64,000 nt of DNA from Pseudanabaena sp. PCC 7367 (lineage in GTDB: Bacteria; Cyanobacteriota; Cyanobacteriia; Pseudanabaenales; Pseudanabaenaceae): positions 2,738,001 to 2,802,000 of the forward strand of contig NC_019701.1 of NCBI RefSeq assembly GCF_000317065.1. Direction: 5' to 3'. Shown piece by piece: positions 1 to 64,000 of the stretch; position 1 is the first letter of the stretch; each line of letters begins with the position of its first letter. The translations under genes were made by a program, and so were the position numbers. Under the pieces are notes generated by a model. That model searched no databases. It saw only the letters and a list, made by a program, of their open reading frames with translations, and was not told the origin of the DNA.

Positions 1-361
1 CAATATGGTCTTTTAGTTGGGCAAAACCAGCGGTAGGATTTGGGTAGGCCCAGGCCACATTAATTGCCTGTTTGCCATTGACCTCCAGGCTGTAGTAAAT
101 CGATCGCCCCTTCCATTCACAAAAACTGGTTTGGTCAGTTTGCTCCAGGTAGGCCATATTAATATCTGCTGGTGGCAAGTAATAAGTAGGCGGATGGCTG
201 GTTTCTAGGATGCGCTTGGCATTGCGGGTATCAACGATCGTCTCACCGTTGAAAATAATCTGGATATGCTTGTCTGTATCCTCGCAGCGGGGCGGGCGTG
301 GATAGTCCCACACCGATTCTTGGCCTGGGGCTGGGGGAATAGGCTTGGGTTTGTTAAACAT
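1..361 (-). CDS. DUF427 domain protein (3' end cut by window edge)
   Basis: This minus-strand frame runs open from an ATG at 361 to the window edge, giving 120 codons. The product begins MFNKPKPIPPAPGQESVWDY and shows the pattern of DUF427 proteins: an N-terminal W-D-Y-P-R-P element, a strand reading FNGETIVDT, a Y-Y-L-P-P element, and SFCEWKGRSIYY followed by a W-A-Y-P segment. DUF427 is a small soluble beta-rich domain whose biochemical role is not established, so no function is assigned. The extreme C-terminus lies outside the window. The nearby second CAT at 378-380 is out of frame, so the start at 361 is the only ATG choice. Confidence 0.8.
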   Translation of the reverse strand, partial: MFNKPKPIPPAPGQESVWDYPRPPRCEDTDKHIQIIFNGETIVDTRNAKRILETSHPPTYYLPPADINMAYLEQTDQTSFCEWKGRSIYYSLEVNGKQAINVAWAYPNPTAGFAQLKDHI

Positions 362-698
362 AGAGACTTTTGTTAAACATAAAGACTACAGATGTTTTGC
401 TGAACTGTATTTAGTATTTAGTAGTATTAGCTTAGCTCGATCCAAATTCAGGGGGAGCGATCGAGTAATAATCTAGAAATAATGGCATTGCAAATCAGCT
501 ATCAGCCATCGGCTCATAGAAGTAAAACTATGTTCAGTAATAAATCAGTAATAAAATTGACAAGACCTGATAATCAACTATGCAAATTATGATGGATGCT
601 AATTCGACTGGGTATAAACCTGATCTCGATTACAAGCCATCATATTTATCTAAATTGGTTAAGGTTAAGCACTAAAAGCTCTACATGCTCAAGTCTAA
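362..698. other. Intergenic spacer, nothing recognised
   Basis: AT-rich spacer between the DUF427 gene and the tRNA gene. Both flanking genes point left, so it should hold the DUF427 promoter. I see no convincing ORF, terminator or repeat. Confidence 0.5.
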
Positions 699-772
699 TC
701 GGGATGATAGGATTCGAACCTACGACCCTTGCGTCCCGAACGCAATGCGCTACCAAGCTGCGCTACATCCCG
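699..772 (-). tRNA. trnP-CGG: tRNA-Pro (anticodon CGG)
   Basis: The reverse complement folds into a complete 74-nt cloverleaf. The acceptor stem CGGGATG pairs with CATCCCG, the D-arm is GCGC...GCGC with an AGCTTGGTA loop, the anticodon stem TTGCG/CGCAA carries loop TTCGGGA, and the T-arm contains GGTTCGAATCC. The anticodon CGG reads proline codon CCG. The discriminator is A and no CCA is encoded. No intron is visible. Confidence 0.96.
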
Positions 773-885
773 CCTGATCAGGAAATGATCCTAGCAAGCT
801 TTAGCAATGTTAGCAATTTTTTTTAAGAATCGGGCAATCGAAAGCTTTGGCGATCGCCCATTAATTATTAACCCACTAACGCTAA

Positions 886-2949
886 CTAATGCCGCTGCTG
901 ATCTAGTTCTGCCAAAGCCTGTTCAAAATCACTGCTAGTAATTTTTAGATCAGATAGGGCAATTTGCCGATCGCTGGCACGGGTTTGTTGGTGGCGGCGG
1001 ATCGCAAAAATAGCAGCCCGATTGCTCAGGAAAGCCAAATCAGCGCCATTATAGCCATCAGTCCGGCCTGCCCATTGGTCTAGATTCACATCCTCAGCCA
1101 GAGGGCGATCGCGGTTGTGGACTGCCAAAATCGCCAGCCGATCGCTTTCTGCTGGTAGATCCACGGTCAAATGCAATTCAATCCGACCAGAGCGCAGCAA
1201 GGCCGGATCGAGGGAACTTTTGCGATTAGTAGCCGCAATCAGCAAAATGCCATCACTGGATTGCAGCCCATCTAATTCGGTTAGCAATTGACCAATCATC
1301 CGATCGCTAACACCACTATCCCCCTGGTAGTTACCCCTGGCTGGGGCAAGGGTATCGATTTCATCAATAAAAATGACACAGGGCGCTACCTGTCTGGCCT
1401 GGGCAAAAATCTGACGCAGAGCTTGTTCGGAGGCTCCTACCCATTTGGTCAGTAATTCGGGGCCATTGATGGCAATGAAGTTAGCCTGGGCAGCGGTGGC
1501 GATCGCCTTAGCCAGCAGGGTTTTACCAGTTCCTGGTGGCCCCGACAGCAAAATCCCACGTGGTGCTTGGGCTTTGGCATGGTCATAGAGTTCCCGATCG
1601 TTGAGGGCTCCTGCCACGGCCTCTTGCAGCGTGTTTTTGATTGTTTCCAGGCCACCAATTTCCGACCATTGTACCTGGGGTGCTTGCACAGTCAGCGATC
1701 GCAACACCGCCGGCTGAATTTGCTTGAGCGCATCGGTAAAATCCTGATTATTCACCACCAGGCGATCGGGAATTTGCGCCAGATTCACCACTTGCCGTTG
1801 CAGCGCTCCATAGGCTGCGGTTTGGCATAGCCCCTTAATGTCTGCACCAACAAACCCCAAGCATTGATCGGCCAGTAGTTCGAGATTGACATCTGCGGCC
1901 AGGGGCATATTAGCGGTGTGAATGGCTAGGATTTCCCGTCGATCATTGCGATCAGGCACAGGGAAATGAATTTCTCGATCGAAACGGCCAGGGCGACGTA
2001 ACGCTGGATCGATCGCATCGGGTCGATTGGTGGCCGCCAACACAATCACCCCCGATCGACTGGCAAACCCATCCATCAGCCCCAGCATTTGCGCCACAAT
2101 CCGCTTTTCCACTTCACCTTCAACCTGGGTGCGATTGGGCACCAGGGCATCAATTTCATCAATAAAAATCAAACATGGGGCGGCCTTGGTAGCTTTTTCA
2201 AACACCTGTCTTAGCTTTTTTTCCGCTTCGCCATAATATTTACCCACGATCTCTGGAGCCACAATGGCAATATAATTCACACCCAGGTGATCGGCTAGCG
2301 ATCGTGCGGTGAGGGTTTTACCGGTTCCTGGTGGCCCTACCATCAAAACACCCTTGGGAGGCTCTAGACCAAGCTTTTCGAGAATATCAGGGCGCTTGAG
2401 TGGCACTTCTACTAGATCGCGCAGTTGCGCTAATACCTTACCCAGACCACCAACGGTGCGATCGAGCGGTGGTTGAGATTGATTAGTTTGTTTCGAGTCA
2501 TTGGCATGATTAGCGCTGGTTTTGCTTTGCTCTTGATTAGTGCTTGCATGGGCTGAGCTACTGGCAGAACTATGGGCACTATGGGCAGTGCTAGTGGTGC
2601 GCACTGAATTACGGACAGTGTTGCGAGACGAATGATCACGAGAACTACCAGTTTGCGGGGAATGGCTAAAATTAGTGGTGTAGCTGGTTTCCACTTCATC
2701 GCCGTCATTGGTGGTGCTAACCCTGGTACTGCGGCTAAACCGATCGCTGCGGGGGATGTTGCCCTGGCGCGGGATATTAGAACGAGCGCTAAAATGCACC
2801 TCGGTTTTGAGATCGCCGGACTCGGCCTTTTCTTCGATTTTGCTGGCCAATTCGGCTAATTCTTCCAGGTTCAGCAGTTGCTTTACCTCATTGAACAGCG
2901 AGTCCAGACCTTCCATCCGCATTGAAAAATTTTGCTTTCTCTCTTCCAT
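886..2949 (-). CDS. CDC48-like double AAA+ ATPase
   Basis: A 687-residue protein with two complete AAA+ modules. Module 1 has Walker A GPPGTGKT at about 205-212, Walker B LIFIDEID near 260 and an arginine-finger segment RRPGRFDRE. Module 2 has Walker A GPPGTGKT near 470, Walker B VIFIDEID near 525 and a sensor region ending LRSGRIELHL. This order matches the Cdc48/p97 class of hexameric unfoldases, but the N-terminal 180 residues are different: a short helical segment (about 1-50), then a Ser/Thr/His/Asn-rich low-complexity linker in place of the Cdc48 N-domain. The frame is open further upstream to a TTG at 2997, but the ATG at 2949 has GGGGA four bases before it and is preferred. It lies downstream of the PP2C and vWA genes on the same strand, separated by about 260 bp. 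A protein-remodelling role is inferred from the family. Confidence 0.9.
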   Translation of the reverse strand: MEERKQNFSMRMEGLDSLFNEVKQLLNLEELAELASKIEEKAESGDLKTEVHFSARSNIPRQGNIPRSDRFSRSTRVSTTNDGDEVETSYTTNFSHSPQTGSSRDHSSRNTVRNSVRTTSTAHSAHSSASSSAHASTNQEQSKTSANHANDSKQTNQSQPPLDRTVGGLGKVLAQLRDLVEVPLKRPDILEKLGLEPPKGVLMVGPPGTGKTLTARSLADHLGVNYIAIVAPEIVGKYYGEAEKKLRQVFEKATKAAPCLIFIDEIDALVPNRTQVEGEVEKRIVAQMLGLMDGFASRSGVIVLAATNRPDAIDPALRRPGRFDREIHFPVPDRNDRREILAIHTANMPLAADVNLELLADQCLGFVGADIKGLCQTAAYGALQRQVVNLAQIPDRLVVNNQDFTDALKQIQPAVLRSLTVQAPQVQWSEIGGLETIKNTLQEAVAGALNDRELYDHAKAQAPRGILLSGPPGTGKTLLAKAIATAAQANFIAINGPELLTKWVGASEQALRQIFAQARQVAPCVIFIDEIDTLAPARGNYQGDSGVSDRMIGQLLTELDGLQSSDGILLIAATNRKSSLDPALLRSGRIELHLTVDLPAESDRLAILAVHNRDRPLAEDVNLDQWAGRTDGYNGADLAFLSNRAAIFAIRRHQQTRASDRQIALSDLKITSSDFEQALAELDQQRH

Positions 2950-3210
2950 GTTTTCCCCGTTTAACTGATTCTTGATTGCCTGATCTCGATCGCCCAATCT
3001 AAATCCGCAACATATCTCATTCCTATTTCCTAAAGAACCTAAAGAAGTAGCTCGATCTTGAAATGGCTAAGTCAAGCTAAGTCAATTAGTTAGTTGCTAA
3101 TTTCAAAATAAGTAACCCCTTGCATCTACTATTTGACTAAATTAAAGCCGATCGTGTCTAGTGTGGTTAACCAGCCTGGGCGATCGCGGTAGAGCAAAAC
3201 TTGCCGATCG

Positions 3211-4287
3211 CTAATTTAACTCCTCGTCAGCCAAGTCATTGAGTTGTTGCGAGAGCGGATCGAGAGCGGTTTTGGGGCGATCGTGCTGAGGTGGTGGCTG
3301 GGTTATGCCCATCTCTTGATCGAAGGCAGCCAGATTTTGCGCCAACTCGGTTTGGGCAGAAGCTTCTAGATCAAAGTCTTCTTCCACAAAAGACTTGAGC
3401 AAGCCCAGCGTAATATCATCACCACCTCCCTGATGCGAGGTTTCAGTCAAGATTAGATCCAGCTTATTAATCAAACTACCGATCCCCTCTTTCTCAATCA
3501 GGCGCAAATAGTCGGGCGCAATTTTCCGGAAATCTAGCTCGGTCTTGAAGGAATTAGCATAGCCATCGGTGGCAACCAGGATCATTTCTGGCACATAGTT
3601 TACAAATGGCACCAGCCGGATTTGCAGCTCTTGCCATAGCGGATTGATCAACACGTCTACAATTTTACTTTTGGTGAGATGGCTATAGGCATCGGTTTGA
3701 TCGGTTTTTAGCTCAGCCCCAAAAGCAGGAAAAATAGAAGTAGGATTGCCATTGCGATCGACACTGAGCAGATCGCCGGTGCCAAATTTCAAGTAGAGCG
3801 CATAGGTTTCGGTTAACAACACCCCCAGCAAAGTTGCGCCATAGGCCAAAGCTGGCTCAGTTGTGATCGCCCGTTGTGCTGATTTACCCGCCGCAATGCC
3901 CACCCTGGCGATCTCTTCGGGGCGGAGTTTATTCTGCGCCAGGTGCTTTTCGATCGCCTTTTGCCAATTCAGCACGATCGCCCGCCCCAGCTTTTGATTA
4001 CTATCGATCAGGGCTGCTTGATTATTTAATGGTGGCGATTTCTCCGCAAAATTTTGCAGCAAGCGGGTGGCAATCTTGACCAAGAACTTAGACCCCAAGT
4101 CACTGCGGCAACACCGGGCACTACCCCGCCCATCGGAGATGGTCAACACCAGTGGTGGCCCCACCCCTGAATTATCAGGAGTCCAGATAAAAATATTGTC
4201 ACGATTGGGAATATGCCGTTTCTTATGGGCTGCGCCCTGGATGCTCTCTCCCACCACATGCCAACTTAAGCGATCGGTTCTGCTCAT
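3211..4287 (-). CDS. PP2C-family serine/threonine protein phosphatase
   Basis: A 358-residue soluble protein with the metal-binding motifs of PP2C phosphatases in order: TISDGRGSARCC near residue 50 (first metal aspartate), YGATLLGVLL, KFGTGDLLSV, MILVATDGYANSF and GGGDDITLGLL near residue 290. These acidic residues coordinate the two Mn/Mg ions that hydrolyse phosphoserine or phosphothreonine. The C-terminal 50 residues are acidic and Gln/Pro-rich, probably disordered. It starts at the ATG at 4287, 219 bp downstream of the vWA gene on the same strand. The pairing of a vWA protein with a PP2C phosphatase is known from TerY-type signalling modules, which usually also include a protein kinase; none is visible here. 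The phosphorylated partner is unknown. Confidence 0.85.
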   Translation of the reverse strand: MSRTDRLSWHVVGESIQGAAHKKRHIPNRDNIFIWTPDNSGVGPPLVLTISDGRGSARCCRSDLGSKFLVKIATRLLQNFAEKSPPLNNQAALIDSNQKLGRAIVLNWQKAIEKHLAQNKLRPEEIARVGIAAGKSAQRAITTEPALAYGATLLGVLLTETYALYLKFGTGDLLSVDRNGNPTSIFPAFGAELKTDQTDAYSHLTKSKIVDVLINPLWQELQIRLVPFVNYVPEMILVATDGYANSFKTELDFRKIAPDYLRLIEKEGIGSLINKLDLILTETSHQGGGDDITLGLLKSFVEEDFDLEASAQTELAQNLAAFDQEMGITQPPPQHDRPKTALDPLSQQLNDLADEELN

Positions 4288-4506
4288 CTAGATATCCAAA
4301 TATCCAATTAATCTATCGGTTCTCTCTCAGCCGCGTTGCTAATATATGATGTTATTTACCTGGCTCAGCCACCCTATATATTTAGCGGAAATATTAGCAG
4401 CAATTTAAGCAGTAATTGCAACTTACTCAGAAAGCTAAGCCAAAAGTTAAGCAAATAGAGCACCGATCGCATTGGCAATTCTTGAATTTCTTGGATTTGG
4501 GGCAAT

Positions 4507-5184
4507 CTACCAGATCGCTTCCAACCCAGGTGATTTTGGCAAATCCAGAGACAGGGGCAAAAATTGCCTTTCCACCGTGATATAACTAGCGGCACTAATT
4601 CTGACCGCTTCGCTACTCCACTTTAGTTGTGCCTGTAAAGTTTCTGGGTTATTAGCTGCCATTGGTTGCAGATCTGGCCGATCGATAAAGGTTTGTAATA
4701 TTTCGTGGTCGGCATCTTGCCCCAGGGCGATCGCAACTTTAACCGCCTGTTGCGCCCAGGGTTCCGCCATCAGCACCCGCATCCCACCCATATAGTCATC
4801 GGTGGGGTAGCCATCGGAAATTAAAACCAAAACTGGTGGTAGAGCCTGGCGGTGGAGCCGGGAAGCTCGCATTTGCACTGCCACCAAGGCCAATGCTTTG
4901 CCCATATCGGTTACACCATCAGCAATCACATCGGGCCAGACCAGTTCCTCGATCGGCGTAGGGGTATCAATGTGCCATCTGGCTCCATCGGCAAAGGTAA
5001 TTGCCCTGACTAATAATCGAACCTGAGGATAGTCTTTGGCGATCGCCCTCAGCCCAGGAATCGCCGCCGCGATCGCCTTATTTAGCGCCTGGATCTTGCC
5101 ATCAACTGCCATCGAACCAGAGCAATCAAGGATTAAAATGTAGTGAAGTGGTCGGGGAGATAACTCGCCACCGGGCAATTGCAT
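4507..5184 (-). CDS. von Willebrand factor A domain protein (TerY-like)
   Basis: A 225-residue protein that is essentially one vWA domain. The MIDAS metal site is visible as D20-C-S22-G-S24 near the N-terminus, a downstream threonine in DGVTDMGKAL, and the aspartate of LISDGYPTDD. No signal peptide or membrane segment is seen, so it should act in the cytoplasm as a metal-dependent protein-interaction module. The short length and the direct neighbour, a PP2C phosphatase, resemble TerY-type vWA proteins. The ATG at 5184 has AGAGGA about eight bases upstream. It is the first gene of the leftward vWA-PP2C(-AAA+) group and is divergent from the long membrane protein at 5858. Confidence 0.85.
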   Translation of the reverse strand: MQLPGGELSPRPLHYILILDCSGSMAVDGKIQALNKAIAAAIPGLRAIAKDYPQVRLLVRAITFADGARWHIDTPTPIEELVWPDVIADGVTDMGKALALVAVQMRASRLHRQALPPVLVLISDGYPTDDYMGGMRVLMAEPWAQQAVKVAIALGQDADHEILQTFIDRPDLQPMAANNPETLQAQLKWSSEAVRISAASYITVERQFLPLSLDLPKSPGLEAIW

Positions 5185-5233
5185 TTAATCTATCCTCTTA
5201 ACATATGGTTAACATATGGGGTTAGCCTGATTC

Positions 5234-5259
5234 AATTACTCCCATTAATTACTCCCATT
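5234..5259. repeat. Tandem duplication, 13-bp unit x2
   Basis: AATTACTCCCATT occurs twice head to tail in the vWA upstream region. It is one of many short local duplications in this window. Confidence 0.9.
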
Positions 5260-5741
5260 AATGCCACATCAATATGCATGATGCCGGATCTAGCTGTAAT
5301 GACTTAATCAATGGAGTTATTGGGTAAGCTTGGTTTAAAATAAAGATTAAGCAGGTTTAAATCTATCAACAATTGCGATCGGCATTGTTGTAAGTAACAA
5401 CAAAACAACAAGTTAAGTAAAAACAAGAAAACTTAGGCCATTACATTAAATTCTGGTTAGCAGCCTAGATGAGCAAGTTTAATTTGCATTTAGCTTATGG
5501 CAAACTGACAGAATGCTAGCAGATAATGTTCAATGTAACCTAGTTAGGTAATGTTCTGGTGGATTAGTCGGGATTTGTGGTTATCACAAAACTACCCAAC
5601 AACGGTGGCAAAGTTGGAACCCAGAGTAAAGCCAGGACAAGCTAAGACAGCCAAAGTAGCTTAATCGACCAGGAACTGTCAAGAGTGAATTAGCTTTAAT
5701 ATTTGCTCAGCTTTAATAATTTTTGCAGCACTAGCTGATCG

Positions 5742-5792
5742 CAAGGGGATTTTGTCAAACATAGCGCGATCGGGGCAGCGATCATCCCCTTG
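5742..5792 (+). promoter_or_regulatory. Candidate leader hairpin
   Basis: CAAGGGGAT (5742-5750) is a perfect inverted repeat of ATCCCCTTG (5784-5792), with a 33-nt loop that itself contains GATCG/CGATC complementarity. It ends about 65 bp upstream of the ATG at 5858, so it could form in the leader RNA or act as an operator. No T-run follows, so it is not a typical terminator. Confidence 0.3.
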
Positions 5793-5857
5793 AGCACAAA
5801 CCAGTAATTTGATCACTTTTTGATTTCTTGGCAAACAATGAGTATCAGTGGCGTTCA

Positions 5858-8695
5858 ATGAGTGACACATCACGGCAAAAACTGCGGGAAATAATTGCCA
5901 CCTACGGCAGTAATATTGTGGATGATCCCAGACGGCTGAAGGCCTTGCTTAAGGATCTTTGTGGTGAATACAAACTTGAGATCAATTTGCTGACTTTTGC
6001 AGCAGAACAGCGTGTGCCTGAGTTGTTGACCCTAACAGAGGTGTGGGATAGCCAGGATTCTTATATTCATAGCCTTTGCGATCGCCTCCAGTCGGCACAA
6101 CCCATGTCGATGCGATCGGCAATCTGGGCAGTGCGTAGTTGGATGTATGCGTTGGGATTATCAAATTCCGGTAGCCATGAATCGCTCCTCGGCAATGGCA
6201 CTAATAATGGTGGCACTAATGTCACTAATGGCACCAGGGCAACATTCAATCGAGACAACGGGAGCAATGGCGATCATCACCTGGGTAATGGCAGAAATAG
6301 CAACGGCAATAATGGCAAGGTAGCGACGATCGCTATGTCTGCGTCAGCTAACGATCTGGCCAGTGATAACAATAGTGATAATAATGAAGTCAATCAATTA
6401 TTGGCAGAGCCCCAGGAACATCCCCCCTCACTACCAGATAATCCAGCCCAGTCTCAGTCAGTTAGATCAGATGGAACAGATCGACCAGATCCAGGCGATC
6501 GCCTTAATTCAATCAATTCAATCAATTCAACCAACTCAAACCATGCCAATCAGTCCGATCAGTCCGATCGGCCTATTGCTTTAACTGGTGAGCCGAATCT
6601 TAATAATTTTAATCATCGCACCGATCCCACCGAGCAGGGAATTGATGCTGACAGATTAATTGAACAAATAGAGCAATTTGATCAACTAGCTGAAGCTCAA
6701 TCTACCCAAGCTAATTCAAGCACAAGCAACCAGGATCTAGACCAAGCCAGCGCTAATAATCCTAACAATATCGAGCACATCAATAACGTAGACCAGGCCA
6801 ATACTAATAATAATAATGAAATAGGCTCAGATGGTTGGTCTATGGCCGCAGCAATGATGCTAGCTAATGGGATGGCTGGCGATCGCAATGGACATAAAAA
6901 TAATGGCAACGGCAATAAAGATAATCAGGTCAGCGATCAACCAGAGTTTGCCGATCGATCTCAAGTAAATGCTCAGGTAAATGATTCTAATAATTCTAAT
7001 GATTCTGGGGATGTAACCCAGAGGCAAGCAACGCCAATAACATCAATAACTGAGTCGTCACCAATTAGCCTAGATCATGGTGCATTGCCTCCATTACCTC
7101 CTAATGTGAAAGCTCCTAATATTAAGGCCAAAGCTAACTCCAGAACTACCCCCCCACCTAAACTCAAATATAGATATAAATCAAAGTCCAAATCTAAGCT
7201 TCAATCTTCTAATTCTAAAGCTAGGCCAAAGCCGACTAAGCAAACTAATTTTGCGCTGCCTACACCAATGGACTTGCAGTCCGATCGCCTTCCCAATCGC
7301 GCCAGTTCAGTTCAGCATCCTACTGAGCAGCGCCACCAAGGAGCCCCAAATCAAAATGGGGTTAAGCCTAATCGCCAGCCAGCTAGTCGATCGCCCATTC
7401 CAGCGCTACCTATTTTCAATCCCCCAGAGCCCACCAACCGCAGCGAACCACCACCACCACCACAATTAGATCAAATAGATCAAACCAATAATACTCAGGA
7501 TCATCCCCCCCAGCAGTTGGAGGTATTGTCCGATGCTGATAAACGCGCCAAGCAGGAAGCCACTGTCTATTTGGATGGCTTGTTTGATGATTATGAATTA
7601 GACCTCGACAATCGCCGTAAACAGCCAGAGCCGATCGAGCCAGCCCCTGATGCTCTTGCTGCTGAATTAAATGAATTAAATGAATTAGATGAATTAGATG
7701 GGCTGACCAAATTTCGACAACGGCAGCATGACTATCATCAGCGAGACGATCGAGATCAGCAGGCAGAGCCAGATTCTAACTCCGGCACAAGGCGCTATCA
7801 GCCTTTGATCGCTCTGGGTATAGTAGGGGTAGGTGTTGTGGCGCTTACTTTTGGTTATGGCTATAACCGGGCGCGGGTCGCTGAGCAGGATTTAGAAAAT
7901 GTGGAAATGGCCGCCGCCCATCGCTCTGCTGGCAACTATGAAGCTTGTATCAATCAGGCTCAGGCCAACGCTGGTAACCAGGCGATCGCCCTGGCGCTTC
8001 AAAATGTAATGCAATCCTGTCAGTCGGCTCAGCAAGATTTCCTAGCCAGTCAACAACTGGTCTTGGCTCAAAGCCTGATGGATTCTGGCAAGCTCAAAGA
8101 AGCACTTACGATCGCGGCAAGGATATCCCCCAACACCGATGCTTACAATGAATCCCAGCAATTAATTGAGCAATCCTCCCAACGGCTTCTGGAGCTGGCT
8201 CAAGCCTTCTACTACAAAGGACAACTGGAGGATGCGGGCAAAATGATCGCCACGATCCCTGAGACCAGTGAACTCAAGGGTAGCGCGCTTTCCAGCCTGG
8301 CGCTGTGGCAACAGGAAAAGCAGCAAAATGACCTGGCCTTGGTCAAAGCAAAGCGGGAACTGAGTCAAGGTAAATGGCGCGGGGCGATCGCTGCGGCGCG
8401 GCAAGTCACTCCTGTTCCCCATTGGCAAAATCAGGCACAGACTGTGATTAAGGAAGCCCAATCGCAAATAGTTGCCGCCAATCAACCTAGCCAGCCGATC
8501 GCACCTGCTCCGGTTTACAATCCACCACCAGCGCCTCGCAGAAATATTTATAATCCACCAGCGGCCACTTATTATGAGCCAGCACCGCGCTATAATCCGC
8601 CCCCCAGGTATAGCCCACCTGCCCCTGTTTACAATCCACCGCCAGTTGTGCCTGCGCCAAGTTATGATCCTGCTCCTCCATCAAGGGCGGACTAG
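5858..8695 (+). CDS. Large low-complexity single-span membrane protein
   Basis: 945 residues from the ATG at 5858; the frame extends to a TTG at 5828, but the ATG gives the natural N-terminus MSDTSRQKLREIIATYG. Layout: a compact helical domain at 1-100 (with DDPRRLKALLKDLCGEYK), of a type I have seen at the N-terminus of bacterial multidomain signalling proteins but cannot name; a linker of about 530 residues rich in Asn, Ser, Asp, Gln and Pro with in-frame 9-bp repeats; one membrane span near 650-672 (LIALGIVGVGVVALTFGYGY); a helical repeat region of about 200 residues resembling degenerate TPRs; and a tail of about 65 residues rich in Y-N-P-P-P motifs. By topology the linker is cytoplasmic and the helical part plus Tyr/Pro tail lie outside the membrane. 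It is divergent from the vWA-PP2C genes. Function unknown. Confidence 0.8.
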   Translation: MSDTSRQKLREIIATYGSNIVDDPRRLKALLKDLCGEYKLEINLLTFAAEQRVPELLTLTEVWDSQDSYIHSLCDRLQSAQPMSMRSAIWAVRSWMYALGLSNSGSHESLLGNGTNNGGTNVTNGTRATFNRDNGSNGDHHLGNGRNSNGNNGKVATIAMSASANDLASDNNSDNNEVNQLLAEPQEHPPSLPDNPAQSQSVRSDGTDRPDPGDRLNSINSINSTNSNHANQSDQSDRPIALTGEPNLNNFNHRTDPTEQGIDADRLIEQIEQFDQLAEAQSTQANSSTSNQDLDQASANNPNNIEHINNVDQANTNNNNEIGSDGWSMAAAMMLANGMAGDRNGHKNNGNGNKDNQVSDQPEFADRSQVNAQVNDSNNSNDSGDVTQRQATPITSITESSPISLDHGALPPLPPNVKAPNIKAKANSRTTPPPKLKYRYKSKSKSKLQSSNSKARPKPTKQTNFALPTPMDLQSDRLPNRASSVQHPTEQRHQGAPNQNGVKPNRQPASRSPIPALPIFNPPEPTNRSEPPPPPQLDQIDQTNNTQDHPPQQLEVLSDADKRAKQEATVYLDGLFDDYELDLDNRRKQPEPIEPAPDALAAELNELNELDELDGLTKFRQRQHDYHQRDDRDQQAEPDSNSGTRRYQPLIALGIVGVGVVALTFGYGYNRARVAEQDLENVEMAAAHRSAGNYEACINQAQANAGNQAIALALQNVMQSCQSAQQDFLASQQLVLAQSLMDSGKLKEALTIAARISPNTDAYNESQQLIEQSSQRLLELAQAFYYKGQLEDAGKMIATIPETSELKGSALSSLALWQQEKQQNDLALVKAKRELSQGKWRGAIAAARQVTPVPHWQNQAQTVIKEAQSQIVAANQPSQPIAPAPVYNPPPAPRRNIYNPPAATYYEPAPRYNPPPRYSPPAPVYNPPPVVPAPSYDPAPPSRAD

Positions 8696-8965
8696 AACAT
8701 GAATGAACTGGTTTTAATTGAATTTTGATTGGGTTATAAAGTTGCTCTAGTCAAACTTAACGTGATCATGGGCTAGCCCTATGGGATGTGTAAGTTGCAG
8801 AGAAGAAGAAGACCCTCTATCGGTGGCAAAGTATTGATAATCCCAAATTATTGCTCTAAATCCCAGCTCACTAGTGGGGTTATGAGCGATCGCAGGGAAC
8901 CATATGTAAAAGCTTATCCACAACTGTTTGCTTGTGCATTATCCAACTACTTGACCCCGAGACAA

Positions 8966-10339
8966 ATGAACACCAAAATTAATGCTGTAGCTCTGGGCAT
9001 TTTGCTCTATAGCGCTCATGCTGTGATTCCTCCTGCCCATAGTCAATCTTCCTTGCCGAATTCCAGGGCGATCGCCGCCATCTGTGATATTGGTACCTGG
9101 CCTGCCGATCATCCTGGTAGTTACATCTTCTGGGGCGCAGCCTATATCGACGCAGCCAGATATGACGAAGCATTGGCCTGTTTTAACATCGCCACCCAAG
9201 ATCCAGATGGAGCCCAAGATCCCGAAGCCTGGAATGGTAAAGGGGTTGCCCTATCGGGGTTAGGAGAATACGAGCAGGCGATCCAGGCCTACGATCGCGC
9301 AATTCGGATTCAACCTGGTGGCATCTATCAAAACAGCACCAAACGCCGCATTCAGCCCCAGGACTATTATCTATGGTGGTTTAATCGTGGTACTGCGCTG
9401 GTGGATCTCGAACGCTATGACCAAGCCCTGGTGTCATTAGATCGATCCCTGAAAATTCGCCCCGACTATGGCTATGCCTGGCTCTATCGGGGATTGGTGC
9501 TCTATAATCTGGGGCGCTACGATGAGTCCAGGGTTTCCTATACCAAAGCGATCACCTTAATCCCCAACTATGGCTATGCCACTTTTATTCGCAACTCAGT
9601 CAGCGAGGATGACTATTTGTTCTGGGAAAGTCGGGCGATCGCCATGGCCAGGTTAAAGCGCTATAAAAATGCCGATTTTTCCTATCAGCAATATGTGCGG
9701 ATTCGCAATAACAATGCTGACCTGGAACCCAATCGAGCGGCGATCGCCGATGAGCCAATTACCCTATATATGCAGGGGATTCGGCTCGCGCGCGCAGGCA
9801 ATAACCAAGCAGCCCTGGTAATTTTAGATCGGGCGGTGGAAAAATACCCCCAATATGCCGATGGCTGGCACTTTCGCGGTAATGTATTGGCGGATCTGGG
9901 GCAAAACAACGCCGCGATTACCTCCTATGATCGGGCATTGGCGATCGAACCGAGCCATTTTACGGCCTGGTATCAGCGCGGCAATGTATTTTTGGATGCG
10001 GGGGAATATCGAGAAGCGGTCAAGTCCTATGATGAAGCGATTAACTATGCCACTGACTTCGCCGAAGCCTGGCACAATCGCGGCATTGCCATGTATGAGC
10101 TGGGTGAATATGAGATCGCCCTCCAAGCCTACAATAAGGCGATCGAAGTGCCTCGCCTTTGGGGTGGCATCTCCACTGCTGATAGCCTCTATGGTAAAGC
10201 AACTGCCCTCTATCGACTGCGGCGCTATCAGGAATCATTGATCGCCCTGGATGAGGCATTAGAAATTAATCCCGAATTCCCAGCCGCGATCGCCCTGCGC
10301 AATGAGGTACGCGATTTATTGGGGATCGCCAGTAATTAA
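8966..10339 (+). CDS. Secreted TPR-repeat protein
   Basis: 457 residues. The frame opens earlier (ATG at 8786), but the extra 60 residues are not protein-like and the ATG at 8966 gives a clean signal peptide, MNTKINAVALGILLYSAHAV followed by an A-H-S-Q cleavage site near residue 26. The mature protein is a run of about nine tetratricopeptide repeats with the usual W/G/Y/A/P positions (for example AWNGKGVALSGLGEYEQAIQ, then AYDRAIRIQP). One repeat pair near the middle is diverged. TPR solenoids bind other proteins; no catalytic domain is present. It follows the 5858 gene by 270 bp on the same strand and may share its envelope location. Partner unknown. Confidence 0.85.
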   Translation: MNTKINAVALGILLYSAHAVIPPAHSQSSLPNSRAIAAICDIGTWPADHPGSYIFWGAAYIDAARYDEALACFNIATQDPDGAQDPEAWNGKGVALSGLGEYEQAIQAYDRAIRIQPGGIYQNSTKRRIQPQDYYLWWFNRGTALVDLERYDQALVSLDRSLKIRPDYGYAWLYRGLVLYNLGRYDESRVSYTKAITLIPNYGYATFIRNSVSEDDYLFWESRAIAMARLKRYKNADFSYQQYVRIRNNNADLEPNRAAIADEPITLYMQGIRLARAGNNQAALVILDRAVEKYPQYADGWHFRGNVLADLGQNNAAITSYDRALAIEPSHFTAWYQRGNVFLDAGEYREAVKSYDEAINYATDFAEAWHNRGIAMYELGEYEIALQAYNKAIEVPRLWGGISTADSLYGKATALYRLRRYQESLIALDEALEINPEFPAAIALRNEVRDLLGIASN

Positions 10340-10543
10340 CACTTGTTCAAGCCAGGTATTAGGCAAAGTCAGTTTGCTCCAATTCGATCATAAAAGATTG
10401 CTAACGGAGCAATTCAGTTTTGAGGCGATCGTTATTTTTAATCGCGCCTGATCTATTTAAGTCTTTTGTCTATGGGATCAGATGTTCCAGAGCATGGAAT
10501 AATTTAGATCGTCTAGATCCAAAAATTGACAATATACAAACTT

Positions 10544-10993
10544 ATGGAACGTACTTTTCTTGCAATCAAGCCCGATGGTGTACAGCGTGGACTGGTCGGC
10601 AATATTATCTCTCGCCTTGAAGCCAAAGGGTTTCAATTGGTGGGTCTAAAAATGCTACAAGTCAGTCGTGAATTGGCTGAGCAGCATTATGCTGAACACA
10701 AAGAAAAGCCTTTTTTTGGGGGGTTAGTTGACTTCATCACCTCCAGTCCCGTGGTGGCGATGGTGTGGGAAGGCAAGGAAGTAATTTCCACCGCTCGCAA
10801 AATGATCGGTAGCACCAATCCGCTCAGCGCAGACAACGGCACAATCCGGGGTGATTTTGGGATCGAAATTGGCCGCAATATCATTCATGGCTCTGACGCG
10901 CCAGACACTGCCACCCGTGAGATCGCGCTTTGGTTTAGTGATGCCGAGCTAGCAAGCTGGAAGTCAACTACCGCTGGATGGATTTATGAATAG
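10544..10993 (+). CDS. ndk: Nucleoside diphosphate kinase
   Basis: 149 residues, the normal bacterial length. NDK transfers the gamma-phosphate of ATP to nucleoside diphosphates through a phosphohistidine. The N-terminal signature [19 protein letters not shown] is intact, and the active-site segment R-N-I-I-H115-G-S-D carries the catalytic histidine. The C-terminal W-I-Y-E is typical. An in-frame TTG at 10526 would add six residues, but the ATG at 10544 gives the family start. It is a stand-alone gene between the TPR gene and psbA. Confidence 0.97.
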
Positions 10994-11052
10994 AATTAGC
11001 AGGGCGATCGTGAACGTTATAATTTATTAATGTCTACATGGCCTTGTAACTC

Positions 11053-11081
11053 TTGTACGCTTCTTAACAATTTGATACAAT
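11053..11081 (+). promoter_or_regulatory. Candidate psbA promoter (-35/-10)
   Basis: TTGTAC (11053-11058) and TACAAT (11076-11081) are separated by exactly 17 bp, a good match to a group 1 sigma-70 promoter. It lies 70 bp upstream of the psbA ATG, leaving a leader of about 60 nt that carries AGGA about 13 nt before the start. Confidence 0.6.
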
Positions 11082-11151
11082 GTTATCAATGCATTACAAA
11101 TTGCATTTTTCTTTTAAGCAAAACTTGAAGAGTTAGGAATAACATCTAAAC

Positions 11152-12234
11152 ATGACAACCGCAGTACAAAGCCGCGAGAGCGCTAGCCTGTGGGATCAGT
11201 TTTGCAACTGGGTAACCAGCACCAACAACCGCCTATATATTGGTTGGTTTGGCGTACTGATGATTCCTTGTTTGCTAACTGCAACCATCTGCTTCGTAAT
11301 CGCCTTCATCGCCGCTCCCCCCGTGGACATTGACGGCATCCGTGAGCCAGTATCCGGTTCACTTCTGTATGGCAACAACATGATTTCCGCGGCAGTTGTG
11401 CCAAGTTCGAACGCCATTGGCCTGCACTTTTACCCCATTTGGGAAGCAACCAGCCTAGACGAGTGGCTCTACAACGGTGGTCCATACCAGCTAGTAGCCT
11501 TCCACTTTTTGATTGGTATTTTCTGCTACATGGGTCGTGAGTGGGAATTGAGCTACCGCTTGGGTATGCGTCCATGGATTGCTGTAGCCTACAGTGCTCC
11601 AGTCGCCGCCGCCACCGCCGTATTCTTGATTTACCCGTTGGGTCAAGGTAGTTTCTCCGATGGTATGCCATTGGGAATCAGTGGTACGTTCAACTTCATG
11701 ATCGTATTCCAAGCAGAGCACAACATTTTGATGCATCCTTTCCACATGTTGGGTGTAGCCGGTGTGTTCGGTGGTGCCTTGTTCAGTGCAATGCACGGTA
11801 GCTTGGTGACCAGCAGCTTGATTCGTGAGACGACCGAGAACGAGTCTGCCAACTATGGTTACAAGTTTGGTCAGGAAGAAGAGACCTATAACATTGTGGC
11901 CGCCCATGGTTACTTTGGTCGCTTGATCTTCCAATATGCCAGCTTCAACAACAGCCGTAGCTTGCACTTCTTCTTGGCACTGTGGCCAGTGGCCGGTATT
12001 TGGTTCACTGCTCTGGGCGTAAGCACGATGGCATTCAACTTGAATGGCTTCAACTTCAACCAGTCGATCGTGGACAGTGAAGGACGTGTGGTTCCATCTT
12101 GGGCAGACGTGATCAACCGCGCTAACTTGGGTATGGAAGTAATGCACGAGCGCAATGCTCACAACTTCCCGCTTGATTTGGCTTCTGCTGATGTGCAGCC
12201 TGTTGCTCTTACTGCTCCTGCCATCAATGGTTAG
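11152..12234 (+). CDS. psbA: Photosystem II reaction centre protein D1
   Basis: 360 residues with five membrane helices, the usual cyanobacterial length. All key D1 residues are present: Tyr161, His190, Asp170, Glu189, His198, His215, Ser264, His272, His332, Glu333, Asp342 and Ala344, followed by a 16-residue C-terminal extension for processing. Residue 130 is Glu, as in the high-light (D1:2) form rather than the Gln of D1:1. Residue 80 is Ala where standard D1 has Gly, one of the three marks of the low-oxygen D1' form, but the other two (Leu158, Ala286) are absent: the protein has Phe158 and Thr286. Residue 144 is Ala where Cys is usual. It is single in this window, with its own promoter and terminator. 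Confidence 0.98.
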
Positions 12235-12299
12235 TCTAAGAAACCTATAGATTGTAAGCAAATATAGCCCAGAGCTTGAGTTTACATAGTCTATTAGTA

Positions 12300-12346
12300 A
12301 AGCACCTCTTCGGGGGTGCTTCGCTGTTTTATTGGGTTTTTTTTGG
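12300..12346 (+). terminator. psbA intrinsic terminator
   Basis: A 9-bp stem AAGCACCTC/GGGGTGCTT (one G-T pair) closes a TTCG tetraloop at 12309-12312 and is followed by T-rich sequence ending in an eight-T run. It lies 65 bp after the psbA stop codon. Confidence 0.85.
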
Positions 12347-12382
12347 TTTTTTAGTGATGCTTTGCCTTGCCTAGCGCCAGCC

Positions 12383-12856
12383 TCATACTTGCTCCTCTAG
12401 TTCACTGAGCAAATTACCGCAGGCATCATAGAGCAAATCCAACACATAATCGAACCCGGCATCACCGCCATAGTAGGGGTCAGGCACTTCGCTGTCGTTG
12501 TGCTCACTGCAATAGCTACAAATTAGCTCCACCTTGTCTTTATATTTACCCTGGGGATCAAGGCGTAAAATATTTTGATAGTTAGAGCGATCCATCGCAA
12601 AGATGCGATCGAACGATTCAAAATCATCCACAACAAATTGCCGCGCCCGACCTTTTAATTGCAAGCCCCGTTGTGAAGCAGCATAGGACATACGTCGATC
12701 GGGTGGTTCGCCCACATGATAAGCACCAGTGCCAGCCGAATCACAAATAATTTGTTTCTCTAGGCCAGCCTGTGCCACCAGCTCATTCATAATATTCTCA
12801 GCCGACGGCGATCGGCAAATATTCCCCAGGCAGACAAACAGTAGCTTTTGCGGCAT
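12383..12856 (-). CDS. Low-molecular-weight protein tyrosine phosphatase
   Basis: 157 residues, full length for the family. The phosphate-binding loop C9-L-G-N-I-C-R15-S (C-X5-R) is at the N-terminus, and the general-acid aspartate is D126 in VPDPYYGG. The enzyme hydrolyses phosphotyrosine (or arsenate in some relatives) through a Cys9 phosphoenzyme. It is cytosolic, with no signal peptide. It is convergent with psbA and stands alone; there is no adjacent tyrosine kinase or polysaccharide export gene to suggest a substrate. A 9-bp inverted repeat CTCATCAAC...GTTGATGAG (12918-12962) lies upstream. Confidence 0.93.
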   Translation of the reverse strand: MPQKLLFVCLGNICRSPSAENIMNELVAQAGLEKQIICDSAGTGAYHVGEPPDRRMSYAASQRGLQLKGRARQFVVDDFESFDRIFAMDRSNYQNILRLDPQGKYKDKVELICSYCSEHNDSEVPDPYYGGDAGFDYVLDLLYDACGNLLSELEEQV

Positions 12857-13169
12857 GTTCTAACCTCAAAGATCACTCAGTGCTATTTCAAATAATATAG
12901 TTCGCAAACTCAAAATGCTCATCAACAGTTTTATTATTTTTATCATTTAAAGAGTTGATGAGTACAATGCGGATACCCTTGATTGATTTCTAGCAAAATC
13001 TCTGAGCAGTTTATGTTCTAAGCATTAGTTAACTAACTGTAGCTAATTAAAGCGATCGCTGTTCTTTATAAACAAAGCGAATTACATACATCTACATTAG
13101 CGATACATGGCAGTTCAATAGTGGTTATAACCGTGATCTTGTGCATTAGCCAGCCAGAACAAGCGATTG
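12857..13169. other. Intergenic spacer
   Basis: A 313-bp spacer between the phosphatase start and the pyruvate kinase stop. It contains the inverted repeat CTCATCAAC (12918-12926)/GTTGATGAG (12954-12962), which may be an operator or a weak hairpin. Nothing else is seen. Confidence 0.4.
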
Positions 13170-14948
13170 CTAGTGATATTGCTTAGTTTGTGATTCAACC
13201 GGGGAACCCGATCGCACGATCCCACGGGGAAAATCAACTGTCAGGGTTTCGCCATCCCGCACCTTGATCGTGGCATCACTCACACCAGCTAATACTGGAA
13301 TCCCCAATCGCCTACCAATCACCACAGCGTGGGAGTCCAGGCTTGGTTCTTCGGTGATGATCGCCGCTGCCTTGCGAATGATCCCGATAAAGTCAGCATC
13401 AGTGCGATTCACTACCAAAATTTCACCGGGGTGGAAATCCTGCACATCCAAATAGTGATGGGCGACTCTGGCGCGACCACTGACCATGCCATAGCCAATA
13501 CTGAGTCCAGTACCAACGATCGCGGAGACAATCTCAACTTTGATCAGATCGGTGGAGCCAGCAACCCCTTGCAACGTGCCAGCAGTCATCACCACTAGAT
13601 CGCCTGCCGCCAAAAGCTTTTTCTCCTGGGCTACATTCAGCGCCGCAGTGAAGTTTTGCCTGGCCGAGGGCAAAGATAACACCATCAAGGGTCTAACCCC
13701 CCACACCAATTGCAGTTGTCTGGCAATATCCACATGGGAGGTAACGGCAATGATCGGCACCGGCGGACGATATTTACTCACATTGCGGGCAGTTGCCCCA
13801 GTACGGGTTAGGGTCAAAATGGCCGAGGCATGGAGTTGATTGGCGATCTTACTAACGGCTTGACTGATCGCGCTGGGCACCGAACAGCCAATATTATCGG
13901 TGGGTTCGAGGCGATGTTCCTTTTCGATCCGCATCGCAATCCGCGCCATTGTCTGCACTGCCTTGATTGGATATTTTCCAACCGCAGTTTCATTGGAAAG
14001 CATCACCGCATCGGTGCCATCCAGAATCGCATTAGCCACATCCGAGATCTCAGCGCGGGTAGGTCGCGGGCTACTGACCATGCTGTCGAGCATTTGGGTG
14101 GCCGTAATTACCGGAATCCCCAATTGGTTAGCATTGCTGATTAATTTCTTTTGCACCAGTGGCACATCTTCGGCGGGGATTTCTACGCCTAGATCGCCCC
14201 TGGCCACCATCACACCATCGCAAACCGCCAGGATCTCTTGCATCTGGGCGATCGCCTCATGCTTTTCAATCTTGGCGATCACAGAAACGCTCTTACGTCC
14301 CCATTTAGCAATTAATTCTTTGAGTTCTAGGACATCTTCAGGGCTACACACAAAACTAAGGGCAACCCAATCAACCCCTTCGGAGAGGCCAAACCGCAAA
14401 TCCTCACGATCCTTATCGGTTAAGGCACTAACCGAAAGATGTACATTGGGAAAATTTACACCCTTACTGTCAGAGAGCACGCCCCCAATCACAGTCACGC
14501 AATGTAAATCTTGATTTTCTCGATCGATTTGCTCAACCCGCAGCTCCACCTTGCCATCATCCAGCATGATCGTTGCCCCCAAGGGGACTTCCTCTGCCAG
14601 CCCTTCATAGGTGACCGAGCTAATCTCATGGGTACATTCCACGCGCCGACTGGTGAGAATGAACTTATCCCCATTTTCTAGGAAGATAGAACCGCAATCA
14701 AATTTCCCCAATCTGATTTTGGGGCCTTGCAAATCCTGCAAGATGCCAACGGGCTGATTTAACTCCGAAGAAATCTGGCGAATACTACAAATGTTGCGAT
14801 GGTGATCGGCATGGGTGCCGTGGGAAAAATTCAGCCGAAAAGTAGAAACACCCGCTTCAATTAATTGTCGGATCGCCTCTGGGCTATTGGTGGCGGGCCC
14901 GATCGTGGCAACTATTTTAGTGCGGCGAAATTCTGCTTTGAATATCAT
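13170..14948 (-). CDS. pyk: Pyruvate kinase
   Basis: 592 residues, converting PEP and ADP to pyruvate and ATP. The catalytic barrel shows TKIVATIGPATNS, FRLNFSHGTH, VIAKIEKHEA and VMVARGDLGVEIP; the allosteric C-domain follows. An extra C-terminal domain (about 480-580) has the pattern of the PEP-utilising mobile domain, with the histidine in SLDSHAVVIGRRLGIPVLAG. This longer form with the extra domain is common in cyanobacteria and firmicutes, where the domain affects regulation. Start is the ATG at 14948. It is a single gene, with about 500 bp upstream free of other genes. Confidence 0.96.
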   Translation of the reverse strand: MIFKAEFRRTKIVATIGPATNSPEAIRQLIEAGVSTFRLNFSHGTHADHHRNICSIRQISSELNQPVGILQDLQGPKIRLGKFDCGSIFLENGDKFILTSRRVECTHEISSVTYEGLAEEVPLGATIMLDDGKVELRVEQIDRENQDLHCVTVIGGVLSDSKGVNFPNVHLSVSALTDKDREDLRFGLSEGVDWVALSFVCSPEDVLELKELIAKWGRKSVSVIAKIEKHEAIAQMQEILAVCDGVMVARGDLGVEIPAEDVPLVQKKLISNANQLGIPVITATQMLDSMVSSPRPTRAEISDVANAILDGTDAVMLSNETAVGKYPIKAVQTMARIAMRIEKEHRLEPTDNIGCSVPSAISQAVSKIANQLHASAILTLTRTGATARNVSKYRPPVPIIAVTSHVDIARQLQLVWGVRPLMVLSLPSARQNFTAALNVAQEKKLLAAGDLVVMTAGTLQGVAGSTDLIKVEIVSAIVGTGLSIGYGMVSGRARVAHHYLDVQDFHPGEILVVNRTDADFIGIIRKAAAIITEEPSLDSHAVVIGRRLGIPVLAGVSDATIKVRDGETLTVDFPRGIVRSGSPVESQTKQYH

Positions 14949-15359
14949 TACAATGTTTTATGGTGGGTCTGGCGGGGAATCAAAAAGCAAATATTGATTG
15001 AGCGCTAAGCCAATTAAATCTAGTAGGTCTATTAGGTCTATTAGATAAAGTCTATGGCAAAATAGCTTTTTCCAGCAGGATCACTTTTTATATAGATGAC
15101 TATTTTAAACGCTGGCTGGTTCAAACCAACAAGGTTTTTTATGATTTCAAGATCCTGCCAAAGTCCAGCTCTATCTGGCTAATTGCTCTTACAGATAGAC
15201 TTGTATGGATAAGGATATTTGATATTGCAAGATTTGATATTGCGAGATGGGGCGATCGCCAAGCAAGCCATGTTACCAACCTAAGTTGTAATCATTTCTG
15301 TTTTTTGGGTACGTCCTTTAGTTGTTATGGCCAGTGAAGTGGTACTTAAAAAATAAATA
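14949..15359. other. Intergenic spacer
   Basis: AT-rich spacer upstream of pyk. It holds a 9-bp tandem duplication TAGGTCTAT (15024-15041). An inverted repeat GCAGGATC/GATCCTGC about 70 bp apart is visible near 15075-15156. No convincing gene. Confidence 0.4.
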
Positions 15360-15449
15360 ATGTGTGCTTGGGATCTCGACGAAGAAATGATCGAGCAGAA
15401 ACATTGCCCCACCAGACTCTGCAAACGCTATATCCGTGAAAAAAGTTGA
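15360..15449 (+). CDS. Candidate 29-aa small protein
   Basis: An ATG-initiated frame of 29 codons directly preceded by an in-frame TAA. The peptide begins MCAWDLDEEMIEQKH and ends with a Cys/Arg/Lys-rich half (two cysteines spaced like CPTRLC). The composition is charged and protein-like, unlike the AT-rich spacer around it. It ends two bases before the stop codon of the convergent cyclase gene. No clear ribosome-binding site is seen. It could be a real small protein or chance. Confidence 0.3.
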   Translation: MCAWDLDEEMIEQKHCPTRLCKRYIREKS

Positions 15450-15451
15450 AT

Positions 15452-16534
15452 TTAGGAATCACTCGGGTGTCTCCTAAATAGACGAGCGATCGCATTAAAT
15501 AACTTTTCGATTGCTTGCATTACGATCGAGAAAATACTCTCAAATATACCCATTTGTGCCCTTTGCGCGTTGAGTTTGCGCTTCGCTGCTAATTGGGTAG
15601 CAGCAGTCTGCGGTAAATTCAAATTGCCCCGCATTTCGGTTATTTCATAGAGGCAATAAGCACCTGTTTTGCCGGCTAGCTCAATGTTGTTGTGGGGTTT
15701 AGCGATCGCCTTACTTTTGATATTCTCATACACCTCCTCCGACACCAGCAAGCTGGCTCCCACTCGCTTAGTCGTACTTTCGATCCGGCTGGCAAAATTA
15801 ACCGCATCACCGATCGCAGTCATACAAGATGATGATGCATCAGCGTTGCCAATATTACCCAGTACCACCCAACCATAGTGAATCCCAATCCCAATTTTGA
15901 GGGGATGATTCGACAAAACCGTCAGACCATGGTTAAGCGCTTCCATCTGCTCTAGCATTGCCAGACCAGCCCTAACCGATAGTTCAACCGGATTAGCGAT
16001 GTCCTCAAGGCCAAACAAAGCCATAAAGCCATCACCCATATAGTTATTGATCACACCACCATGGCTGATTATGACCTTATTCATCCGTTGGAAATAACGA
16101 TTGAGCAGATAGATCACGTCGTAGGGCAGCATTGCCTCTGAAGCCTTGGTAAAACCGCGAATGTCAGCAAACATGATCGCAACGGGTTTTTCTTGACCGA
16201 TCGCGCCATAGGAAATTTGCTGCTCGGCTAGCTCAGCATCTTCGGAATCAAGTACCAGCCGACGCAGACGTATATCACCATTGATTCTAGTTTGACAGGC
16301 CAAGCGAATATGATCGGGCAAGTCCAATTTTTTGGCTAAGATTTGCTCATGGACAGTGGGAGGACTGCATGCTTCAACCCCATCAGCAATGAGCACTCGG
16401 CAGGTAGAACAGCGGGCAAAGCCTCCACACACATGCATATGGGGGATATCGGCATAGAGGGATGTTTGCAGGATTGTATCCCTAGCATCGGCATCGATCG
16501 TCAATTCATCTGGTAGATAGTAAATATTCGGCAT
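15452..16534 (-). CDS. Ferredoxin-domain class III nucleotide cyclase
   Basis: 360 residues. Residues 1-95 form a plant-type 2Fe-2S ferredoxin domain with ligands C36, C42, C45 and C80. Residues 115-300 are a class III adenylate/guanylate cyclase domain: metal aspartates D124 (FADIRGFT) and D168 (MGDGFMALFG), transition-state residues N246 and R250, and T239 at a base-recognition position. The lysine that normally specifies adenine (four residues before the second metal Asp) is Asn164. The tail (320-360) is basic and amphipathic and may touch the membrane. Fusion of a ferredoxin to a cyclase suggests a redox-controlled cAMP signal, and is known in cyanobacteria. Actual product (cAMP or cGMP) is not proven by sequence. 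Start ATG at 16534. Confidence 0.92.
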   Translation of the reverse strand: MPNIYYLPDELTIDADARDTILQTSLYADIPHMHVCGGFARCSTCRVLIADGVEACSPPTVHEQILAKKLDLPDHIRLACQTRINGDIRLRRLVLDSEDAELAEQQISYGAIGQEKPVAIMFADIRGFTKASEAMLPYDVIYLLNRYFQRMNKVIISHGGVINNYMGDGFMALFGLEDIANPVELSVRAGLAMLEQMEALNHGLTVLSNHPLKIGIGIHYGWVVLGNIGNADASSSCMTAIGDAVNFASRIESTTKRVGASLLVSEEVYENIKSKAIAKPHNNIELAGKTGAYCLYEITEMRGNLNLPQTAATQLAAKRKLNAQRAQMGIFESIFSIVMQAIEKLFNAIARLFRRHPSDS

Positions 16535-16910
16535 GCAGCTTAGAGATAGAACTAGGTGATTAAACGGCGATCGATTAGAGCTAATTATTGAGTGACTTAG
16601 TCTATTCGTAACATTAAGCCCGATTCAAGACCCCCAATAAACTCTCAATAAACCCTCAATAAAAAAGTGTTTGGGTGTGGTTCGCAGACTTAATTAGTAG
16701 ACTTAATTAGTAGTTAGCTTAAATATTCCTAATAGATTATCTCGTTGCCCAATATTTAGTATTGTGGCCTATTTTGCTTAAAATTGGCTTAATGGTTTAG
16801 CTGATGGCGACTTTATGTTCCATGAAACATTTTTAGCCAGCGATCGTCACCATATATGGCTGTCAACTATAATAAAACGGTTAGATCTGAATTTCTAAGG
16901 AGATATAGGC
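16535..16910. other. Divergent intergenic region
   Basis: Spacer between the leftward cyclase and the rightward DUF4214 gene, so it should hold both promoters. It has two tandem duplications: an imperfect 11-bp AATAAACTCTC-type pair (16636-16657) and a 13-bp GACTTAATTAGTA pair (16687-16712). Confidence 0.5.
16687..16712. repeat. Tandem duplication, 13-bp unit x2
   Basis: GACTTAATTAGTA is repeated head to tail between the cyclase and DUF4214 genes. Confidence 0.9.
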
Positions 16911-17399
16911 ATGAAACTTGGCGCTTTAGTCGCTGGCGCTCTAATTATAGCCAGTGCAATCCCCCTACCAGCAATGGCTCAACGCATTACCTGCTACCGC
17001 CGTGGCAACTTCATCGAATGTCCTGGTTATGGGGAATTTGACTATACCCGCAATAATAATTCCAACAACAATTCAAGCCGCGATCGCTACGCTGTTGAGC
17101 AGGAAATTTCGCAGATCTATCGGGATATATTGGGGCGCAACCCAGACAATAATGGCCTGAGAACCTACACCAGGAATGTGCAAAACGGGGACTGGTCATA
17201 CGAGCAAGTACGCCGTGACCTGGCCTTTAGCTCTGAAGCTGCCAATGCGATCAATAATATTTATCGCCAGGTGCTTGGCCGTAACGCTGATTCTGGCGGC
17301 ATGGAAACCTATAAGGAATATTTGGCTAAGGGCAACTCGCTCAATGATATTCGGCGTGAATTGGCTAACAGCCCAGAAGCTTCCTCTCGTCGTAGGTAG
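16911..17399 (+). CDS. Secreted DUF4214 protein
   Basis: 162 residues. A signal peptide (MKLGALVAGALIIASAIPLP, then A-M-A cleavage near residue 23) precedes a Cys-containing segment (ITCYRRGNFIECPGYG), an Asn/Ser-rich linker, and two DUF4214-type repeats with the pattern IYRDILGRNPDNNGL and IYRQVLGRNADSGGM. DUF4214 repeats are found in secreted and surface proteins and phycobilisome-linker-like contexts; their role is unclear. The start is firm: AAGGAGAT lies seven bases upstream, one of the strongest ribosome-binding sites in the window, which suggests high expression. It stands alone. Confidence 0.85.
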   Translation: MKLGALVAGALIIASAIPLPAMAQRITCYRRGNFIECPGYGEFDYTRNNNSNNNSSRDRYAVEQEISQIYRDILGRNPDNNGLRTYTRNVQNGDWSYEQVRRDLAFSSEAANAINNIYRQVLGRNADSGGMETYKEYLAKGNSLNDIRRELANSPEASSRRR

Positions 17400-17734
17400 A
17401 TTAGCTTAGATAAGTGCGCTAGTTGAGCTAGAGCAAGTTAGGAATATTTGAGGCGACGATATTTGAGCAGGGGCGATCGCATGGCAATCAGGGTTTAGCG
17501 ATCGCTCTAATTTAATTGTGAAAAACTAGTGATCGACCACGTTAATTATGATTGGTTGCAATCTTGTGAAAGGGTTATCAAAATTGCAAATTAAGCATCA
17601 AATTCATTGTGCTGGACTACTAGGTGCGGTATTTCTAGCTAATCTTCATGCTTATAGTTCTAATGGTATAACTCTAACCATTTGACCAGCAAAGTTAGAG
17701 CGATCGCAGTTAAAATTTTGCTAACTAAATGCAG
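17400..17734. other. Convergent intergenic region, nothing recognised
   Basis: Spacer between the 3' ends of the DUF4214 gene and ycf39. It contains HIP1-like GCGATCGC sites and no clear gene, hairpin-T terminator or repeat. Confidence 0.4.
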
Positions 17735-18688
17735 TTAAAAGGGAGTTTTAACCTTCGGTTCCTTATAATCCAACTCTTTGAGCTTGCGTAGAATCCGCGA
17801 GAAATACTCTTGTAGATAGCTTTCCAGGCTGGTTAATTGATCCTGGGGAATGCCAAAGATTTCGCAGGTTTCATCCATCTCCGCTGTAAGCGGCACACCA
17901 CTGGCCAAAACTTCCGTAAAAGCCAATCGATCGGCAATATTCCAGCCCCATTCAAAGGTTTGGGTTAGCTTGCGCACAAACCTAAGTAAGCCGATCGGCA
18001 TGTTGGCAGTTCGTGCGGTATTGCCAGAAAAACGCTCACATTGGCGCAGGATCTCGCTGGGAGTCCAGGCTCTAGGGCCAGCGATCGCAAAGGTATTGCG
18101 ATAGGTACGCTCATTATCCAGGGCATTGATCGCAAATTTGGCGATGTCCTGGGTATCTAGATAGGCGATCGGTGAGGCTTCGCCGGTAATCCAGATGGTT
18201 TGTTTTTCCAGAATTGGGATTGCATATTGGCCAATTAAACCTTGCAAAAAGCCACAGGGTCGCAGGATTGTATAGTCCAGGTCTGTGGCTTGAATTAATT
18301 TTTCAGTGCAATATTTAATGTCCATCAAGGGGACATGGGGATAACGATCGGCATGCATGATTGAGAAAAAGATAAAGCGCTTGATCCCAGCTTTTTCGAT
18401 CGCCTTGATCAAAGCTACTTTGCCGTCCCAATCCACATCCCTGATTCTGAGACTGTCGTTAGCCCTGGCTGTGGCAGCATCGATCACCGCATCAACATCT
18501 TCAAGGGCAGCATCGATCGTCTGTGGTTTCATTAAATTACCCACCACCAATTCTGCGCCCCATTCCTTAAGAAAGGCGGCCTTTTGCGGATTCCGGACGA
18601 AGCATTTAACCTTCAGCCCCCGATCTAATGCACAGCGGGCGATTTGACGACCGAGTGTACCAGTCGCACCAACGATCAGTAAGCTCAT
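17735..18688 (-). CDS. ycf39: Ycf39-type atypical SDR, photosystem II assembly factor
   Basis: 317 residues, an NmrA-like atypical short-chain dehydrogenase. The NAD(P)-binding motif GATGTLGRQ lies at residues 7-15 and VVGNLMKPQTIDAAL follows. FIFFSIMHADRYPHVPLMDIK replaces the catalytic Tyr-x-x-x-Lys of classical SDRs, as expected for this family. The full-length match to the cyanobacterial/plastid Ycf39 (HCF244 in plants) pattern includes SPIAYLDTQDIAKFA. Ycf39 works with high-light-inducible proteins to supply chlorophyll to newly made D1. The frame extends to 18763, but the ATG at 18688 gives the family N-terminus MSLLIVGATG. psbA lies about 5.5 kb away on the other strand. Confidence 0.87.
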   Translation of the reverse strand: MSLLIVGATGTLGRQIARCALDRGLKVKCFVRNPQKAAFLKEWGAELVVGNLMKPQTIDAALEDVDAVIDAATARANDSLRIRDVDWDGKVALIKAIEKAGIKRFIFFSIMHADRYPHVPLMDIKYCTEKLIQATDLDYTILRPCGFLQGLIGQYAIPILEKQTIWITGEASPIAYLDTQDIAKFAINALDNERTYRNTFAIAGPRAWTPSEILRQCERFSGNTARTANMPIGLLRFVRKLTQTFEWGWNIADRLAFTEVLASGVPLTAEMDETCEIFGIPQDQLTSLESYLQEYFSRILRKLKELDYKEPKVKTPF

Positions 18689-18833
18689 AATATGTTTTAT
18701 TAAACAGGAATTATTAACATATATTAATCTAACAGAATATATCGACCGATCCTTAGATCCCAATGTAGATCTTCAATTAGGTATATATAGGCACGCAGAT
18801 AGACATAGTAATTCATTGCTGAGGAGTTAGGAT

Positions 18834-19697
18834 TTGCAATTAAGCCAGGGTTCTTCACCACGCCTTTCTGGGCAACTGATGCGGGTAGGAGTTATAATCA
18901 CGATCGTATTTGCGCTGATGGCCTTGCTAGCGCCATTGCTCCAAGCCTGGGGCTTAATCCAAGACCCAACTGAATTTTTGGATAATCCCATCCACCAACC
19001 ACCGTCCTGGCAACATTGGTTTGGCACCGATCGCCAGGGGCATGATGTCTTTGCCCGCACGATCAGCGGCGCGGGGATTGCCTGGCAAATTGTATTAGCT
19101 TCCACCTCAATTAGTCTGCTGATCGGTGTACCGTTGGGCATGATCAGCGGCTATCGCGGTGGCTGGCTCGATCGGCTATTGGTGTTTTGTACTGACACGA
19201 TTTATACGCTGCCTGGTTTACTACTCTCGATCGTGGTGGCCTTTGTGGTGGGGACAGGGGTCTGGAATGCCGCGATCGCCCTGAGTATTGCCTATATCCC
19301 TCAATATTTTCGGATTATTCGCAACCAGACCGTAAGTGTCAAAACCGAGTTATATATCGAAGCAGCCCAGGCTTTGGGGGCAGATTCTCAAACTGTGATT
19401 ACCCGCTACCTGTGGCAGAACGTGGTGCAAAGTATTCCGGTGCTATTTACCCTTAACGCCGCTGATGCAATTTTGACCCTGGCCGGGTTGGGCTTTCTGG
19501 GGTTGGGTGTGCCGGAATCGGTTTCCGAATGGGGGCACGATCTCAAGCAGGCTCTGGATGCACTTTCCACCGGCGAAAATATCTGGTGGACGACCCTCTT
19601 TCCTGGTCTGGCGATCGCCTTGATGGTGGTGGGTTTGTCTTTGCTGGGTGAAGGACTAACCGATCAAAGTAATCCAGACAAGAGCAAAATTAATTAA
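18834..19697 (+). CDS. Peptide/nickel-type ABC transporter permease (DppC-like)
   Basis: 287 residues with about six membrane spans, in the DppC/OppC family of inner-membrane permeases. The N-terminal pattern WFGTDRQGHDVFARTISGAG and the EAA loop EAAQALGADSQTVITRYLW (contact site for the ATPase) are both intact. The only reasonable start is TTG at 18834, backed by GAGGAG seven bases upstream; the next ATG would remove the first residues before span 1. Neither a DppB partner, a binding protein nor an ATPase is next to it, so the rest of the transporter is elsewhere. It is convergent with nblB, with only 21 bp between their stop codons. Confidence 0.9.
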   Translation: MQLSQGSSPRLSGQLMRVGVIITIVFALMALLAPLLQAWGLIQDPTEFLDNPIHQPPSWQHWFGTDRQGHDVFARTISGAGIAWQIVLASTSISLLIGVPLGMISGYRGGWLDRLLVFCTDTIYTLPGLLLSIVVAFVVGTGVWNAAIALSIAYIPQYFRIIRNQTVSVKTELYIEAAQALGADSQTVITRYLWQNVVQSIPVLFTLNAADAILTLAGLGFLGLGVPESVSEWGHDLKQALDALSTGENIWWTTLFPGLAIALMVVGLSLLGEGLTDQSNPDKSKIN

Positions 19698-19718
19698 CTC
19701 CATTAACTCAAACTAATA

Positions 19719-20420
19719 TTAGCGGTTGAGCTGGGCTAAGAAATCAGTAGCAGCCGTAGCCACTGGTTGAGATTCATCTTGACTCAATTTTTGGAGGGTA
19801 GCAATTACTCTACTTTTATCTTTGTTTTCATCCTCCGCTTGGAGCACAAGCGCGGTCAAAGATTGGGCAATGCGATGTCGCACTTCCCATTCCGGTTGCT
19901 CTGCCAGAGAAACCAGGAGATCAATTGCCCGTTGATCGCCCAAATCCCCCAGCGCACCTACGGCAGCAATCTTAATCAGGGTATTTTCATTTTCTAGGGC
20001 CAGGCTGAGCAGGTCAAAACTGCGCCGATCGCCCAATTCCCCCAACGCAGCCACAATACTCATCGCCAGTAACCACTCATTGGTTTGGTGATAGGACTCA
20101 TTTAAAATTTCAAAGGCTCCATCTAGCTTCAGTGCGCCAATCGAATCCGCCGCCGCCGCCCGCACGTCAATTTCTTCTTCCAGGTTAAGCAAAGCCGCCC
20201 ACAGAATTTGTTTTGCCTTGGCTGGATTTTGCTGTCCCAGTGAGGACATTTGGCTCAGGGCATCATAACGCACCCTGGCACTGGGATCGACTCCGGCAAT
20301 GCAAACCAGCTCAAAGCGATCGGCATCGGGCAGCCCACGGCTCTGATTAAGTGCCTTCAGGCGATCGCCCAATTCAGATGAACTAAGCTGTTGCTTGAGA
20401 AATTCTTGCGATTGCGTCAT
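19719..20420 (-). CDS. nblB: HEAT-repeat protein, NblB-like
   Basis: 233 residues built almost entirely of HEAT repeats (for example AAADSIGALKLDGAFEIL and ALGDLGDQRAIDLLVSLAEQ). The pattern of repeats and N-terminus (QLSSSELGDRLKALNQSRGL) matches cyanobacterial NblB, a phycocyanin-lyase-like protein needed for phycobilisome breakdown under nutrient stress and for chlorophyll-protein homeostasis. NblB binds rather than cuts. Three in-frame ATGs exist (20462, 20444, 20420); 20420 best fits the family length, but none has a strong ribosome-binding site. Another HEAT-repeat phycobiliprotein lyase relative remains possible. Confidence 0.72.
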   Translation of the reverse strand: MTQSQEFLKQQLSSSELGDRLKALNQSRGLPDADRFELVCIAGVDPSARVRYDALSQMSSLGQQNPAKAKQILWAALLNLEEEIDVRAAAADSIGALKLDGAFEILNESYHQTNEWLLAMSIVAALGELGDRRSFDLLSLALENENTLIKIAAVGALGDLGDQRAIDLLVSLAEQPEWEVRHRIAQSLTALVLQAEDENKDKSRVIATLQKLSQDESQPVATAATDFLAQLNR

Positions 20421-20685
20421 TGGGTCTAAAAGATGGGTAGACATGCAGAAATAATGTAGCAATTTAGCGCCCTATTGCGCTTATATGGCTTACTTGTCGA
20501 GTATGCCACAATCGCTAAGCCTTAAAGCATTAATGCCCAGTAAAAACTAAAGAGCCACTAAATTATAGTAGCTCTCCGCTCAGCCCATCCTGGCTTTATT
20601 GCTGTTTATTTTTATTAGCTGTTTATTCTTATTAGTAATTCAAGATTAATAATTTAAGGCTTACCTAAAGAATTAGCCTAAAGAA

Positions 20686-20913
20686 TTAATAAGCCAGAGT
20701 TTCCAGGGTTTCACGTAAATAGCAACGCACCAAATCATCGGTCACATTGCGATCGTCGTTAGTCGCTCCAACTGGCTCTAATTTACGTGTCGTTTGCCAC
20801 CGTTTAAATCCGGAGCTGTTGGCGATCACTTGCTTCAATTGCTGCCATACCTGTTGACTTTGCTCAGAGTCAGGAAAAGCGACTATTTCATTTTTACTAA
20901 CTGCCATATCCAT
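20686..20913 (-). CDS. Small conserved-looking protein, function unknown
   Basis: 75 residues, MDMAVSKNEIVAFPDSEQSQ at the start, no signal peptide or membrane span, and a mixed-charge composition with a predicted C-terminal helix (DLVRCYLRETLETLAY). GAGGA sits about nine bases before the ATG at 20913. I do not recognise the family. It reads as a real small cytosolic protein because codon use and the ribosome-binding site fit its neighbours. Confidence 0.6.
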   Translation of the reverse strand: MDMAVSKNEIVAFPDSEQSQQVWQQLKQVIANSSGFKRWQTTRKLEPVGATNDDRNVTDDLVRCYLRETLETLAY

Positions 20914-21296
20914 CAGGAGTTGTCCTCGCCTAATTTACTGCGCTAATGCTAGCAACCATAATCACTAGTATAGATACTAATTTTGCTCAGGTCTGTTAGC
21001 AGATTACATAATTGTGACCTTAATTTACTTCTTCTTGATTTATTTTAGGTATGCTCAACTATGCCCAAGTATAACTGTCGTGTTAAATGTAGCAATCCTT
21101 TAGACCTAGCCAAAAGACTCAAACAGAAAATACCATTAGTCCAGACGATGAGCCTAAATACTTAATATCTATTGTTTATCTAATGTTAGCATCCTGGTTG
21201 AAGGTCAACTAAACTGCCGCAGGGGGGAAAGTGAACCCGATCGAAAGAGATAATAAGGAAAGATCACGATCGCCATCAGCTTAAGATGCTAAGCTT
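20914..21296. other. Intergenic spacer, nothing recognised
   Basis: A 383-bp AT-rich spacer between two leftward genes. No ORF, hairpin or repeat that I can support. Confidence 0.4.
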
Positions 21297-21881
21297 CTAT
21301 GCTTCCTTAACCGTATCCAGATTCCAGGTGTAGGCTCCCAGTTGATCCGGTAACCGAGCCCATCGACCTTCGGTTTTCCCCTTAGAAAGATTCTTGGTCA
21401 CGCGATCTTTAGCTACTTTATGATCGCTAGGCTTGAGTTCGCCATACAGAGCCTTAACCACTTCATCCGCATTGACAATTTTCCCTTCTTTGGACTCTAG
21501 CACCTTGGCGATCGCGGCGATCAAAGTTAGTTTCTGGTAGCTGCCTTGCAACTTCAAAGAGACCTTCTTCTTTCTGCCCTTGGTAGTCTTAGCTGCTGCC
21601 GCTTTGGGCTTTCTGCCTGAAGTAGCTTTGGCTGTTTTCGATTTTGTGGTGCTAGTGGTAGCCACAGTGCTGGAGCTGCTAGACTTCTTGCTGGTGGAAG
21701 CTCCAGACAACTTTAGGCCGGAGAGATCTTGCAAGAATGATTCAATCCGCTCCAATTGAGAACGCGCATTGTCAACCACCTTTCCATATTCGTCAACAAT
21801 TCTTTGGTAATGCTCCTTTAGTTCCTGAACGGTGAGATCTTCATCACTAATTGTCAGATCAGGTAAATTTCCAGTACTCAT
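21297..21881 (-). CDS. Basic-tailed protein with winged-helix-like domain
   Basis: 194 residues in three parts. Residues 1-55 are acidic and likely coiled coil (ELKEHYQRIVDEYGKVVDNA). Residues 60-108 are a Ser/Thr/Ala/Lys-rich linker with AT-hook-like or histone-H1-like basic patches (GRKPKAA, KGRKKK). Residues 110-190 look like a HARE-HTH-type winged helix: LTLIAAIAKVLESKEGKI followed by a helix, a variable loop and an aromatic end (GAYTWN). The combination suggests a nucleoid-associated or chromatin-like DNA-binding protein; this is inference. Start ATG at 21881. It has a long gene-free region upstream. Confidence 0.75.
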   Translation of the reverse strand: MSTGNLPDLTISDEDLTVQELKEHYQRIVDEYGKVVDNARSQLERIESFLQDLSGLKLSGASTSKKSSSSSTVATTSTTKSKTAKATSGRKPKAAAAKTTKGRKKKVSLKLQGSYQKLTLIAAIAKVLESKEGKIVNADEVVKALYGELKPSDHKVAKDRVTKNLSKGKTEGRWARLPDQLGAYTWNLDTVKEA

Positions 21882-23119
21882 ATGCTTTCAAAATTCCTCT
21901 AGCGAAAAAACTAATTAACAAAAACACAAAATCAAAGCGCGAAAGTCGATCGAATTGACATCATGGATCGTTCTTGAATCCAGGCTCCATAACTAACAAC
22001 TAGTTAAACAGCTCGATCGGTAAATATCGGTAAATATCGGTAAATTGCGACTATCTGAACTAAACCATCTGAACTAAGCGAAAAACATACTAGGATTAAA
22101 ATTGCAGCCCTGGCAATTACGCATAAACAATTACACATAAAGTGGAGAAGGCTTGATTTATATTCAGGATCAAACAGGATTAAAGCAGAGATTCCCAAAT
22201 TCGTATTTCCGCAGCCGCTAAGCAGATAATTATTACGAAGCGATCGTGAAGGCTCTATTCTTTGCCACCATCAGAGCCAGATCGGGATGAATCTCAACAT
22301 CAAATTCCGCCAATCAAGCTATGCGATTAACCGATGCGATTAACTGATACAACTAATGCATATGATTGCATATGATCGGAGCTAGAATTCTGATTAAAAC
22401 CTTGAATAAATTAAGCTTCGCCAAAACATTCGCGTAATCCATATAATCCTCTATTCATGGCATTTTGGCAACCACATTCTTGAATTAGTTCAAATATTTT
22501 ACGAATGGGTAGTCATTCTTTTGAAAATTCAAATCTAAATTCTAAGCCCTAGCCCAAATTCCAGAGCCATCTTTGACCAGAACCGGAATTATTTAGGGGC
22601 ACTTAGACACAGCTTAGGTATAGCGATTGAATGGCTATCCAGCATCTTTCAACCCCAACCAGGGCAAAAACGATATCGTATTTATAGCGCTGCATTTGTC
22701 TCTAGCAGAGGATGTTGCTAAGTCAAAGATTATCGGCTCTGACCTGGGAATCATTGTCTTCGGAGCTTGCATCATATTTTGCTTGATCGATAATTAGGCT
22801 AATCCCCATGGGCATGATGACCGATTCCCATATTCTGACAAGTATTTTGAATAGAAATTGCGATCGCCAACCCAAAATGCGAATCGATTAAAAATTCATT
22901 AGGGTAGCTAAGTTATCGCCAATTCAGTGTTCTAATCTTAGGGATAAAGTCCTGGGATCATCAATTAATTTGCCACATTAGCAGAATCCTGAGCTATTTA
23001 TCCGCTACCCTATTTAAAATTGCGCCCGTTTAAAATTGCGATCGTAAGTAAGTTAATAATTTAAGCTAAAAATATCAATCCGGTTTTATTAGACTCTTTA
23101 GACTCTCAGTAAAAGATTT
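21882..23119. other. Long gene-free region
   Basis: 1.24 kb between divergent genes without a supportable gene. Longest frames are short and low in protein character (for example 22004-22198 minus). It contains a 10-bp repeat TAAATATCGG (22017-22045), a near repeat GATGCGATTAAC around 22320-22340 and scattered HIP1 sites. It may hold a non-coding RNA, but I see no structure that proves one. Confidence 0.4.
22017..22045. repeat. Tandem repeat, 10-bp unit x2.5
   Basis: TAAATATCGG repeated head to tail, with a partial third copy. Confidence 0.9.
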
Positions 23120-25765
23120 ATGTTGAAAAATAAAGTAGTTTTAGGGCTAGCTATTTCCTGCACATTAATTCCTGGTGCAGCAATGGAGACTTGGGCAATT
23201 GACCTGGATCGATTGGATCGATCGCCAACGGTTGATCAATTCAGCGGATTGGAGCAAGAACTGGTCACTACTATCCGATCTAGAGAGCTACATCTGATTG
23301 AGAACTTACGGCCTGAGAAGATAGAACCATCAAATAATCGATCTGGTCGCTCAGGGAATAATAGCAAAACTTCGATCGCTTCACATCACAGAGAGCAAGG
23401 CGATCGCCCTAATTTTGTGACCGTGGCTAAGGATACCAAACTGGCGATCGCTAAACCGGCTGAGAGAAATATAACAAAAGCAAACAAAGCCGCTCCTACA
23501 ATCCAAATCGCCCAATTAGGCATAGCAACCATATTTGTTGCTCCCAACGGCAATGATGCTAGCAATGGCAGCCAAGCCCAACCCCTGCGTACAATTACGG
23601 CGGCATTGGCGCGGAATTTGCCACCGGGCACTGTGATTCAAATTGCCCCTGGCACCTACAGCGCTGAGACGGGCGAAACCTTTCCCCTCAAGCTAACTCC
23701 TGGCCTAACGATTCGGGGTAATAGTGCTGATAAGGGAGCGGGCATTGTAATTACTGGTGGTGATACCTTTATTAGTCCCACCTTTGCGCGGCAAAATATT
23801 ACGATGCTGCCTGCCCATAATACCCGGATCGAAGGAGTGACCATAATTAATAGTAATTCCCGTGGTTATGGCATTTGGGTCGAATCACGCCAGAATGTGG
23901 GGATTATGAACAATACATTTAAGGATACTTCCCATGATGGCATCTTCCTCACTGGTAATGCTCACGGCTTAATTGCCAGTAATATTTTTACCCAAAATAA
24001 AGGCAGTGGCATTTCTGCGGTGGGTACTAGTAAGGGCGAGATTCGCAATAATCTTTTTGATGATACGGGATTTGGCCTATCGATCGGCCAGAAGTCGCAG
24101 GTGTTCTTGATCGACAATCGGATTATGAATAATGTTGATGGTGTAATTATCTCTAATGTGGCGGTGCCTACGCTGCGTGGTAATTTGATCGCCAATAGTA
24201 GCCGCAATGGCTTAGTCGTACTCAAGGATCGCAACGGCCAACCTACACCCGACCTGGGAACCGCGAATAATCCTGGCGGTAATACGTTTCAAAATAATCA
24301 ACAAAAAGATATTAATAATGTCTCCGGTGTAGCGGTGGTAGCGGCTGGGAATGAGTTTAATCAGGATAAGGTGGCTGGCGAATTAGACACAGTAGCCACT
24401 AGTATTCCGGAACCGATCGCCCAGCTCAGTCAACCCGCCGCGCTTCAGGCAACCACAGCGATCGCTGCCCCAGCACAGGTTCAACCCACAATCCCACCAT
24501 TACCATCCATCAGCCCCACCCTGCCAAATGTGGCGATCGCCCCAAACCCAACTCAAACTCCAACACCCACTACCGACCCTGCCGCTACTCCCAGCCCAGT
24601 TCCTAATCCATTGCAAAGCTCGACTGCGCTTAGTACCAGTGCGGCGATAGATACTGATACTGATACTGAGACGGAGATCCTGATCCCATTGCCAATTTCG
24701 CCTAGCGCCACCGCAGCGGTCAAACTAGGTGATCCCCAGGCGATTAATCCTAAAACTGAAAATAACTCAGACAATAACTCAACGTTAGTAGCTTCCGATT
24801 TATCCACATCTGCTCCTACTGCAATTGAGCCAGAGGTAACACCCACTGAACCGATCGCCACATCTTCACCACAGAATATTACAGCGATCGCCCCAGCCAA
24901 TCTGGAACCGAGCAACCCCAGTGAAGCTAAGGCGACTAATCCCAATCCAGCAACCGAGCCGGAAACCTCCACCGAGCCAATCCCTCAGACCAATGCTACG
25001 CTGCCGTCACTGACCTCCATCACGATCGGCCGCGATGCCAAAGAGTCTAGCGATCCTAGTGATTCTCAACCTACCAATAATTCAAGCGCTACCACCAAGC
25101 CCAGTAAAGAACTACCATCCTCAAGCTCAGCTCCTACTAATACTGAGGAGCCATCTAGTGCCAATGCTAATAGCAGTAGGAATCTACCTATCCTGCCCAA
25201 CTCGCCTACCCCAAATCCAAGCCCAAGCATAAGCCCAAGCCCTACAGTGGCCAAGAATAACCCTGCGCCTCAGCCAACTCAACCCAGCACCCCTCCTGCT
25301 GCCACTAGCCCCGCCCCAGTGAGTGAAAATGTGGAATTAGTGAAAACTCCCTTGCCAGCAGATGTGAGGGCGCAACAGGAAGGCTTGCCGCCGATCTTAC
25401 CGGGGGTTCCCACTGCCCAGGCGACCAATAACGCTACCGTTCAGCCGACTCAGCCCAACCAAACCACTCCTCAGAATCGACCCAGCCAAACTACTTCATT
25501 GCCAACTACAACCGCAACCCGATCGCCTGCACCCAGCGCCCCAAAGCCCACTCCCTCAATCATCTATCGAGTGCTGGTAGTTGCGGTTTCCCCCGATGCT
25601 GTGCCCAAACTACAGCAAATTGTACCGACTGCATTTTCTACTCAACATAATGGTCAACCTGCCGTTCAGGTGGGAGCCTATGGCGATCGTGACCTTGCCG
25701 ATCAGCAGGTGTCTCAATTGAATGCGGCTGGCTATCGGGCAGAAGTTGTCACCATCAGGCCATAG
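23120..25765 (+). CDS. Beta-helix (DUF1565) and SPOR envelope protein
   Basis: 881 residues. A signal peptide (MLKNKVVLGLAISCTLIPGA) is followed by a variable region, then a DUF1565 right-handed parallel beta-helix at about 135-430, starting IFVAPNGNDASNGSQAQPLR and continuing through repeats such as NNTFKDTSHDGIFLTGNAHG. A Pro/Thr/Ser/Asn-rich linker of about 370 residues then leads to a C-terminal SPOR domain (YRVLVVAVSPDAVPKLQQIV ... EVVTIRP). SPOR domains bind denuded peptidoglycan, so the protein is probably anchored to the cell wall while the beta-helix binds or cleaves a polysaccharide. The start ATG at 23120 is the only good choice. Function beyond that is unknown. Confidence 0.85.
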   Translation: MLKNKVVLGLAISCTLIPGAAMETWAIDLDRLDRSPTVDQFSGLEQELVTTIRSRELHLIENLRPEKIEPSNNRSGRSGNNSKTSIASHHREQGDRPNFVTVAKDTKLAIAKPAERNITKANKAAPTIQIAQLGIATIFVAPNGNDASNGSQAQPLRTITAALARNLPPGTVIQIAPGTYSAETGETFPLKLTPGLTIRGNSADKGAGIVITGGDTFISPTFARQNITMLPAHNTRIEGVTIINSNSRGYGIWVESRQNVGIMNNTFKDTSHDGIFLTGNAHGLIASNIFTQNKGSGISAVGTSKGEIRNNLFDDTGFGLSIGQKSQVFLIDNRIMNNVDGVIISNVAVPTLRGNLIANSSRNGLVVLKDRNGQPTPDLGTANNPGGNTFQNNQQKDINNVSGVAVVAAGNEFNQDKVAGELDTVATSIPEPIAQLSQPAALQATTAIAAPAQVQPTIPPLPSISPTLPNVAIAPNPTQTPTPTTDPAATPSPVPNPLQSSTALSTSAAIDTDTDTETEILIPLPISPSATAAVKLGDPQAINPKTENNSDNNSTLVASDLSTSAPTAIEPEVTPTEPIATSSPQNITAIAPANLEPSNPSEAKATNPNPATEPETSTEPIPQTNATLPSLTSITIGRDAKESSDPSDSQPTNNSSATTKPSKELPSSSSAPTNTEEPSSANANSSRNLPILPNSPTPNPSPSISPSPTVAKNNPAPQPTQPSTPPAATSPAPVSENVELVKTPLPADVRAQQEGLPPILPGVPTAQATNNATVQPTQPNQTTPQNRPSQTTSLPTTTATRSPAPSAPKPTPSIIYRVLVVAVSPDAVPKLQQIVPTAFSTQHNGQPAVQVGAYGDRDLADQQVSQLNAAGYRAEVVTIRP

Positions 25766-25790
25766 ATGCTTAACGTTGATTTGCCTGTAT

Positions 25791-25820
25791 GCCTCTTGAT
25801 GCCTCTTGATGCCTCTTGAT
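25791..25820. repeat. Tandem repeat, 10-bp unit x3
   Basis: GCCTCTTGAT occurs three times just upstream of the hydrolase gene, and creates the in-frame TTG and ATG at 25806-25811 that lengthen its open frame. Confidence 0.95.
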
Positions 25821-25844
25821 GCCTGTAATTCTCAATTTTTCCCA

Positions 25845-26780
25845 ATGCATGAAATAGTTATTCCTGGTCTGGCGATCGCCTCCGGTGCAATTGCCTTGCT
25901 CTATCTTGGTATCTGTCTATATCTCTGGCTGCGACAGAGGCAGATGATTATACTGCCAGGGAAAATTCTGGCCGCAGAACCAGGATTAACTGAGCCAGGA
26001 AGCAAGCCTAGCGATTTGGGGATGGATTATGAAGAAGTCTGGTTACCAATAGAGATCGATCGGCATCACAACCCTATCAGCCTCAAAAATCCCAATCAAG
26101 ACGGCAGATTGCATGGTTGGTGGATTCCTAATGATTCGGGTAATTCTGAGCGTGTGTTGCTTTATTTACATGGAAATTCTGGCAAGATCAACAATAACCT
26201 GGATAAGGCGAGTCGGTTTCACCAGCTTGGTTTTGCGATCTTGATCTTTGATTATCGCGGTTTTGGTCGCAGCGAGGGAGATTTCCCCAGCGAACAAAGT
26301 CTGTATGCCGATACTCAAGTGGCTTTAGATTTTTTGCTTCACACCAAGCAAATCCCACCAAACAATATCTATTTATATGGACATTCCTTAGGTGGGGCGA
26401 TCGCCATTGAGCAAGCTACTAAAACACCAGAGCTAGCGGGTCTAATTATTGAGGCTTCTTTTACTTCCATGCTGGCAATGGCAACTGCTAATCCCAGATA
26501 CCAAATTTTTCCGATCGATTTACTCCTGAATCAGCGGTTTGATTCGATCGCCAAACTCCCAACCCTAAAAATGCCAATCCTTTATATCCACGGTACTGAT
26601 GATGAGGATGTACCGGCCCATATGAGTGAGGAGTTATATGCAGCTACCCATGCACCCAAGCAATTGCTGATCGTAAAGGGCGCGAATCATGTCAATGTGG
26701 CCACGATCGATCATCATGGCTATTTGGCCGCAGTCAAGAAATTGATTGCCCAGGTGGAACAAGTACAAGCATCAATTTAG
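25845..26780 (+). CDS. Membrane-anchored alpha/beta hydrolase
   Basis: 311 residues. An N-terminal membrane span (IVIPGLAIASGAIALLYLGI) is followed by an alpha/beta hydrolase domain of the BEM46/ABHD13-like type: oxyanion segment LYLHGNSGK, FDYRGFGRSEG, nucleophile elbow GHSLGG (Ser near residue 180), Asp in GTDDEDVP (near 252) and His in GANHVN (near 281), a full catalytic triad. The substrate is not predictable. The open frame continues upstream to 25806, but that part is made by the 10-bp tandem repeat, so the ATG at 25845 is preferred. It follows the SPOR gene by about 80 bp on the same strand. Confidence 0.87.
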   Translation: MHEIVIPGLAIASGAIALLYLGICLYLWLRQRQMIILPGKILAAEPGLTEPGSKPSDLGMDYEEVWLPIEIDRHHNPISLKNPNQDGRLHGWWIPNDSGNSERVLLYLHGNSGKINNNLDKASRFHQLGFAILIFDYRGFGRSEGDFPSEQSLYADTQVALDFLLHTKQIPPNNIYLYGHSLGGAIAIEQATKTPELAGLIIEASFTSMLAMATANPRYQIFPIDLLLNQRFDSIAKLPTLKMPILYIHGTDDEDVPAHMSEELYAATHAPKQLLIVKGANHVNVATIDHHGYLAAVKKLIAQVEQVQASI

Positions 26781-26862
26781 CATCACTAATTGAGCAATAT
26801 TGATCAAAATTCATCAATACTAGCAAACAAGGAATACAGAAACAGAAATCAATATTAATTGT

Positions 26863-26890
26863 TTATATCAGACTACTTATATCAGACTAC
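26863..26890. repeat. Tandem duplication, 14-bp unit x2
   Basis: TTATATCAGACTAC is repeated head to tail between the hydrolase and MscS stop codons. Confidence 0.95.
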
Positions 26891-26891
26891 C

Positions 26892-28022
26892 TTAAATTGT
26901 AATCGGGGAATCTACATAGATGGTCGGTTCATCAATATCAAAGGCGATCCCATATTCCTTGAGCGTGAACGTAATATTTTGGGTCGCAATATCCAAAAGC
27001 TGGCGGCGTAAATCCATTGATACTTCACCCGATCCGAGAATAAAGAAAGTGACCTGGGCTTTCGTTTGATCCCGCAAGCCATTGCCATTGTGATCAACTT
27101 CCCTGAAAACCACATCAGTGCTGCGCGTGTCGATCCCAAAAATATCCTTGGTACTATCAATAATTACCTGGCTAATCAGCGCCCTTTCATCATTGGGGAT
27201 GTTGCGATAGAAGGTCAGATAAAGGATCGACATCACCTTCTTGGCTCCGGTGAAGTTCTCAATGTTAGTAGAAGTCAAGTTGCTATTGGGCACTACTAAC
27301 AATGTGCCTTTGCCAGAGGTGCGAATTTTAGTCGATCGCAGGCCGATCGATTCCACCTTGCCGAATGTGCCATCGGGCAAGCCAATGTAATCATCAACGG
27401 TAAAGGGTTTGTCGATGTAGATCACGATCCCACCTAATAATTGCTCCAGGGTCTTTTGAGCCGCAAAGGCGATCGCTAAACCACCCACCCCCAAACTGGC
27501 CACCAGACCAATCACATTGATTGCATGACTCTGGGCAAACAGGATAATCGCAAGCACCACAATCAAGAAATTGGCCAAAAACTTGCCTACGATCAGGATC
27601 TCGCTATTTACCTTACGGCTACTTTTGAAGGCCAGATCGAGCAGGTAAACATCAAAAAACTGAATAAACAACCGCGAGCCCAGCCACGCACCCACGATCG
27701 TGATCGACAGACTCACCGCCAGCTCAATCAAGGTAAACCAGCCGCCATCGGGAATTAGAATAATCGCTACTTCGCCCACTGTCAGCGCCACCAAAATACC
27801 AATTAGATTTTGATAGGGGCCAGCGATCTTGCGATATACTGCTGCGGCCTTGGGCGAGAACAAAACAGAGAGCGCAAAATTAATGATTGAATATACCGAT
27901 CGACCACTGAGGAAGGCAAATAATACTGCCACCAGTGACCCACCCAGCACAATGCCTAGTTTGATTGCAATATTGGGGATGGCGATCGCATCGATCGATT
28001 CAAGGATTTGGGTATCATTCAT
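26892..28022 (-). CDS. MscS-family mechanosensitive channel
   Basis: 376 residues. Four or five membrane spans fill the first 190 residues; the pore-lining helix is rich in Gly/Ala (VASLGVGGLAIAFAAQKTLE), and the following beta domain has the MscS pattern DKPFTVDDYIGLPDGTFGKV and the conserved loop VVPNSNLTSTNIEN. These channels open on membrane tension and release solutes after hypo-osmotic shock. A cytosolic vestibule domain completes the protein. It is a single gene, convergent with the hydrolase gene. A number of cyanobacteria carry several MscS paralogues, so a specific name is not given. Confidence 0.92.
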   Translation of the reverse strand: MNDTQILESIDAIAIPNIAIKLGIVLGGSLVAVLFAFLSGRSVYSIINFALSVLFSPKAAAVYRKIAGPYQNLIGILVALTVGEVAIILIPDGGWFTLIELAVSLSITIVGAWLGSRLFIQFFDVYLLDLAFKSSRKVNSEILIVGKFLANFLIVVLAIILFAQSHAINVIGLVASLGVGGLAIAFAAQKTLEQLLGGIVIYIDKPFTVDDYIGLPDGTFGKVESIGLRSTKIRTSGKGTLLVVPNSNLTSTNIENFTGAKKVMSILYLTFYRNIPNDERALISQVIIDSTKDIFGIDTRSTDVVFREVDHNGNGLRDQTKAQVTFFILGSGEVSMDLRRQLLDIATQNITFTLKEYGIAFDIDEPTIYVDSPITI

Positions 28023-28295
28023 CGTGCTTAGACTCCTGGTTTAGGGGCGATCGGTTTGGCAGTTTGGCTGGCGCAGTTTGATCATAGCTCGCCAATTTGG
28101 GTATCATGAGTATTAATTTTGTTTTAACATAATACATACAATAAACCCATAGCCACTGTAAGCTAAATCACCGTTAGGATTGAGATGATGCCAAGCTAGC
28201 CAGGATTTATGATCGCATTCGCATTCCTACTTGAAGTTCGCCTCAGCCAAGGAAGGAAATAGCAATGACCGGCGCTGAAATTGCCTAAGTGCTTA

Positions 28296-30398
28296 CTATT
28301 TAGGGATTTTAATCGTAAACGTTGCCCCCTGTCCTGGCTCAGAAGTACAAATCAACTTGCCACCATGTTTTTCGGTAATAATTTGATAGCTAATTGATAA
28401 CCCCAGTCCAGTGCCAGCCCCAACCGGCTTGGTAGTGAAGAAAGGATCGAATAGCTTGGCAGCCACTTCCTTGCTCATGCCAGGTCCGTTATCAGCGATC
28501 TCAATGATCACCCAGTCCCCTTCCGCTCTGGTAGAAATCTTGATCTGACTGGGGTTTGCTTTGATTTGCTCGATGCTGCGGTTCTGATTGAACTCGGTGA
28601 GGGCATCGATCGCATTAGAAATAATGTTCATAAACACTTGATTGAGTTGCCCAGGGAAGCAATCGACCAATGGCAATTGCCCATATTCCTTCATTACTTC
28701 AATCCCAGTATGATCGCCCTTGTCCTTGAGGCGATTGTGTAAGATTAGCAAGGTGCTATCCAGCCCTTCATGGATATCCACACTCTTGGCTTCGGCTTCA
28801 TCCAGACGCGAGAAATTACGCAATGATTTCACGATTTCCTGAATCCGTTGCGCACCAAACTTCATCGACCTCAGGAGGTTGGGTAAATCTTCCTTAAGGA
28901 AATCTAGCTCAATGTCTTCTTTTTCCTGTTCAATTGCTGGTGCTGGATCGGGATATTGCGATTCGTATAGTTGCACCAGTCCTAGCAGGTCTTGGGAATA
29001 GTTCTCGGCATGGGTGACGTTGCCATAGATAAAGTTAACTGGATTATTAATTTCGTGGGCGACCCCTGCCACCATCTGTCCCAGGCTCGACATCTTTTCG
29101 CCCTGGATTAGCTGTACCTGAGTTTTCTTTAGCTCTTGCAGGGTCTCTTGTAAGACGTGGTTATTGGATTGCAGTTCATGGGTGCGATCTTTAACTTTTT
29201 GTTCTAATGTATGGCTATACTCTTCTAACTGAGCCTTGGATGCGGCGAGGGAATCTTTGGCTGAGGCAAGTTTACGGGTGCGATCGCTTAGATTCTTCTC
29301 AACTTTACCTAAGAACACATAGGATAAACTGACTAAGCCAGTGCCTATGCCTAGAGTTAAGATTAAGGCAATTAAGGAACTCTGTCTTGCTTGCTGTACA
29401 TCTACGGAAATATCTTTGAGTGCAACAATATATCCTATTTTAGTACCATTAATATCATTGAAGGGAAAGGCAATAACCTGACGGGTCTGCCCATTTTGAT
29501 TAATTCGGATCTGTTCTGTCTCTGGATTAATGTTTTCGATCAACTCAGACACCTCAACCGGGATTTCGGCGATCGTTGTGTCGATAATCACAGAGTCAGT
29601 AAATTCATCCCAATTGGACTGCCGACCTAGCTTTCTATTCCGGGCATCCCATCGCTGTGCATCAAGAAAGCTTTTATCAACAACTATGATTAGCTCTACA
29701 TTCAAGATGTCATGGATACGTCTGGCGATATCCTCAAATTCGATGCCCAGTTCCAAATAGCCGATCAGGTTGCCTGCACGAGGATCAGCAAAGAGATCGG
29801 CGATCAACAGATCGGCAAAATCACTGCGCCAGGGATAGACCAATCGCAGTACCGGATTACCAGTCGGTCCTTGTTCCAGTCCAGCGCTGGGTTTTCCTGT
29901 GCGTTCAGCCGTTTGAATTGTGCTTCGATCGATCAGATCGCCTTTTTGTTCTTTATGTAGTCGCAAAAAATTGTGCCGATCCGGTTGGTGAAAATAAAAA
30001 TGAGTGATTTCATGCTTGGTTCGAAATTGCTCAAATATTGGCTGAGCTTGCTCAACTAAGCCTTGCCGATCTAATCTCGCTAGGGCATCAGCTAGATCCC
30101 GATCGCGGATGATTACCTCCATCGCCGTGTCCATTTTGGCTACATCTCGTTCCATTTCGTCTTGCATTAACTCCTGCACCTGTTGGGTAGTGACCACTTC
30201 TATTTGCTCCACTTCATGGCGATGCTGTCGCCAGAAGATGCCTAAGAAGGTGCCTTGAAGCAACAAAATTGCGATGATTAGAGGAGGCAAAATTTTGCTC
30301 CTAACCGCTTCACGTTTGATCGGTGGAGTTGTTAACTGAGGCTTTTCTTTTGGTAAGATGCTTAGTTTCGCTATAGAACTACTTGCAGATGTTTTCAT
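28296..30398 (-). CDS. Membrane sensor histidine kinase (dCache type)
   Basis: 700 residues. Membrane span 1 at about 37-56 and span 2 near 340-362 enclose a periplasmic sensor domain of about 280 residues with the dCache_3 pattern EITHFYFHQPDRHNFLRLHK. A coiled coil (380-440) leads to the kinase core: phospho-acceptor His in GVAHEINNPVNF (near 447), N-box NQVFMNIISNAIDAL, and ATP-binding G-boxes DNGPGMS and GAGTGLGLS. This short-H-box kinase type is frequent in cyanobacteria. It has no receiver domain and no response regulator next to it, so the partner is encoded elsewhere. It lies 294 bp downstream of the large hybrid kinase on the same strand and may be co-transcribed. The ligand is unknown. 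Confidence 0.93.
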   Translation of the reverse strand: MKTSASSSIAKLSILPKEKPQLTTPPIKREAVRSKILPPLIIAILLLQGTFLGIFWRQHRHEVEQIEVVTTQQVQELMQDEMERDVAKMDTAMEVIIRDRDLADALARLDRQGLVEQAQPIFEQFRTKHEITHFYFHQPDRHNFLRLHKEQKGDLIDRSTIQTAERTGKPSAGLEQGPTGNPVLRLVYPWRSDFADLLIADLFADPRAGNLIGYLELGIEFEDIARRIHDILNVELIIVVDKSFLDAQRWDARNRKLGRQSNWDEFTDSVIIDTTIAEIPVEVSELIENINPETEQIRINQNGQTRQVIAFPFNDINGTKIGYIVALKDISVDVQQARQSSLIALILTLGIGTGLVSLSYVFLGKVEKNLSDRTRKLASAKDSLAASKAQLEEYSHTLEQKVKDRTHELQSNNHVLQETLQELKKTQVQLIQGEKMSSLGQMVAGVAHEINNPVNFIYGNVTHAENYSQDLLGLVQLYESQYPDPAPAIEQEKEDIELDFLKEDLPNLLRSMKFGAQRIQEIVKSLRNFSRLDEAEAKSVDIHEGLDSTLLILHNRLKDKGDHTGIEVMKEYGQLPLVDCFPGQLNQVFMNIISNAIDALTEFNQNRSIEQIKANPSQIKISTRAEGDWVIIEIADNGPGMSKEVAAKLFDPFFTTKPVGAGTGLGLSISYQIITEKHGGKLICTSEPGQGATFTIKIPK

Positions 30399-30692
30399 TG
30401 TCTAAGGCTTAAATAATAATTGCTGATTACAGGACTAAACATCTAGTCAGTAGCTCAGGAAATACTTTGACCCCGGTTTGTTGAGTTGTAAAATTAATTG
30501 CCACACATTAAAAGTAGGCTCTGAGCCTAGAGTTAAGTAGATTTAAGATTTTGGAACTGAATTACTGTGCCCCCGCTAAAGTAGCTCATTCCCATCGATA
30601 AAACTAATACCTAAATATTAACATTAGATCTGTTGCCAACGTCCCATGTGATTGCATCAAGTCCAGTTAAATACAACTTTAGCTACTGCTTC

Positions 30693-33600
30693 TTAATTGT
30701 TCTTATTACTAGGTTTGGTCACTTCGTTACTCTGATAACGTTCGATCGCCGCCACCAACTCATCCACCGAAACCGGCTTGCTCACATAATCATTCATGCC
30801 AGCCGCCAAGCAATTTTCACGATCGCCCTGCATGGCATTGGCAGTCATTGCCACAATCCAGGGGTGGGTGTCAGCCTTGGTTCGATCCCGGATTTGGCGA
30901 GTTGCCTCCATACCATCCATTTCTGGCATTTGCACATCCATCAGCACCAAATCATAGGTTTGTCTTTGCAAAGCTTCGATCGCTTCGAGGCCATTACCCA
31001 CCAGATCAGCACGATATCCCATTTTCTCTAACATTCGGATCGCCACTTTTTGATTCACGGCATTATCCTCAGCCAGCAAAATCTTAATTGGAATCTGATT
31101 CGACAGATTGGCAACATTCTCCAATCGATTGCTACTACTCCGAAAAGTGGTGGGGTTGGGGCGATCGTGTGCGGCTCGATTTGTCGAGGTGGTTACCTCT
31201 TGCCGTCGCTGCCACGGCTTAACATTATCAATATTTTGATCAGGGATAATCCTTACGATCGCTTGGTGGAGCTTTGATTGACTAAGCGGTTTGGCTAAGA
31301 TGGCGATCCTATGATTACTTGCTTGTTGTAGCTGCTTGGTACTCACACCAACCGAAGTTAGCAAAATCAAGGGGATTGGCTTGCCAGGAACCGTAGATTG
31401 CATCGATTGAGCCAGCTTCAACTCATCTGCCACTGGCATTTGCAAATCGAGAATGACCAGGTCAAAGTTCTGGCGATCGCTTAGCATAGACAGTGCTTCG
31501 GCTCCCGAACTTGTCGTTTTGGTTTCTATGCCCCACGCTTGGGTATAGGTACTGAGGATGGCGCGGTTATCTTCACGATCAGCAACAATTAAAGCTTTTA
31601 GACCATTTAATTGCTTCTGCACATAATTAATAGAGGTTGAGGTTGATTCGGATGCGATCGCGGTGGTGCTGAGGGTGAAATAAAAGATTGAGCCACGGTC
31701 TAATTCACTTTCCACCCGCATTGTGCCACCCATCAGTTCACACAATCGCTTACTGATCACCAGCCCTAGTCCCGTACCGCCATATTGCCTGGTAATTGAA
31801 GCATCAACCTGGCTAAACGCTTTAAACAACCGTTCCATCTTTTCTGGTGGAATGCCAATTCCGGTATCCCTAACCGCAAACTGAATGGTATGGGAATGGG
31901 CAAGTGATTGGTTATGCTCCGGCTCCACTGCGGCGATCGCTTCTAAATTATTCCCCCCATCAGAGGAAGCTAATTCGCCAGACTGATCGGATTCGCCAGA
32001 TTTAGCACCCTGTCCCCATTCATTAGCCGGGTTAAATTCATCAGTTTCATCTGTCTCAGAATCCAACTGGGATAGCGATCGCCCGTCCAAAGATGAGCTT
32101 GAATCCATTGCTGAGCTGAGGCTTACGGTGACGCTTACTTCACCAGCTTCCGTAAATTTAATTCCATTGGCAATCAGGTTCACTAAAATCTGACGTAGCC
32201 TGGTTACATCCCCAGTAATCTGCTGTGGCACATCTGGTTCAATTAGATAATTTAGCACCAGTCCTTTTTCCACCGCCTTGGGACCTAGCAAATCGATCGA
32301 GCCAGCTAAACAATCTAGCAGATCAAAGGGCTGTTCTTCTAATTCAAGCTTGCCCGATTCAATTTTAGAAAAGTCGAGGATATCATTAATAATGGTCAGC
32401 AAAGACTCGCCACTACTGCGGACAATCTCTACATATTCTCGCTGTACTTTGCTCAGGGGCGTATCCAATAGCAGCCCGGTCATACCAATCACCCCATTCA
32501 TGGGGGTACGGATTTCATGGCTCATCATGGCCAAGAATTCGCTCTTAGCGCGATTAGCCGCTTCGGCATCTTGTTTGGCCTGTTGGAGTGCGGTATTTTT
32601 CTCCCCTAGTTCATAGCTCTGTTGGGTGGCTCGCTCTAAAAGTTGAGCCTGGGCTAGGGCGATCCCAACCTGAGCAGAGACAGCTTCTAGCAGTTCTATT
32701 TCTTCTTGAGTCCATTTCCGAAAGCGATTGCACTGATGCAAGAAGATCGCCCCATTCGGTTGTCCCTGGTAGGAAGTGCGCACCGCCAGAATTGACTTAA
32801 CATTAAAGCGATGAGCTAGCTCTAGCACTGGTGAAAGGTTTTGATCCTGATAAACATTACTGGCCACGATCGCTTCATCTTGGCTCAATAATTGCTGCAC
32901 ATATTGATTTCCGTTGATTGGCAACTCCAAACCTAATAGGGATTCATATCCTACTTGGATGAACTCAGCCACTAGGGGGATTTTGGGAATGGGCTGATTA
33001 ACGAAGGTGTGCAACAGGCAGCGATCGACTCCAAATAGTTGTCCTACCTGGGTAACTGTAATTTGAAAAATTTGTTGAATATCAAGGCTACGGCGAATTT
33101 CCTGGGTGATTTGCTTGAGCAAGATTGTTTGTTCAAGTTGGCGGCGGAGGGCGCTTCGGCTGGTCTTAAGTGCCGCTTCGGTACGCTTACGGGCACTAAT
33201 ATCCTCTGCCATACCCAATACATAGAGGGGTTGGCCGGCTTGATCACGTACCAACGAAACAGTCAAATTCACCCACAACGGCTTACCTTGTTTGCTAATC
33301 GCCCGTTTTTCCTGCTGAAACCTGGGCACAGTGCCAGCGATCAAGCGCTCCTCGGCCTGGCGATCGACCTGCCGATCCTCAGGATAGGTAATATCGAGAA
33401 CCGACATACCCGCCAGTTCTGCCTTAGAATAGCCCAGCATTTGCCGGAAAGCAGGATTGGTGTCAATAATTTCACCTTTGAGATCGCTGAGCCGAATGCC
33501 GATCGGTGAGTTATCATAAACCTGCTTGAGCCGTTCTTCACTGGCTGCCAGTAGATCTTCTGCTTCCTTGCGCGTGGTCACATCCCGCGATACCGCAATA

Positions 33601-35702
33601 ATCTCTCGCATATTATTAGTTTGATTGTCCTGCACCGCCCGGCTTTTAGTTTCTAACCACAAGTAAGTACCGTCTTTGCGCCGCATTCGATAGCTAATCC
33701 GGTTAATAATTGGCTGGTCAATAATTACCGCATGGGTGAGTTGAATTCTGACCACATCATCGGGATGGAGAAATTCATAGATCGATCGACCAATCAATTC
33801 TTCTTGTTCATAACCCAGTAAGGGTAAACAAATTGGTGAGGCATAAGTATAAATACCTTCGGGGGTGTGGCGGGAGATCAAATCAGTGGAATATTCAGCC
33901 AGGAGTCGATAACGCTCTTCGCTCTCGCGCAAAGACATCTGGGCTTGTCGTTGAGTGGTAATATCCCTGGCCACCCAGAGTACACTATCGTCATTTAGGG
34001 GCGAAATATTAGCCGAGAACCAGGCCAATCGATCGCCAAAATTGATATCATATTCGATCGTGGTGGGCTCTTTGGCATCTAATACCTCACGGATACAATC
34101 GACAAAAATACTGGCCTTTGGCTCACCAATTATTTCCGATTCATATTTACCTAGCATTTCGGCGGAGGGCATATACAAATTGCGGTGGCTAGTATCTGCG
34201 ATCTTTAAATACTTGCCATCCCGATCCTTAACAATCACCACATCCTTCATGGCGGAAAACAGAACCCGCAGCTCTTCCTCTGAGTCTTGCAAAGCGGCCT
34301 CGGCTTGCTTTCGTTCCGTAATATCCCGACAAGTGATCACAATGCCCTTTTCGGTGTGGGTGAGAGATAGATCCTGGGCAAAGGTACTCTCGTCCTTGCG
34401 CTTGGCCAATGCTTCACCCTGCCATTGACCCTCAATTTCTAAACTGGGTAAGATATCGGCCTGCAATCGTTCTTGCTCTGCTGCGCCATAGCTCTGATAC
34501 CAGTTCATACCGATCAAATCAGCCGAACTACCATAGCCCAGCATTAAGCGGTAAGCCTCATTTACATAGATATAGTTACCTGATCGATCGAGGATCGCAA
34601 TGCCATCTAGAGCCGACTCGATCGCCAAGAGCTGACGTTGTAATTTTTCTTCTTCATGATTAAGATCAGCAAAATTACTGACCCGGCCGAGGGTGCCACT
34701 AAATGAGCCATGACGATCGAAAATTGGCGTAGTGGTCACCAAGGTCCAAACGTAGGAGCGATCCTTACGACACAACTTAAATTTATGATTGTCAAAATCG
34801 CCGATCGAGTCAGACTCAGAAACGATTTGATAGTCCTCGGCCATTAGCTCGTTCAGGGGTAGACCAATCAATTCAGATTGTGCATAGCCAAGGGTTTGAC
34901 AAAGCTTTTGGTTGACAAAATTAATTACTAAATCACTATCAATAATCCAGATCCCTTCAGAAGACGTTTCGGCAATATATTGATACCAGGGTTGATTGCA
35001 AGAGTTATTCGGAGCAAGGATCGGCTCTAGCTCAGGTAGCGGTTGTAATTCTGCTTCTATATTGCCTGTGGCTGGGTTGCCCCGATCGCCAGATTCACTC
35101 ACTGCTGCTGGCTCAGATGTCAACTTGGGCGCTGAGCTAGAAGATGGTTCGCTAGGGAGAGTAACTAAGTGAGGAGATGATTGATTGAAGCTCTTGGTGT
35201 TACTGGTGTTACTGGTGTTATCAACTTTACTAGCTGTATTACTAGCTGTATGACCAACTGCCATCATCAGTTGCGTTGATGTAATCACACCCAGAAAATG
35301 CTGTTCATTACAAACCAGGGCGATCCCCGATGATGCTAACTGGTTGGCTAATGCTGCTGGATTATAGGTTTGACTTGCATCAAGGATCAGAACTTCTGCA
35401 GGAACTAATGCTGCGATCGGTGTTTGAGCAAGGGGAAGATGCTGGGCGATCGCTTTTACGATGTGCTGATCGCATACATAGCCCATAATTTGATCCATAT
35501 GCCAGGTCGCGCCAAAACTGCCCCCAACAAATGGCTTGGGAGCCTCTTGCTTAGCATTAATATCGACATTAATAATTACGGCGTAAGCATATTTGCCGAA
35601 TTGCATCTGCGCGATCGCTTCACTCGCCATTAGGTCTGGCATCAATACCAGTGGCGAGGCATCAACTATCTCAGCTAGGGGGATCAAGGAATCTGCGGAC
35701 AT
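30693..35702 (-). CDS. Large hybrid sensor histidine kinase
   Basis: 1669 residues, apparently soluble. Layout: a CBS-pair-like region (1-150), a Ser/Asn-rich linker with a 9-bp in-frame repeat, five PAS domains (about 240-840, each with a following PAC-type segment), a GAF domain (about 860-1030), a HisKA domain with phospho-acceptor His in FLAMMSHEIRTPMNG (near 1075), a HATPase domain, and two receiver domains. The second receiver is intact (AEDN, VLMDVQMPEMDG, Lys in YVSKPVS); the first also retains an Asp (LDLQMP) and Lys but has a diverged acidic pair. A 75-residue low-complexity acidic insertion (about 1197-1271) interrupts the ATPase domain. The many PAS and GAF modules suggest redox, light or small-molecule inputs; bilin-binding Cys is not evident. 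Start ATG at 35702. Confidence 0.93.
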   Translation of the reverse strand: MSADSLIPLAEIVDASPLVLMPDLMASEAIAQMQFGKYAYAVIINVDINAKQEAPKPFVGGSFGATWHMDQIMGYVCDQHIVKAIAQHLPLAQTPIAALVPAEVLILDASQTYNPAALANQLASSGIALVCNEQHFLGVITSTQLMMAVGHTASNTASKVDNTSNTSNTKSFNQSSPHLVTLPSEPSSSSAPKLTSEPAAVSESGDRGNPATGNIEAELQPLPELEPILAPNNSCNQPWYQYIAETSSEGIWIIDSDLVINFVNQKLCQTLGYAQSELIGLPLNELMAEDYQIVSESDSIGDFDNHKFKLCRKDRSYVWTLVTTTPIFDRHGSFSGTLGRVSNFADLNHEEEKLQRQLLAIESALDGIAILDRSGNYIYVNEAYRLMLGYGSSADLIGMNWYQSYGAAEQERLQADILPSLEIEGQWQGEALAKRKDESTFAQDLSLTHTEKGIVITCRDITERKQAEAALQDSEEELRVLFSAMKDVVIVKDRDGKYLKIADTSHRNLYMPSAEMLGKYESEIIGEPKASIFVDCIREVLDAKEPTTIEYDINFGDRLAWFSANISPLNDDSVLWVARDITTQRQAQMSLRESEERYRLLAEYSTDLISRHTPEGIYTYASPICLPLLGYEQEELIGRSIYEFLHPDDVVRIQLTHAVIIDQPIINRISYRMRRKDGTYLWLETKSRAVQDNQTNNMREIIAVSRDVTTRKEAEDLLAASEERLKQVYDNSPIGIRLSDLKGEIIDTNPAFRQMLGYSKAELAGMSVLDITYPEDRQVDRQAEERLIAGTVPRFQQEKRAISKQGKPLWVNLTVSLVRDQAGQPLYVLGMAEDISARKRTEAALKTSRSALRRQLEQTILLKQITQEIRRSLDIQQIFQITVTQVGQLFGVDRCLLHTFVNQPIPKIPLVAEFIQVGYESLLGLELPINGNQYVQQLLSQDEAIVASNVYQDQNLSPVLELAHRFNVKSILAVRTSYQGQPNGAIFLHQCNRFRKWTQEEIELLEAVSAQVGIALAQAQLLERATQQSYELGEKNTALQQAKQDAEAANRAKSEFLAMMSHEIRTPMNGVIGMTGLLLDTPLSKVQREYVEIVRSSGESLLTIINDILDFSKIESGKLELEEQPFDLLDCLAGSIDLLGPKAVEKGLVLNYLIEPDVPQQITGDVTRLRQILVNLIANGIKFTEAGEVSVTVSLSSAMDSSSSLDGRSLSQLDSETDETDEFNPANEWGQGAKSGESDQSGELASSDGGNNLEAIAAVEPEHNQSLAHSHTIQFAVRDTGIGIPPEKMERLFKAFSQVDASITRQYGGTGLGLVISKRLCELMGGTMRVESELDRGSIFYFTLSTTAIASESTSTSINYVQKQLNGLKALIVADREDNRAILSTYTQAWGIETKTTSSGAEALSMLSDRQNFDLVILDLQMPVADELKLAQSMQSTVPGKPIPLILLTSVGVSTKQLQQASNHRIAILAKPLSQSKLHQAIVRIIPDQNIDNVKPWQRRQEVTTSTNRAAHDRPNPTTFRSSSNRLENVANLSNQIPIKILLAEDNAVNQKVAIRMLEKMGYRADLVGNGLEAIEALQRQTYDLVLMDVQMPEMDGMEATRQIRDRTKADTHPWIVAMTANAMQGDRENCLAAGMNDYVSKPVSVDELVAAIERYQSNEVTKPSNKNN
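35195..35220. repeat. In-gene tandem repeat, 9-bp unit x3
   Basis: TGGTGTTAC repeated in frame inside the hybrid kinase linker, giving an Asn-Thr-Ser tripeptide repeat on the minus strand. Confidence 0.95.
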
Positions 35703-36249
35703 AGATACAACTTGCTAAGCAGTTAGCTCAGAATGCATAAACTTATCTTGCCATATTTACCCTGAGGCATAAATCTGGCACACCTAGTAGTATGAGTAGT
35801 ATGGATGGCATAGAAATAATTCAGGGAAAGAATACAAAAGCTGGTCAGCGCTTAGCCCAATAAAAAATCAATCTAAGCACCAGTAAAAGTTTCCCAGGCA
35901 CGATCGCAATCAAGCGCAAGCCTAACCAGGCAGATTAAGCAATTTCAACTTGGATATACAAATTGGATATACAAAAAAGACTTACAAATAATTTGACCCA
36001 GGCTTTAATTTAAATAAAAACGAGCAACAATAAAGCTCTAACTTAAAGCCGATCAAACAATTGTTTTTTGAATTTTCAAATTGTGCTGAATTACTGCGGT
36101 TGGAATCCTTGTTTGTGCCATGTCCCGGTCAGAGGCATTTAAACGTCAAAAATGCATTAACCCCAATCAAACAATATCTACAACCGAGCTAACACATTGG
36201 TGTCCCTATATCCATATAATCATACCCGTATTTATATCTACATTTATAT
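35703..36249. other. Intergenic spacer
   Basis: 547 bp between two leftward genes. It contains two tandem duplications, AGTAGTATG (35786-35803) and TTGGATATACAAA (35950-35975). The promoter of the hybrid kinase should lie at its left end. A 64-codon frame at 36120-36314 overlaps corA and is not protein-like. Confidence 0.4.
35950..35975. repeat. Tandem duplication, 13-bp unit x2
   Basis: TTGGATATACAAA repeated head to tail in the spacer. Confidence 0.95.
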
Positions 36250-37428
36250 TTACGATCGACCTGTTTTGGCGATGCGAGTTTTTCCCAACCAGCCTTTGCG
36301 CCAAAAATATATAATCATTGTCCCCGCCGTAACGATCATCAATGCCCAACACGTCACATAACCATAGGACCATTCTAGCTCTGGCATATTCCAGGGAGAA
36401 ACCTGGGGATTAAAATTCATGCCATACACACCGGCAATAAATGTTAACGGCATGAAAATCACAGAAATAACCGTTAGCACCTGCATGACCTCATTAGTAC
36501 GCATACTAATCGAAGATAAATAGACATCCATTAAGCTGGAAGCCAATTCACGATAGGTTTCTAGCATATCGATCACCTGTACCACATGGTCATAGCAATC
36601 GCTGAAGTAGACCCGCACTGAATCGCTCAGCAAGGTACTATCATCCCGGATCAAAAGCTTGATTGCCTCTCGCTGGGGCCAGATCGCCCGCCGTAATAAC
36701 AATAATTCGCGCCGAATCCGCAAAATCGCATCAATACTCTGGCTGCTGGGATTGGCTAACACCGCATCCTGCAAATCTTCGAGGCGTTCGCCATAGTCTT
36801 CTAGCACCGGGAAAAAGCCATCAATAATCGTATCGATCAGACAGTAGGAGAGGTAATCGGCTCTTTGGTTGCGGATGCTACCTTTGTTGCGATGAATCCG
36901 CTCCCGCACCACCTCAAAGGTGTCATGCTCTGGTTCTTCTTGCACAGTCAGCAAATAATTCTTGCCCAGCACAAAGCTAACCTGCTCACTAATAAACCCA
37001 ATCCCATCATTCTTGGGCGTAACCATGTGGGTAATAATTAATAGCCGATCGTCATATTCTTCGACCTTTGGGCGCTGGGGAATATTCACCACATCCTCTA
37101 AAATCAGGGGATGGATTTTAAATACTTGCCCAATCCGTTGCAACACATCCTCCGAGCCCAAGCCCTGCACATCAACCCAGGAGACGGATTCTGATTCCAA
37201 ATAGGGGGTGCAATCTTCTGGATGTAGCAACTGCATACCGGTCACGTTGTCCGCATGGTAGTCGATCAAGAAAATATTGGGGACGGTGGCATCTTCGTCA
37301 ATTATCAGAGTGCCTGGTAATGAGCCTGGTTCATTGTAGGCATAGTCAAACTCATCATATTCTTCCTCTTCATCATCCTGGATGGGATCGATCGGCTTGG
37401 CAGACTTGGGATAGGATTCTTGCAGCAT
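36250..37428 (-). CDS. corA: CorA-type magnesium/cobalt transporter
   Basis: 392 residues. The large N-terminal cytoplasmic domain (1-320) ends in a long helix, followed by two membrane spans near the C-terminus with the signature YGMNF between them (FIAGVYGMNFNPQ, near residue 334). CorA forms a pentameric channel for Mg2+ entry, with the GMN loop as selectivity filter. The first 45 residues are acidic and variable, as in other cyanobacterial CorA proteins. The C-terminus is short and basic (FWRKGWLGKTRIAKTG). It stands alone with no riboswitch evident upstream. Confidence 0.96.
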   Translation of the reverse strand: MLQESYPKSAKPIDPIQDDEEEEYDEFDYAYNEPGSLPGTLIIDEDATVPNIFLIDYHADNVTGMQLLHPEDCTPYLESESVSWVDVQGLGSEDVLQRIGQVFKIHPLILEDVVNIPQRPKVEEYDDRLLIITHMVTPKNDGIGFISEQVSFVLGKNYLLTVQEEPEHDTFEVVRERIHRNKGSIRNQRADYLSYCLIDTIIDGFFPVLEDYGERLEDLQDAVLANPSSQSIDAILRIRRELLLLRRAIWPQREAIKLLIRDDSTLLSDSVRVYFSDCYDHVVQVIDMLETYRELASSLMDVYLSSISMRTNEVMQVLTVISVIFMPLTFIAGVYGMNFNPQVSPWNMPELEWSYGYVTCWALMIVTAGTMIIYFWRKGWLGKTRIAKTGRS

Positions 37429-38198
37429 TGATGAAATTAAATGAACTATCTAAATTTAATACCCTTAAATTAATACCCTTAAATTAATACCCTAACGCGG
37501 TGCATGGCTCAACCGCTGAACTCCTGATCCTCCCTCTTAATTATTGCCCTAATTTATGATCCTAATCCGCTTTGATCTTAAGATGTGAAGATGTGGAAAA
37601 TTCAAATCAATAAATTCAATCACCTAGCCATAGTTGTATATTAGGTTAGCCTAATTAGTAAACTACTGCACCAAGCCAAATTTGGGACAGCAATTATCAG
37701 CAATTATAAAAACTAAATACAGGGATGCATTGAGCTGAGGCTAATCACAGATGGCAAACAAGGCAGTGGCGATCGTAGCAACGAGCCTGAAGTCCAAGCA
37801 AATAGACCTTCGGGCTATGTTTTTTGATTATTTTGATATTTTTTTAATACAACCTAGTTTCCCGTGTTTTTATTTGGTTTATACTTTGCTTTTCACGGTT
37901 TCATGGCATTTGGTTAAAAATCAAGAACTTTAAAGAACAAATCCGGCGGCCTAATCAAGCTCTGGTCAATACTAGTAATAGAGAGCAATTTCAGTCCCAC
38001 TAAGTTTCTTTGCCAACTAGGAATGAATAGAACCCAGGCATCAATAGAACAATGATAAAAGTTCAACTTTGCAGCGCGAAGATCATAATCTCAGCCGTTA
38101 GTAATTTAAACATTAGTAATTCAAATATTTAGGCAAGGAATCTAAGTTTATAGGGCGATCGCAGCATTAACCAGGGAGCACATCCCAAGGCAAGAGCA
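37429..38198. other. Divergent intergenic region
   Basis: 770 bp between leftward corA and rightward gdhA. It carries a 14-bp repeat TAATACCCTTAAAT (37457-37493). A 60-codon frame at 37751-37933 (rich in Phe/Leu/Ile) has no ribosome-binding site and is probably not a gene. Promoters for both genes are expected here, but I cannot place them firmly. Confidence 0.45.
37457..37493. repeat. Tandem repeat, 14-bp unit x2.6
   Basis: TAATACCCTTAAAT repeated head to tail upstream of corA, with a partial third copy. Confidence 0.95.
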
Positions 38199-39515
38199 AT
38201 GACCGAATCACTTTTTTCTGAAGCAACCCAGCGTCTTGAAGAAGCACTTAACTATGTTTCCATTCCAGAGGACGTGGTAGAACATCTTAAATATCCTAAA
38301 CATAGCCTCCAGGTGTCGATTCCAGTGCGGATGGATGATGGCTCACTAGAAATTTTCCAAGGCTATCGGGTGCGCTATGAAAATACCAGAGGCCCCACCA
38401 AGGGCGGAGTTAGGTATCACGAGAATGTATCGATGGATGAGGTTAAGTCCCTGGCGTTCTGGATGACCTTTAAATGCGCTGCCCTGGATATTCCCTTTGG
38501 GGGCGCAAAAGGGGGGATTGCCTTGAACCCCAAAAGCTTGTCCAGGCTGGAGCTAGAGCGCTTAAGTCGGGGTTATATCGATGCGATCGCTGATTTCATT
38601 GGCCCCGACGTAGATATCCCTGCACCTGATATGTATACCAACCAGATGATTATGGGCTGGATGATGGATCAATATAGCATCATCAAACGGCAGATCACCC
38701 GTGCGGTGGTTACTGGTAAGCCAATCTCAATGGGGGGATCATTAGGGCGGGATACGGCAACCGGAACTGGCGCAATGGCCACGATCGAGACAATTATGCC
38801 CCGCTTCAAGCCCCTGCGTGGTGACACTACCGTGGCGATCCAGGGTTTCGGGAATGTGGGTTCAACCCTGGCGCGATTGATGTGTGAACTGGGCTATCGG
38901 GTCGTGGCGGTAAGCGATTCCAAAGGCGGCATTTTTTCACGGATGGGGCTAGACATTCCCAGCATTATTAAATATAAACAGGCAAATTCGGGGCAGGTGG
39001 CCAATGGCAGTAAATCGCAATCATTGCAACCGGTTTATTGCGAAGGCAGTGTTTGCAATGTGGTAGAACATTCCGTAATTACAAATGAGGAATTGCTGGA
39101 ACTGGATGTGGATATCCTGGTGCCTGCTGCCCTGGAAAATCAAATTACGATTCATAATGCAGACAGAATCCAGGCCAGGTTTATCTTTGAAGTTGCCAAT
39201 GGCCCAACTACGCCGGAAGCAGATCAGATTTTAAATAAGCGAGGTATTCGCGTGTTCCCAGATATTCTGGTCAATGCGGGTGGGGTAACGGTGAGTTATT
39301 TTGAATGGGTACAAAACCGCAGTGGCTTGTATTGGAGCCTGGATGAGGTGAATTCGCGCTTAAAGGAACGAATGGTGCGCGAAACAGAGAGCATTTGGGC
39401 GATCGCCGAAAGCAAGGGAATCCCGATGCGAACCGCTGCCTATGTCCATGCCCTCGATCGGATTGGTGAGGCAATTCGGGCTAAAGGAACCAGAGACTAT
39501 TACACCAGTGGTTAG
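38199..39515 (+). CDS. gdhA: Glutamate dehydrogenase (Glu/Leu/Phe/Val family)
   Basis: 438 residues, interconverting 2-oxoglutarate plus ammonia and glutamate with NAD(P)H. The N-terminal substrate domain has RYENTRGPTKGGVRYHENV and IPFGGAKGGIALNP (catalytic lysine region), then DIPAPDMYTNQ, and the nucleotide-binding fold begins VAIQGFGNVGSTLARLM. A short Ser/Gln/Asn-rich insertion (about 270-285, after IIKYKQANSG) interrupts the coenzyme domain. Start is ATG at 38199. Coenzyme preference cannot be read from sequence alone. It is followed 220 bp later by xfp on the same strand, perhaps not one transcript. Confidence 0.96.
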   Translation: MTESLFSEATQRLEEALNYVSIPEDVVEHLKYPKHSLQVSIPVRMDDGSLEIFQGYRVRYENTRGPTKGGVRYHENVSMDEVKSLAFWMTFKCAALDIPFGGAKGGIALNPKSLSRLELERLSRGYIDAIADFIGPDVDIPAPDMYTNQMIMGWMMDQYSIIKRQITRAVVTGKPISMGGSLGRDTATGTGAMATIETIMPRFKPLRGDTTVAIQGFGNVGSTLARLMCELGYRVVAVSDSKGGIFSRMGLDIPSIIKYKQANSGQVANGSKSQSLQPVYCEGSVCNVVEHSVITNEELLELDVDILVPAALENQITIHNADRIQARFIFEVANGPTTPEADQILNKRGIRVFPDILVNAGGVTVSYFEWVQNRSGLYWSLDEVNSRLKERMVRETESIWAIAESKGIPMRTAAYVHALDRIGEAIRAKGTRDYYTSG

Positions 39516-39736
39516 CTGAATTAACTTAACCAACCTAATTGCTTGTGTATTAGATGTGTATTAGATCTTGATTGGGAGGGCAAGTAAACTTACAATTCAA
39601 AGCCCAGAAATAGCTTTATAGCGGCCAATCCACTCACAAAAATTAGTAGAAAGAAATACTTAAGAAGTCAGAGTCATCAGAAGAAGTCTGTTAGTAATGG
39701 AACTGTATGGACTGATGCTGAATTGGAAATAAGGTT

Positions 39737-42172
39737 ATGGTTGTATCCTCCGACACAAACTCCGCCCAGAGAAGTATTAGTGCATTTGGGAAAGCGCGAT
39801 CGACCGCTACGGGAACTCCCCTCAGCACCGACGAGATAGCTAAAATGGATGCCTATTGGCGAGCTTGCTGCTATTTGATTCTGGGAATGCTCTATCTGCG
39901 CGAGAATCCCCTATTGCGAGAACCTCTGGCCGTAGATCAGATCAAAAAGCGATTGCTAGGCCACTGGGGATCGAGCCCTGGTCAATCGTTTATTTGGGTG
40001 CATTTGAACCGGATTATCAAAAAATATGATCTGGATATGATTTATCTATCTGGTCCAGGCCATGGCGCACCAGGGGTATTAGCACCAATTTACCTAGAAG
40101 GTACTTACTCGGAAGTCTTCCCAGATATGAGTGAAGATGCCGAGGGAATGCGTAAATTTTTCAAGCAGTTCTCATTCCCCGGTGGGATCGGCAGCCATTG
40201 TACCCCCGAAACCCCTGGATCGATCCATGAGGGTGGTGAACTGGGCTATAGCGTTTCCCATGCCTTTGGCACCGTGTTAGATAATCCTGATCTGATTTCT
40301 GTGGTGGTAGTTGGTGATGGCGAGTCCGAAACTGGCCCCCTGGCCACCGCATGGCATTCCAATAAGTTCCTGAATCCAATTACTGATGGGGCAGTGCTGC
40401 CGATCCTGCACCTGAATGGTTATAAGATTAACAATCCAACTATCCTGGCACGGATCAGTCATGAAGACCTGGAACATTTGTTTATGGGCTATGGTTATCA
40501 GCCTTATTTTGTGGAAGGTTCCGATCCAGAAACAATGCATCAAGCCCTGGCCGCTACCCTCGATCGCTGTGTCGAGGAAATTAAGCATATTCAGCAAGAA
40601 GCTCGCAGTAGTGGTGTGGCCAAATTCCAGCGCTTTCCGATGATTGTGTTTCGCACCCCCAAGGGTTGGACTGCGCCCAGCGAAGTAGATGGCCATAAGC
40701 TAGAGGGATTCTGGCGATCGCACCAGGTGCCAATGGGTGATGTGGCCAAAAATCCTCAGCATTTGAAGCTACTAGAAGATTGGATGCATAGTTACAAACC
40801 ACAGGAATTATTTGATGCCGATGGGACTTTCTTACCTGAACTCAAAGCCCTTTCGCCCATAGGCGATCGCCGCATGGGGGCAAATCCCCACACCAACGGT
40901 GGTTTACTCTGTCGTGATTTGCGGATGCCCAATTTCAGGGAATATGGCTTGGCGATCGATAAGCCAGCCCAGTTTGAGGCGGAGAATACCAAGCCACTGG
41001 GGGTCTTCCTGCGCGATGTGATGAAAAACAATATGGACAACTTCCGGGTGTTTGGGCCGGATGAGACCACTTCAAACCGGCTTGCCGCGATTTATGAAGT
41101 TTCCAAAAAAACCTGGCTGGCGGAATATTTGCCCGAAGATGCCGATGGTGGCGAGCTAGCTCCCGATGGCCGCGTGATGGAAATGCTGAGTGAGCATACC
41201 TTAGAAGGCTGGGTCGAAGGCTATATTTTAACCGGGCGGCATGGTTTCTTTTCCACCTATGAAGCTTTTGTACATGTGATCGATTCGATGGTGAATCAAC
41301 ATGCCAAGTGGATCGAGAAGGCCTCTGAGATGTCATGGCGATCGCCAATTCCTTCCTTGAATCTGTTGATTACTTCTACGGTGTGGCGGCAGGATCACAA
41401 CGGCTTTACGCACCAAGACCCTGGCTTCCTGGACGTGGTCACCAACAAAAGCCCAGAGGTAACCCGGATCTATTTGCCACCGGATGTGAATACCTTGCTG
41501 TCGGTCGCTGACCATTGCCTCCGCAGTAAGGATTATGTGAATGTGATTGTCTCTGACAAGCAAATGCATTTGCAATATATGGATATGGACGCAGCGATCA
41601 ACCACTGTACGAAAGGTTTGGGCATCTGGGATTGGGCTAGCAATGACCAGGGCAGTGAACCAGATGTGGTGCTGGTTGGTTGTGGCGATATTCCCACTTC
41701 AGAGGCGCTGGCTGCGAATGCACTGCTAAGGGAATATTTCCGTGATCTCAAGATCCGGTTTATTAATGTGGTGGATTTATTCAAGTTGCAACCGGAAACT
41801 GAGCACCCCCACGGGCTAAGCGATCGGGACTTTGATAGTTTGTTCACCATTGATAAACCAATTATCTTCAACTTCCACGGCTATCCCTGGCTAATTCATA
41901 AATTGGCCTATCGCCGTACTAACCACAACAATATGCATGTGCGTGGTTACAAGGAAAAGGGCAATATCAATACCCCCCTGGAGTTGGCGATCACCAATCA
42001 GGTCGATCGGTTTAGCATTGCCATGGACGTAATCGATCGGGTGCCTCAACTGAAGGTCGCCGGAGCCCATGCCAAGGAAAAGTTTAAGGATATGCAAATT
42101 CAATGCAGTAACTATGCTCGCAAGTATGGGGTAGATATGCCGGAAATTGTGGATTGGAAATGGCCTTATTAG
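39737..42172 (+). CDS. xfp: Xylulose-5-phosphate/fructose-6-phosphate phosphoketolase
   Basis: 811 residues, full length for phosphoketolase. The enzyme uses thiamine diphosphate to split xylulose 5-phosphate (and often fructose 6-phosphate) with phosphate into acetyl phosphate plus a smaller sugar phosphate. Visible motifs: [40 protein letters not shown], the ThDP-binding run [20 protein letters not shown], and [20 protein letters not shown] in the second domain. An AAGG lies just before the ATG at 39737. In cyanobacteria it links pentose phosphates to acetate/acetyl phosphate. The 16 residues before the first conserved block are poorly conserved and Ser/Thr-rich. Confidence 0.97.
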
Positions 42173-42543
42173 GTTGATTTAACTTGCCGCAACTTTCTAA
42201 TTTATCTAGTTGGCTAAGTTGCAAACTAAAATCGAGTTCTTGCATACATGTTCACAGAGTGAGTGATTATTATTATCTTGCTACAAGTTTGGGCTTTTGC
42301 AAGGGCTCTAATCATTTAATTGTGCCGTGAACTAATAAAGTGGACTAATAAATTAGAACCAGCCATAACTACGGGTAATCTGCTTATTGATTGGTTATTT
42401 ATTGGCGATCCTAATATCAAAATATCAAATCCGGTCAAATGCCCTCAAAATATATGTAACTATTGCTCTTACTGGGTTACTTGTATGGGTAATCTAGGGG
42501 GACTTGATATTACCGTCTCTGGCATATGCAAAGCAAAAAGACT
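42173..42543. other. Convergent intergenic region
   Basis: 371 bp between the 3' ends of xfp and the next minus-strand gene. A weak inverted repeat GCAACTT...AAGTTGC with a 20-nt loop lies just after xfp but lacks a T-run. A 77-codon frame at 42320-42553 is not protein-like. Confidence 0.4.
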
Positions 42544-42981
42544 CTATAGATGAAATTCATAGAAGATGCGCCCATTCTCATCTACGCTGAAATTTGCATT
42601 TAGCTTAATCGCTCGTTGATCTAAAAATGCTTTAGCCTCTTCGTAGCTCAAATCCGCCAGCATGGCAAACTGAATTGCGGCAATTTTGCCATTATTCTCT
42701 TCCACCATTTCCAAAAAGAGCCATTCTAGATCCTTTTGTATTCGCGCTTGGGTTAATGCTTGCGCTGCCGCTAGTGCCTTGCGATGATCTGACCGCAGCC
42801 CGATCACCATGTAGCCACCGATCGCCGTAGCGGGCACCCCTAGCATTAGGCTACCCACAAAAATATTTGAACTTTTCTTGGCATCACTATTGGGATCAAA
42901 TATTTCTGCTGCCCCATTGAGCAGAAACATAAACCCAATCGTTAAAAATATCCCGGCAGTGATTTTCCGAATTGTTTTCAT
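42544..42981 (-). CDS. Membrane protein with winged-helix-like C-terminus
   Basis: 145 residues. Two membrane spans fill the N-terminal half (ITAGIFLTIGFMFLLNGAAE and IFVGSLMLGVPATAIGGYMV). The remaining 75 residues are soluble and helical, ending in a segment that reads like a small winged helix (NGKIAAIQFAMLADLSYEEA, then an FSVDENGRIFYEF hairpin). I do not recognise the family by name; similar small proteins occur in cyanobacteria. Start ATG at 42981. Function unknown. Confidence 0.65.
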   Translation of the reverse strand: MKTIRKITAGIFLTIGFMFLLNGAAEIFDPNSDAKKSSNIFVGSLMLGVPATAIGGYMVIGLRSDHRKALAAAQALTQARIQKDLEWLFLEMVEENNGKIAAIQFAMLADLSYEEAKAFLDQRAIKLNANFSVDENGRIFYEFHL

Positions 42982-43759
42982 TGGTCAATCACCTCGTGAA
43001 TCAATCGTGACGATCGCCCTAACACATCAATATATACCTATAACAATGTTAGCTCGACAAATCCTGATCGGCTCTAACCTGTCGTCATTGGCGATCGCCT
43101 GAAGGCTCTATTGCTTCGCTAGCGATGTTTTTTATGGAACTAACGTTATAACACTACCCGATCGCCTGGATTACATAGCAGCCGAGGGTTGGTTTAGGCA
43201 ACCACAAAAATTTACCAATGCCGATCTAATCAGGACTTGTAAATACTAATGTTTTTTTCAAGTGTAGTATTTTGTAAGATCGATATAGCTGCCAGCAGTT
43301 ACCTCCAAGCGATCGTTATTTTTGTCAAAGAGCTCTCATGAAATTGCCCCAGGTTATACCCTAGATATCTCAATGCTTGCGATCCAATCAAGCCATTTGT
43401 CCCCTTGCCAAGGTTGCTCCCAACACTGTTCTAGGAATTCCTGGAACTAGATTATCGAATAAAACCAAGGTTCTGGCTATACATCACAACTACAAGGTAA
43501 TCACAAAAACTGGATGTATCTATTTATTAACAAAGGTTGTATAAATTTGCAATTTTGCAAAACTCTGCCTAGATTGGATCAATATATTTAAATAGGCAGT
43601 TTAATAATAGATCTGGCGATCGCTCTTAGTGATTAGCTTAATTTAAACCATGATTAATATATTTAGATATTTAGATATTTAGATATTTAGATATTTAGTG
43701 GGTCAGCGCACATACTTAAACTAACTTAAACTATTTTAAGAAAACCATTGTGAGAAACC
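42982..43759. other. Divergent intergenic region
   Basis: 778 bp between a leftward membrane protein and the rightward ABC binding protein. It ends with an octamer array, ATATTTAG x5 (43659-43698), about 60 bp before the binding-protein ATG. No gene is supportable. Confidence 0.45.
43659..43698. repeat. Octamer tandem array, 8-bp unit x5
   Basis: ATATTTAG repeated five times in perfect phase, 61 bp upstream of the ABC binding-protein ATG, so within or next to its promoter. Copy number in such an array can change by slippage. Confidence 0.95.
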
Positions 43760-45088
43760 ATGTTTAGTCTAAAAGTGGCCAAGCCTTTCCTAAGCCTAAA
43801 AAGTTGGGGGCAATGGCTAGTTAGAAAAAGATCGCGGATCTTTAGTGTTTTTATTGGCACCACGATCGTCATGTTGGCAATAGCGATCGCGGTTTTTTCG
43901 CAACAAAAAGTCGAAATAAGCGTATTGATCCAGGCGATCGAAGTACAGCAGATGATCGAATCTGGGATCGTGGCTGACTTTGAAGCCCAAAACCCCGATA
44001 TTCATTTAAACCTGATCGAGTCTCCCAATGCTTCTAATTATGTGGAAGACCTTTATACTTCCTCGTTTTTGCTGGGGGATTCACCCTACGATCTGGTGTT
44101 TATGGATATCGTCTGGACACCTAAGTTTGCTGCTGCCGGGTGGTTAGAGGATTTATCGCCCCGCGTTAGTGAAGCGGAGTTAGCAAATTTCCTAACTGGC
44201 GATGTCAATGGTGGCAGTTATCAGGGCAAGCTATACCGCATGCCATTTCGCTCCGATGCCGGAATGCTCTATTACCGCCAAGACCTGTTAGAACAAGCGG
44301 GATTTGAGCCACCGGAGACCTATGCTGAGTTAATTAAAATCAGCAAGCAAATTCAGGCTACTACGGATGTGCCCTGGGGCTACCTGTGGCAGGGCAAACA
44401 GTATGAAGGCTTGCCAGCTATGTTTGTGGAAGTGCTGGAAGGCTCTGGTGGCTTTTGGGTAGATCCAGCCACCAAGGAAGTAGGACTGGATTCACCTGAG
44501 GCGATCGCTGCCCTCGAATTTCTCACCAGTACGATCAACGAAGAAGTCTCGCCACCTGGGGTCACCACCTATCAAGAAGAAGAGGTGCGCCGCCCGTTCC
44601 AAGCAGGAGAAGCAGTATTTATGCGGAACTGGCCCTATGCCTGGAGCTTGGCCAATGGTGATGATTCACCAGTTCAGGGCAAAATTGCGATCAAACCAAT
44701 GGTTCATGCCCCCGGCCAGAATAGCGGTGCTTGTCAGGGGGGCTGGGGCTTTGGTATTGCCAAAACTACCAAGCATCCTGAGGAAGCCTGGCGGGTAATT
44801 GAATATTTTGCCAGTGCGGAGGCACAGAAAAAATTTGTGCTGAAGTGGGGCTATGTGCCCAGTCGGGCTGCTTTGTTTAATGACCCCGACATTGTGAGTA
44901 AATATAGCCACTATCCCGAATTGTTGGGCATTGTCCAGAAGGCAGTATTACGACCACCGATCGCCCAATATGCCCAGGCTTCCGATATTTTGCAACGCTA
45001 TTTGAGTTCTGCGATTACAGGCCGACTTAGTCCAGAGCAGGCATTGCAGACAGCGGCCAGGGAAACGCGATCGCTACTGGAAACCTAG
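43760..45088 (+). CDS. Sugar ABC transporter substrate-binding protein
   Basis: 442 residues, an extracellular solute-binding protein family 1 member of the CUT1 sugar class. A basic N-terminus of about 30 residues precedes a membrane span (VFIGTTIVMLAIAIAVFSQQ) with no lipobox cysteine, so it appears anchored by an uncleaved span or signal peptide instead of a lipid. The mature part has the family pattern YDLVFMDIVWTPKFAAAGWL, QGKLYRMPFRSDAGMLYYRQ and FMRNWPYAW. The natural sugar (trehalose, maltose, glucosylglycerol and relatives are all possible in cyanobacteria) cannot be called from sequence. First gene of the four-gene transporter set. Confidence 0.9.
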   Translation: MFSLKVAKPFLSLKSWGQWLVRKRSRIFSVFIGTTIVMLAIAIAVFSQQKVEISVLIQAIEVQQMIESGIVADFEAQNPDIHLNLIESPNASNYVEDLYTSSFLLGDSPYDLVFMDIVWTPKFAAAGWLEDLSPRVSEAELANFLTGDVNGGSYQGKLYRMPFRSDAGMLYYRQDLLEQAGFEPPETYAELIKISKQIQATTDVPWGYLWQGKQYEGLPAMFVEVLEGSGGFWVDPATKEVGLDSPEAIAALEFLTSTINEEVSPPGVTTYQEEEVRRPFQAGEAVFMRNWPYAWSLANGDDSPVQGKIAIKPMVHAPGQNSGACQGGWGFGIAKTTKHPEEAWRVIEYFASAEAQKKFVLKWGYVPSRAALFNDPDIVSKYSHYPELLGIVQKAVLRPPIAQYAQASDILQRYLSSAITGRLSPEQALQTAARETRSLLET

Positions 45089-45140
45089 TTGCGACTTAAT
45101 TTAATCCATCTTGAATAAAATAAAATAAATAGAAATCGCC

Positions 45141-46043
45141 ATGACCCAAGACACCCTCCGCAGCAGAGAGCAGCGCACCGGCTGGATTTTATTAATCCCC
45201 GCCATGTTGGTTTTGGCGTTGGTGTTTGCCTATCCGATCCTGCGTGCCTTCTGGCTCAGCCTGTTTACCGAGAACCTGGGTACAAACCTGGAGCCTGTGT
45301 TTTCTGGCTTGCGCAACTATCAACGCATGGCACTAGATGGTAGGTTCTGGCAAACGATCGCCAATACTTCGATCTTTACGGTGGTAGCGATCACCCTTGA
45401 ACTGGTTCTGGGCATGATTATTGCTTTGGTTTTAAACCAATCCTTCAAGGGGCGCGGCGCACTGCGCACGATTGCGATTATTCCCTGGGCGCTGCCAACT
45501 GCATTAATAGCTCTAACCTGGACTTGGATCTTTAATGATCAATATGGTGTGCTCAACGATATCTTACTGCGCCTGGGCTTGATTACAACTGGCGTGAACT
45601 GGCTGGGTGATCCTACCCTGGCCATGATTGCCACGATCGCGGCGGATGTTTGGAAAACCACTTCGTTCATGGCGATCTTGCTGCTGGCTGGATTGCAATC
45701 GATCTCCGAGGATTTGTATGAAGCCCACAAAATTGATGGTGCTACACCCTGGCAGAGCTTTCAGCAGATTACATTGCCGTTGCTAATGCCCGTGATTTTG
45801 ATCGCGCTGCTGTTCCGCTTTGCCCAATCCTTTGGTGTGTTCGATCTGGTGCAGGTGATGACGGCTGGCGGGCCTGCTGGCGCGACGGAAATGGTATCAC
45901 TATATATTTACGCCACGGTGATGCGCTATCTGGATTTTGGCTATGGCGCTGCCTTGGTGGTGGTCACGTTTTTGATTTTGATTGCGGTGGTGGCGATCGC
46001 CTTTTTGATCCGCAGGCAACTCAATGCCCGCACCCTTGGGTAA
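45141..46043 (+). CDS. Sugar ABC transporter permease (MalF-like)
   Basis: 300 residues with six membrane spans, the first permease of a CUT1 sugar importer. The N-terminal span begins WILLIPAMLVLALVFAYPIL; the EAA loop for the ATPase is EDLYEAHKIDGATPWQSFQQ. It follows the binding protein by 52 bp and precedes the second permease by 164 bp on the same strand. It forms a heterodimeric channel with the next gene. Confidence 0.95.
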   Translation: MTQDTLRSREQRTGWILLIPAMLVLALVFAYPILRAFWLSLFTENLGTNLEPVFSGLRNYQRMALDGRFWQTIANTSIFTVVAITLELVLGMIIALVLNQSFKGRGALRTIAIIPWALPTALIALTWTWIFNDQYGVLNDILLRLGLITTGVNWLGDPTLAMIATIAADVWKTTSFMAILLLAGLQSISEDLYEAHKIDGATPWQSFQQITLPLLMPVILIALLFRFAQSFGVFDLVQVMTAGGPAGATEMVSLYIYATVMRYLDFGYGAALVVVTFLILIAVVAIAFLIRRQLNARTLG

Positions 46044-46171
46044 AGACTATTAAAAGGCAATTAGTGGTAAAGCAATCTGTAGTGATAGTGATATGGAAGC
46101 AAAAATTCTTAAAGCAATCTCGATCCTACGGCCAAGAATCTTTACCGATATAGGGCTACCGGCTCATACAC

Positions 46172-46195
46172 TCAAAATATCAAAATATCAAAATC
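46172..46195. repeat. Octamer tandem repeat x3
   Basis: TCAAAATA, TCAAAATA, TCAAAATC head to tail in the spacer between the two permease genes. Confidence 0.9.
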
Positions 46196-46207
46196 AGTTA
46201 AAAGCTC

Positions 46208-47080
46208 ATGGCGACAACTAATCCACCTGGCACATCTACAACCCAAAACCCGATCTCATTGCGATCGATTCTTTTTTGGATCATGATCGTGGCGATCGCT
46301 GCCTTTAGCCTGGGGCCAATCCTGTGGCAATTTTTGACCTCCGTCAAAGTCAATAAAGACATCATTGCCGTACCAAACGTCTATTTCCCCACCCAATACA
46401 CCCTCGATCACTACGCTGAACTGTTTGCCCGTCGTCCATTTTGGGTCTATATGCTCAATAGTGCCTTTGTGGCGATCGTTTCCACCCTGCTTTGCTTGGG
46501 GTTAGGGGCTCCGGCAGCCTATGCCCTGGCGCGATTGAAGCTCAAAGGCGAGCAAATTATTTTGGCTTTGGTGCTGGTGGTGACCCTGTTTCCCTACATT
46601 TTGCTGTTTCTGGGTTTGCTGGAGGTGGTGCAATTTTTTGGCCTTGCCAATACCTACCTGGCGCTGATTATTCCCTATACGGCGATCAACTTGCCGCTGA
46701 CGATCCTGGTGCTGCGCAGCTTTTTTGAGCAATTGCCCAAGGACTTAGAAGACTCCGCCAAGATCGATGGCTATAACACGGTGCAAATGCTGTGGCAGAT
46801 TGTATTGCCCATGACATTGCCCGCCCTGGTGACCACCGGGATTCTGGCATTTATTTTTGCCTGGAATGAGTTTATTTTTGCATTGACATTCATTACCCGC
46901 GAAAGCATGAAAACAATTCCGGTGGCAGCGGTGCAGCTTGGTGGCGCGACGGCTCTGGAAATCCCCTATGGCGCAATGGCGGCCGCAACTGTTTTGGGAA
47001 CTGTGCCTCTGGTGCTGATTGTGTTATTCTTCCAGCGCAAGATTGTGCAAGGGCTAACGGCGGGGGCAGTCAAGGGCTAA
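46208..47080 (+). CDS. Sugar ABC transporter permease (MalG-like)
   Basis: 290 residues with six membrane spans, the second permease of the CUT1 importer. Start MATTNPPGTSTTQNPISLRS; EAA loop LPKDLEDSAKIDGYNTVQML; C-terminal FFQRKIVQGLTAGAVKG is typical for MalG-type permeases. The ATG at 46208 follows AGTTAAAAGCTC with no strong ribosome-binding site. It lies between the first permease and the ATPase on the same strand. Confidence 0.95.
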   Translation: MATTNPPGTSTTQNPISLRSILFWIMIVAIAAFSLGPILWQFLTSVKVNKDIIAVPNVYFPTQYTLDHYAELFARRPFWVYMLNSAFVAIVSTLLCLGLGAPAAYALARLKLKGEQIILALVLVVTLFPYILLFLGLLEVVQFFGLANTYLALIIPYTAINLPLTILVLRSFFEQLPKDLEDSAKIDGYNTVQMLWQIVLPMTLPALVTTGILAFIFAWNEFIFALTFITRESMKTIPVAAVQLGGATALEIPYGAMAAATVLGTVPLVLIVLFFQRKIVQGLTAGAVKG

Positions 47081-47247
47081 ACCGGCGCTCTGCAAACGCG
47101 ATCGATTTAAAATCTCCTTAAATCTTTAATGACTATAAATCACGACTATAAATTAAGAACAAACCAAACCACTGCAAACTTACTTACTGCCAAGCATTGC
47201 TCAAAAGATGCTTATAAATAAATCCATTAAATAAACCCATCATAGTT

Positions 47248-48360
47248 ATGGCTAAACTAGAACTGATTAATTTAAATAAAACCTACGACCCCAAAACTAT
47301 TCCAGTTAAGGATCTCAGCCTCACCGTTGCCGATAATGAGTTCCTGACCCTGGTGGGACCATCCGGTTGTGGAAAATCAACTATCCTGCGCTTAATCTCT
47401 GGCCTGGAGCAACCCACGCGCGGCGAAGTGCGGATTGGCGATCAACCGGTGACAAATGTGGGCGCAGGCGATCGAAACATTGCGATGGTATTTCAAAGCT
47501 ATGCGCTCTATCCGCATATGAATGTGTTTGACAATATGGCTTCGAGTTTGAAACTACGCAAGATTAATACATCAGAGATCAAACAGCGGGTTGAAGATAC
47601 CGCCAAGTTATTAGGGTTAGAAAAGCTATTAGACCGTAAACCAGGTAAGCTTTCCGGTGGCCAAAGACAGCGGGTGGCCTTGGGGCGAGCCCTGGTGCGG
47701 AACCCGGATGTATTTTTGCTAGATGAACCACTAAGTAATTTGGATGCCCTGTTGCGTGAGCAAGTCCGCGCCGATCTCAAGCAGATTTTTGCCAAACAAA
47801 ATGCTCCGGTAGTATATGTCACCCACGATCAGGTGGAAGCCATGACCCTTTCTAGCCGAGTGGCAGTGCTCAATGATGGTATTTTGCAGCAGCTTGATGC
47901 CCCCCCCAATATCTATGCCCATCCTGCCAATCGCTTTGTGGCCGGGTTTATTGGCAGTCCGCAGATGAATTTGTTTACCCTGAATTGCGAGGGCGATCGC
48001 GCCTTGTTAGGAGATGTGAAGATCCCGTTGCCGGGTGGCTTTGCCCCACCACCGGAAATAGACCTGGGGATACGCCCAGAACATGTATCGATCGCCAGTT
48101 CTAGTGATCATGCCGCTGAGTCTACTGGTGAGACAAATAATTCGGTTAAGGTGCAAGGCCGTATTTTTCTAGTGGAAAATTTAGGTATGAGTAATTTGCT
48201 CAGTGTGAATGTACAGGGTGCAAATAATTCAGAGCATATAATCAGAGCGCTGCTGCCGGTGGAACAAACCTGGGATGGAGAGGAAATTACCCTTAGCCTG
48301 GCGATCGATAAGTTGCATTGGTTTCATGCCCAAACCGGTGAGGCGATCGGCTCGGTCTAA
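47248..48360 (+). CDS. Sugar ABC transporter ATPase (MalK/UgpC-like)
   Basis: 370 residues. The nucleotide-binding domain shows Walker A GPSGCGKST, Q-loop VFQSYALYPHMNVFDNM, signature LSGGQRQRVALGRA, Walker B VFLLDEPLSNLDA and the switch histidine in VYVTHDQVEAMTLS. The C-terminal TOBE-type domain (about 240-370) has LGIRPEHVSIAS and shows it belongs to the MalK/UgpC group that powers CUT1 sugar importers. It completes the set begun at 43760. One such ATPase often serves several transporters. Confidence 0.96.
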   Translation: MAKLELINLNKTYDPKTIPVKDLSLTVADNEFLTLVGPSGCGKSTILRLISGLEQPTRGEVRIGDQPVTNVGAGDRNIAMVFQSYALYPHMNVFDNMASSLKLRKINTSEIKQRVEDTAKLLGLEKLLDRKPGKLSGGQRQRVALGRALVRNPDVFLLDEPLSNLDALLREQVRADLKQIFAKQNAPVVYVTHDQVEAMTLSSRVAVLNDGILQQLDAPPNIYAHPANRFVAGFIGSPQMNLFTLNCEGDRALLGDVKIPLPGGFAPPPEIDLGIRPEHVSIASSSDHAAESTGETNNSVKVQGRIFLVENLGMSNLLSVNVQGANNSEHIIRALLPVEQTWDGEEITLSLAIDKLHWFHAQTGEAIGSV

Positions 48361-48666
48361 TTTGTGAAGTCCTGCACATGCAAGATTTATTGGCCATAGA
48401 CTCAAGGCTAGTTAAAGATTATTTGGCTAAAAATCCTTACTGCGATCGCACTACTGATGAAGGGTATTTAATCTAAACTTGACCTCCATTAGCAATTTAA
48501 ACATAGCCCGGATTGAGTATTTTCGCTTAAAAACATTAATCGCCCATTCGTAGAGAGCGCCTTAGATTCAGCATTGTCGCTACCGATCGCCGTACAATCA
48601 ATAGTGGGGATTAACTTAAAGCTGATTAATTGATATCCTCCCTACAACATAATCATGAAGTAAAGC
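48361..48666. other. Intergenic spacer with possible small ORF
   Basis: 306 bp between the ABC ATPase and the P-type ATPase. An ATG-initiated 32-codon frame at 48378-48476 (begins MQDLLAIDSRLVKDYLAKNP) is more protein-like than its surroundings but has no clear ribosome-binding site. It may be a small gene or a remnant. Confidence 0.35.
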
Positions 48667-51453
48667 ATGGCATCTCCCCTTCCATCCAAGGATTGGCATA
48701 CTGTTGATTGGCAGGATGCACTGAGGCAATTGGACGTTGACCAGTCGATCGGTCTAGAACAAGAGCAGATAAGCGATCGGCAGGCTAGCTATGGCAAAAA
48801 CGAAATCCAGGGCAAGTCACTACGCAGCAAATTCAGTATATTATTAGACCAATTTACTAACATCATGCTGATCATGCTAATGTCAGTGGCGGTGATTTCC
48901 GCTGGCATCTCGCTGCATGAAGGAGAGTTTCCCAAAGATGCGATTGCGATCGCCGTAATTGTAATCCTGAATGGCATCCTTGGCTATGTCCAAGAAAGTC
49001 GCGCTGAAGAAGCCCTGGCGGCTCTCAAAAAGCTCTCAGCACCCAATGTACGCGTAATGCGGGCGGGTCAGATCCGAGAAATTTCTGCCAAGGAATTAGT
49101 CCCCGGCGATATTGTATTTATTGAAACCGGAGTACAAATCTCGGCCGATGGCAGGTTATTAGAAGCTTTTAATTTGCGGGTGCGTGAAGCGGCTTTGACT
49201 GGAGAAGCCCAAGCCGTACATAAATCTGCAACCCAGGTTTGCGCCACTGACGAAGCGATCGGCGATCGCCAAAACATGGTGTTTCAGGGCACAGAGGTAA
49301 TTCAAGGGCGAGGCAAATTTGTGGTCACCGCCACGGCCATGAAAACGGAATTGGGTAAAGTGGCCTCCATGTTGCAGTCCGTAGAAAATGAGCCCACTCC
49401 CCTGCAATTGCGGATGAATCAATTGGGGAATGTGCTGGTATATGGCTCTCTCTCTCTAGTTTTACTGGTGGTGGGAATTGGCCTGTTGCGCGGTGGTGAG
49501 TTCCTCAGCCTCTTAGAAACTTCTCTGAGTATGGCGGTGGCAGTAGTCCCAGAAGGTTTACCCGCCGTAATCACCGTCACCCTGGCGATCGGCACTCAAC
49601 GCATGGTCAAACGCCATGCCCTGATTCGTAAGCTACCTGCCGTTGAAACCCTGGGCTCAGTTACCACGATTTGCTCCGACAAAACTGGCACCCTGACCCA
49701 GAATAAAATGGTGGTAGAAACTCTTTATACTCCTTCCTATATGATCCAAGTCAGTGGGAGCGGCTATGTACCAACAGGGGAATTTACCTTCACCCGCAAT
49801 AGCGACGATCAACTAAGCCTAAATATAACCATTGATGATTGTTTGGAATTGCGATCGCTCCTGACCGCCTGCGTGCTATGTAATGATGCCCATTTACAAC
49901 AGGATGAAAGTGGCCATTGGGGAGTTGTGGGCGATCCCACCGAAGGAGCCCTATTAACTCTGGCGGCCAAGGCGGAATTTGAGCAAACTGCTCTAGAGGC
50001 TAAATTACCGCGTCAAGCGGAAGTGCCATTTTCAGCGGAACGTAAACGCATGAGCGTGGTTTGCCAGAGCAATCAAAGTCAAATTGTCTATAGTAAAGGT
50101 TCACCGGAGCTATTACTGGAAAAATGCGATCGGATCTTCCTCGATCATGAAATTAGCGAGATTACGGCAAGACACCGCCAGAATATTTTAAGCCAAAATG
50201 AAACCCTGGCCCAAGCTGGAATAAGGGTGCTGGGGTTTGCCCAGAAAGAAATAGTTGATCCGGCTGAGCAGTTCCATGAGTCGGCTCAGGCAACTGAAGT
50301 AATCGAACAAAACCTAGTCTGGCTGGGGTTGGTGGGCATGAGAGATGCACCCCGCTTGGAAGTGGCTGATGCTGTTCATACCTGTAAGATCGCCGGAATT
50401 CGGCCAATTATGATCACAGGCGATCATCAGCTTACCGCCATGTCGATCGCCAAGGATCTTGGTATCGCTAACCCCAGTACCCAATCAATGTCCGGTGCAG
50501 AGCTAGAGAAGATTCCCGACTCCGAACTAGACCAAGTAGTACGCCGGGTTAGTGTCTATGCCAGAGTCTCGCCAGAGCATAAACTGCGGATTGTGCGATC
50601 GCTGCAACGGGGCAAAGAATTTGTCGCCATGACTGGTGATGGTGTTAATGATGCACCTGCCCTCAAGCAAGCTAATATTGGCATTGCCATGGGCATTACT
50701 GGTACAGATGTTTCCAAAGAAGCCAGTGAGATGATTCTACTGGATGACAACTTCGCCACGATCGTTGCCGCCACCGAAGAAGGGCGGGTGGTCTACACCA
50801 ACATTCGCCGCTTTATTAAATATATTCTGGGCAGTAATGTGGGTGAGGTGTTAACCATTGCCGCCTCACCATTCCTGGGCTTGCCAGAAGTTCCACTCAC
50901 GCCGCTCCAAATTTTATGGATGAATCTGGTTACCGATGGTGTGCCTGCCCTGGCGCTAGCTGTTGAACCCGCCGAACCAGATATTATGCGGCGATCGCCC
51001 TATAGCCCTACGGAGAGCATCTTTGCCCGTGGCTTGGGAGCCTATATTATTCGGATTGGGATCATTTTTGGCCTCCTCACCATAATTCTAATGCAGATCG
51101 CCTATAGTAATAGCGATACCATATTTATGCCTGAGCATTGGAAAAGCATGGTGTTTACCACCCTCTGCATTGCCCAGATGGGACATGCGATGTCGGCGCG
51201 ATCGGATCATCGCCTGTTGATCGAACTGAATCTATTTAGTAATCCCTTCCTACTGGCAGCCGTAATTTGCACCACGGCGTTGCAGCTAGCATTGCTTTAT
51301 GTAAAACCATTGCAAGTGTTTTTTGGGACTCAACCCCTCACTGGCACAGAACTAGCCGTCTGTTTTGGGTTTAGCATGTTGGTGTTGGTCTGGGTGGAGA
51401 TGGAAAAGCTGGTGATTCGTTGGTACATGGGCAGGAAACACCAGCGCGGTTAG
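48667..51453 (+). CDS. Calcium-transporting P-type ATPase (P2A)
   Basis: 928 residues. It has an N-terminal cation ATPase domain, phosphorylation motif [12 protein letters not shown], hinge [20 protein letters not shown], and about ten membrane spans. Span 4 has [10 protein letters not shown], span 5 SNVGEVLTI and span 6 LWMNLVTDG, matching the SERCA ligands (Glu309, Asn768, Glu771, Asn796, Thr799, Asp800). The span 8 ligand Glu908 of SERCA site I aligns with a non-acidic residue (around IAQMGHAM), so only one Ca2+ site may remain; this is inference from eye alignment. It should export Ca2+ from the cytosol. Similar cyanobacterial ATPases are called PacL. It is convergent with the next gene, 12 bp apart. 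Confidence 0.93.
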
Positions 51454-51465
51454 TATTAATTTAGG

Positions 51466-53790
51466 TTAGCTAGGCTCCAGCGCCTTATTGCTACGCAATT
51501 GACTGAGCAAAGCTTTAAGTTGATTTAATTCGGCCGGGCGATCGCCATAATGCCAATCCTGATAGGCTTTGGTTAGGGTCTCTATTCTCTGCGCCTGAGG
51601 ATTGGAAACCCGTTGCTTTACATATGCAGCATATTCAGCTGGAGTCTGGCTAGCAGATTTAGGTATGCCCTGTTCTTCTAGCCACTGCAGCATCAACTGG
51701 TAAATACGCTGAGCAGGGTCTAAACGTTGTAAGCGCGATCGTCTCCGCCACCATTGCCAAAGCTGCAACATTGACCAACCCAGAATGCCAAAGCCGAAGA
51801 ACATCGCAACACTGAGAATAAAACCAAACCAGCCCATTCTTCCTAGCCAATTCACGAATCCAGCTAGTTTGGCGCTAATAAACTGGGTCAGGTTAGCGAA
51901 TACGACGGAAATGAACTGGGTAACTGGCGAGGGTAAGAAACCAGCAATCCAATTCCAGAACTGGCGCAGAACACTAAAGGTTTGGGAAACCTCAACCGAA
52001 GGAGGAAACAACGGCCTACCGGGAACAGGATCGAAGGCAATCCACCCATATTCGGGGAAGTACACTTCCACCACTGCCATCGCATCCACATTCTCTACTT
52101 CATACAAGCCAGTAAAGACATTGAAATCACCGGGCGCAAATCCCACTGTGTATCTGGCTGGAATCCCCTGGGCTCGCAGTAGCATAATCAAGGTTGAAAG
52201 GAAATGACTGGGTTGGCCACCACCTTGATTGAGGAATTGACTTGCCGTAGAGCCAATCCCAGGGAAATAGATAAAGTTCTGCAAGCGATATTTCTGCTTC
52301 AGGCTCTGGGTTAACCACAATGCTTGATTATAGGGATTATCAAGCTCCATTCGATTACCAGCAGGGGTTGTGGCATCGGCGAGTAAATCAGTGGCCGCCT
52401 GCTTAAGTAATGCCACTTCATTCGCATCTTCCGGCAATTGCAGGTAATGTTTACGAATTGAATTTGGGTAATCTTGCGGAGCAGCAGCTAGGGCAGTGCG
52501 ATCGCGGATTGGCGCAGATGAGATTACTGTATAGGTTAAGTCTAATGGCAATAATCCCGGTGCTCTCAGGTTCCCTTCTGCATCCAAGTCAATTTCTTCA
52601 CTGGGGAAGAACAGGCGGTAGGGGGTAGAAGCGGCTGGCACCAGATTAGGGAACTCTTCCGTAGTGATCGTATAGGTTTGAATTACATCCTTGGTGGTTT
52701 CTCGTCGCACTGGCACACCCTGCACAACGGGCACAAAGAATTGATAACCGAAGGCCAGTCTGCGGAGGGTGCGAATATCTTCTTCTTCATTCCGCGAAAT
52801 TTGCCAACCAGTGCCAGTATAGTAATCATAGGAAATAACTCGCCAGAATAGTTCTGCTTGGGATCGCACCCGCATCACTAATTGTGGCTCAATATCTAAT
52901 GGTTCGGTATTGGCTCCCGCTTCATCAATCTCTTCCGAGAACAATGGTGGTAAGATCGGTTGATCGCCTTCCTCGCCACCTTCACCACCTTCGCCGATCA
53001 AATCACCAGTATCACCATCAGTTTGCGAGCCACTATTATTGCCTGGTTGGATAATCTGGCCAGGACGCAATTGTCGATCAATATTTATATTCACACTAAC
53101 GGGGAAAGTGCGGAGTTGGAATCCTGGCAGTCTAGGCAATAGGGCAAAAATGGTCATTCCCAAAGCCAAGCTGGTTACCAACAAGCCGATCGTGGTTTGG
53201 GGTGAAAGCCCGATTTTGGTGGGATTGAAGCTACTTGCTGCGACACCAATACGCGATCGATGATCCAAAATCAGCACTGGCACACTCACCAGCAAAAACA
53301 GCAACAGCCAGATGCCAAAGATCGTAGTTTGGCTGAGGGTAGCGGCAACCCCCAGTAAAATCAAACCAATCACGATCGAATAGCCTAAATCTTTTCGCCG
53401 GGGCAGGTCAAAGCTATGTAGCACCTGGAGCTGGATCAAGAGTCTGGCCAGCAACAACCTGGGTTCATCGGCCTGGTTGACCAGATCACCAAGGAAAACC
53501 ACCAGCATCACGATCATGGCGATCGCAATAAAAAACTTGACCAAAACGTTGCGCTGATGCCTCGCCCGCCAACCCCACCATGCGCCGATCGCACTGAGCG
53601 GAATCGCCCAAATACTGTTATTAATCCCGGCGGCTAGGTCTGTGGCGGCAATGCCGATAAATACCAATAGCTGCACCATCACCCGCAATGGGATCGATTC
53701 TTCGGCGGCGGGAATTGGCTGCGAACTAATAAACTTCAGCAGATCGCCAGCGATCGGAATGCGATGCAGGGGGTTGGGTGGGGCGCTCAT
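51466..53790 (-). CDS. TgpA-like transglutaminase-fold membrane protein (catalytic residues lost)
   Basis: 774 residues. Six membrane spans fill the first 220 residues (TgpA/DUF3488 type), then an extracytoplasmic region with a transglutaminase fold (about 440-620), another span near 680 and a C-terminal DUF4129-like segment (QRIYQLMLQWLEEQGIPKSA). In active members the catalytic Cys lies in a G-x-C-x-H-F motif and the His in S-D-A-H-A-W. Here these read G-Q-P-S-H-F and V-D-A-M-A-V, so both Cys and His are missing, while the Asp segment AFDPVPGRP remains. The fold is otherwise well kept, so it is likely a pseudoenzyme. An Asp/Glu/Gly-rich loop (SGSQTDGDTGDLIGEGGEGG) follows the spans. Start ATG at 53790. 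Confidence 0.87.
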   Translation of the reverse strand: MSAPPNPLHRIPIAGDLLKFISSQPIPAAEESIPLRVMVQLLVFIGIAATDLAAGINNSIWAIPLSAIGAWWGWRARHQRNVLVKFFIAIAMIVMLVVFLGDLVNQADEPRLLLARLLIQLQVLHSFDLPRRKDLGYSIVIGLILLGVAATLSQTTIFGIWLLLFLLVSVPVLILDHRSRIGVAASSFNPTKIGLSPQTTIGLLVTSLALGMTIFALLPRLPGFQLRTFPVSVNINIDRQLRPGQIIQPGNNSGSQTDGDTGDLIGEGGEGGEEGDQPILPPLFSEEIDEAGANTEPLDIEPQLVMRVRSQAELFWRVISYDYYTGTGWQISRNEEEDIRTLRRLAFGYQFFVPVVQGVPVRRETTKDVIQTYTITTEEFPNLVPAASTPYRLFFPSEEIDLDAEGNLRAPGLLPLDLTYTVISSAPIRDRTALAAAPQDYPNSIRKHYLQLPEDANEVALLKQAATDLLADATTPAGNRMELDNPYNQALWLTQSLKQKYRLQNFIYFPGIGSTASQFLNQGGGQPSHFLSTLIMLLRAQGIPARYTVGFAPGDFNVFTGLYEVENVDAMAVVEVYFPEYGWIAFDPVPGRPLFPPSVEVSQTFSVLRQFWNWIAGFLPSPVTQFISVVFANLTQFISAKLAGFVNWLGRMGWFGFILSVAMFFGFGILGWSMLQLWQWWRRRSRLQRLDPAQRIYQLMLQWLEEQGIPKSASQTPAEYAAYVKQRVSNPQAQRIETLTKAYQDWHYGDRPAELNQLKALLSQLRSNKALEPS

Positions 53791-53814
53791 AATTTTTCGA
53801 CAAAAATAATCAAC

Positions 53815-54288
53815 TTAATCTCTAGCCGCTAATTTATGGCAAACTTGTTCTACAACTTTACGAATATCACTGAGACAGCATCGCCCCTGAGGATTATTTA
53901 CCTCACAGCCACAGCGTTTGGCCTTAATATGAGCCAAGATCAATTCTTCTACAGTGTTTGCCTTTCCAGTCTGTTGAATAGTTTGTTTAATGCGATCGCG
54001 GCTCCAACCAAAACAATAGCAAACAGGTGTTTCTGCCGATTCGCTCTTCAGGGTGACAGGCACTTTTAGATTTTCCAGATTGAAAAGAGAACCGTTTTTA
54101 TTAAAATAAACAATTGGACAACTGGTTGAAGCACAGAAAAAGTATGGCTGCTCAGCTTCAAGGTTTTCAAGCGATAGGGGCTTTAATAAACTCTTCAGGG
54201 TAATAGTAGGTACTGGGCTCCCTTTAGAACCATCAACGGGACAGTTATTTTGATGCCTTTCGACTTCCCCATTGCAACAGTTAGACAT
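53815..54288 (-). CDS. CopZ-N-like Fe-S cluster metallochaperone
   Basis: 157 residues, rich in cysteine: CC at 4-5, C near 16, a CASTSC block, a C-x-C pair (VCYCFGWS) and a C-terminal CGC...CC block. The order matches the N-terminal [2Fe-2S] and zinc domain of the archaeal copper chaperone CopZ, annotated as a putative iron-sulfur cluster-binding metallochaperone. The second half (DRIKQTIQQTGKANTVEELI) is a BFD-like helical segment. The open frame extends to a TTG at 54327, but the ATG at 54288 with GGGAG ten bases upstream is preferred and leaves a 20-bp gap after merF. The two genes are surely one operon. Metal handled (Cu, Hg or other) is not proven. Confidence 0.85.
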   Translation of the reverse strand: MSNCCNGEVERHQNNCPVDGSKGSPVPTITLKSLLKPLSLENLEAEQPYFFCASTSCPIVYFNKNGSLFNLENLKVPVTLKSESAETPVCYCFGWSRDRIKQTIQQTGKANTVEELILAHIKAKRCGCEVNNPQGRCCLSDIRKVVEQVCHKLAARD

Positions 54289-54308
54289 AATATTAAAGCT
54301 CCCCAAAG

Positions 54309-54527
54309 CTATCTCGAAAATCGGCAATGTTGTCTGTATCGAATGTAAGAAAAAGTTGTTAGTAAAATCATACCTAAAAGCAAAGGTAGCAAGATGTAGT
54401 CAAGATATCCCGCAAAAGCCCCCCAGCCAAGCAAACCAATGAATAAAACTAATATAGGTGTAAAGCAACATATTGCTACAACTATAGTTCCTACAATACT
54501 TGCAATCAAGGCGTTTTTCGACTTCAT
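54309..54527 (-). CDS. merF: MerF-like membrane metal-transport protein
   Basis: 72 residues with two membrane spans. The first span carries the vicinal cysteine pair and proline (VVAICCFTPILVLFIGLLGW), as in MerF mercuric-ion importers; GYLDYILLPLLLGMILLTTF is the second span. MerF usually has a second CC pair near the C-terminus; here only one Cys remains (YRQHCRFSR). It is first in a two-gene operon with the Fe-S metallochaperone. No MerR, MerP or MerA is in the window, so a full mercury operon is absent. It may import another soft metal. Confidence 0.82.
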   Translation of the reverse strand: MKSKNALIASIVGTIVVAICCFTPILVLFIGLLGWGAFAGYLDYILLPLLLGMILLTTFSYIRYRQHCRFSR

Positions 54528-54695
54528 TCGGCCTAGGCTAATTCGCTTTTTAAGCTTATGTCAATTCGATTGCTAATTTGATCGGCAGGTTGCCGGATCA
54601 TTGCGATCGCATAACTTTTCTGGCCAATGGAGATTTACAAGACCAAATTTTTGATCATCAACGAAAATGTTGAATTTAGCAAAACCTAAAGTTGA

Positions 54696-55436
54696 TTAGC
54701 ACATACAATCGTGTTTAAAATCAACCACCCGCCCCACGATCGCAATTGCCGGGGGGGCAAACTCGATCGCCTGCGCTTGAGCCACCACCTCAGCCAGGGT
54801 ACTGATTAATTCGGCCTGGTCGGGTCGGGTACCATTGCGAATCAGCGCGATCGGCGTATCTCCTTCTAGTCCAGCCGTTAATAACTCCGCCACAATAAAC
54901 GGCAGGTTATAGATTCCCATATAGATAACCATTGTTTCTGCCGCCTGAGCCAGCGATCGCCAATTCACCTTGGGGCGATATTTCCCCGCCGCCTCGTGCC
55001 CAGTCACAAACACCACCGACGAGCCATAATCCCGATGGGTAACCGGAATCCCGGCATAGGCAGGCACCGCAATCCCAGCCGTAACCCCTGGCACCACATC
55101 CACAGAAACCCCGGCGGCCACCAGATCTGCCATTTCCTCGCCACCGCGCCCAAACACAAACGGATCGCCGCCCTTTAGCCTGGTTACGATCGCATGTTCT
55201 TTTGCTTTAGCGATTAGCAAATCAGTTATTTCCGACTGCAACAGGGAATGATTACCCCGCCGCTTACCAACATTAATTTTCTCCGCCAGGGGATTAATGG
55301 AAACTAAGATCGCATCGCTAACCAGAGCATCATAAATCACCACATCGCTTAATTCGAGGATGCCTTTTGCCTTGATGGTGAGCAAACCGGGATCGCCTGG
55401 TCCAGCGCCAACTAAATAAACTTTACCGATCGTCAA
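54696..55436 (-). CDS. cobA: Uroporphyrinogen-III C-methyltransferase
   Basis: 246 residues. It adds two methyl groups from SAM to uroporphyrinogen III, giving precorrin-2 for siroheme and cobalamin. All family motifs are seen: VYLVGAGPGDPGLLTIKA at the N-terminus (SAM-binding loop), RLKGGDPFVFGRGGEE, VVPGVTAGIAVPAYAGIPVT and a C-terminal AIVGRVV. It is a single-domain form without CysG fusion. Start ATG at 55436. It stands alone with a structured 5' region (55458-55496) and a GTA-N8-TAC site (55611-55624) upstream. Confidence 0.96.
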   Translation of the reverse strand: MTIGKVYLVGAGPGDPGLLTIKAKGILELSDVVIYDALVSDAILVSINPLAEKINVGKRRGNHSLLQSEITDLLIAKAKEHAIVTRLKGGDPFVFGRGGEEMADLVAAGVSVDVVPGVTAGIAVPAYAGIPVTHRDYGSSVVFVTGHEAAGKYRPKVNWRSLAQAAETMVIYMGIYNLPFIVAELLTAGLEGDTPIALIRNGTRPDQAELISTLAEVVAQAQAIEFAPPAIAIVGRVVDFKHDCMC

Positions 55437-56685
55437 TTTTGTCTGTCCCTCTCTTTGCCAAGGCTTGATTTATAATCAACCTAAAAATCGCCTTGGTCAT
55501 AATTTCTATCCTAGCTAGCTATATTTAGTAACTTCGTAACAGCCCTATTGCTGATTTTTTAGGCTGCTAGATTACTAATCTAATTTTTAGCGATTTAATT
55601 TTAATCTGGTGTAACTAGAGATACGGTCTAATTGTGAAGTAGAACAACCAATCTGGCTCCCTATTATAATTCATCGGGATTTAGCTGTGGTTTTGTTTTG
55701 GGGCTATTGCTAAAAAACAGGAAAGGGCATAATCAGGTGCAAACCAAGATGCCAAGGGAAATTAGCTGCCATTCAAGTAATATGCTGGTTCAGCTATTTC
55801 AACGGGATGGACTAATGCATCACATAATGATCGCAGATAAAGAAAGAGGCAGAGTACAGCAATATTAAAGTTGAAGTAAGACATAATTAAGCACAATCCA
55901 GGCAACCCAATGGCGTATCTAAATAACCTGGCAAGACTGCTTTTATTACTAATTATTGGTTAGTTATATTGATGCTTATATCTTATTTTTTAATCATTGC
56001 TTAATCATTTAGCTATCCTTAAATAAATTAATCAGGCTTAGCAAAATTATTAGCAGTTTATTTTAGATGAAATGCCCGATCGCTCTTAGTCCCACATATA
56101 GCCGCTGTTTCACAACCTGCCAATCTGCTTAAATCAGATTGCCTAAGTAACCTTGCTCAAGGGTTGCGATCGCTACAAATTGCTTATTTCTTAAGATATT
56201 TGGCGGGTCTAGATAGTAGGAAAAGAATAAAAACTTAATTTAGATCTAGGCAAAATATTGCAAACTTATTGCTCCTCCAGCAGTCTCATGTATTCTAGTT
56301 ATATTGCAAGATCGATCGCCCAACTAGATTAGTTACTAATTGTTAGTTATGCAGGGTTGGCTTTTGCTTTCAGCCCTTGCTCATAGACTTAATAACTAGA
56401 TTTTTCCAATTACCACTGCTCTGAGACGCAACCAAGCTGGTGGTAATTCCAAACGTCAGAATCGGTGTGCATGGCTTATATGGGTTTCTATGAATGTCGA
56501 TCGCAGGAATTGCAGCAATAGCAATATTAGTCATAGGGCAACTTTTAGCTTGCTGAAGCTAATTTAAGTCAGATTAAATTATCCCAAGTCAACTTCATGC
56601 CAAGCTTGGCCTAGCTCCCAGTGGGCTCAATGATCGCCTTTGATAGTGGTTTCAGCTTTTGGATTAAATAAAACCAGTCAGTTAT
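55437..56685. other. Long gene-free region
   Basis: 1.25 kb between leftward cobA and rightward small ORF/pentapeptide gene. No protein-like frame is visible. It contains a nested inverted repeat in the cobA leader (55458-55496), a GTA-N8-TAC site (55611-55624), one HIP1 site near 56167 and a small perfect hairpin TTAGCTT-GCTG-AAGCTAA (56545-56562). Confidence 0.45.
55458..55496 (-). promoter_or_regulatory. Nested inverted repeat in cobA leader
   Basis: CCAAGGC (55458-55464) pairs with GCCTTGG (55490-55496), and inside them TTGATT pairs with AATCAA across TAT (55465-55479). It ends 21 bp upstream of the cobA ATG. It could be an RNA hairpin in the leader or an operator. It does not resemble a cobalamin riboswitch that I can recognise. 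Confidence 0.35.
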
Positions 56686-56796
56686 ATGGGAGTAGCGCTG
56701 ATCAGTGTATTTATAATCGGCGTATTTATAATCGGCCTTACCTATGGCGGATCACGTTTAGAAGGATTAAATCGGGTTAGACAGTCAATTGCATAG
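56686..56796 (+). CDS. Candidate 36-aa single-span small protein
   Basis: An ATG frame of 36 codons (MGVALISVFIIGVFIIGLTY then a basic tail). It would be a small membrane protein with one span. The span is partly made by an in-frame 15-bp tandem duplication (56707-56736). It ends just before the pentapeptide gene start. No ribosome-binding site is evident, so confidence is low. Confidence 0.25.
   Translation: MGVALISVFIIGVFIIGLTYGGSRLEGLNRVRQSIA
56707..56736. repeat. Tandem duplication, 15-bp unit x2
   Basis: GTATTTATAATCGGC is repeated perfectly. The 15-bp unit keeps reading frame and gives V-F-I-I-G twice in the small ORF. Confidence 0.95.
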
Positions 56797-56827
56797 CAAT
56801 AGTTTAGTGATAAAAAACGAGGCAATC

Positions 56828-58039
56828 GTGGACTGCGCAGAATTAAAAAAAGCAAATCTTACCAATGCCAGCTTGACCAGAGCCGATTTGAAGGGGGTGG
56901 ATTTAGTCAAAGCCAATTTAACTGGAGCCAGCTTATCCGATGCGGATCTGAGTCAAGTTAATTTAACTGGCGCATATTTAAATGGCGCTGATTTGAATCG
57001 GGCCAACCTGGCAGGGGCAATTTTAGATGAGGCTAATTTGGCGGCAGCCTTTTTGATCAGAGCCAATCTGCAGCGGGCTAGCTTGAATGAGGCGATCTTA
57101 GCTGGGGCAAATTTCCACGAAGCTAGCTTAACTGGAGCCAACTTGCGATCGGCGGATTTAAGTTTGGCTGACCTGGCCGGAGCTGATCTGGCCGGAGCAA
57201 ACCTATCCGATGCCTGCATGAATAGTGCCTTTTTCATTGAGGCAAATTTACTCGGAGCCGATCTGAGTTTAACCAGCTTGCGGGGAGCTTCGTTGGCCAA
57301 GGCCAATTTAAGTGGTGCAAATTTGCGATCGGCGGATTTAACCGGAGCTGACCTGAGCCATGCCACCATGACCGGAGCCGAGCTACATCAGGTTGATCTA
57401 ACCGGCGCTAACCTCGATCAAACCAATCTCAATGCCGCTGATCTGGTTAATGCCAGTTTGGATGGTGCTTTTTTGAGTCGGGCAAATTTAGGGTGGGCAA
57501 ATTTGATAGGGACAACCATGAAGGAAGCTAATTTAGTCGGCGCAGACCTGAGCTGGGCCAATTTAAATGAGGTTAATCTGGCTGGGGCAGACCTGAGTTG
57601 GGCCAATTTAACTGGGGCATTTTTAATGGGAGCCAATCTCAATGGGGCGAATCTCAATGGCGCAAATCTGACCAATGCCAACCTCAGTGGCGCGGACTTG
57701 AGCAACACCAACCTGATGGGTACCAGCCTCAGTGGCGCAGACCTGAGCAGCACTGAAATGAAAGGCGCGATCCTGGTGCGTACCAATCTCAACGGTGCTA
57801 ATCTTGCCAATGCCAACCTCACCGGTGCTAACCTGGAGCAGGCCAATTTGAATGGCGCGAATCTGGGCGAGGCAAATTTAAATCGCGCTAACCTGAGTGG
57901 TGCGAGTTTGACTGGTGCTAACCTCAAAGGCGCATTTTTGCTATGGGCTAACCTCAAGGGCACTTTTTTGTTGTGGGCCAACCTGGACGAAGCAAACTTG
58001 ACTGGAGCGATCCTACCCACTGATAAATCATCGGCTTAG
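56828..58039 (+). CDS. Long pentapeptide-repeat protein
   Basis: 403 residues made almost wholly of pentapeptide repeats of the A(D/N)LXX type, about 75 in a row, with no catalytic or membrane domain. These fold into a right-handed quadrilateral beta-helix; at four repeats per turn this gives about 19 turns. There is no ATG in the early frame. GTG at 56828 has GAGG five bases upstream and begins MDCAELKKANLTNASLTRAD; TTG at 56789 or GTG at 56807 would add residues but lack a ribosome-binding site. No signal peptide, so it is probably cytosolic or thylakoid-associated. Function unknown; some relatives mimic DNA, most cyanobacterial ones are uncharacterised. Confidence 0.83.
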   Translation: MDCAELKKANLTNASLTRADLKGVDLVKANLTGASLSDADLSQVNLTGAYLNGADLNRANLAGAILDEANLAAAFLIRANLQRASLNEAILAGANFHEASLTGANLRSADLSLADLAGADLAGANLSDACMNSAFFIEANLLGADLSLTSLRGASLAKANLSGANLRSADLTGADLSHATMTGAELHQVDLTGANLDQTNLNAADLVNASLDGAFLSRANLGWANLIGTTMKEANLVGADLSWANLNEVNLAGADLSWANLTGAFLMGANLNGANLNGANLTNANLSGADLSNTNLMGTSLSGADLSSTEMKGAILVRTNLNGANLANANLTGANLEQANLNGANLGEANLNRANLSGASLTGANLKGAFLLWANLKGTFLLWANLDEANLTGAILPTDKSSA

Positions 58040-58073
58040 GCTTGCATATATTTGAGGAAGTTTGGGATTTCTG

Positions 58074-58229
58074 GTGATTGCCATAGAAAGTGATGATTGC
58101 GCGATCGCTTTAAACCAATGGGCTGAAGATAGCGGGATGGCAGGTCGGGCAACTATTGAATTGATTAGATCAAGTAAGCAAAATATTGAACAAAAACGGC
58201 TCCGTTGCAATCTCTGTGACAAAGAGTAA
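58074..58229 (+). CDS. Candidate 51-aa small protein with C-terminal CxxC
   Basis: A GTG-initiated frame of 51 codons between the two pentapeptide genes. The peptide is balanced and protein-like (MIAIESDDCAIALNQWAEDS, then TIELIRSSKQNIEQKRL and a CNLC motif four residues from the end). GAGGAAG lies 16 bases upstream, too far for a good site. It could be a real small protein, or a remnant of a longer gene. Confidence 0.3.
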   Translation: MIAIESDDCAIALNQWAEDSGMAGRATIELIRSSKQNIEQKRLRCNLCDKE

Positions 58230-58290
58230 GAAATAAGTAATTAGTAGTAATTATCAAACTGGACTAAGTATTTTAATGGTGTTGAGGTCA

Positions 58291-59160
58291 ATGAAAGCTG
58301 GGGAACTGATTGAACAATATAAACAAGGGATCAGGGACTTCCAGCAAGCCGACTTGGCCAGGACAAACCTGGGCGGAGCCAGCCTGATTGCGATCGATCT
58401 AAGTGGGGCTAATTTAGTTGAGGCCACTTTTTCCTGCACCAACTTGAATCAGGCAATTTTAACCGATGCCCAACTCAACACAGCGGTTCTCTATCGCACC
58501 AGCCTGTGTCAGGCCAACCTAGCTCAGGCCAACATCGAAGCCGCCAATTTAATTAAAGCCGATCTATTTGCCGCCGTACTCGATCGCGCCAACCTCCAAA
58601 ATGCCGATCTCACTGGTGCGAATTTAAATCAAGCCAGCTTAGTTGAGGTTAATCTCAGTCGTGCTAATCTCAGCGGCGTATCATTAACTGGCGCTAATCT
58701 CCGCAATGCTAACTTACAAGAAGCTTTCTTGAAGCGCACAAACCTGGATGGCAGCGATCTATCTGCGGCCAATCTAGCCGGTGCTAATTTAGCTGGCGCG
58801 ACCCTCTGCGATGCCAAGCTCAATGGCTCTAACCTCAACTTGGCCGATCTTTCTAATGCCAATCTCTATGGTGCAGATCTGAGTAATGCCGATCTCAGCG
58901 GTGCATTACTAAACGGAGCCAATCTGAGTAATGCCAATTTGGATGGAGCCGCCCTAGCCAGTGCCGATCTTAATGGCGCATTTTTGACGGAAGCGTCCCT
59001 TAATAGTGCTATTTTAGATGGGGCGAACCTAAGTCGGTCGAACTTATATAAAGCAAACCTTAACGGTGCTAATTTGCTCAGAGCCAATCTAAATGGGGCT
59101 AATCTCAACGGCACCGATCTGACTGGGGCTGAGCTGCATCCGACGAATGAGACCGAATAA
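58291..59160 (+). CDS. Pentapeptide-repeat protein
   Basis: 289 residues. The N-terminal 25 residues, MKAGELIEQYKQGIRDFQQA, form the helix cap common to many cyanobacterial pentapeptide proteins, followed by about 50 A(D/N)LXX repeats. It is shorter and less regular than the preceding gene, with a Cys-containing interruption near residues 50-85. The frame is open to an ATG at 58276, but the ATG at 58291 gives the family start and has GAGG three bases upstream. The C-terminal stop lies inside a 10-bp tandem duplication. Likely a paralogue of the 56828 gene. Function unknown. Confidence 0.88.
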   Translation: MKAGELIEQYKQGIRDFQQADLARTNLGGASLIAIDLSGANLVEATFSCTNLNQAILTDAQLNTAVLYRTSLCQANLAQANIEAANLIKADLFAAVLDRANLQNADLTGANLNQASLVEVNLSRANLSGVSLTGANLRNANLQEAFLKRTNLDGSDLSAANLAGANLAGATLCDAKLNGSNLNLADLSNANLYGADLSNADLSGALLNGANLSNANLDGAALASADLNGAFLTEASLNSAILDGANLSRSNLYKANLNGANLLRANLNGANLNGTDLTGAELHPTNETE

Positions 59161-59170
59161 GACCGAATAA
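59151..59170. repeat. Tandem duplication, 10-bp unit x2
   Basis: GACCGAATAA repeated head to tail. The first copy contains the pentapeptide gene stop codon TAA. Confidence 0.95.
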
Positions 59171-59381
59171 GACTGGCAACCTTTAAATCAGGTAAAACTG
59201 ATGAGCTTGCCTTTGATGCAATTTAATTATTTGATGCAACAGGCTGATGCAATTTAATTAGGGCAATTGGCGATTCATTGCATCCACAACATTTGACGTA
59301 GGAACTTGTCTGTGACTTTTGTGCGTCTACGATAATGTTTAGATGAGCTTTGCTTCAAAAGAACAAGGGATTCAGTAATGT

Positions 59382-60116
59382 ATGAATACTAAGTATAGGC
59401 GAGTTTTATTAAAGCTAAGTGGCGAGGCGCTAATGGGCGATCGCAGCTTTGGCATTGATCCCGCCGTGGTGCAAACTATTGCCCAGGAAGTGGCAGAGAT
59501 TGTGTGTGATGGTGTGCAAATGGCGATCGTGGTGGGTGGTGGCAACATTTTTCGCGGCATCCAGGGATCAGCCGCAGGTATGGATCGCGCCACGGCTGAC
59601 TACATTGGCATGTTGGCCACAGTCATGAATTCAATGACCCTGCAAGATGCGCTCGAACATCTCGATCCACCAATCCACACCAGGGTAATGACCGCGATCG
59701 CCATGCAAGAGGTGGCTGAGCCATATATCCGCAGGCGCGCAATTCACCACCTGGAAAAAGGGCTGGCGGTGATTTTTGGCGCTGGTTCGGGCAATCCTTT
59801 CTTTACCACCGATACCACTGCGGCACTGCGAGCTGCTGAGATCAATGCTGAGGTGATTTTCAAAGCGACGCGGGTGGATGGTATCTATGATGCTGATCCG
59901 GAAAAAAATCCCAATGCCAAACGCTTTAATACCCTCAACTATGACCATGTGCTGGCGAAGAATTTGCGGGTAATGGACATTACTGCCTTTACTTTGTGCA
60001 AAGAAAATGACATCCCTATTGTAGTATTTGATCTTAGTGTGCCTGGCAACATTCGCCGTGCGGTGATGGGAGAATCGATTGGGACGTATGTAGGAGGAAC
60101 TTGTGAAGTTAACTGA
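59382..60116 (+). CDS. pyrH: UMP kinase
   Basis: 244 residues. It phosphorylates UMP to UDP, in the amino-acid-kinase fold. The N-terminal [13 protein letters not shown] binds phosphate, [10 protein letters not shown] follows, and the nucleotide segment [19 protein letters not shown] is intact. Start ATG at 59382 with a partial AAGGGA upstream. Its last 14 bases overlap the start of frr, so the two are one operon, as in most bacteria. Confidence 0.97.
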
Positions 60117-60651
60117 AGTTGAAGACAAGATGCAAAAGGCGATCGACGCCACCCAGAGCAATTTTAATACGGTGCGGACTGGTCGGGCTAGTACATCGCT
60201 CTTAGACCGGATTAATGTGGAATATTATGGGATGCCCACGCCGCTGAAGTCGCTGGCGAATATCAGCACACCGGATTCATCCACGATTACAATCCAGCCC
60301 TATGACAAAGGCAGTATGGGACAGATCGAACGGGCGATCGCTGAGTCTGACCTGGGTTTGATGCCGAATAATGATGGCCAAGTAATTCGCCTGAATATTC
60401 CTCAGCTTACAACTGAGCGCCGCGAGGAATTGATCAAAATGGTGGCTAAGCTGGCTGAAGAGGGCAAGGTGGCGATCCGGAATGTGCGCCGCGATGCGAT
60501 CGATTCGGTGCGCAAGCAAGAAAAGGCCAAAGAGATCTCTGAGGATGAATCCCGTGGCTTACAAGAGGACGTGGATAAGCTGACCAGCAAATACACCAAA
60601 AAGATCGATGATGTGCTGGCCGCGAAAGAAAAAGAAATTTCTACGGTCTAG
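60103..60651 (+). CDS. frr: Ribosome recycling factor
   Basis: 182 residues, the full usual length. It splits the post-termination ribosome with EF-G. Key motifs: [20 protein letters not shown] near the N-terminus and [20 protein letters not shown] in the long helical arm. The start is GTG at 60103: AGGAGG sits five bases before it, and this makes a 14-bp overlap with pyrH. No ATG is available upstream in frame. It is convergent with bvdR, with only eight bases between the stop codons. Confidence 0.97.
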
Positions 60652-60659
60652 GATAAAAA

Positions 60660-61637
60660 CTACAACGAAACTACCGTGCCAGTTTTCGCTGATTTTTGTG
60701 CAGCACAGGCCACCGCCAGTGAATGCATCGAATTTTCTGGTTGACTGTAGAGAGGCTCACGATCGAATAGATGGGCGATCACATTTTCAGTATCGCGCTT
60801 GAACAAGCCACGGGATTTTTCAATCTCCATTTCTTCCTCACCCGCCGCCGTGACTACCTTGCCAAATTCTCGATCGAACAGGATTGCCCCCTCGCTGCCC
60901 TGGATTTCTAAGAACCGCTCTGGCTTCCAAAAACTCTCACCCTTGCTATAGCCCACATCAGCGATCACACCGTTGGTAAATTGCAACTGGGCATTACAAA
61001 CGCAAGAACTGTGGTACTTGGGTAAATCCTCGCCCCAATAATTGATCTGGCAGGATACTTTTGCCACCTGGCCAAACAGCACCACCAGGCGATTGATCCG
61101 GGAAACTGAAGCGATCAACGGGAAGCCAAACAATTCCGGCGAGTAAGTCCATTTTTTGGGTGCAGGGTGGGCAGGGGTTTGGGTCACATAGCGCACATAA
61201 AAAGGTTTGCCAATCCGATCGATATTGGCGGAAACCGCTAGATGCAAGCCGCCCAATAACTCTAAATGCTCAACATGGAGCAGTAAATTTTGGTTTTGAG
61301 CTAGCTCCATCAATTCCTGCGCCTCCTGAAAATCCAGCGCCAGGGGATATTCCACCACCACATGCTTACCCGATCGCAATGCCTGGGAAGTAACAGCGGC
61401 ATGATCGCGGTTAACCGTAGCCACAATCACCAGATCAACATCTGGGCGCATCACCAATTCCGACCAATGGTTATGGTGCGCCATATTGTGCTTAGCGATC
61501 GCTTCTTTGGCGTTTTCATAATTGCCAGCCAGGGCGACTAATTTAACCCGATCGTCCGTGGCCAGAACATCAGCACGCAGCCTGGCCACAAACCCAGAAC
61601 CAACAATGCCAACGCGCAGAGGGGCAGTAATTTTCAT
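60660..61637 (-). CDS. bvdR: Biliverdin reductase (BvdR-type Gfo/Idh/MocA oxidoreductase)
   Basis: 325 residues. The Rossmann start is VGIVGSGFVARLRADVLA and the Gfo/Idh/MocA motif is GKHVVVEYPLAL. The middle region LLHVEHLELLGGLHLAVSAN, then PFYVRYVT, KKWTYSPELFGFPL and SRINRLVVLFG, matches cyanobacterial BvdR as I recall it, not a sugar dehydrogenase. BvdR reduces biliverdin to bilirubin with NADPH and affects phycobilisome content. The start ATG is at 61637. A generic Gfo/Idh/MocA enzyme is the alternative. Confidence 0.78.
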   Translation of the reverse strand: MKITAPLRVGIVGSGFVARLRADVLATDDRVKLVALAGNYENAKEAIAKHNMAHHNHWSELVMRPDVDLVIVATVNRDHAAVTSQALRSGKHVVVEYPLALDFQEAQELMELAQNQNLLLHVEHLELLGGLHLAVSANIDRIGKPFYVRYVTQTPAHPAPKKWTYSPELFGFPLIASVSRINRLVVLFGQVAKVSCQINYWGEDLPKYHSSCVCNAQLQFTNGVIADVGYSKGESFWKPERFLEIQGSEGAILFDREFGKVVTAAGEEEMEIEKSRGLFKRDTENVIAHLFDREPLYSQPENSMHSLAVACAAQKSAKTGTVVSL

Positions 61638-61667
61638 GCAATCTTCGATCGTCCTAATTAACTCTAA

Positions 61668-61937
61668 TTAACGCAATCGCCGCGCCCTTGCTGGTGGCAA
61701 CTGTTTGATCCGCTTCTTTCTCACCTTAAAAATGCGTCGCTCAGCAAGGTGATTTGCCCAGATCGCAAACTTATTCCACAATGCCTCCGACAAATAGCGA
61801 TTAGTGAAATAGGCGATCGCCATAATCGAAGCGATCGGCAACACCGAACCAAAGGGATTAACATCGCGGCTACCCATCAGCAAACACACCAGCGAAGTTA
61901 GTAACGAGGCCACCAGTAAAAATTGAAACTTGGTCAT
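61668..61937 (-). CDS. Small membrane protein, function unknown
   Basis: 89 residues. Two hydrophobic segments (FQFLLVASLLTSLVCLLMGS and FGSVLPIASIMAIAYFTNRY) precede a basic C-terminal tail (RRIFKVRKKRIKQLPPARAR). No family recognised. It lies 30 bp upstream of bvdR on the same strand and is probably co-transcribed with it. Start ATG at 61937. Confidence 0.65.
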   Translation of the reverse strand: MTKFQFLLVASLLTSLVCLLMGSRDVNPFGSVLPIASIMAIAYFTNRYLSEALWNKFAIWANHLAERRIFKVRKKRIKQLPPARARRLR

Positions 61938-62379
61938 AGGGGAAATTACAATCTTCCTTAGAAATTGAAATCTAATCTCTCGCGTAATCTCGCATAATCA
62001 GCCTTAGAAAGTAATCAAAGCCAATCTAGTTAGTAGCGATATTACTCTGTGCTTGATCTTAATTACTTGATAATTACTTGATCTTAGCGCTCATCTCAGC
62101 GATCAACTATTAAGGCATAAGGCAAGCGCCACAGCTTTATATTAGAGAGCCAAGATATTAGGGAATCAAGCAATTGGGATTAATCATAGCCTAGACTCAG
62201 GCGATCGCCCTCTCAAAATTGCTAGCTCATCTTAAACGGTCAGGTAAACCCAAAAAGCAAATCTTACTACATTCAAAATAAATTTAAACCAGATTTAGCG
62301 CTTGCTGATTATTCCTAGTCTGCCATATTGGATTAAGTGCATAGACTACAGGTATTAACAATCTAACAATCACTAAGCT
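61938..62379. other. Intergenic spacer
   Basis: 442 bp between two leftward genes. It contains an 11-bp tandem duplication TAATTACTTGA (62060-62081) and one HIP1-like site. No gene or terminator that I can support. Confidence 0.4.
62060..62081. repeat. Tandem duplication, 11-bp unit x2
   Basis: TAATTACTTGA repeated head to tail in the spacer. Confidence 0.95.
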
Positions 62380-63288
62380 TTAGCTAGACTTGACCTTTGC
62401 ACCATCATTGGCGATCGCCAAACACTTACCGATCGCATTGACCCCTGAACCCTGCCAGGTATCACACATAGCCGACATGATTAATTCTATTTTAGCCGGA
62501 TTGCCCAGTGCTAGCAGAGTTGGCCCCGCGCCAGAGATCACTACACCATAGGCTCCGGCGGCGATCGCGGCTTTTTGTACTGTCTCCATGTGGGGGATCA
62601 AATTCTGGCGGTAGGGCTGATGTAGTTTATCCTGCAAGGCCGAGCTTAACCAACTTGGATTAGCATTTACCAATGCCTGGGTCAGGAGTGCCAGATGGGA
62701 GGCATTAAACACCGCATCTTTCATCGGTACCTCCTTCGGCAAAACCTGTCTTGCCTTCACGGTGGATAATTCCATATCTGGGATCGCCACCGCCACGGCC
62801 AGATCTTGATGCCAATCGATCGCACACATCTCCCAACCACCATCGCTACCAGAAGCCACCAATTGACAACCACCCAACATCGCCGGAGCCACATTATCGG
62901 GATGTCCTTCCATCTCGATCGCCAATTGCAAAACTTCTTGGTCAGACAAAGGTGATCCAGCCAGCAAATTAGCACCAATCATGCCGCCGACGATCGCCGT
63001 GGCCGAACTACCCAACCCCCGCGCCAATGGCACCTGCACATCCATATGCAGCGAAATAATTGGTTTTGGTTGCTGGATTTGCTCAAAGACGCGCTCAAAG
63101 CTCTGGTAGATTAAATTATTTTTATTCTTCGCCACCTTATCTGCATAGGGGCCAGAGGCCGTTAGCTTCAGCTCTGGGGCGATCGCAAATTCAAATACGT
63201 TGTATAGACTCAGGGCTGCTCCCAGGCAGTCAAAGCCAGGGCCCAGATTGCCGGTGGTGGCAGGAATTGCAACGGTATAGGAAGACAT
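62380..63288 (-). CDS. thrB: Homoserine kinase
   Basis: 302 residues, a GHMP kinase that phosphorylates homoserine in threonine synthesis. N-terminal IPATTGNLGPGFDCLGAALS, the ATP loop VPLARGLGSSATAIVGGMIG near residue 88, EGHPDNVAPAMLGGCQLV and the C-terminal GAYGVVISGAGPTLLAL are all intact. Start ATG at 63288. It stands alone here; no thrC or hom is adjacent. Confidence 0.97.
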   Translation of the reverse strand: MSSYTVAIPATTGNLGPGFDCLGAALSLYNVFEFAIAPELKLTASGPYADKVAKNKNNLIYQSFERVFEQIQQPKPIISLHMDVQVPLARGLGSSATAIVGGMIGANLLAGSPLSDQEVLQLAIEMEGHPDNVAPAMLGGCQLVASGSDGGWEMCAIDWHQDLAVAVAIPDMELSTVKARQVLPKEVPMKDAVFNASHLALLTQALVNANPSWLSSALQDKLHQPYRQNLIPHMETVQKAAIAAGAYGVVISGAGPTLLALGNPAKIELIMSAMCDTWQGSGVNAIGKCLAIANDGAKVKSS

Positions 63289-63887
63289 GAATGGATAATC
63301 CGCCTCTGGGGTAATTATGGTTCAGCCAAATATAATACTAGCTCTATGGCTACAGTCCAAATTATTTGTCTGCTTGAGGTATGCGGTATGGGGCGATTGC
63401 GATCGTCTTGCCTTTTTGAGTTTTTTTGAGCCTAGAGCCAACTGTCCACCATTCGCCCTAGATTGATCGCTCCAGTTAATTACAATCAATGCTGTTTAAG
63501 CCAAAGCATCCCCGATGCACATTAGACATATCAGACATATCAGGCACATACGCATGATTAAGCTCTAATTAGGCTCTGGGGTTTCTTAGCCATGATTAGA
63601 AGTAGTTAAGCAGACTTGGGTAAACAGGTTTATATAAGATCATCTTTACGGCCAGTCAAAGTAAAACCCTACCCAATAATGACAGGGTAAGGTTTTTCAA
63701 GATTCTGTCAAGGGATTTTAGCTTTGCTTAATAGATCTAGCTAAAAAACTAGCCGCAATTTAAGCTGACGATCGCTCCTCTGCAATTGTTGATCGACATA
63801 TCGATTTTGCTCAATATCTCGCTGAGCAGTAGGTACAGGCGATCGCCAAACTCGCATATAATCCCCATCGAGTTATTGCTTAATTTA
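63289..63887. other. Intergenic spacer
   Basis: About 600 bp between gloA and thrB, both leftward. It holds a hairpin terminator (63664-63697) and a 9-bp tandem duplication AGACATATC (63524-63541). The 61-codon frame at 63749-63934 is a shadow of the gloA end. Confidence 0.5.
63664..63697. terminator. Hairpin terminator downstream of gloA
   Basis: AAACCCTACCC pairs with GGGTAAGGTTT (one mismatch) across a 10-nt loop. A five-T stretch ends it on the plus strand, and a four-T stretch follows on the minus strand. It lies about 190 bp past the gloA stop, so it most likely ends the leftward gloA transcript; it may work in both directions. Confidence 0.6.
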
Positions 63888-64000
63888 TTACGTTGAGCTA
63901 ATTGCCGGCTCCCGATCGCTGGTCGCAGATTCACTATTTTGGGGCTTGGTTTGAATTAGCTCGATCTTATAGCCGTCTGGGTCTTCCACAAACGCGATCT
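63888..64000 (-). CDS. gloA: Lactoylglutathione lyase (glyoxalase I), 3' end only
   Basis: Only the last 36 codons are inside the window; the 5' part lies beyond the right edge. The visible peptide IAFVEDPDGYKIELIQTKPQ is the conserved C-terminal end of glyoxalase I, including the metal-ligand Glu in KIELIQ, followed by a Ser/Glu-rich tail. Glyoxalase I converts the methylglyoxal-glutathione adduct to lactoylglutathione. Confidence 0.85.
   Translation of the reverse strand, partial: IAFVEDPDGYKIELIQTKPQNSESATSDREPAISST

Follow-up and report, generated by a model that had tools for sequence, protein, structure and literature searches.

A TgpA-type membrane protein without the catalytic cysteine and histidine

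The window, by which we mean the whole stretch of 64,000 nucleotides of DNA from Pseudanabaena sp. PCC 7367 that was analysed, carries on its reverse strand an open reading frame for a protein of 774 amino acids with an ATG start (Table 1), exactly where a preliminary description, made from the nucleotide letters alone, had placed it. The protein matches three Pfam domains above their cut-offs, namely, TgpA_N (residues 42-246, 1.1e-17), Transglut_core (residues 483-588, 1.9e-17) and DUF4129 (residues 696-766, 4.9e-18), and no NCBIfam family was assigned to it. The order TgpA_N then Transglut_core in one protein, by which we recognize members of the TgpA family, is shared with TgpA from Pseudomonas aeruginosa (PA2873; structures 6g49 and 6g4h). 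The latter has a Cys-His-Asp (C-H-D) triad, transglutaminase activity in vitro and a proposed role in the cell wall (PMC3507681). The membrane spans appear intact, as the preliminary description held, on the basis of Pfam and a crude hydropathy scan rather than of a structure, and DUF4129 is predicted to be cytoplasmic because it lies after the last hydrophobic stretch.

Table 1. Features of the pseudoenzyme locus in the window.
Feature	Position	Strand	Basis
TgpA-type membrane protein, 774 aa, transglutaminase domain predicted to be catalytically dead	51466..53790	-	ORF; Pfam TgpA_N, Transglut_core, DUF4129
TgpA_N membrane domain, residues 42-246	53053..53667	-	PF11992; hydropathy
Transglutaminase-like core, residues 483-589, the family's most conserved region	52024..52344	-	PF01841; conservation; fold of orthologue L004
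Pro527 codon, replacing the catalytic Cys, motif G-Q-P-S-H-F	52210..52212	-	6g49 alignment; family columns
Met571 codon, replacing the catalytic His, motif V-D-A-M-A-V	52078..52080	-	6g49 alignment; family columns
Asp587 codon, third triad residue, kept, G-W-I-A-F-D-P	52030..52032	-	6g49 alignment; family columns
DUF4129, C-terminal, residues 696-766, predicted cytoplasmic	51493..51705	-	PF13559; hydropathy
CopZ-like iron-sulfur metallochaperone gene	53815..54327	-	NF047645
Antisense ORF, 140 aa	51785..52207	+

The catalytic residues were located by alignment with the periplasmic domain of TgpA (6g49; phmmer, 1.4e-8), in which SGFCAHY stands opposite GGQPSHF, and FDAHAW opposite VDAMAV, of the window protein. 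The triad expected of an active transglutaminase therefore reads Pro527, Met571 and Asp587, and the preliminary description of a transglutaminase-fold protein that has lost both the catalytic Cys and the catalytic His, with these same motif replacements, is borne out. It had also named, as grounds for abandoning this reading, a cysteine elsewhere that completes the triad; no such alternative exists, since the whole window protein contains no cysteine. The same genome encodes three other transglutaminase-domain proteins, one of which, L026, has an S-C-R-D-F / H-A-W site and was scored C-H-D, while another, L025, reads S-C-G-E-Y. Because these two keep Cys motifs, the loss is particular to the gene in the window and not to the genome.

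Distribution and origin of the loss in cyanobacteria

When 386 genomes of the phylum were searched with the window protein, 150 gave matches and 236 none, and 116 of the 150 were same-class, that is, cyanobacterial, orthologues. Residue columns were counted in 115 same-class genomes from 24 families, a set that leaves out G121 and G047, where no single match covers the domain; the analysis also did not extend to those f31 genomes that gave weak matches. Cysteine occurs at the catalytic column in none of the 115, the residues being Pro (96), Ala (12), Glu (3), Gly (1), Arg (1), Ile (1) and Val (1). At the His column we found Tyr (74), Phe (20), His (15), Gln (5) and Met (1), and at the Asp column Asp (98), Asn (16) and Ala (1). 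Cysteine is likewise missing from all 24 named cyanobacterial records, which include Rivularia, Calothrix, Tolypothrix, Crocosphaera, Halothece and Thermosynechococcaceae. Thus, the proposal that the loss is conserved among cyanobacterial relatives stands in full for Cys and only in part for His, which 15 of the 115 genomes retain; that relatives within the class might keep the Cys, which would have undone the proposal, is excluded by both sets.

Two trivial sources of the pattern were rejected. A sequencing or strain oddity would not leave 139 of 139 relatives without the Cys, and a hidden cysteine in the family domain finds no place, the one column where Cys appears (545) being filled in only 2 of 115 genomes. 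In contrast with TgpA, which has C-H-D, the cyanobacterial clade has therefore lost the Cys throughout those 139 relatives and the His in most. All 17 relatives that belong to sister classes within the phylum keep C-H-D, as do 10 distant paralogues. Distant TgpA-like proteins with a complete C-H-D also occur in some same-class genomes that lack the pseudoenzyme (L121-L123, L125, L126 and L128, in families f10, f18, f26 and f20).

In a tree built by a quick method without the catalytic columns and rooted at midpoint, a branch with an SH-aLRT of 100 sets the 31 Cys-less rows apart, and 15 sister-class C-H-D rows adjoin them. The simplest reading of these sequences is that the Cys was lost once, ahead of the divergence of the families sampled from the class. 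The RpoB tree is too weakly supported near its root to place the early branches that lack the gene or to show which of them split off before the loss.

Judged by these residues, the cyanobacterial branch is homologous to TgpA but is not a TgpA-type enzyme, and despite its transglutaminase name the whole examined branch is incapable of Cys-based chemistry. That this branch of the family is catalytically dead is, taken by itself, very probable. It is a clear example of a pseudoenzyme that became fixed early in a large class of bacteria, and its active sister-class relatives are there for comparison. Our literature search for an inactive or dead TgpA branch in cyanobacteria, which covered the top matches of long lists, found no description of one.

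The dead core is constrained and keeps its fold

Across the window protein and 89 unique clade members, mean conservation is highest in the transglutaminase core (0.778), ahead of TgpA_N (0.651), the pre-core (0.604) and post-core (0.582) regions, DUF4129 (0.577) and the linker (0.487). Between close genomes, dN/dS of the core is below 0.1 in 43 of 45 pairs, and lower than the whole-gene value in 44 of 45; of an original 48 pairs, three, all of them relatives from the window's own family, were left out because of saturation. The replacements themselves are non-random: proline, in 96 of 115 genomes, opens what was once the catalytic helix, and an aromatic residue, Tyr or Phe in 94 of 115, takes the His position. 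Moreover, the polar residues R429, Q495, K498, Q499 and N567 are conserved at 0.99-1.00 in this clade and not so in the active one. The term conserved pseudoenzyme used in the preliminary description is thus apt, given a clade-wide loss for which one origin on the tree suffices and a domain under strong purifying selection.

The fold was compared using the Tolypothrix orthologue L004 only, whose model (mean pLDDT 66, with the transglutaminase region mostly at 77-94) is better than the poor one of the window protein (mean pLDDT 54). The periplasmic part of L004 superimposes on that of TgpA (6g4h) with a Z of 23.5 and an rmsd of 3.3 Å over 261 aligned residues, and Foldseek matched the model to TgpA at 5.7e-15. 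The two proteins are alike both in periplasmic fold and in membrane setting. The earlier remark that the rest of the transglutaminase fold is intact accordingly holds for the L004 model, which indicates that the clade has retained the fold while losing the chemistry.

The same comparison returned erythrocyte protein 4.2 (7uzs, Z 9.1), an animal membrane-skeleton protein without TgpA_N or DUF4129 in which the transglutaminase fold serves as an inactive scaffold. Transglutaminase domains that lack the Cys are known in eukaryotes. In fungi, Cyk3, whose transglutaminase-like domain has no Cys, is reported to help activate the septum synthase Chs2 (PMC4758748). Cyk3 resembles the cyanobacterial clade in this absence, but it differs in being eukaryotic, in keeping His and Asp, and in controlling a chitin synthase. 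A Cyk3-like control of the septum by the cyanobacterial protein would be an analogy, a likeness of mechanism only.

Gene neighbourhood

At the orthologous loci, the two genes directly upstream often encode HetZ, identified at 646 bits against a cut-off of 550, and, at the position of PatU, a protein of ~373 amino acids for which no family model scored above cut-off. HetZ was counted among the 116 same-class orthologues, excluding sister-class and weak paralogue matches. Seventy-four genomes have both HetZ above its cut-off and the pseudoenzyme, and in 62 of them, from 11 families, HetZ shares the strand of the pseudoenzyme gene and lies no more than 5 kb upstream of it, the order being HetZ, one gene, pseudoenzyme; in the others it is on another contig (8) or elsewhere on the same contig (4). 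The 68 longer loci comprise 28 with HetZ, 27 of these with PatU; six with only a divergent gene for a protein of 171 amino acids at a distance of 40-115 bases; 33 without hetZ, patU, the 171-amino-acid gene or CopZ; and the window, with CopZ.

The window locus does not have the pseudoenzyme gene directly behind hetZ-patU on the same strand, and no HetZ match was found in the window genome, nor, when searched again, in any of 21 further genomes carrying the pseudoenzyme. Since HetZ is absent from these genomes, hetZ-patU cannot be the sole partner: its linkage to the pseudoenzyme gene is genuine and widespread without being the sole context.

A 'transglutaminase' gene of the hetZ/patU cluster has been described in Mastigocladus/Fischerella and in Nostoc sp. 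PCC 7120 (PMC9284123), and by gene order it is probably an orthologue of the pseudoenzyme. That paper treats the intact cluster gene as a functional transglutaminase and builds a photoprotective role on this name; the residues of the clade say otherwise.

Other neighbours may be noted. The 171-amino-acid protein has no Pfam or NCBIfam match; its gene is divergent beside a pseudoenzyme gene without hetZ at L068, L083, L085, L013, L017 and L090, and is located beyond hetZ-patU in other genomes. In the window, 24 bases separate the end of the CopZ-like gene from the pseudoenzyme gene that follows it on that strand. As general partners, both CopZ (1 of 68 loci, the window alone) and a P-type ATPase (4 loci) were rejected. 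Finally, at L100 in genome G022, an open frame of 943 amino acids joins a C-terminally truncated HetZ to the periplasmic and C-terminal portion of the pseudoenzyme, while patU and the first membrane spans are absent; this fusion is probably a deletion.

Possible functions of the pseudoenzyme

The preliminary description suggested that the protein acts as a binding or scaffold protein in the cell envelope, and we infer the same, since such a role fits the retained fold, the cleft residues and the HetZ linkage found in many genomes. By likeness to the TgpA family, the TgpA_N bundle would anchor the protein in the plasma membrane with the transglutaminase domain facing the periplasm. There, the retained cleft may bind a peptide or amine-bearing ligand of the envelope, either a wall peptide or an envelope enzyme, with no cross-linking, and the cytoplasmic DUF4129 could relay this contact to an intracellular partner; the process under control would most likely be septal or general wall growth.

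A septal role is suggested by the position of the gene directly behind hetZ-patU in many filamentous species, together with the wall role of PatU3, which limits septal peptidoglycan synthesis and binds ZipS, hetZ-patU3 acting in heterocyst differentiation (PMC12288457). The explanation taken whole, in which an ancient TgpA-family pseudoenzyme binds an envelope partner through its cleft and may thereby control septal peptidoglycan growth, seems to us evenly balanced between right and wrong; its septal part, considered separately, is tentative. If the link with division is true, the protein becomes a concrete membrane candidate for linking the periplasm with hetZ-patU, which controls heterocyst differentiation and the growth of the septal wall. 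A more specific version, which we regard as rather speculative, makes it the envelope arm of a HetZ-PatU circuit, one that would sense wall peptides, or keep hold of a septal peptidoglycan enzyme, in the periplasm and report to PatU/HetZ via DUF4129. Such an arm, if it exists, would be an independently evolved bacterial counterpart of the fungal Cyk3 septum switch.

Among the alternatives, the one to be taken most seriously is a non-catalytic envelope role unrelated to division, such as wall anchoring, membrane-protein assembly or metal handling, with hetZ-patU being merely an inherited gene order. We consider it possible, if on the doubtful side: many genomes carry the pseudoenzyme without HetZ, six of the 68 loci face the 171-amino-acid gene directly with no hetZ-patU, and the window gene closely follows a CopZ-like gene, but the latter neighbour is confined to the window, and the constancy of the HetZ, one gene, pseudoenzyme order across 11 families tells against it. 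Alternatively, the old cleft could have been rebuilt as a different enzyme, using Asp528, His529, Asn567, Arg429, Lys498 and Gln495/499 for a reaction distinct from Cys-mediated acyl transfer. That the core is the most constrained region agrees with this, as do the near-invariant polar residues (R429, K498 and N567 at 1.00, Q495 at 0.99 and D528 at 0.96). However, the sole candidate acid and base beside the old Cys vary, position 528 being Asp in most other families but Ser in the window protein and its three family relatives, and His529 being present in 109 of 115 genomes, so that we rejected an Asp528-His529 dyad as an invariant replacement active site. With no Cys column in the domain either, a new enzyme is unlikely.

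Decay was also weighed, that is, a functionless domain that persists as part of a membrane protein with other important domains. Broken copies do occur: the gene is interrupted by in-frame stops in G385 and G121 (L131, L133), with three in G385, pseudogenes are reported for Mastigocladus UU774 and PCC 9339 (Fischerella/Mastigocladus; PMC9284123), and the L100 deletion fusion in G022 may be counted with them. The broken copies in these two genomes and the two reported pseudogenes mean that the gene is dispensable in places. Yet no other region of the protein is as well conserved as the dead core, which has the low dN/dS reported above and persists in 115 genomes from 24 families; this leaves decay disfavoured and, in our judgement, very improbable. 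A bound envelope partner remains our preferred reading of the retained cleft.

The conserved core is also overlain by the antisense frame listed in Table 1. Similar antisense open reading frames recur at many loci, and they are probably a by-product of codon constraint.
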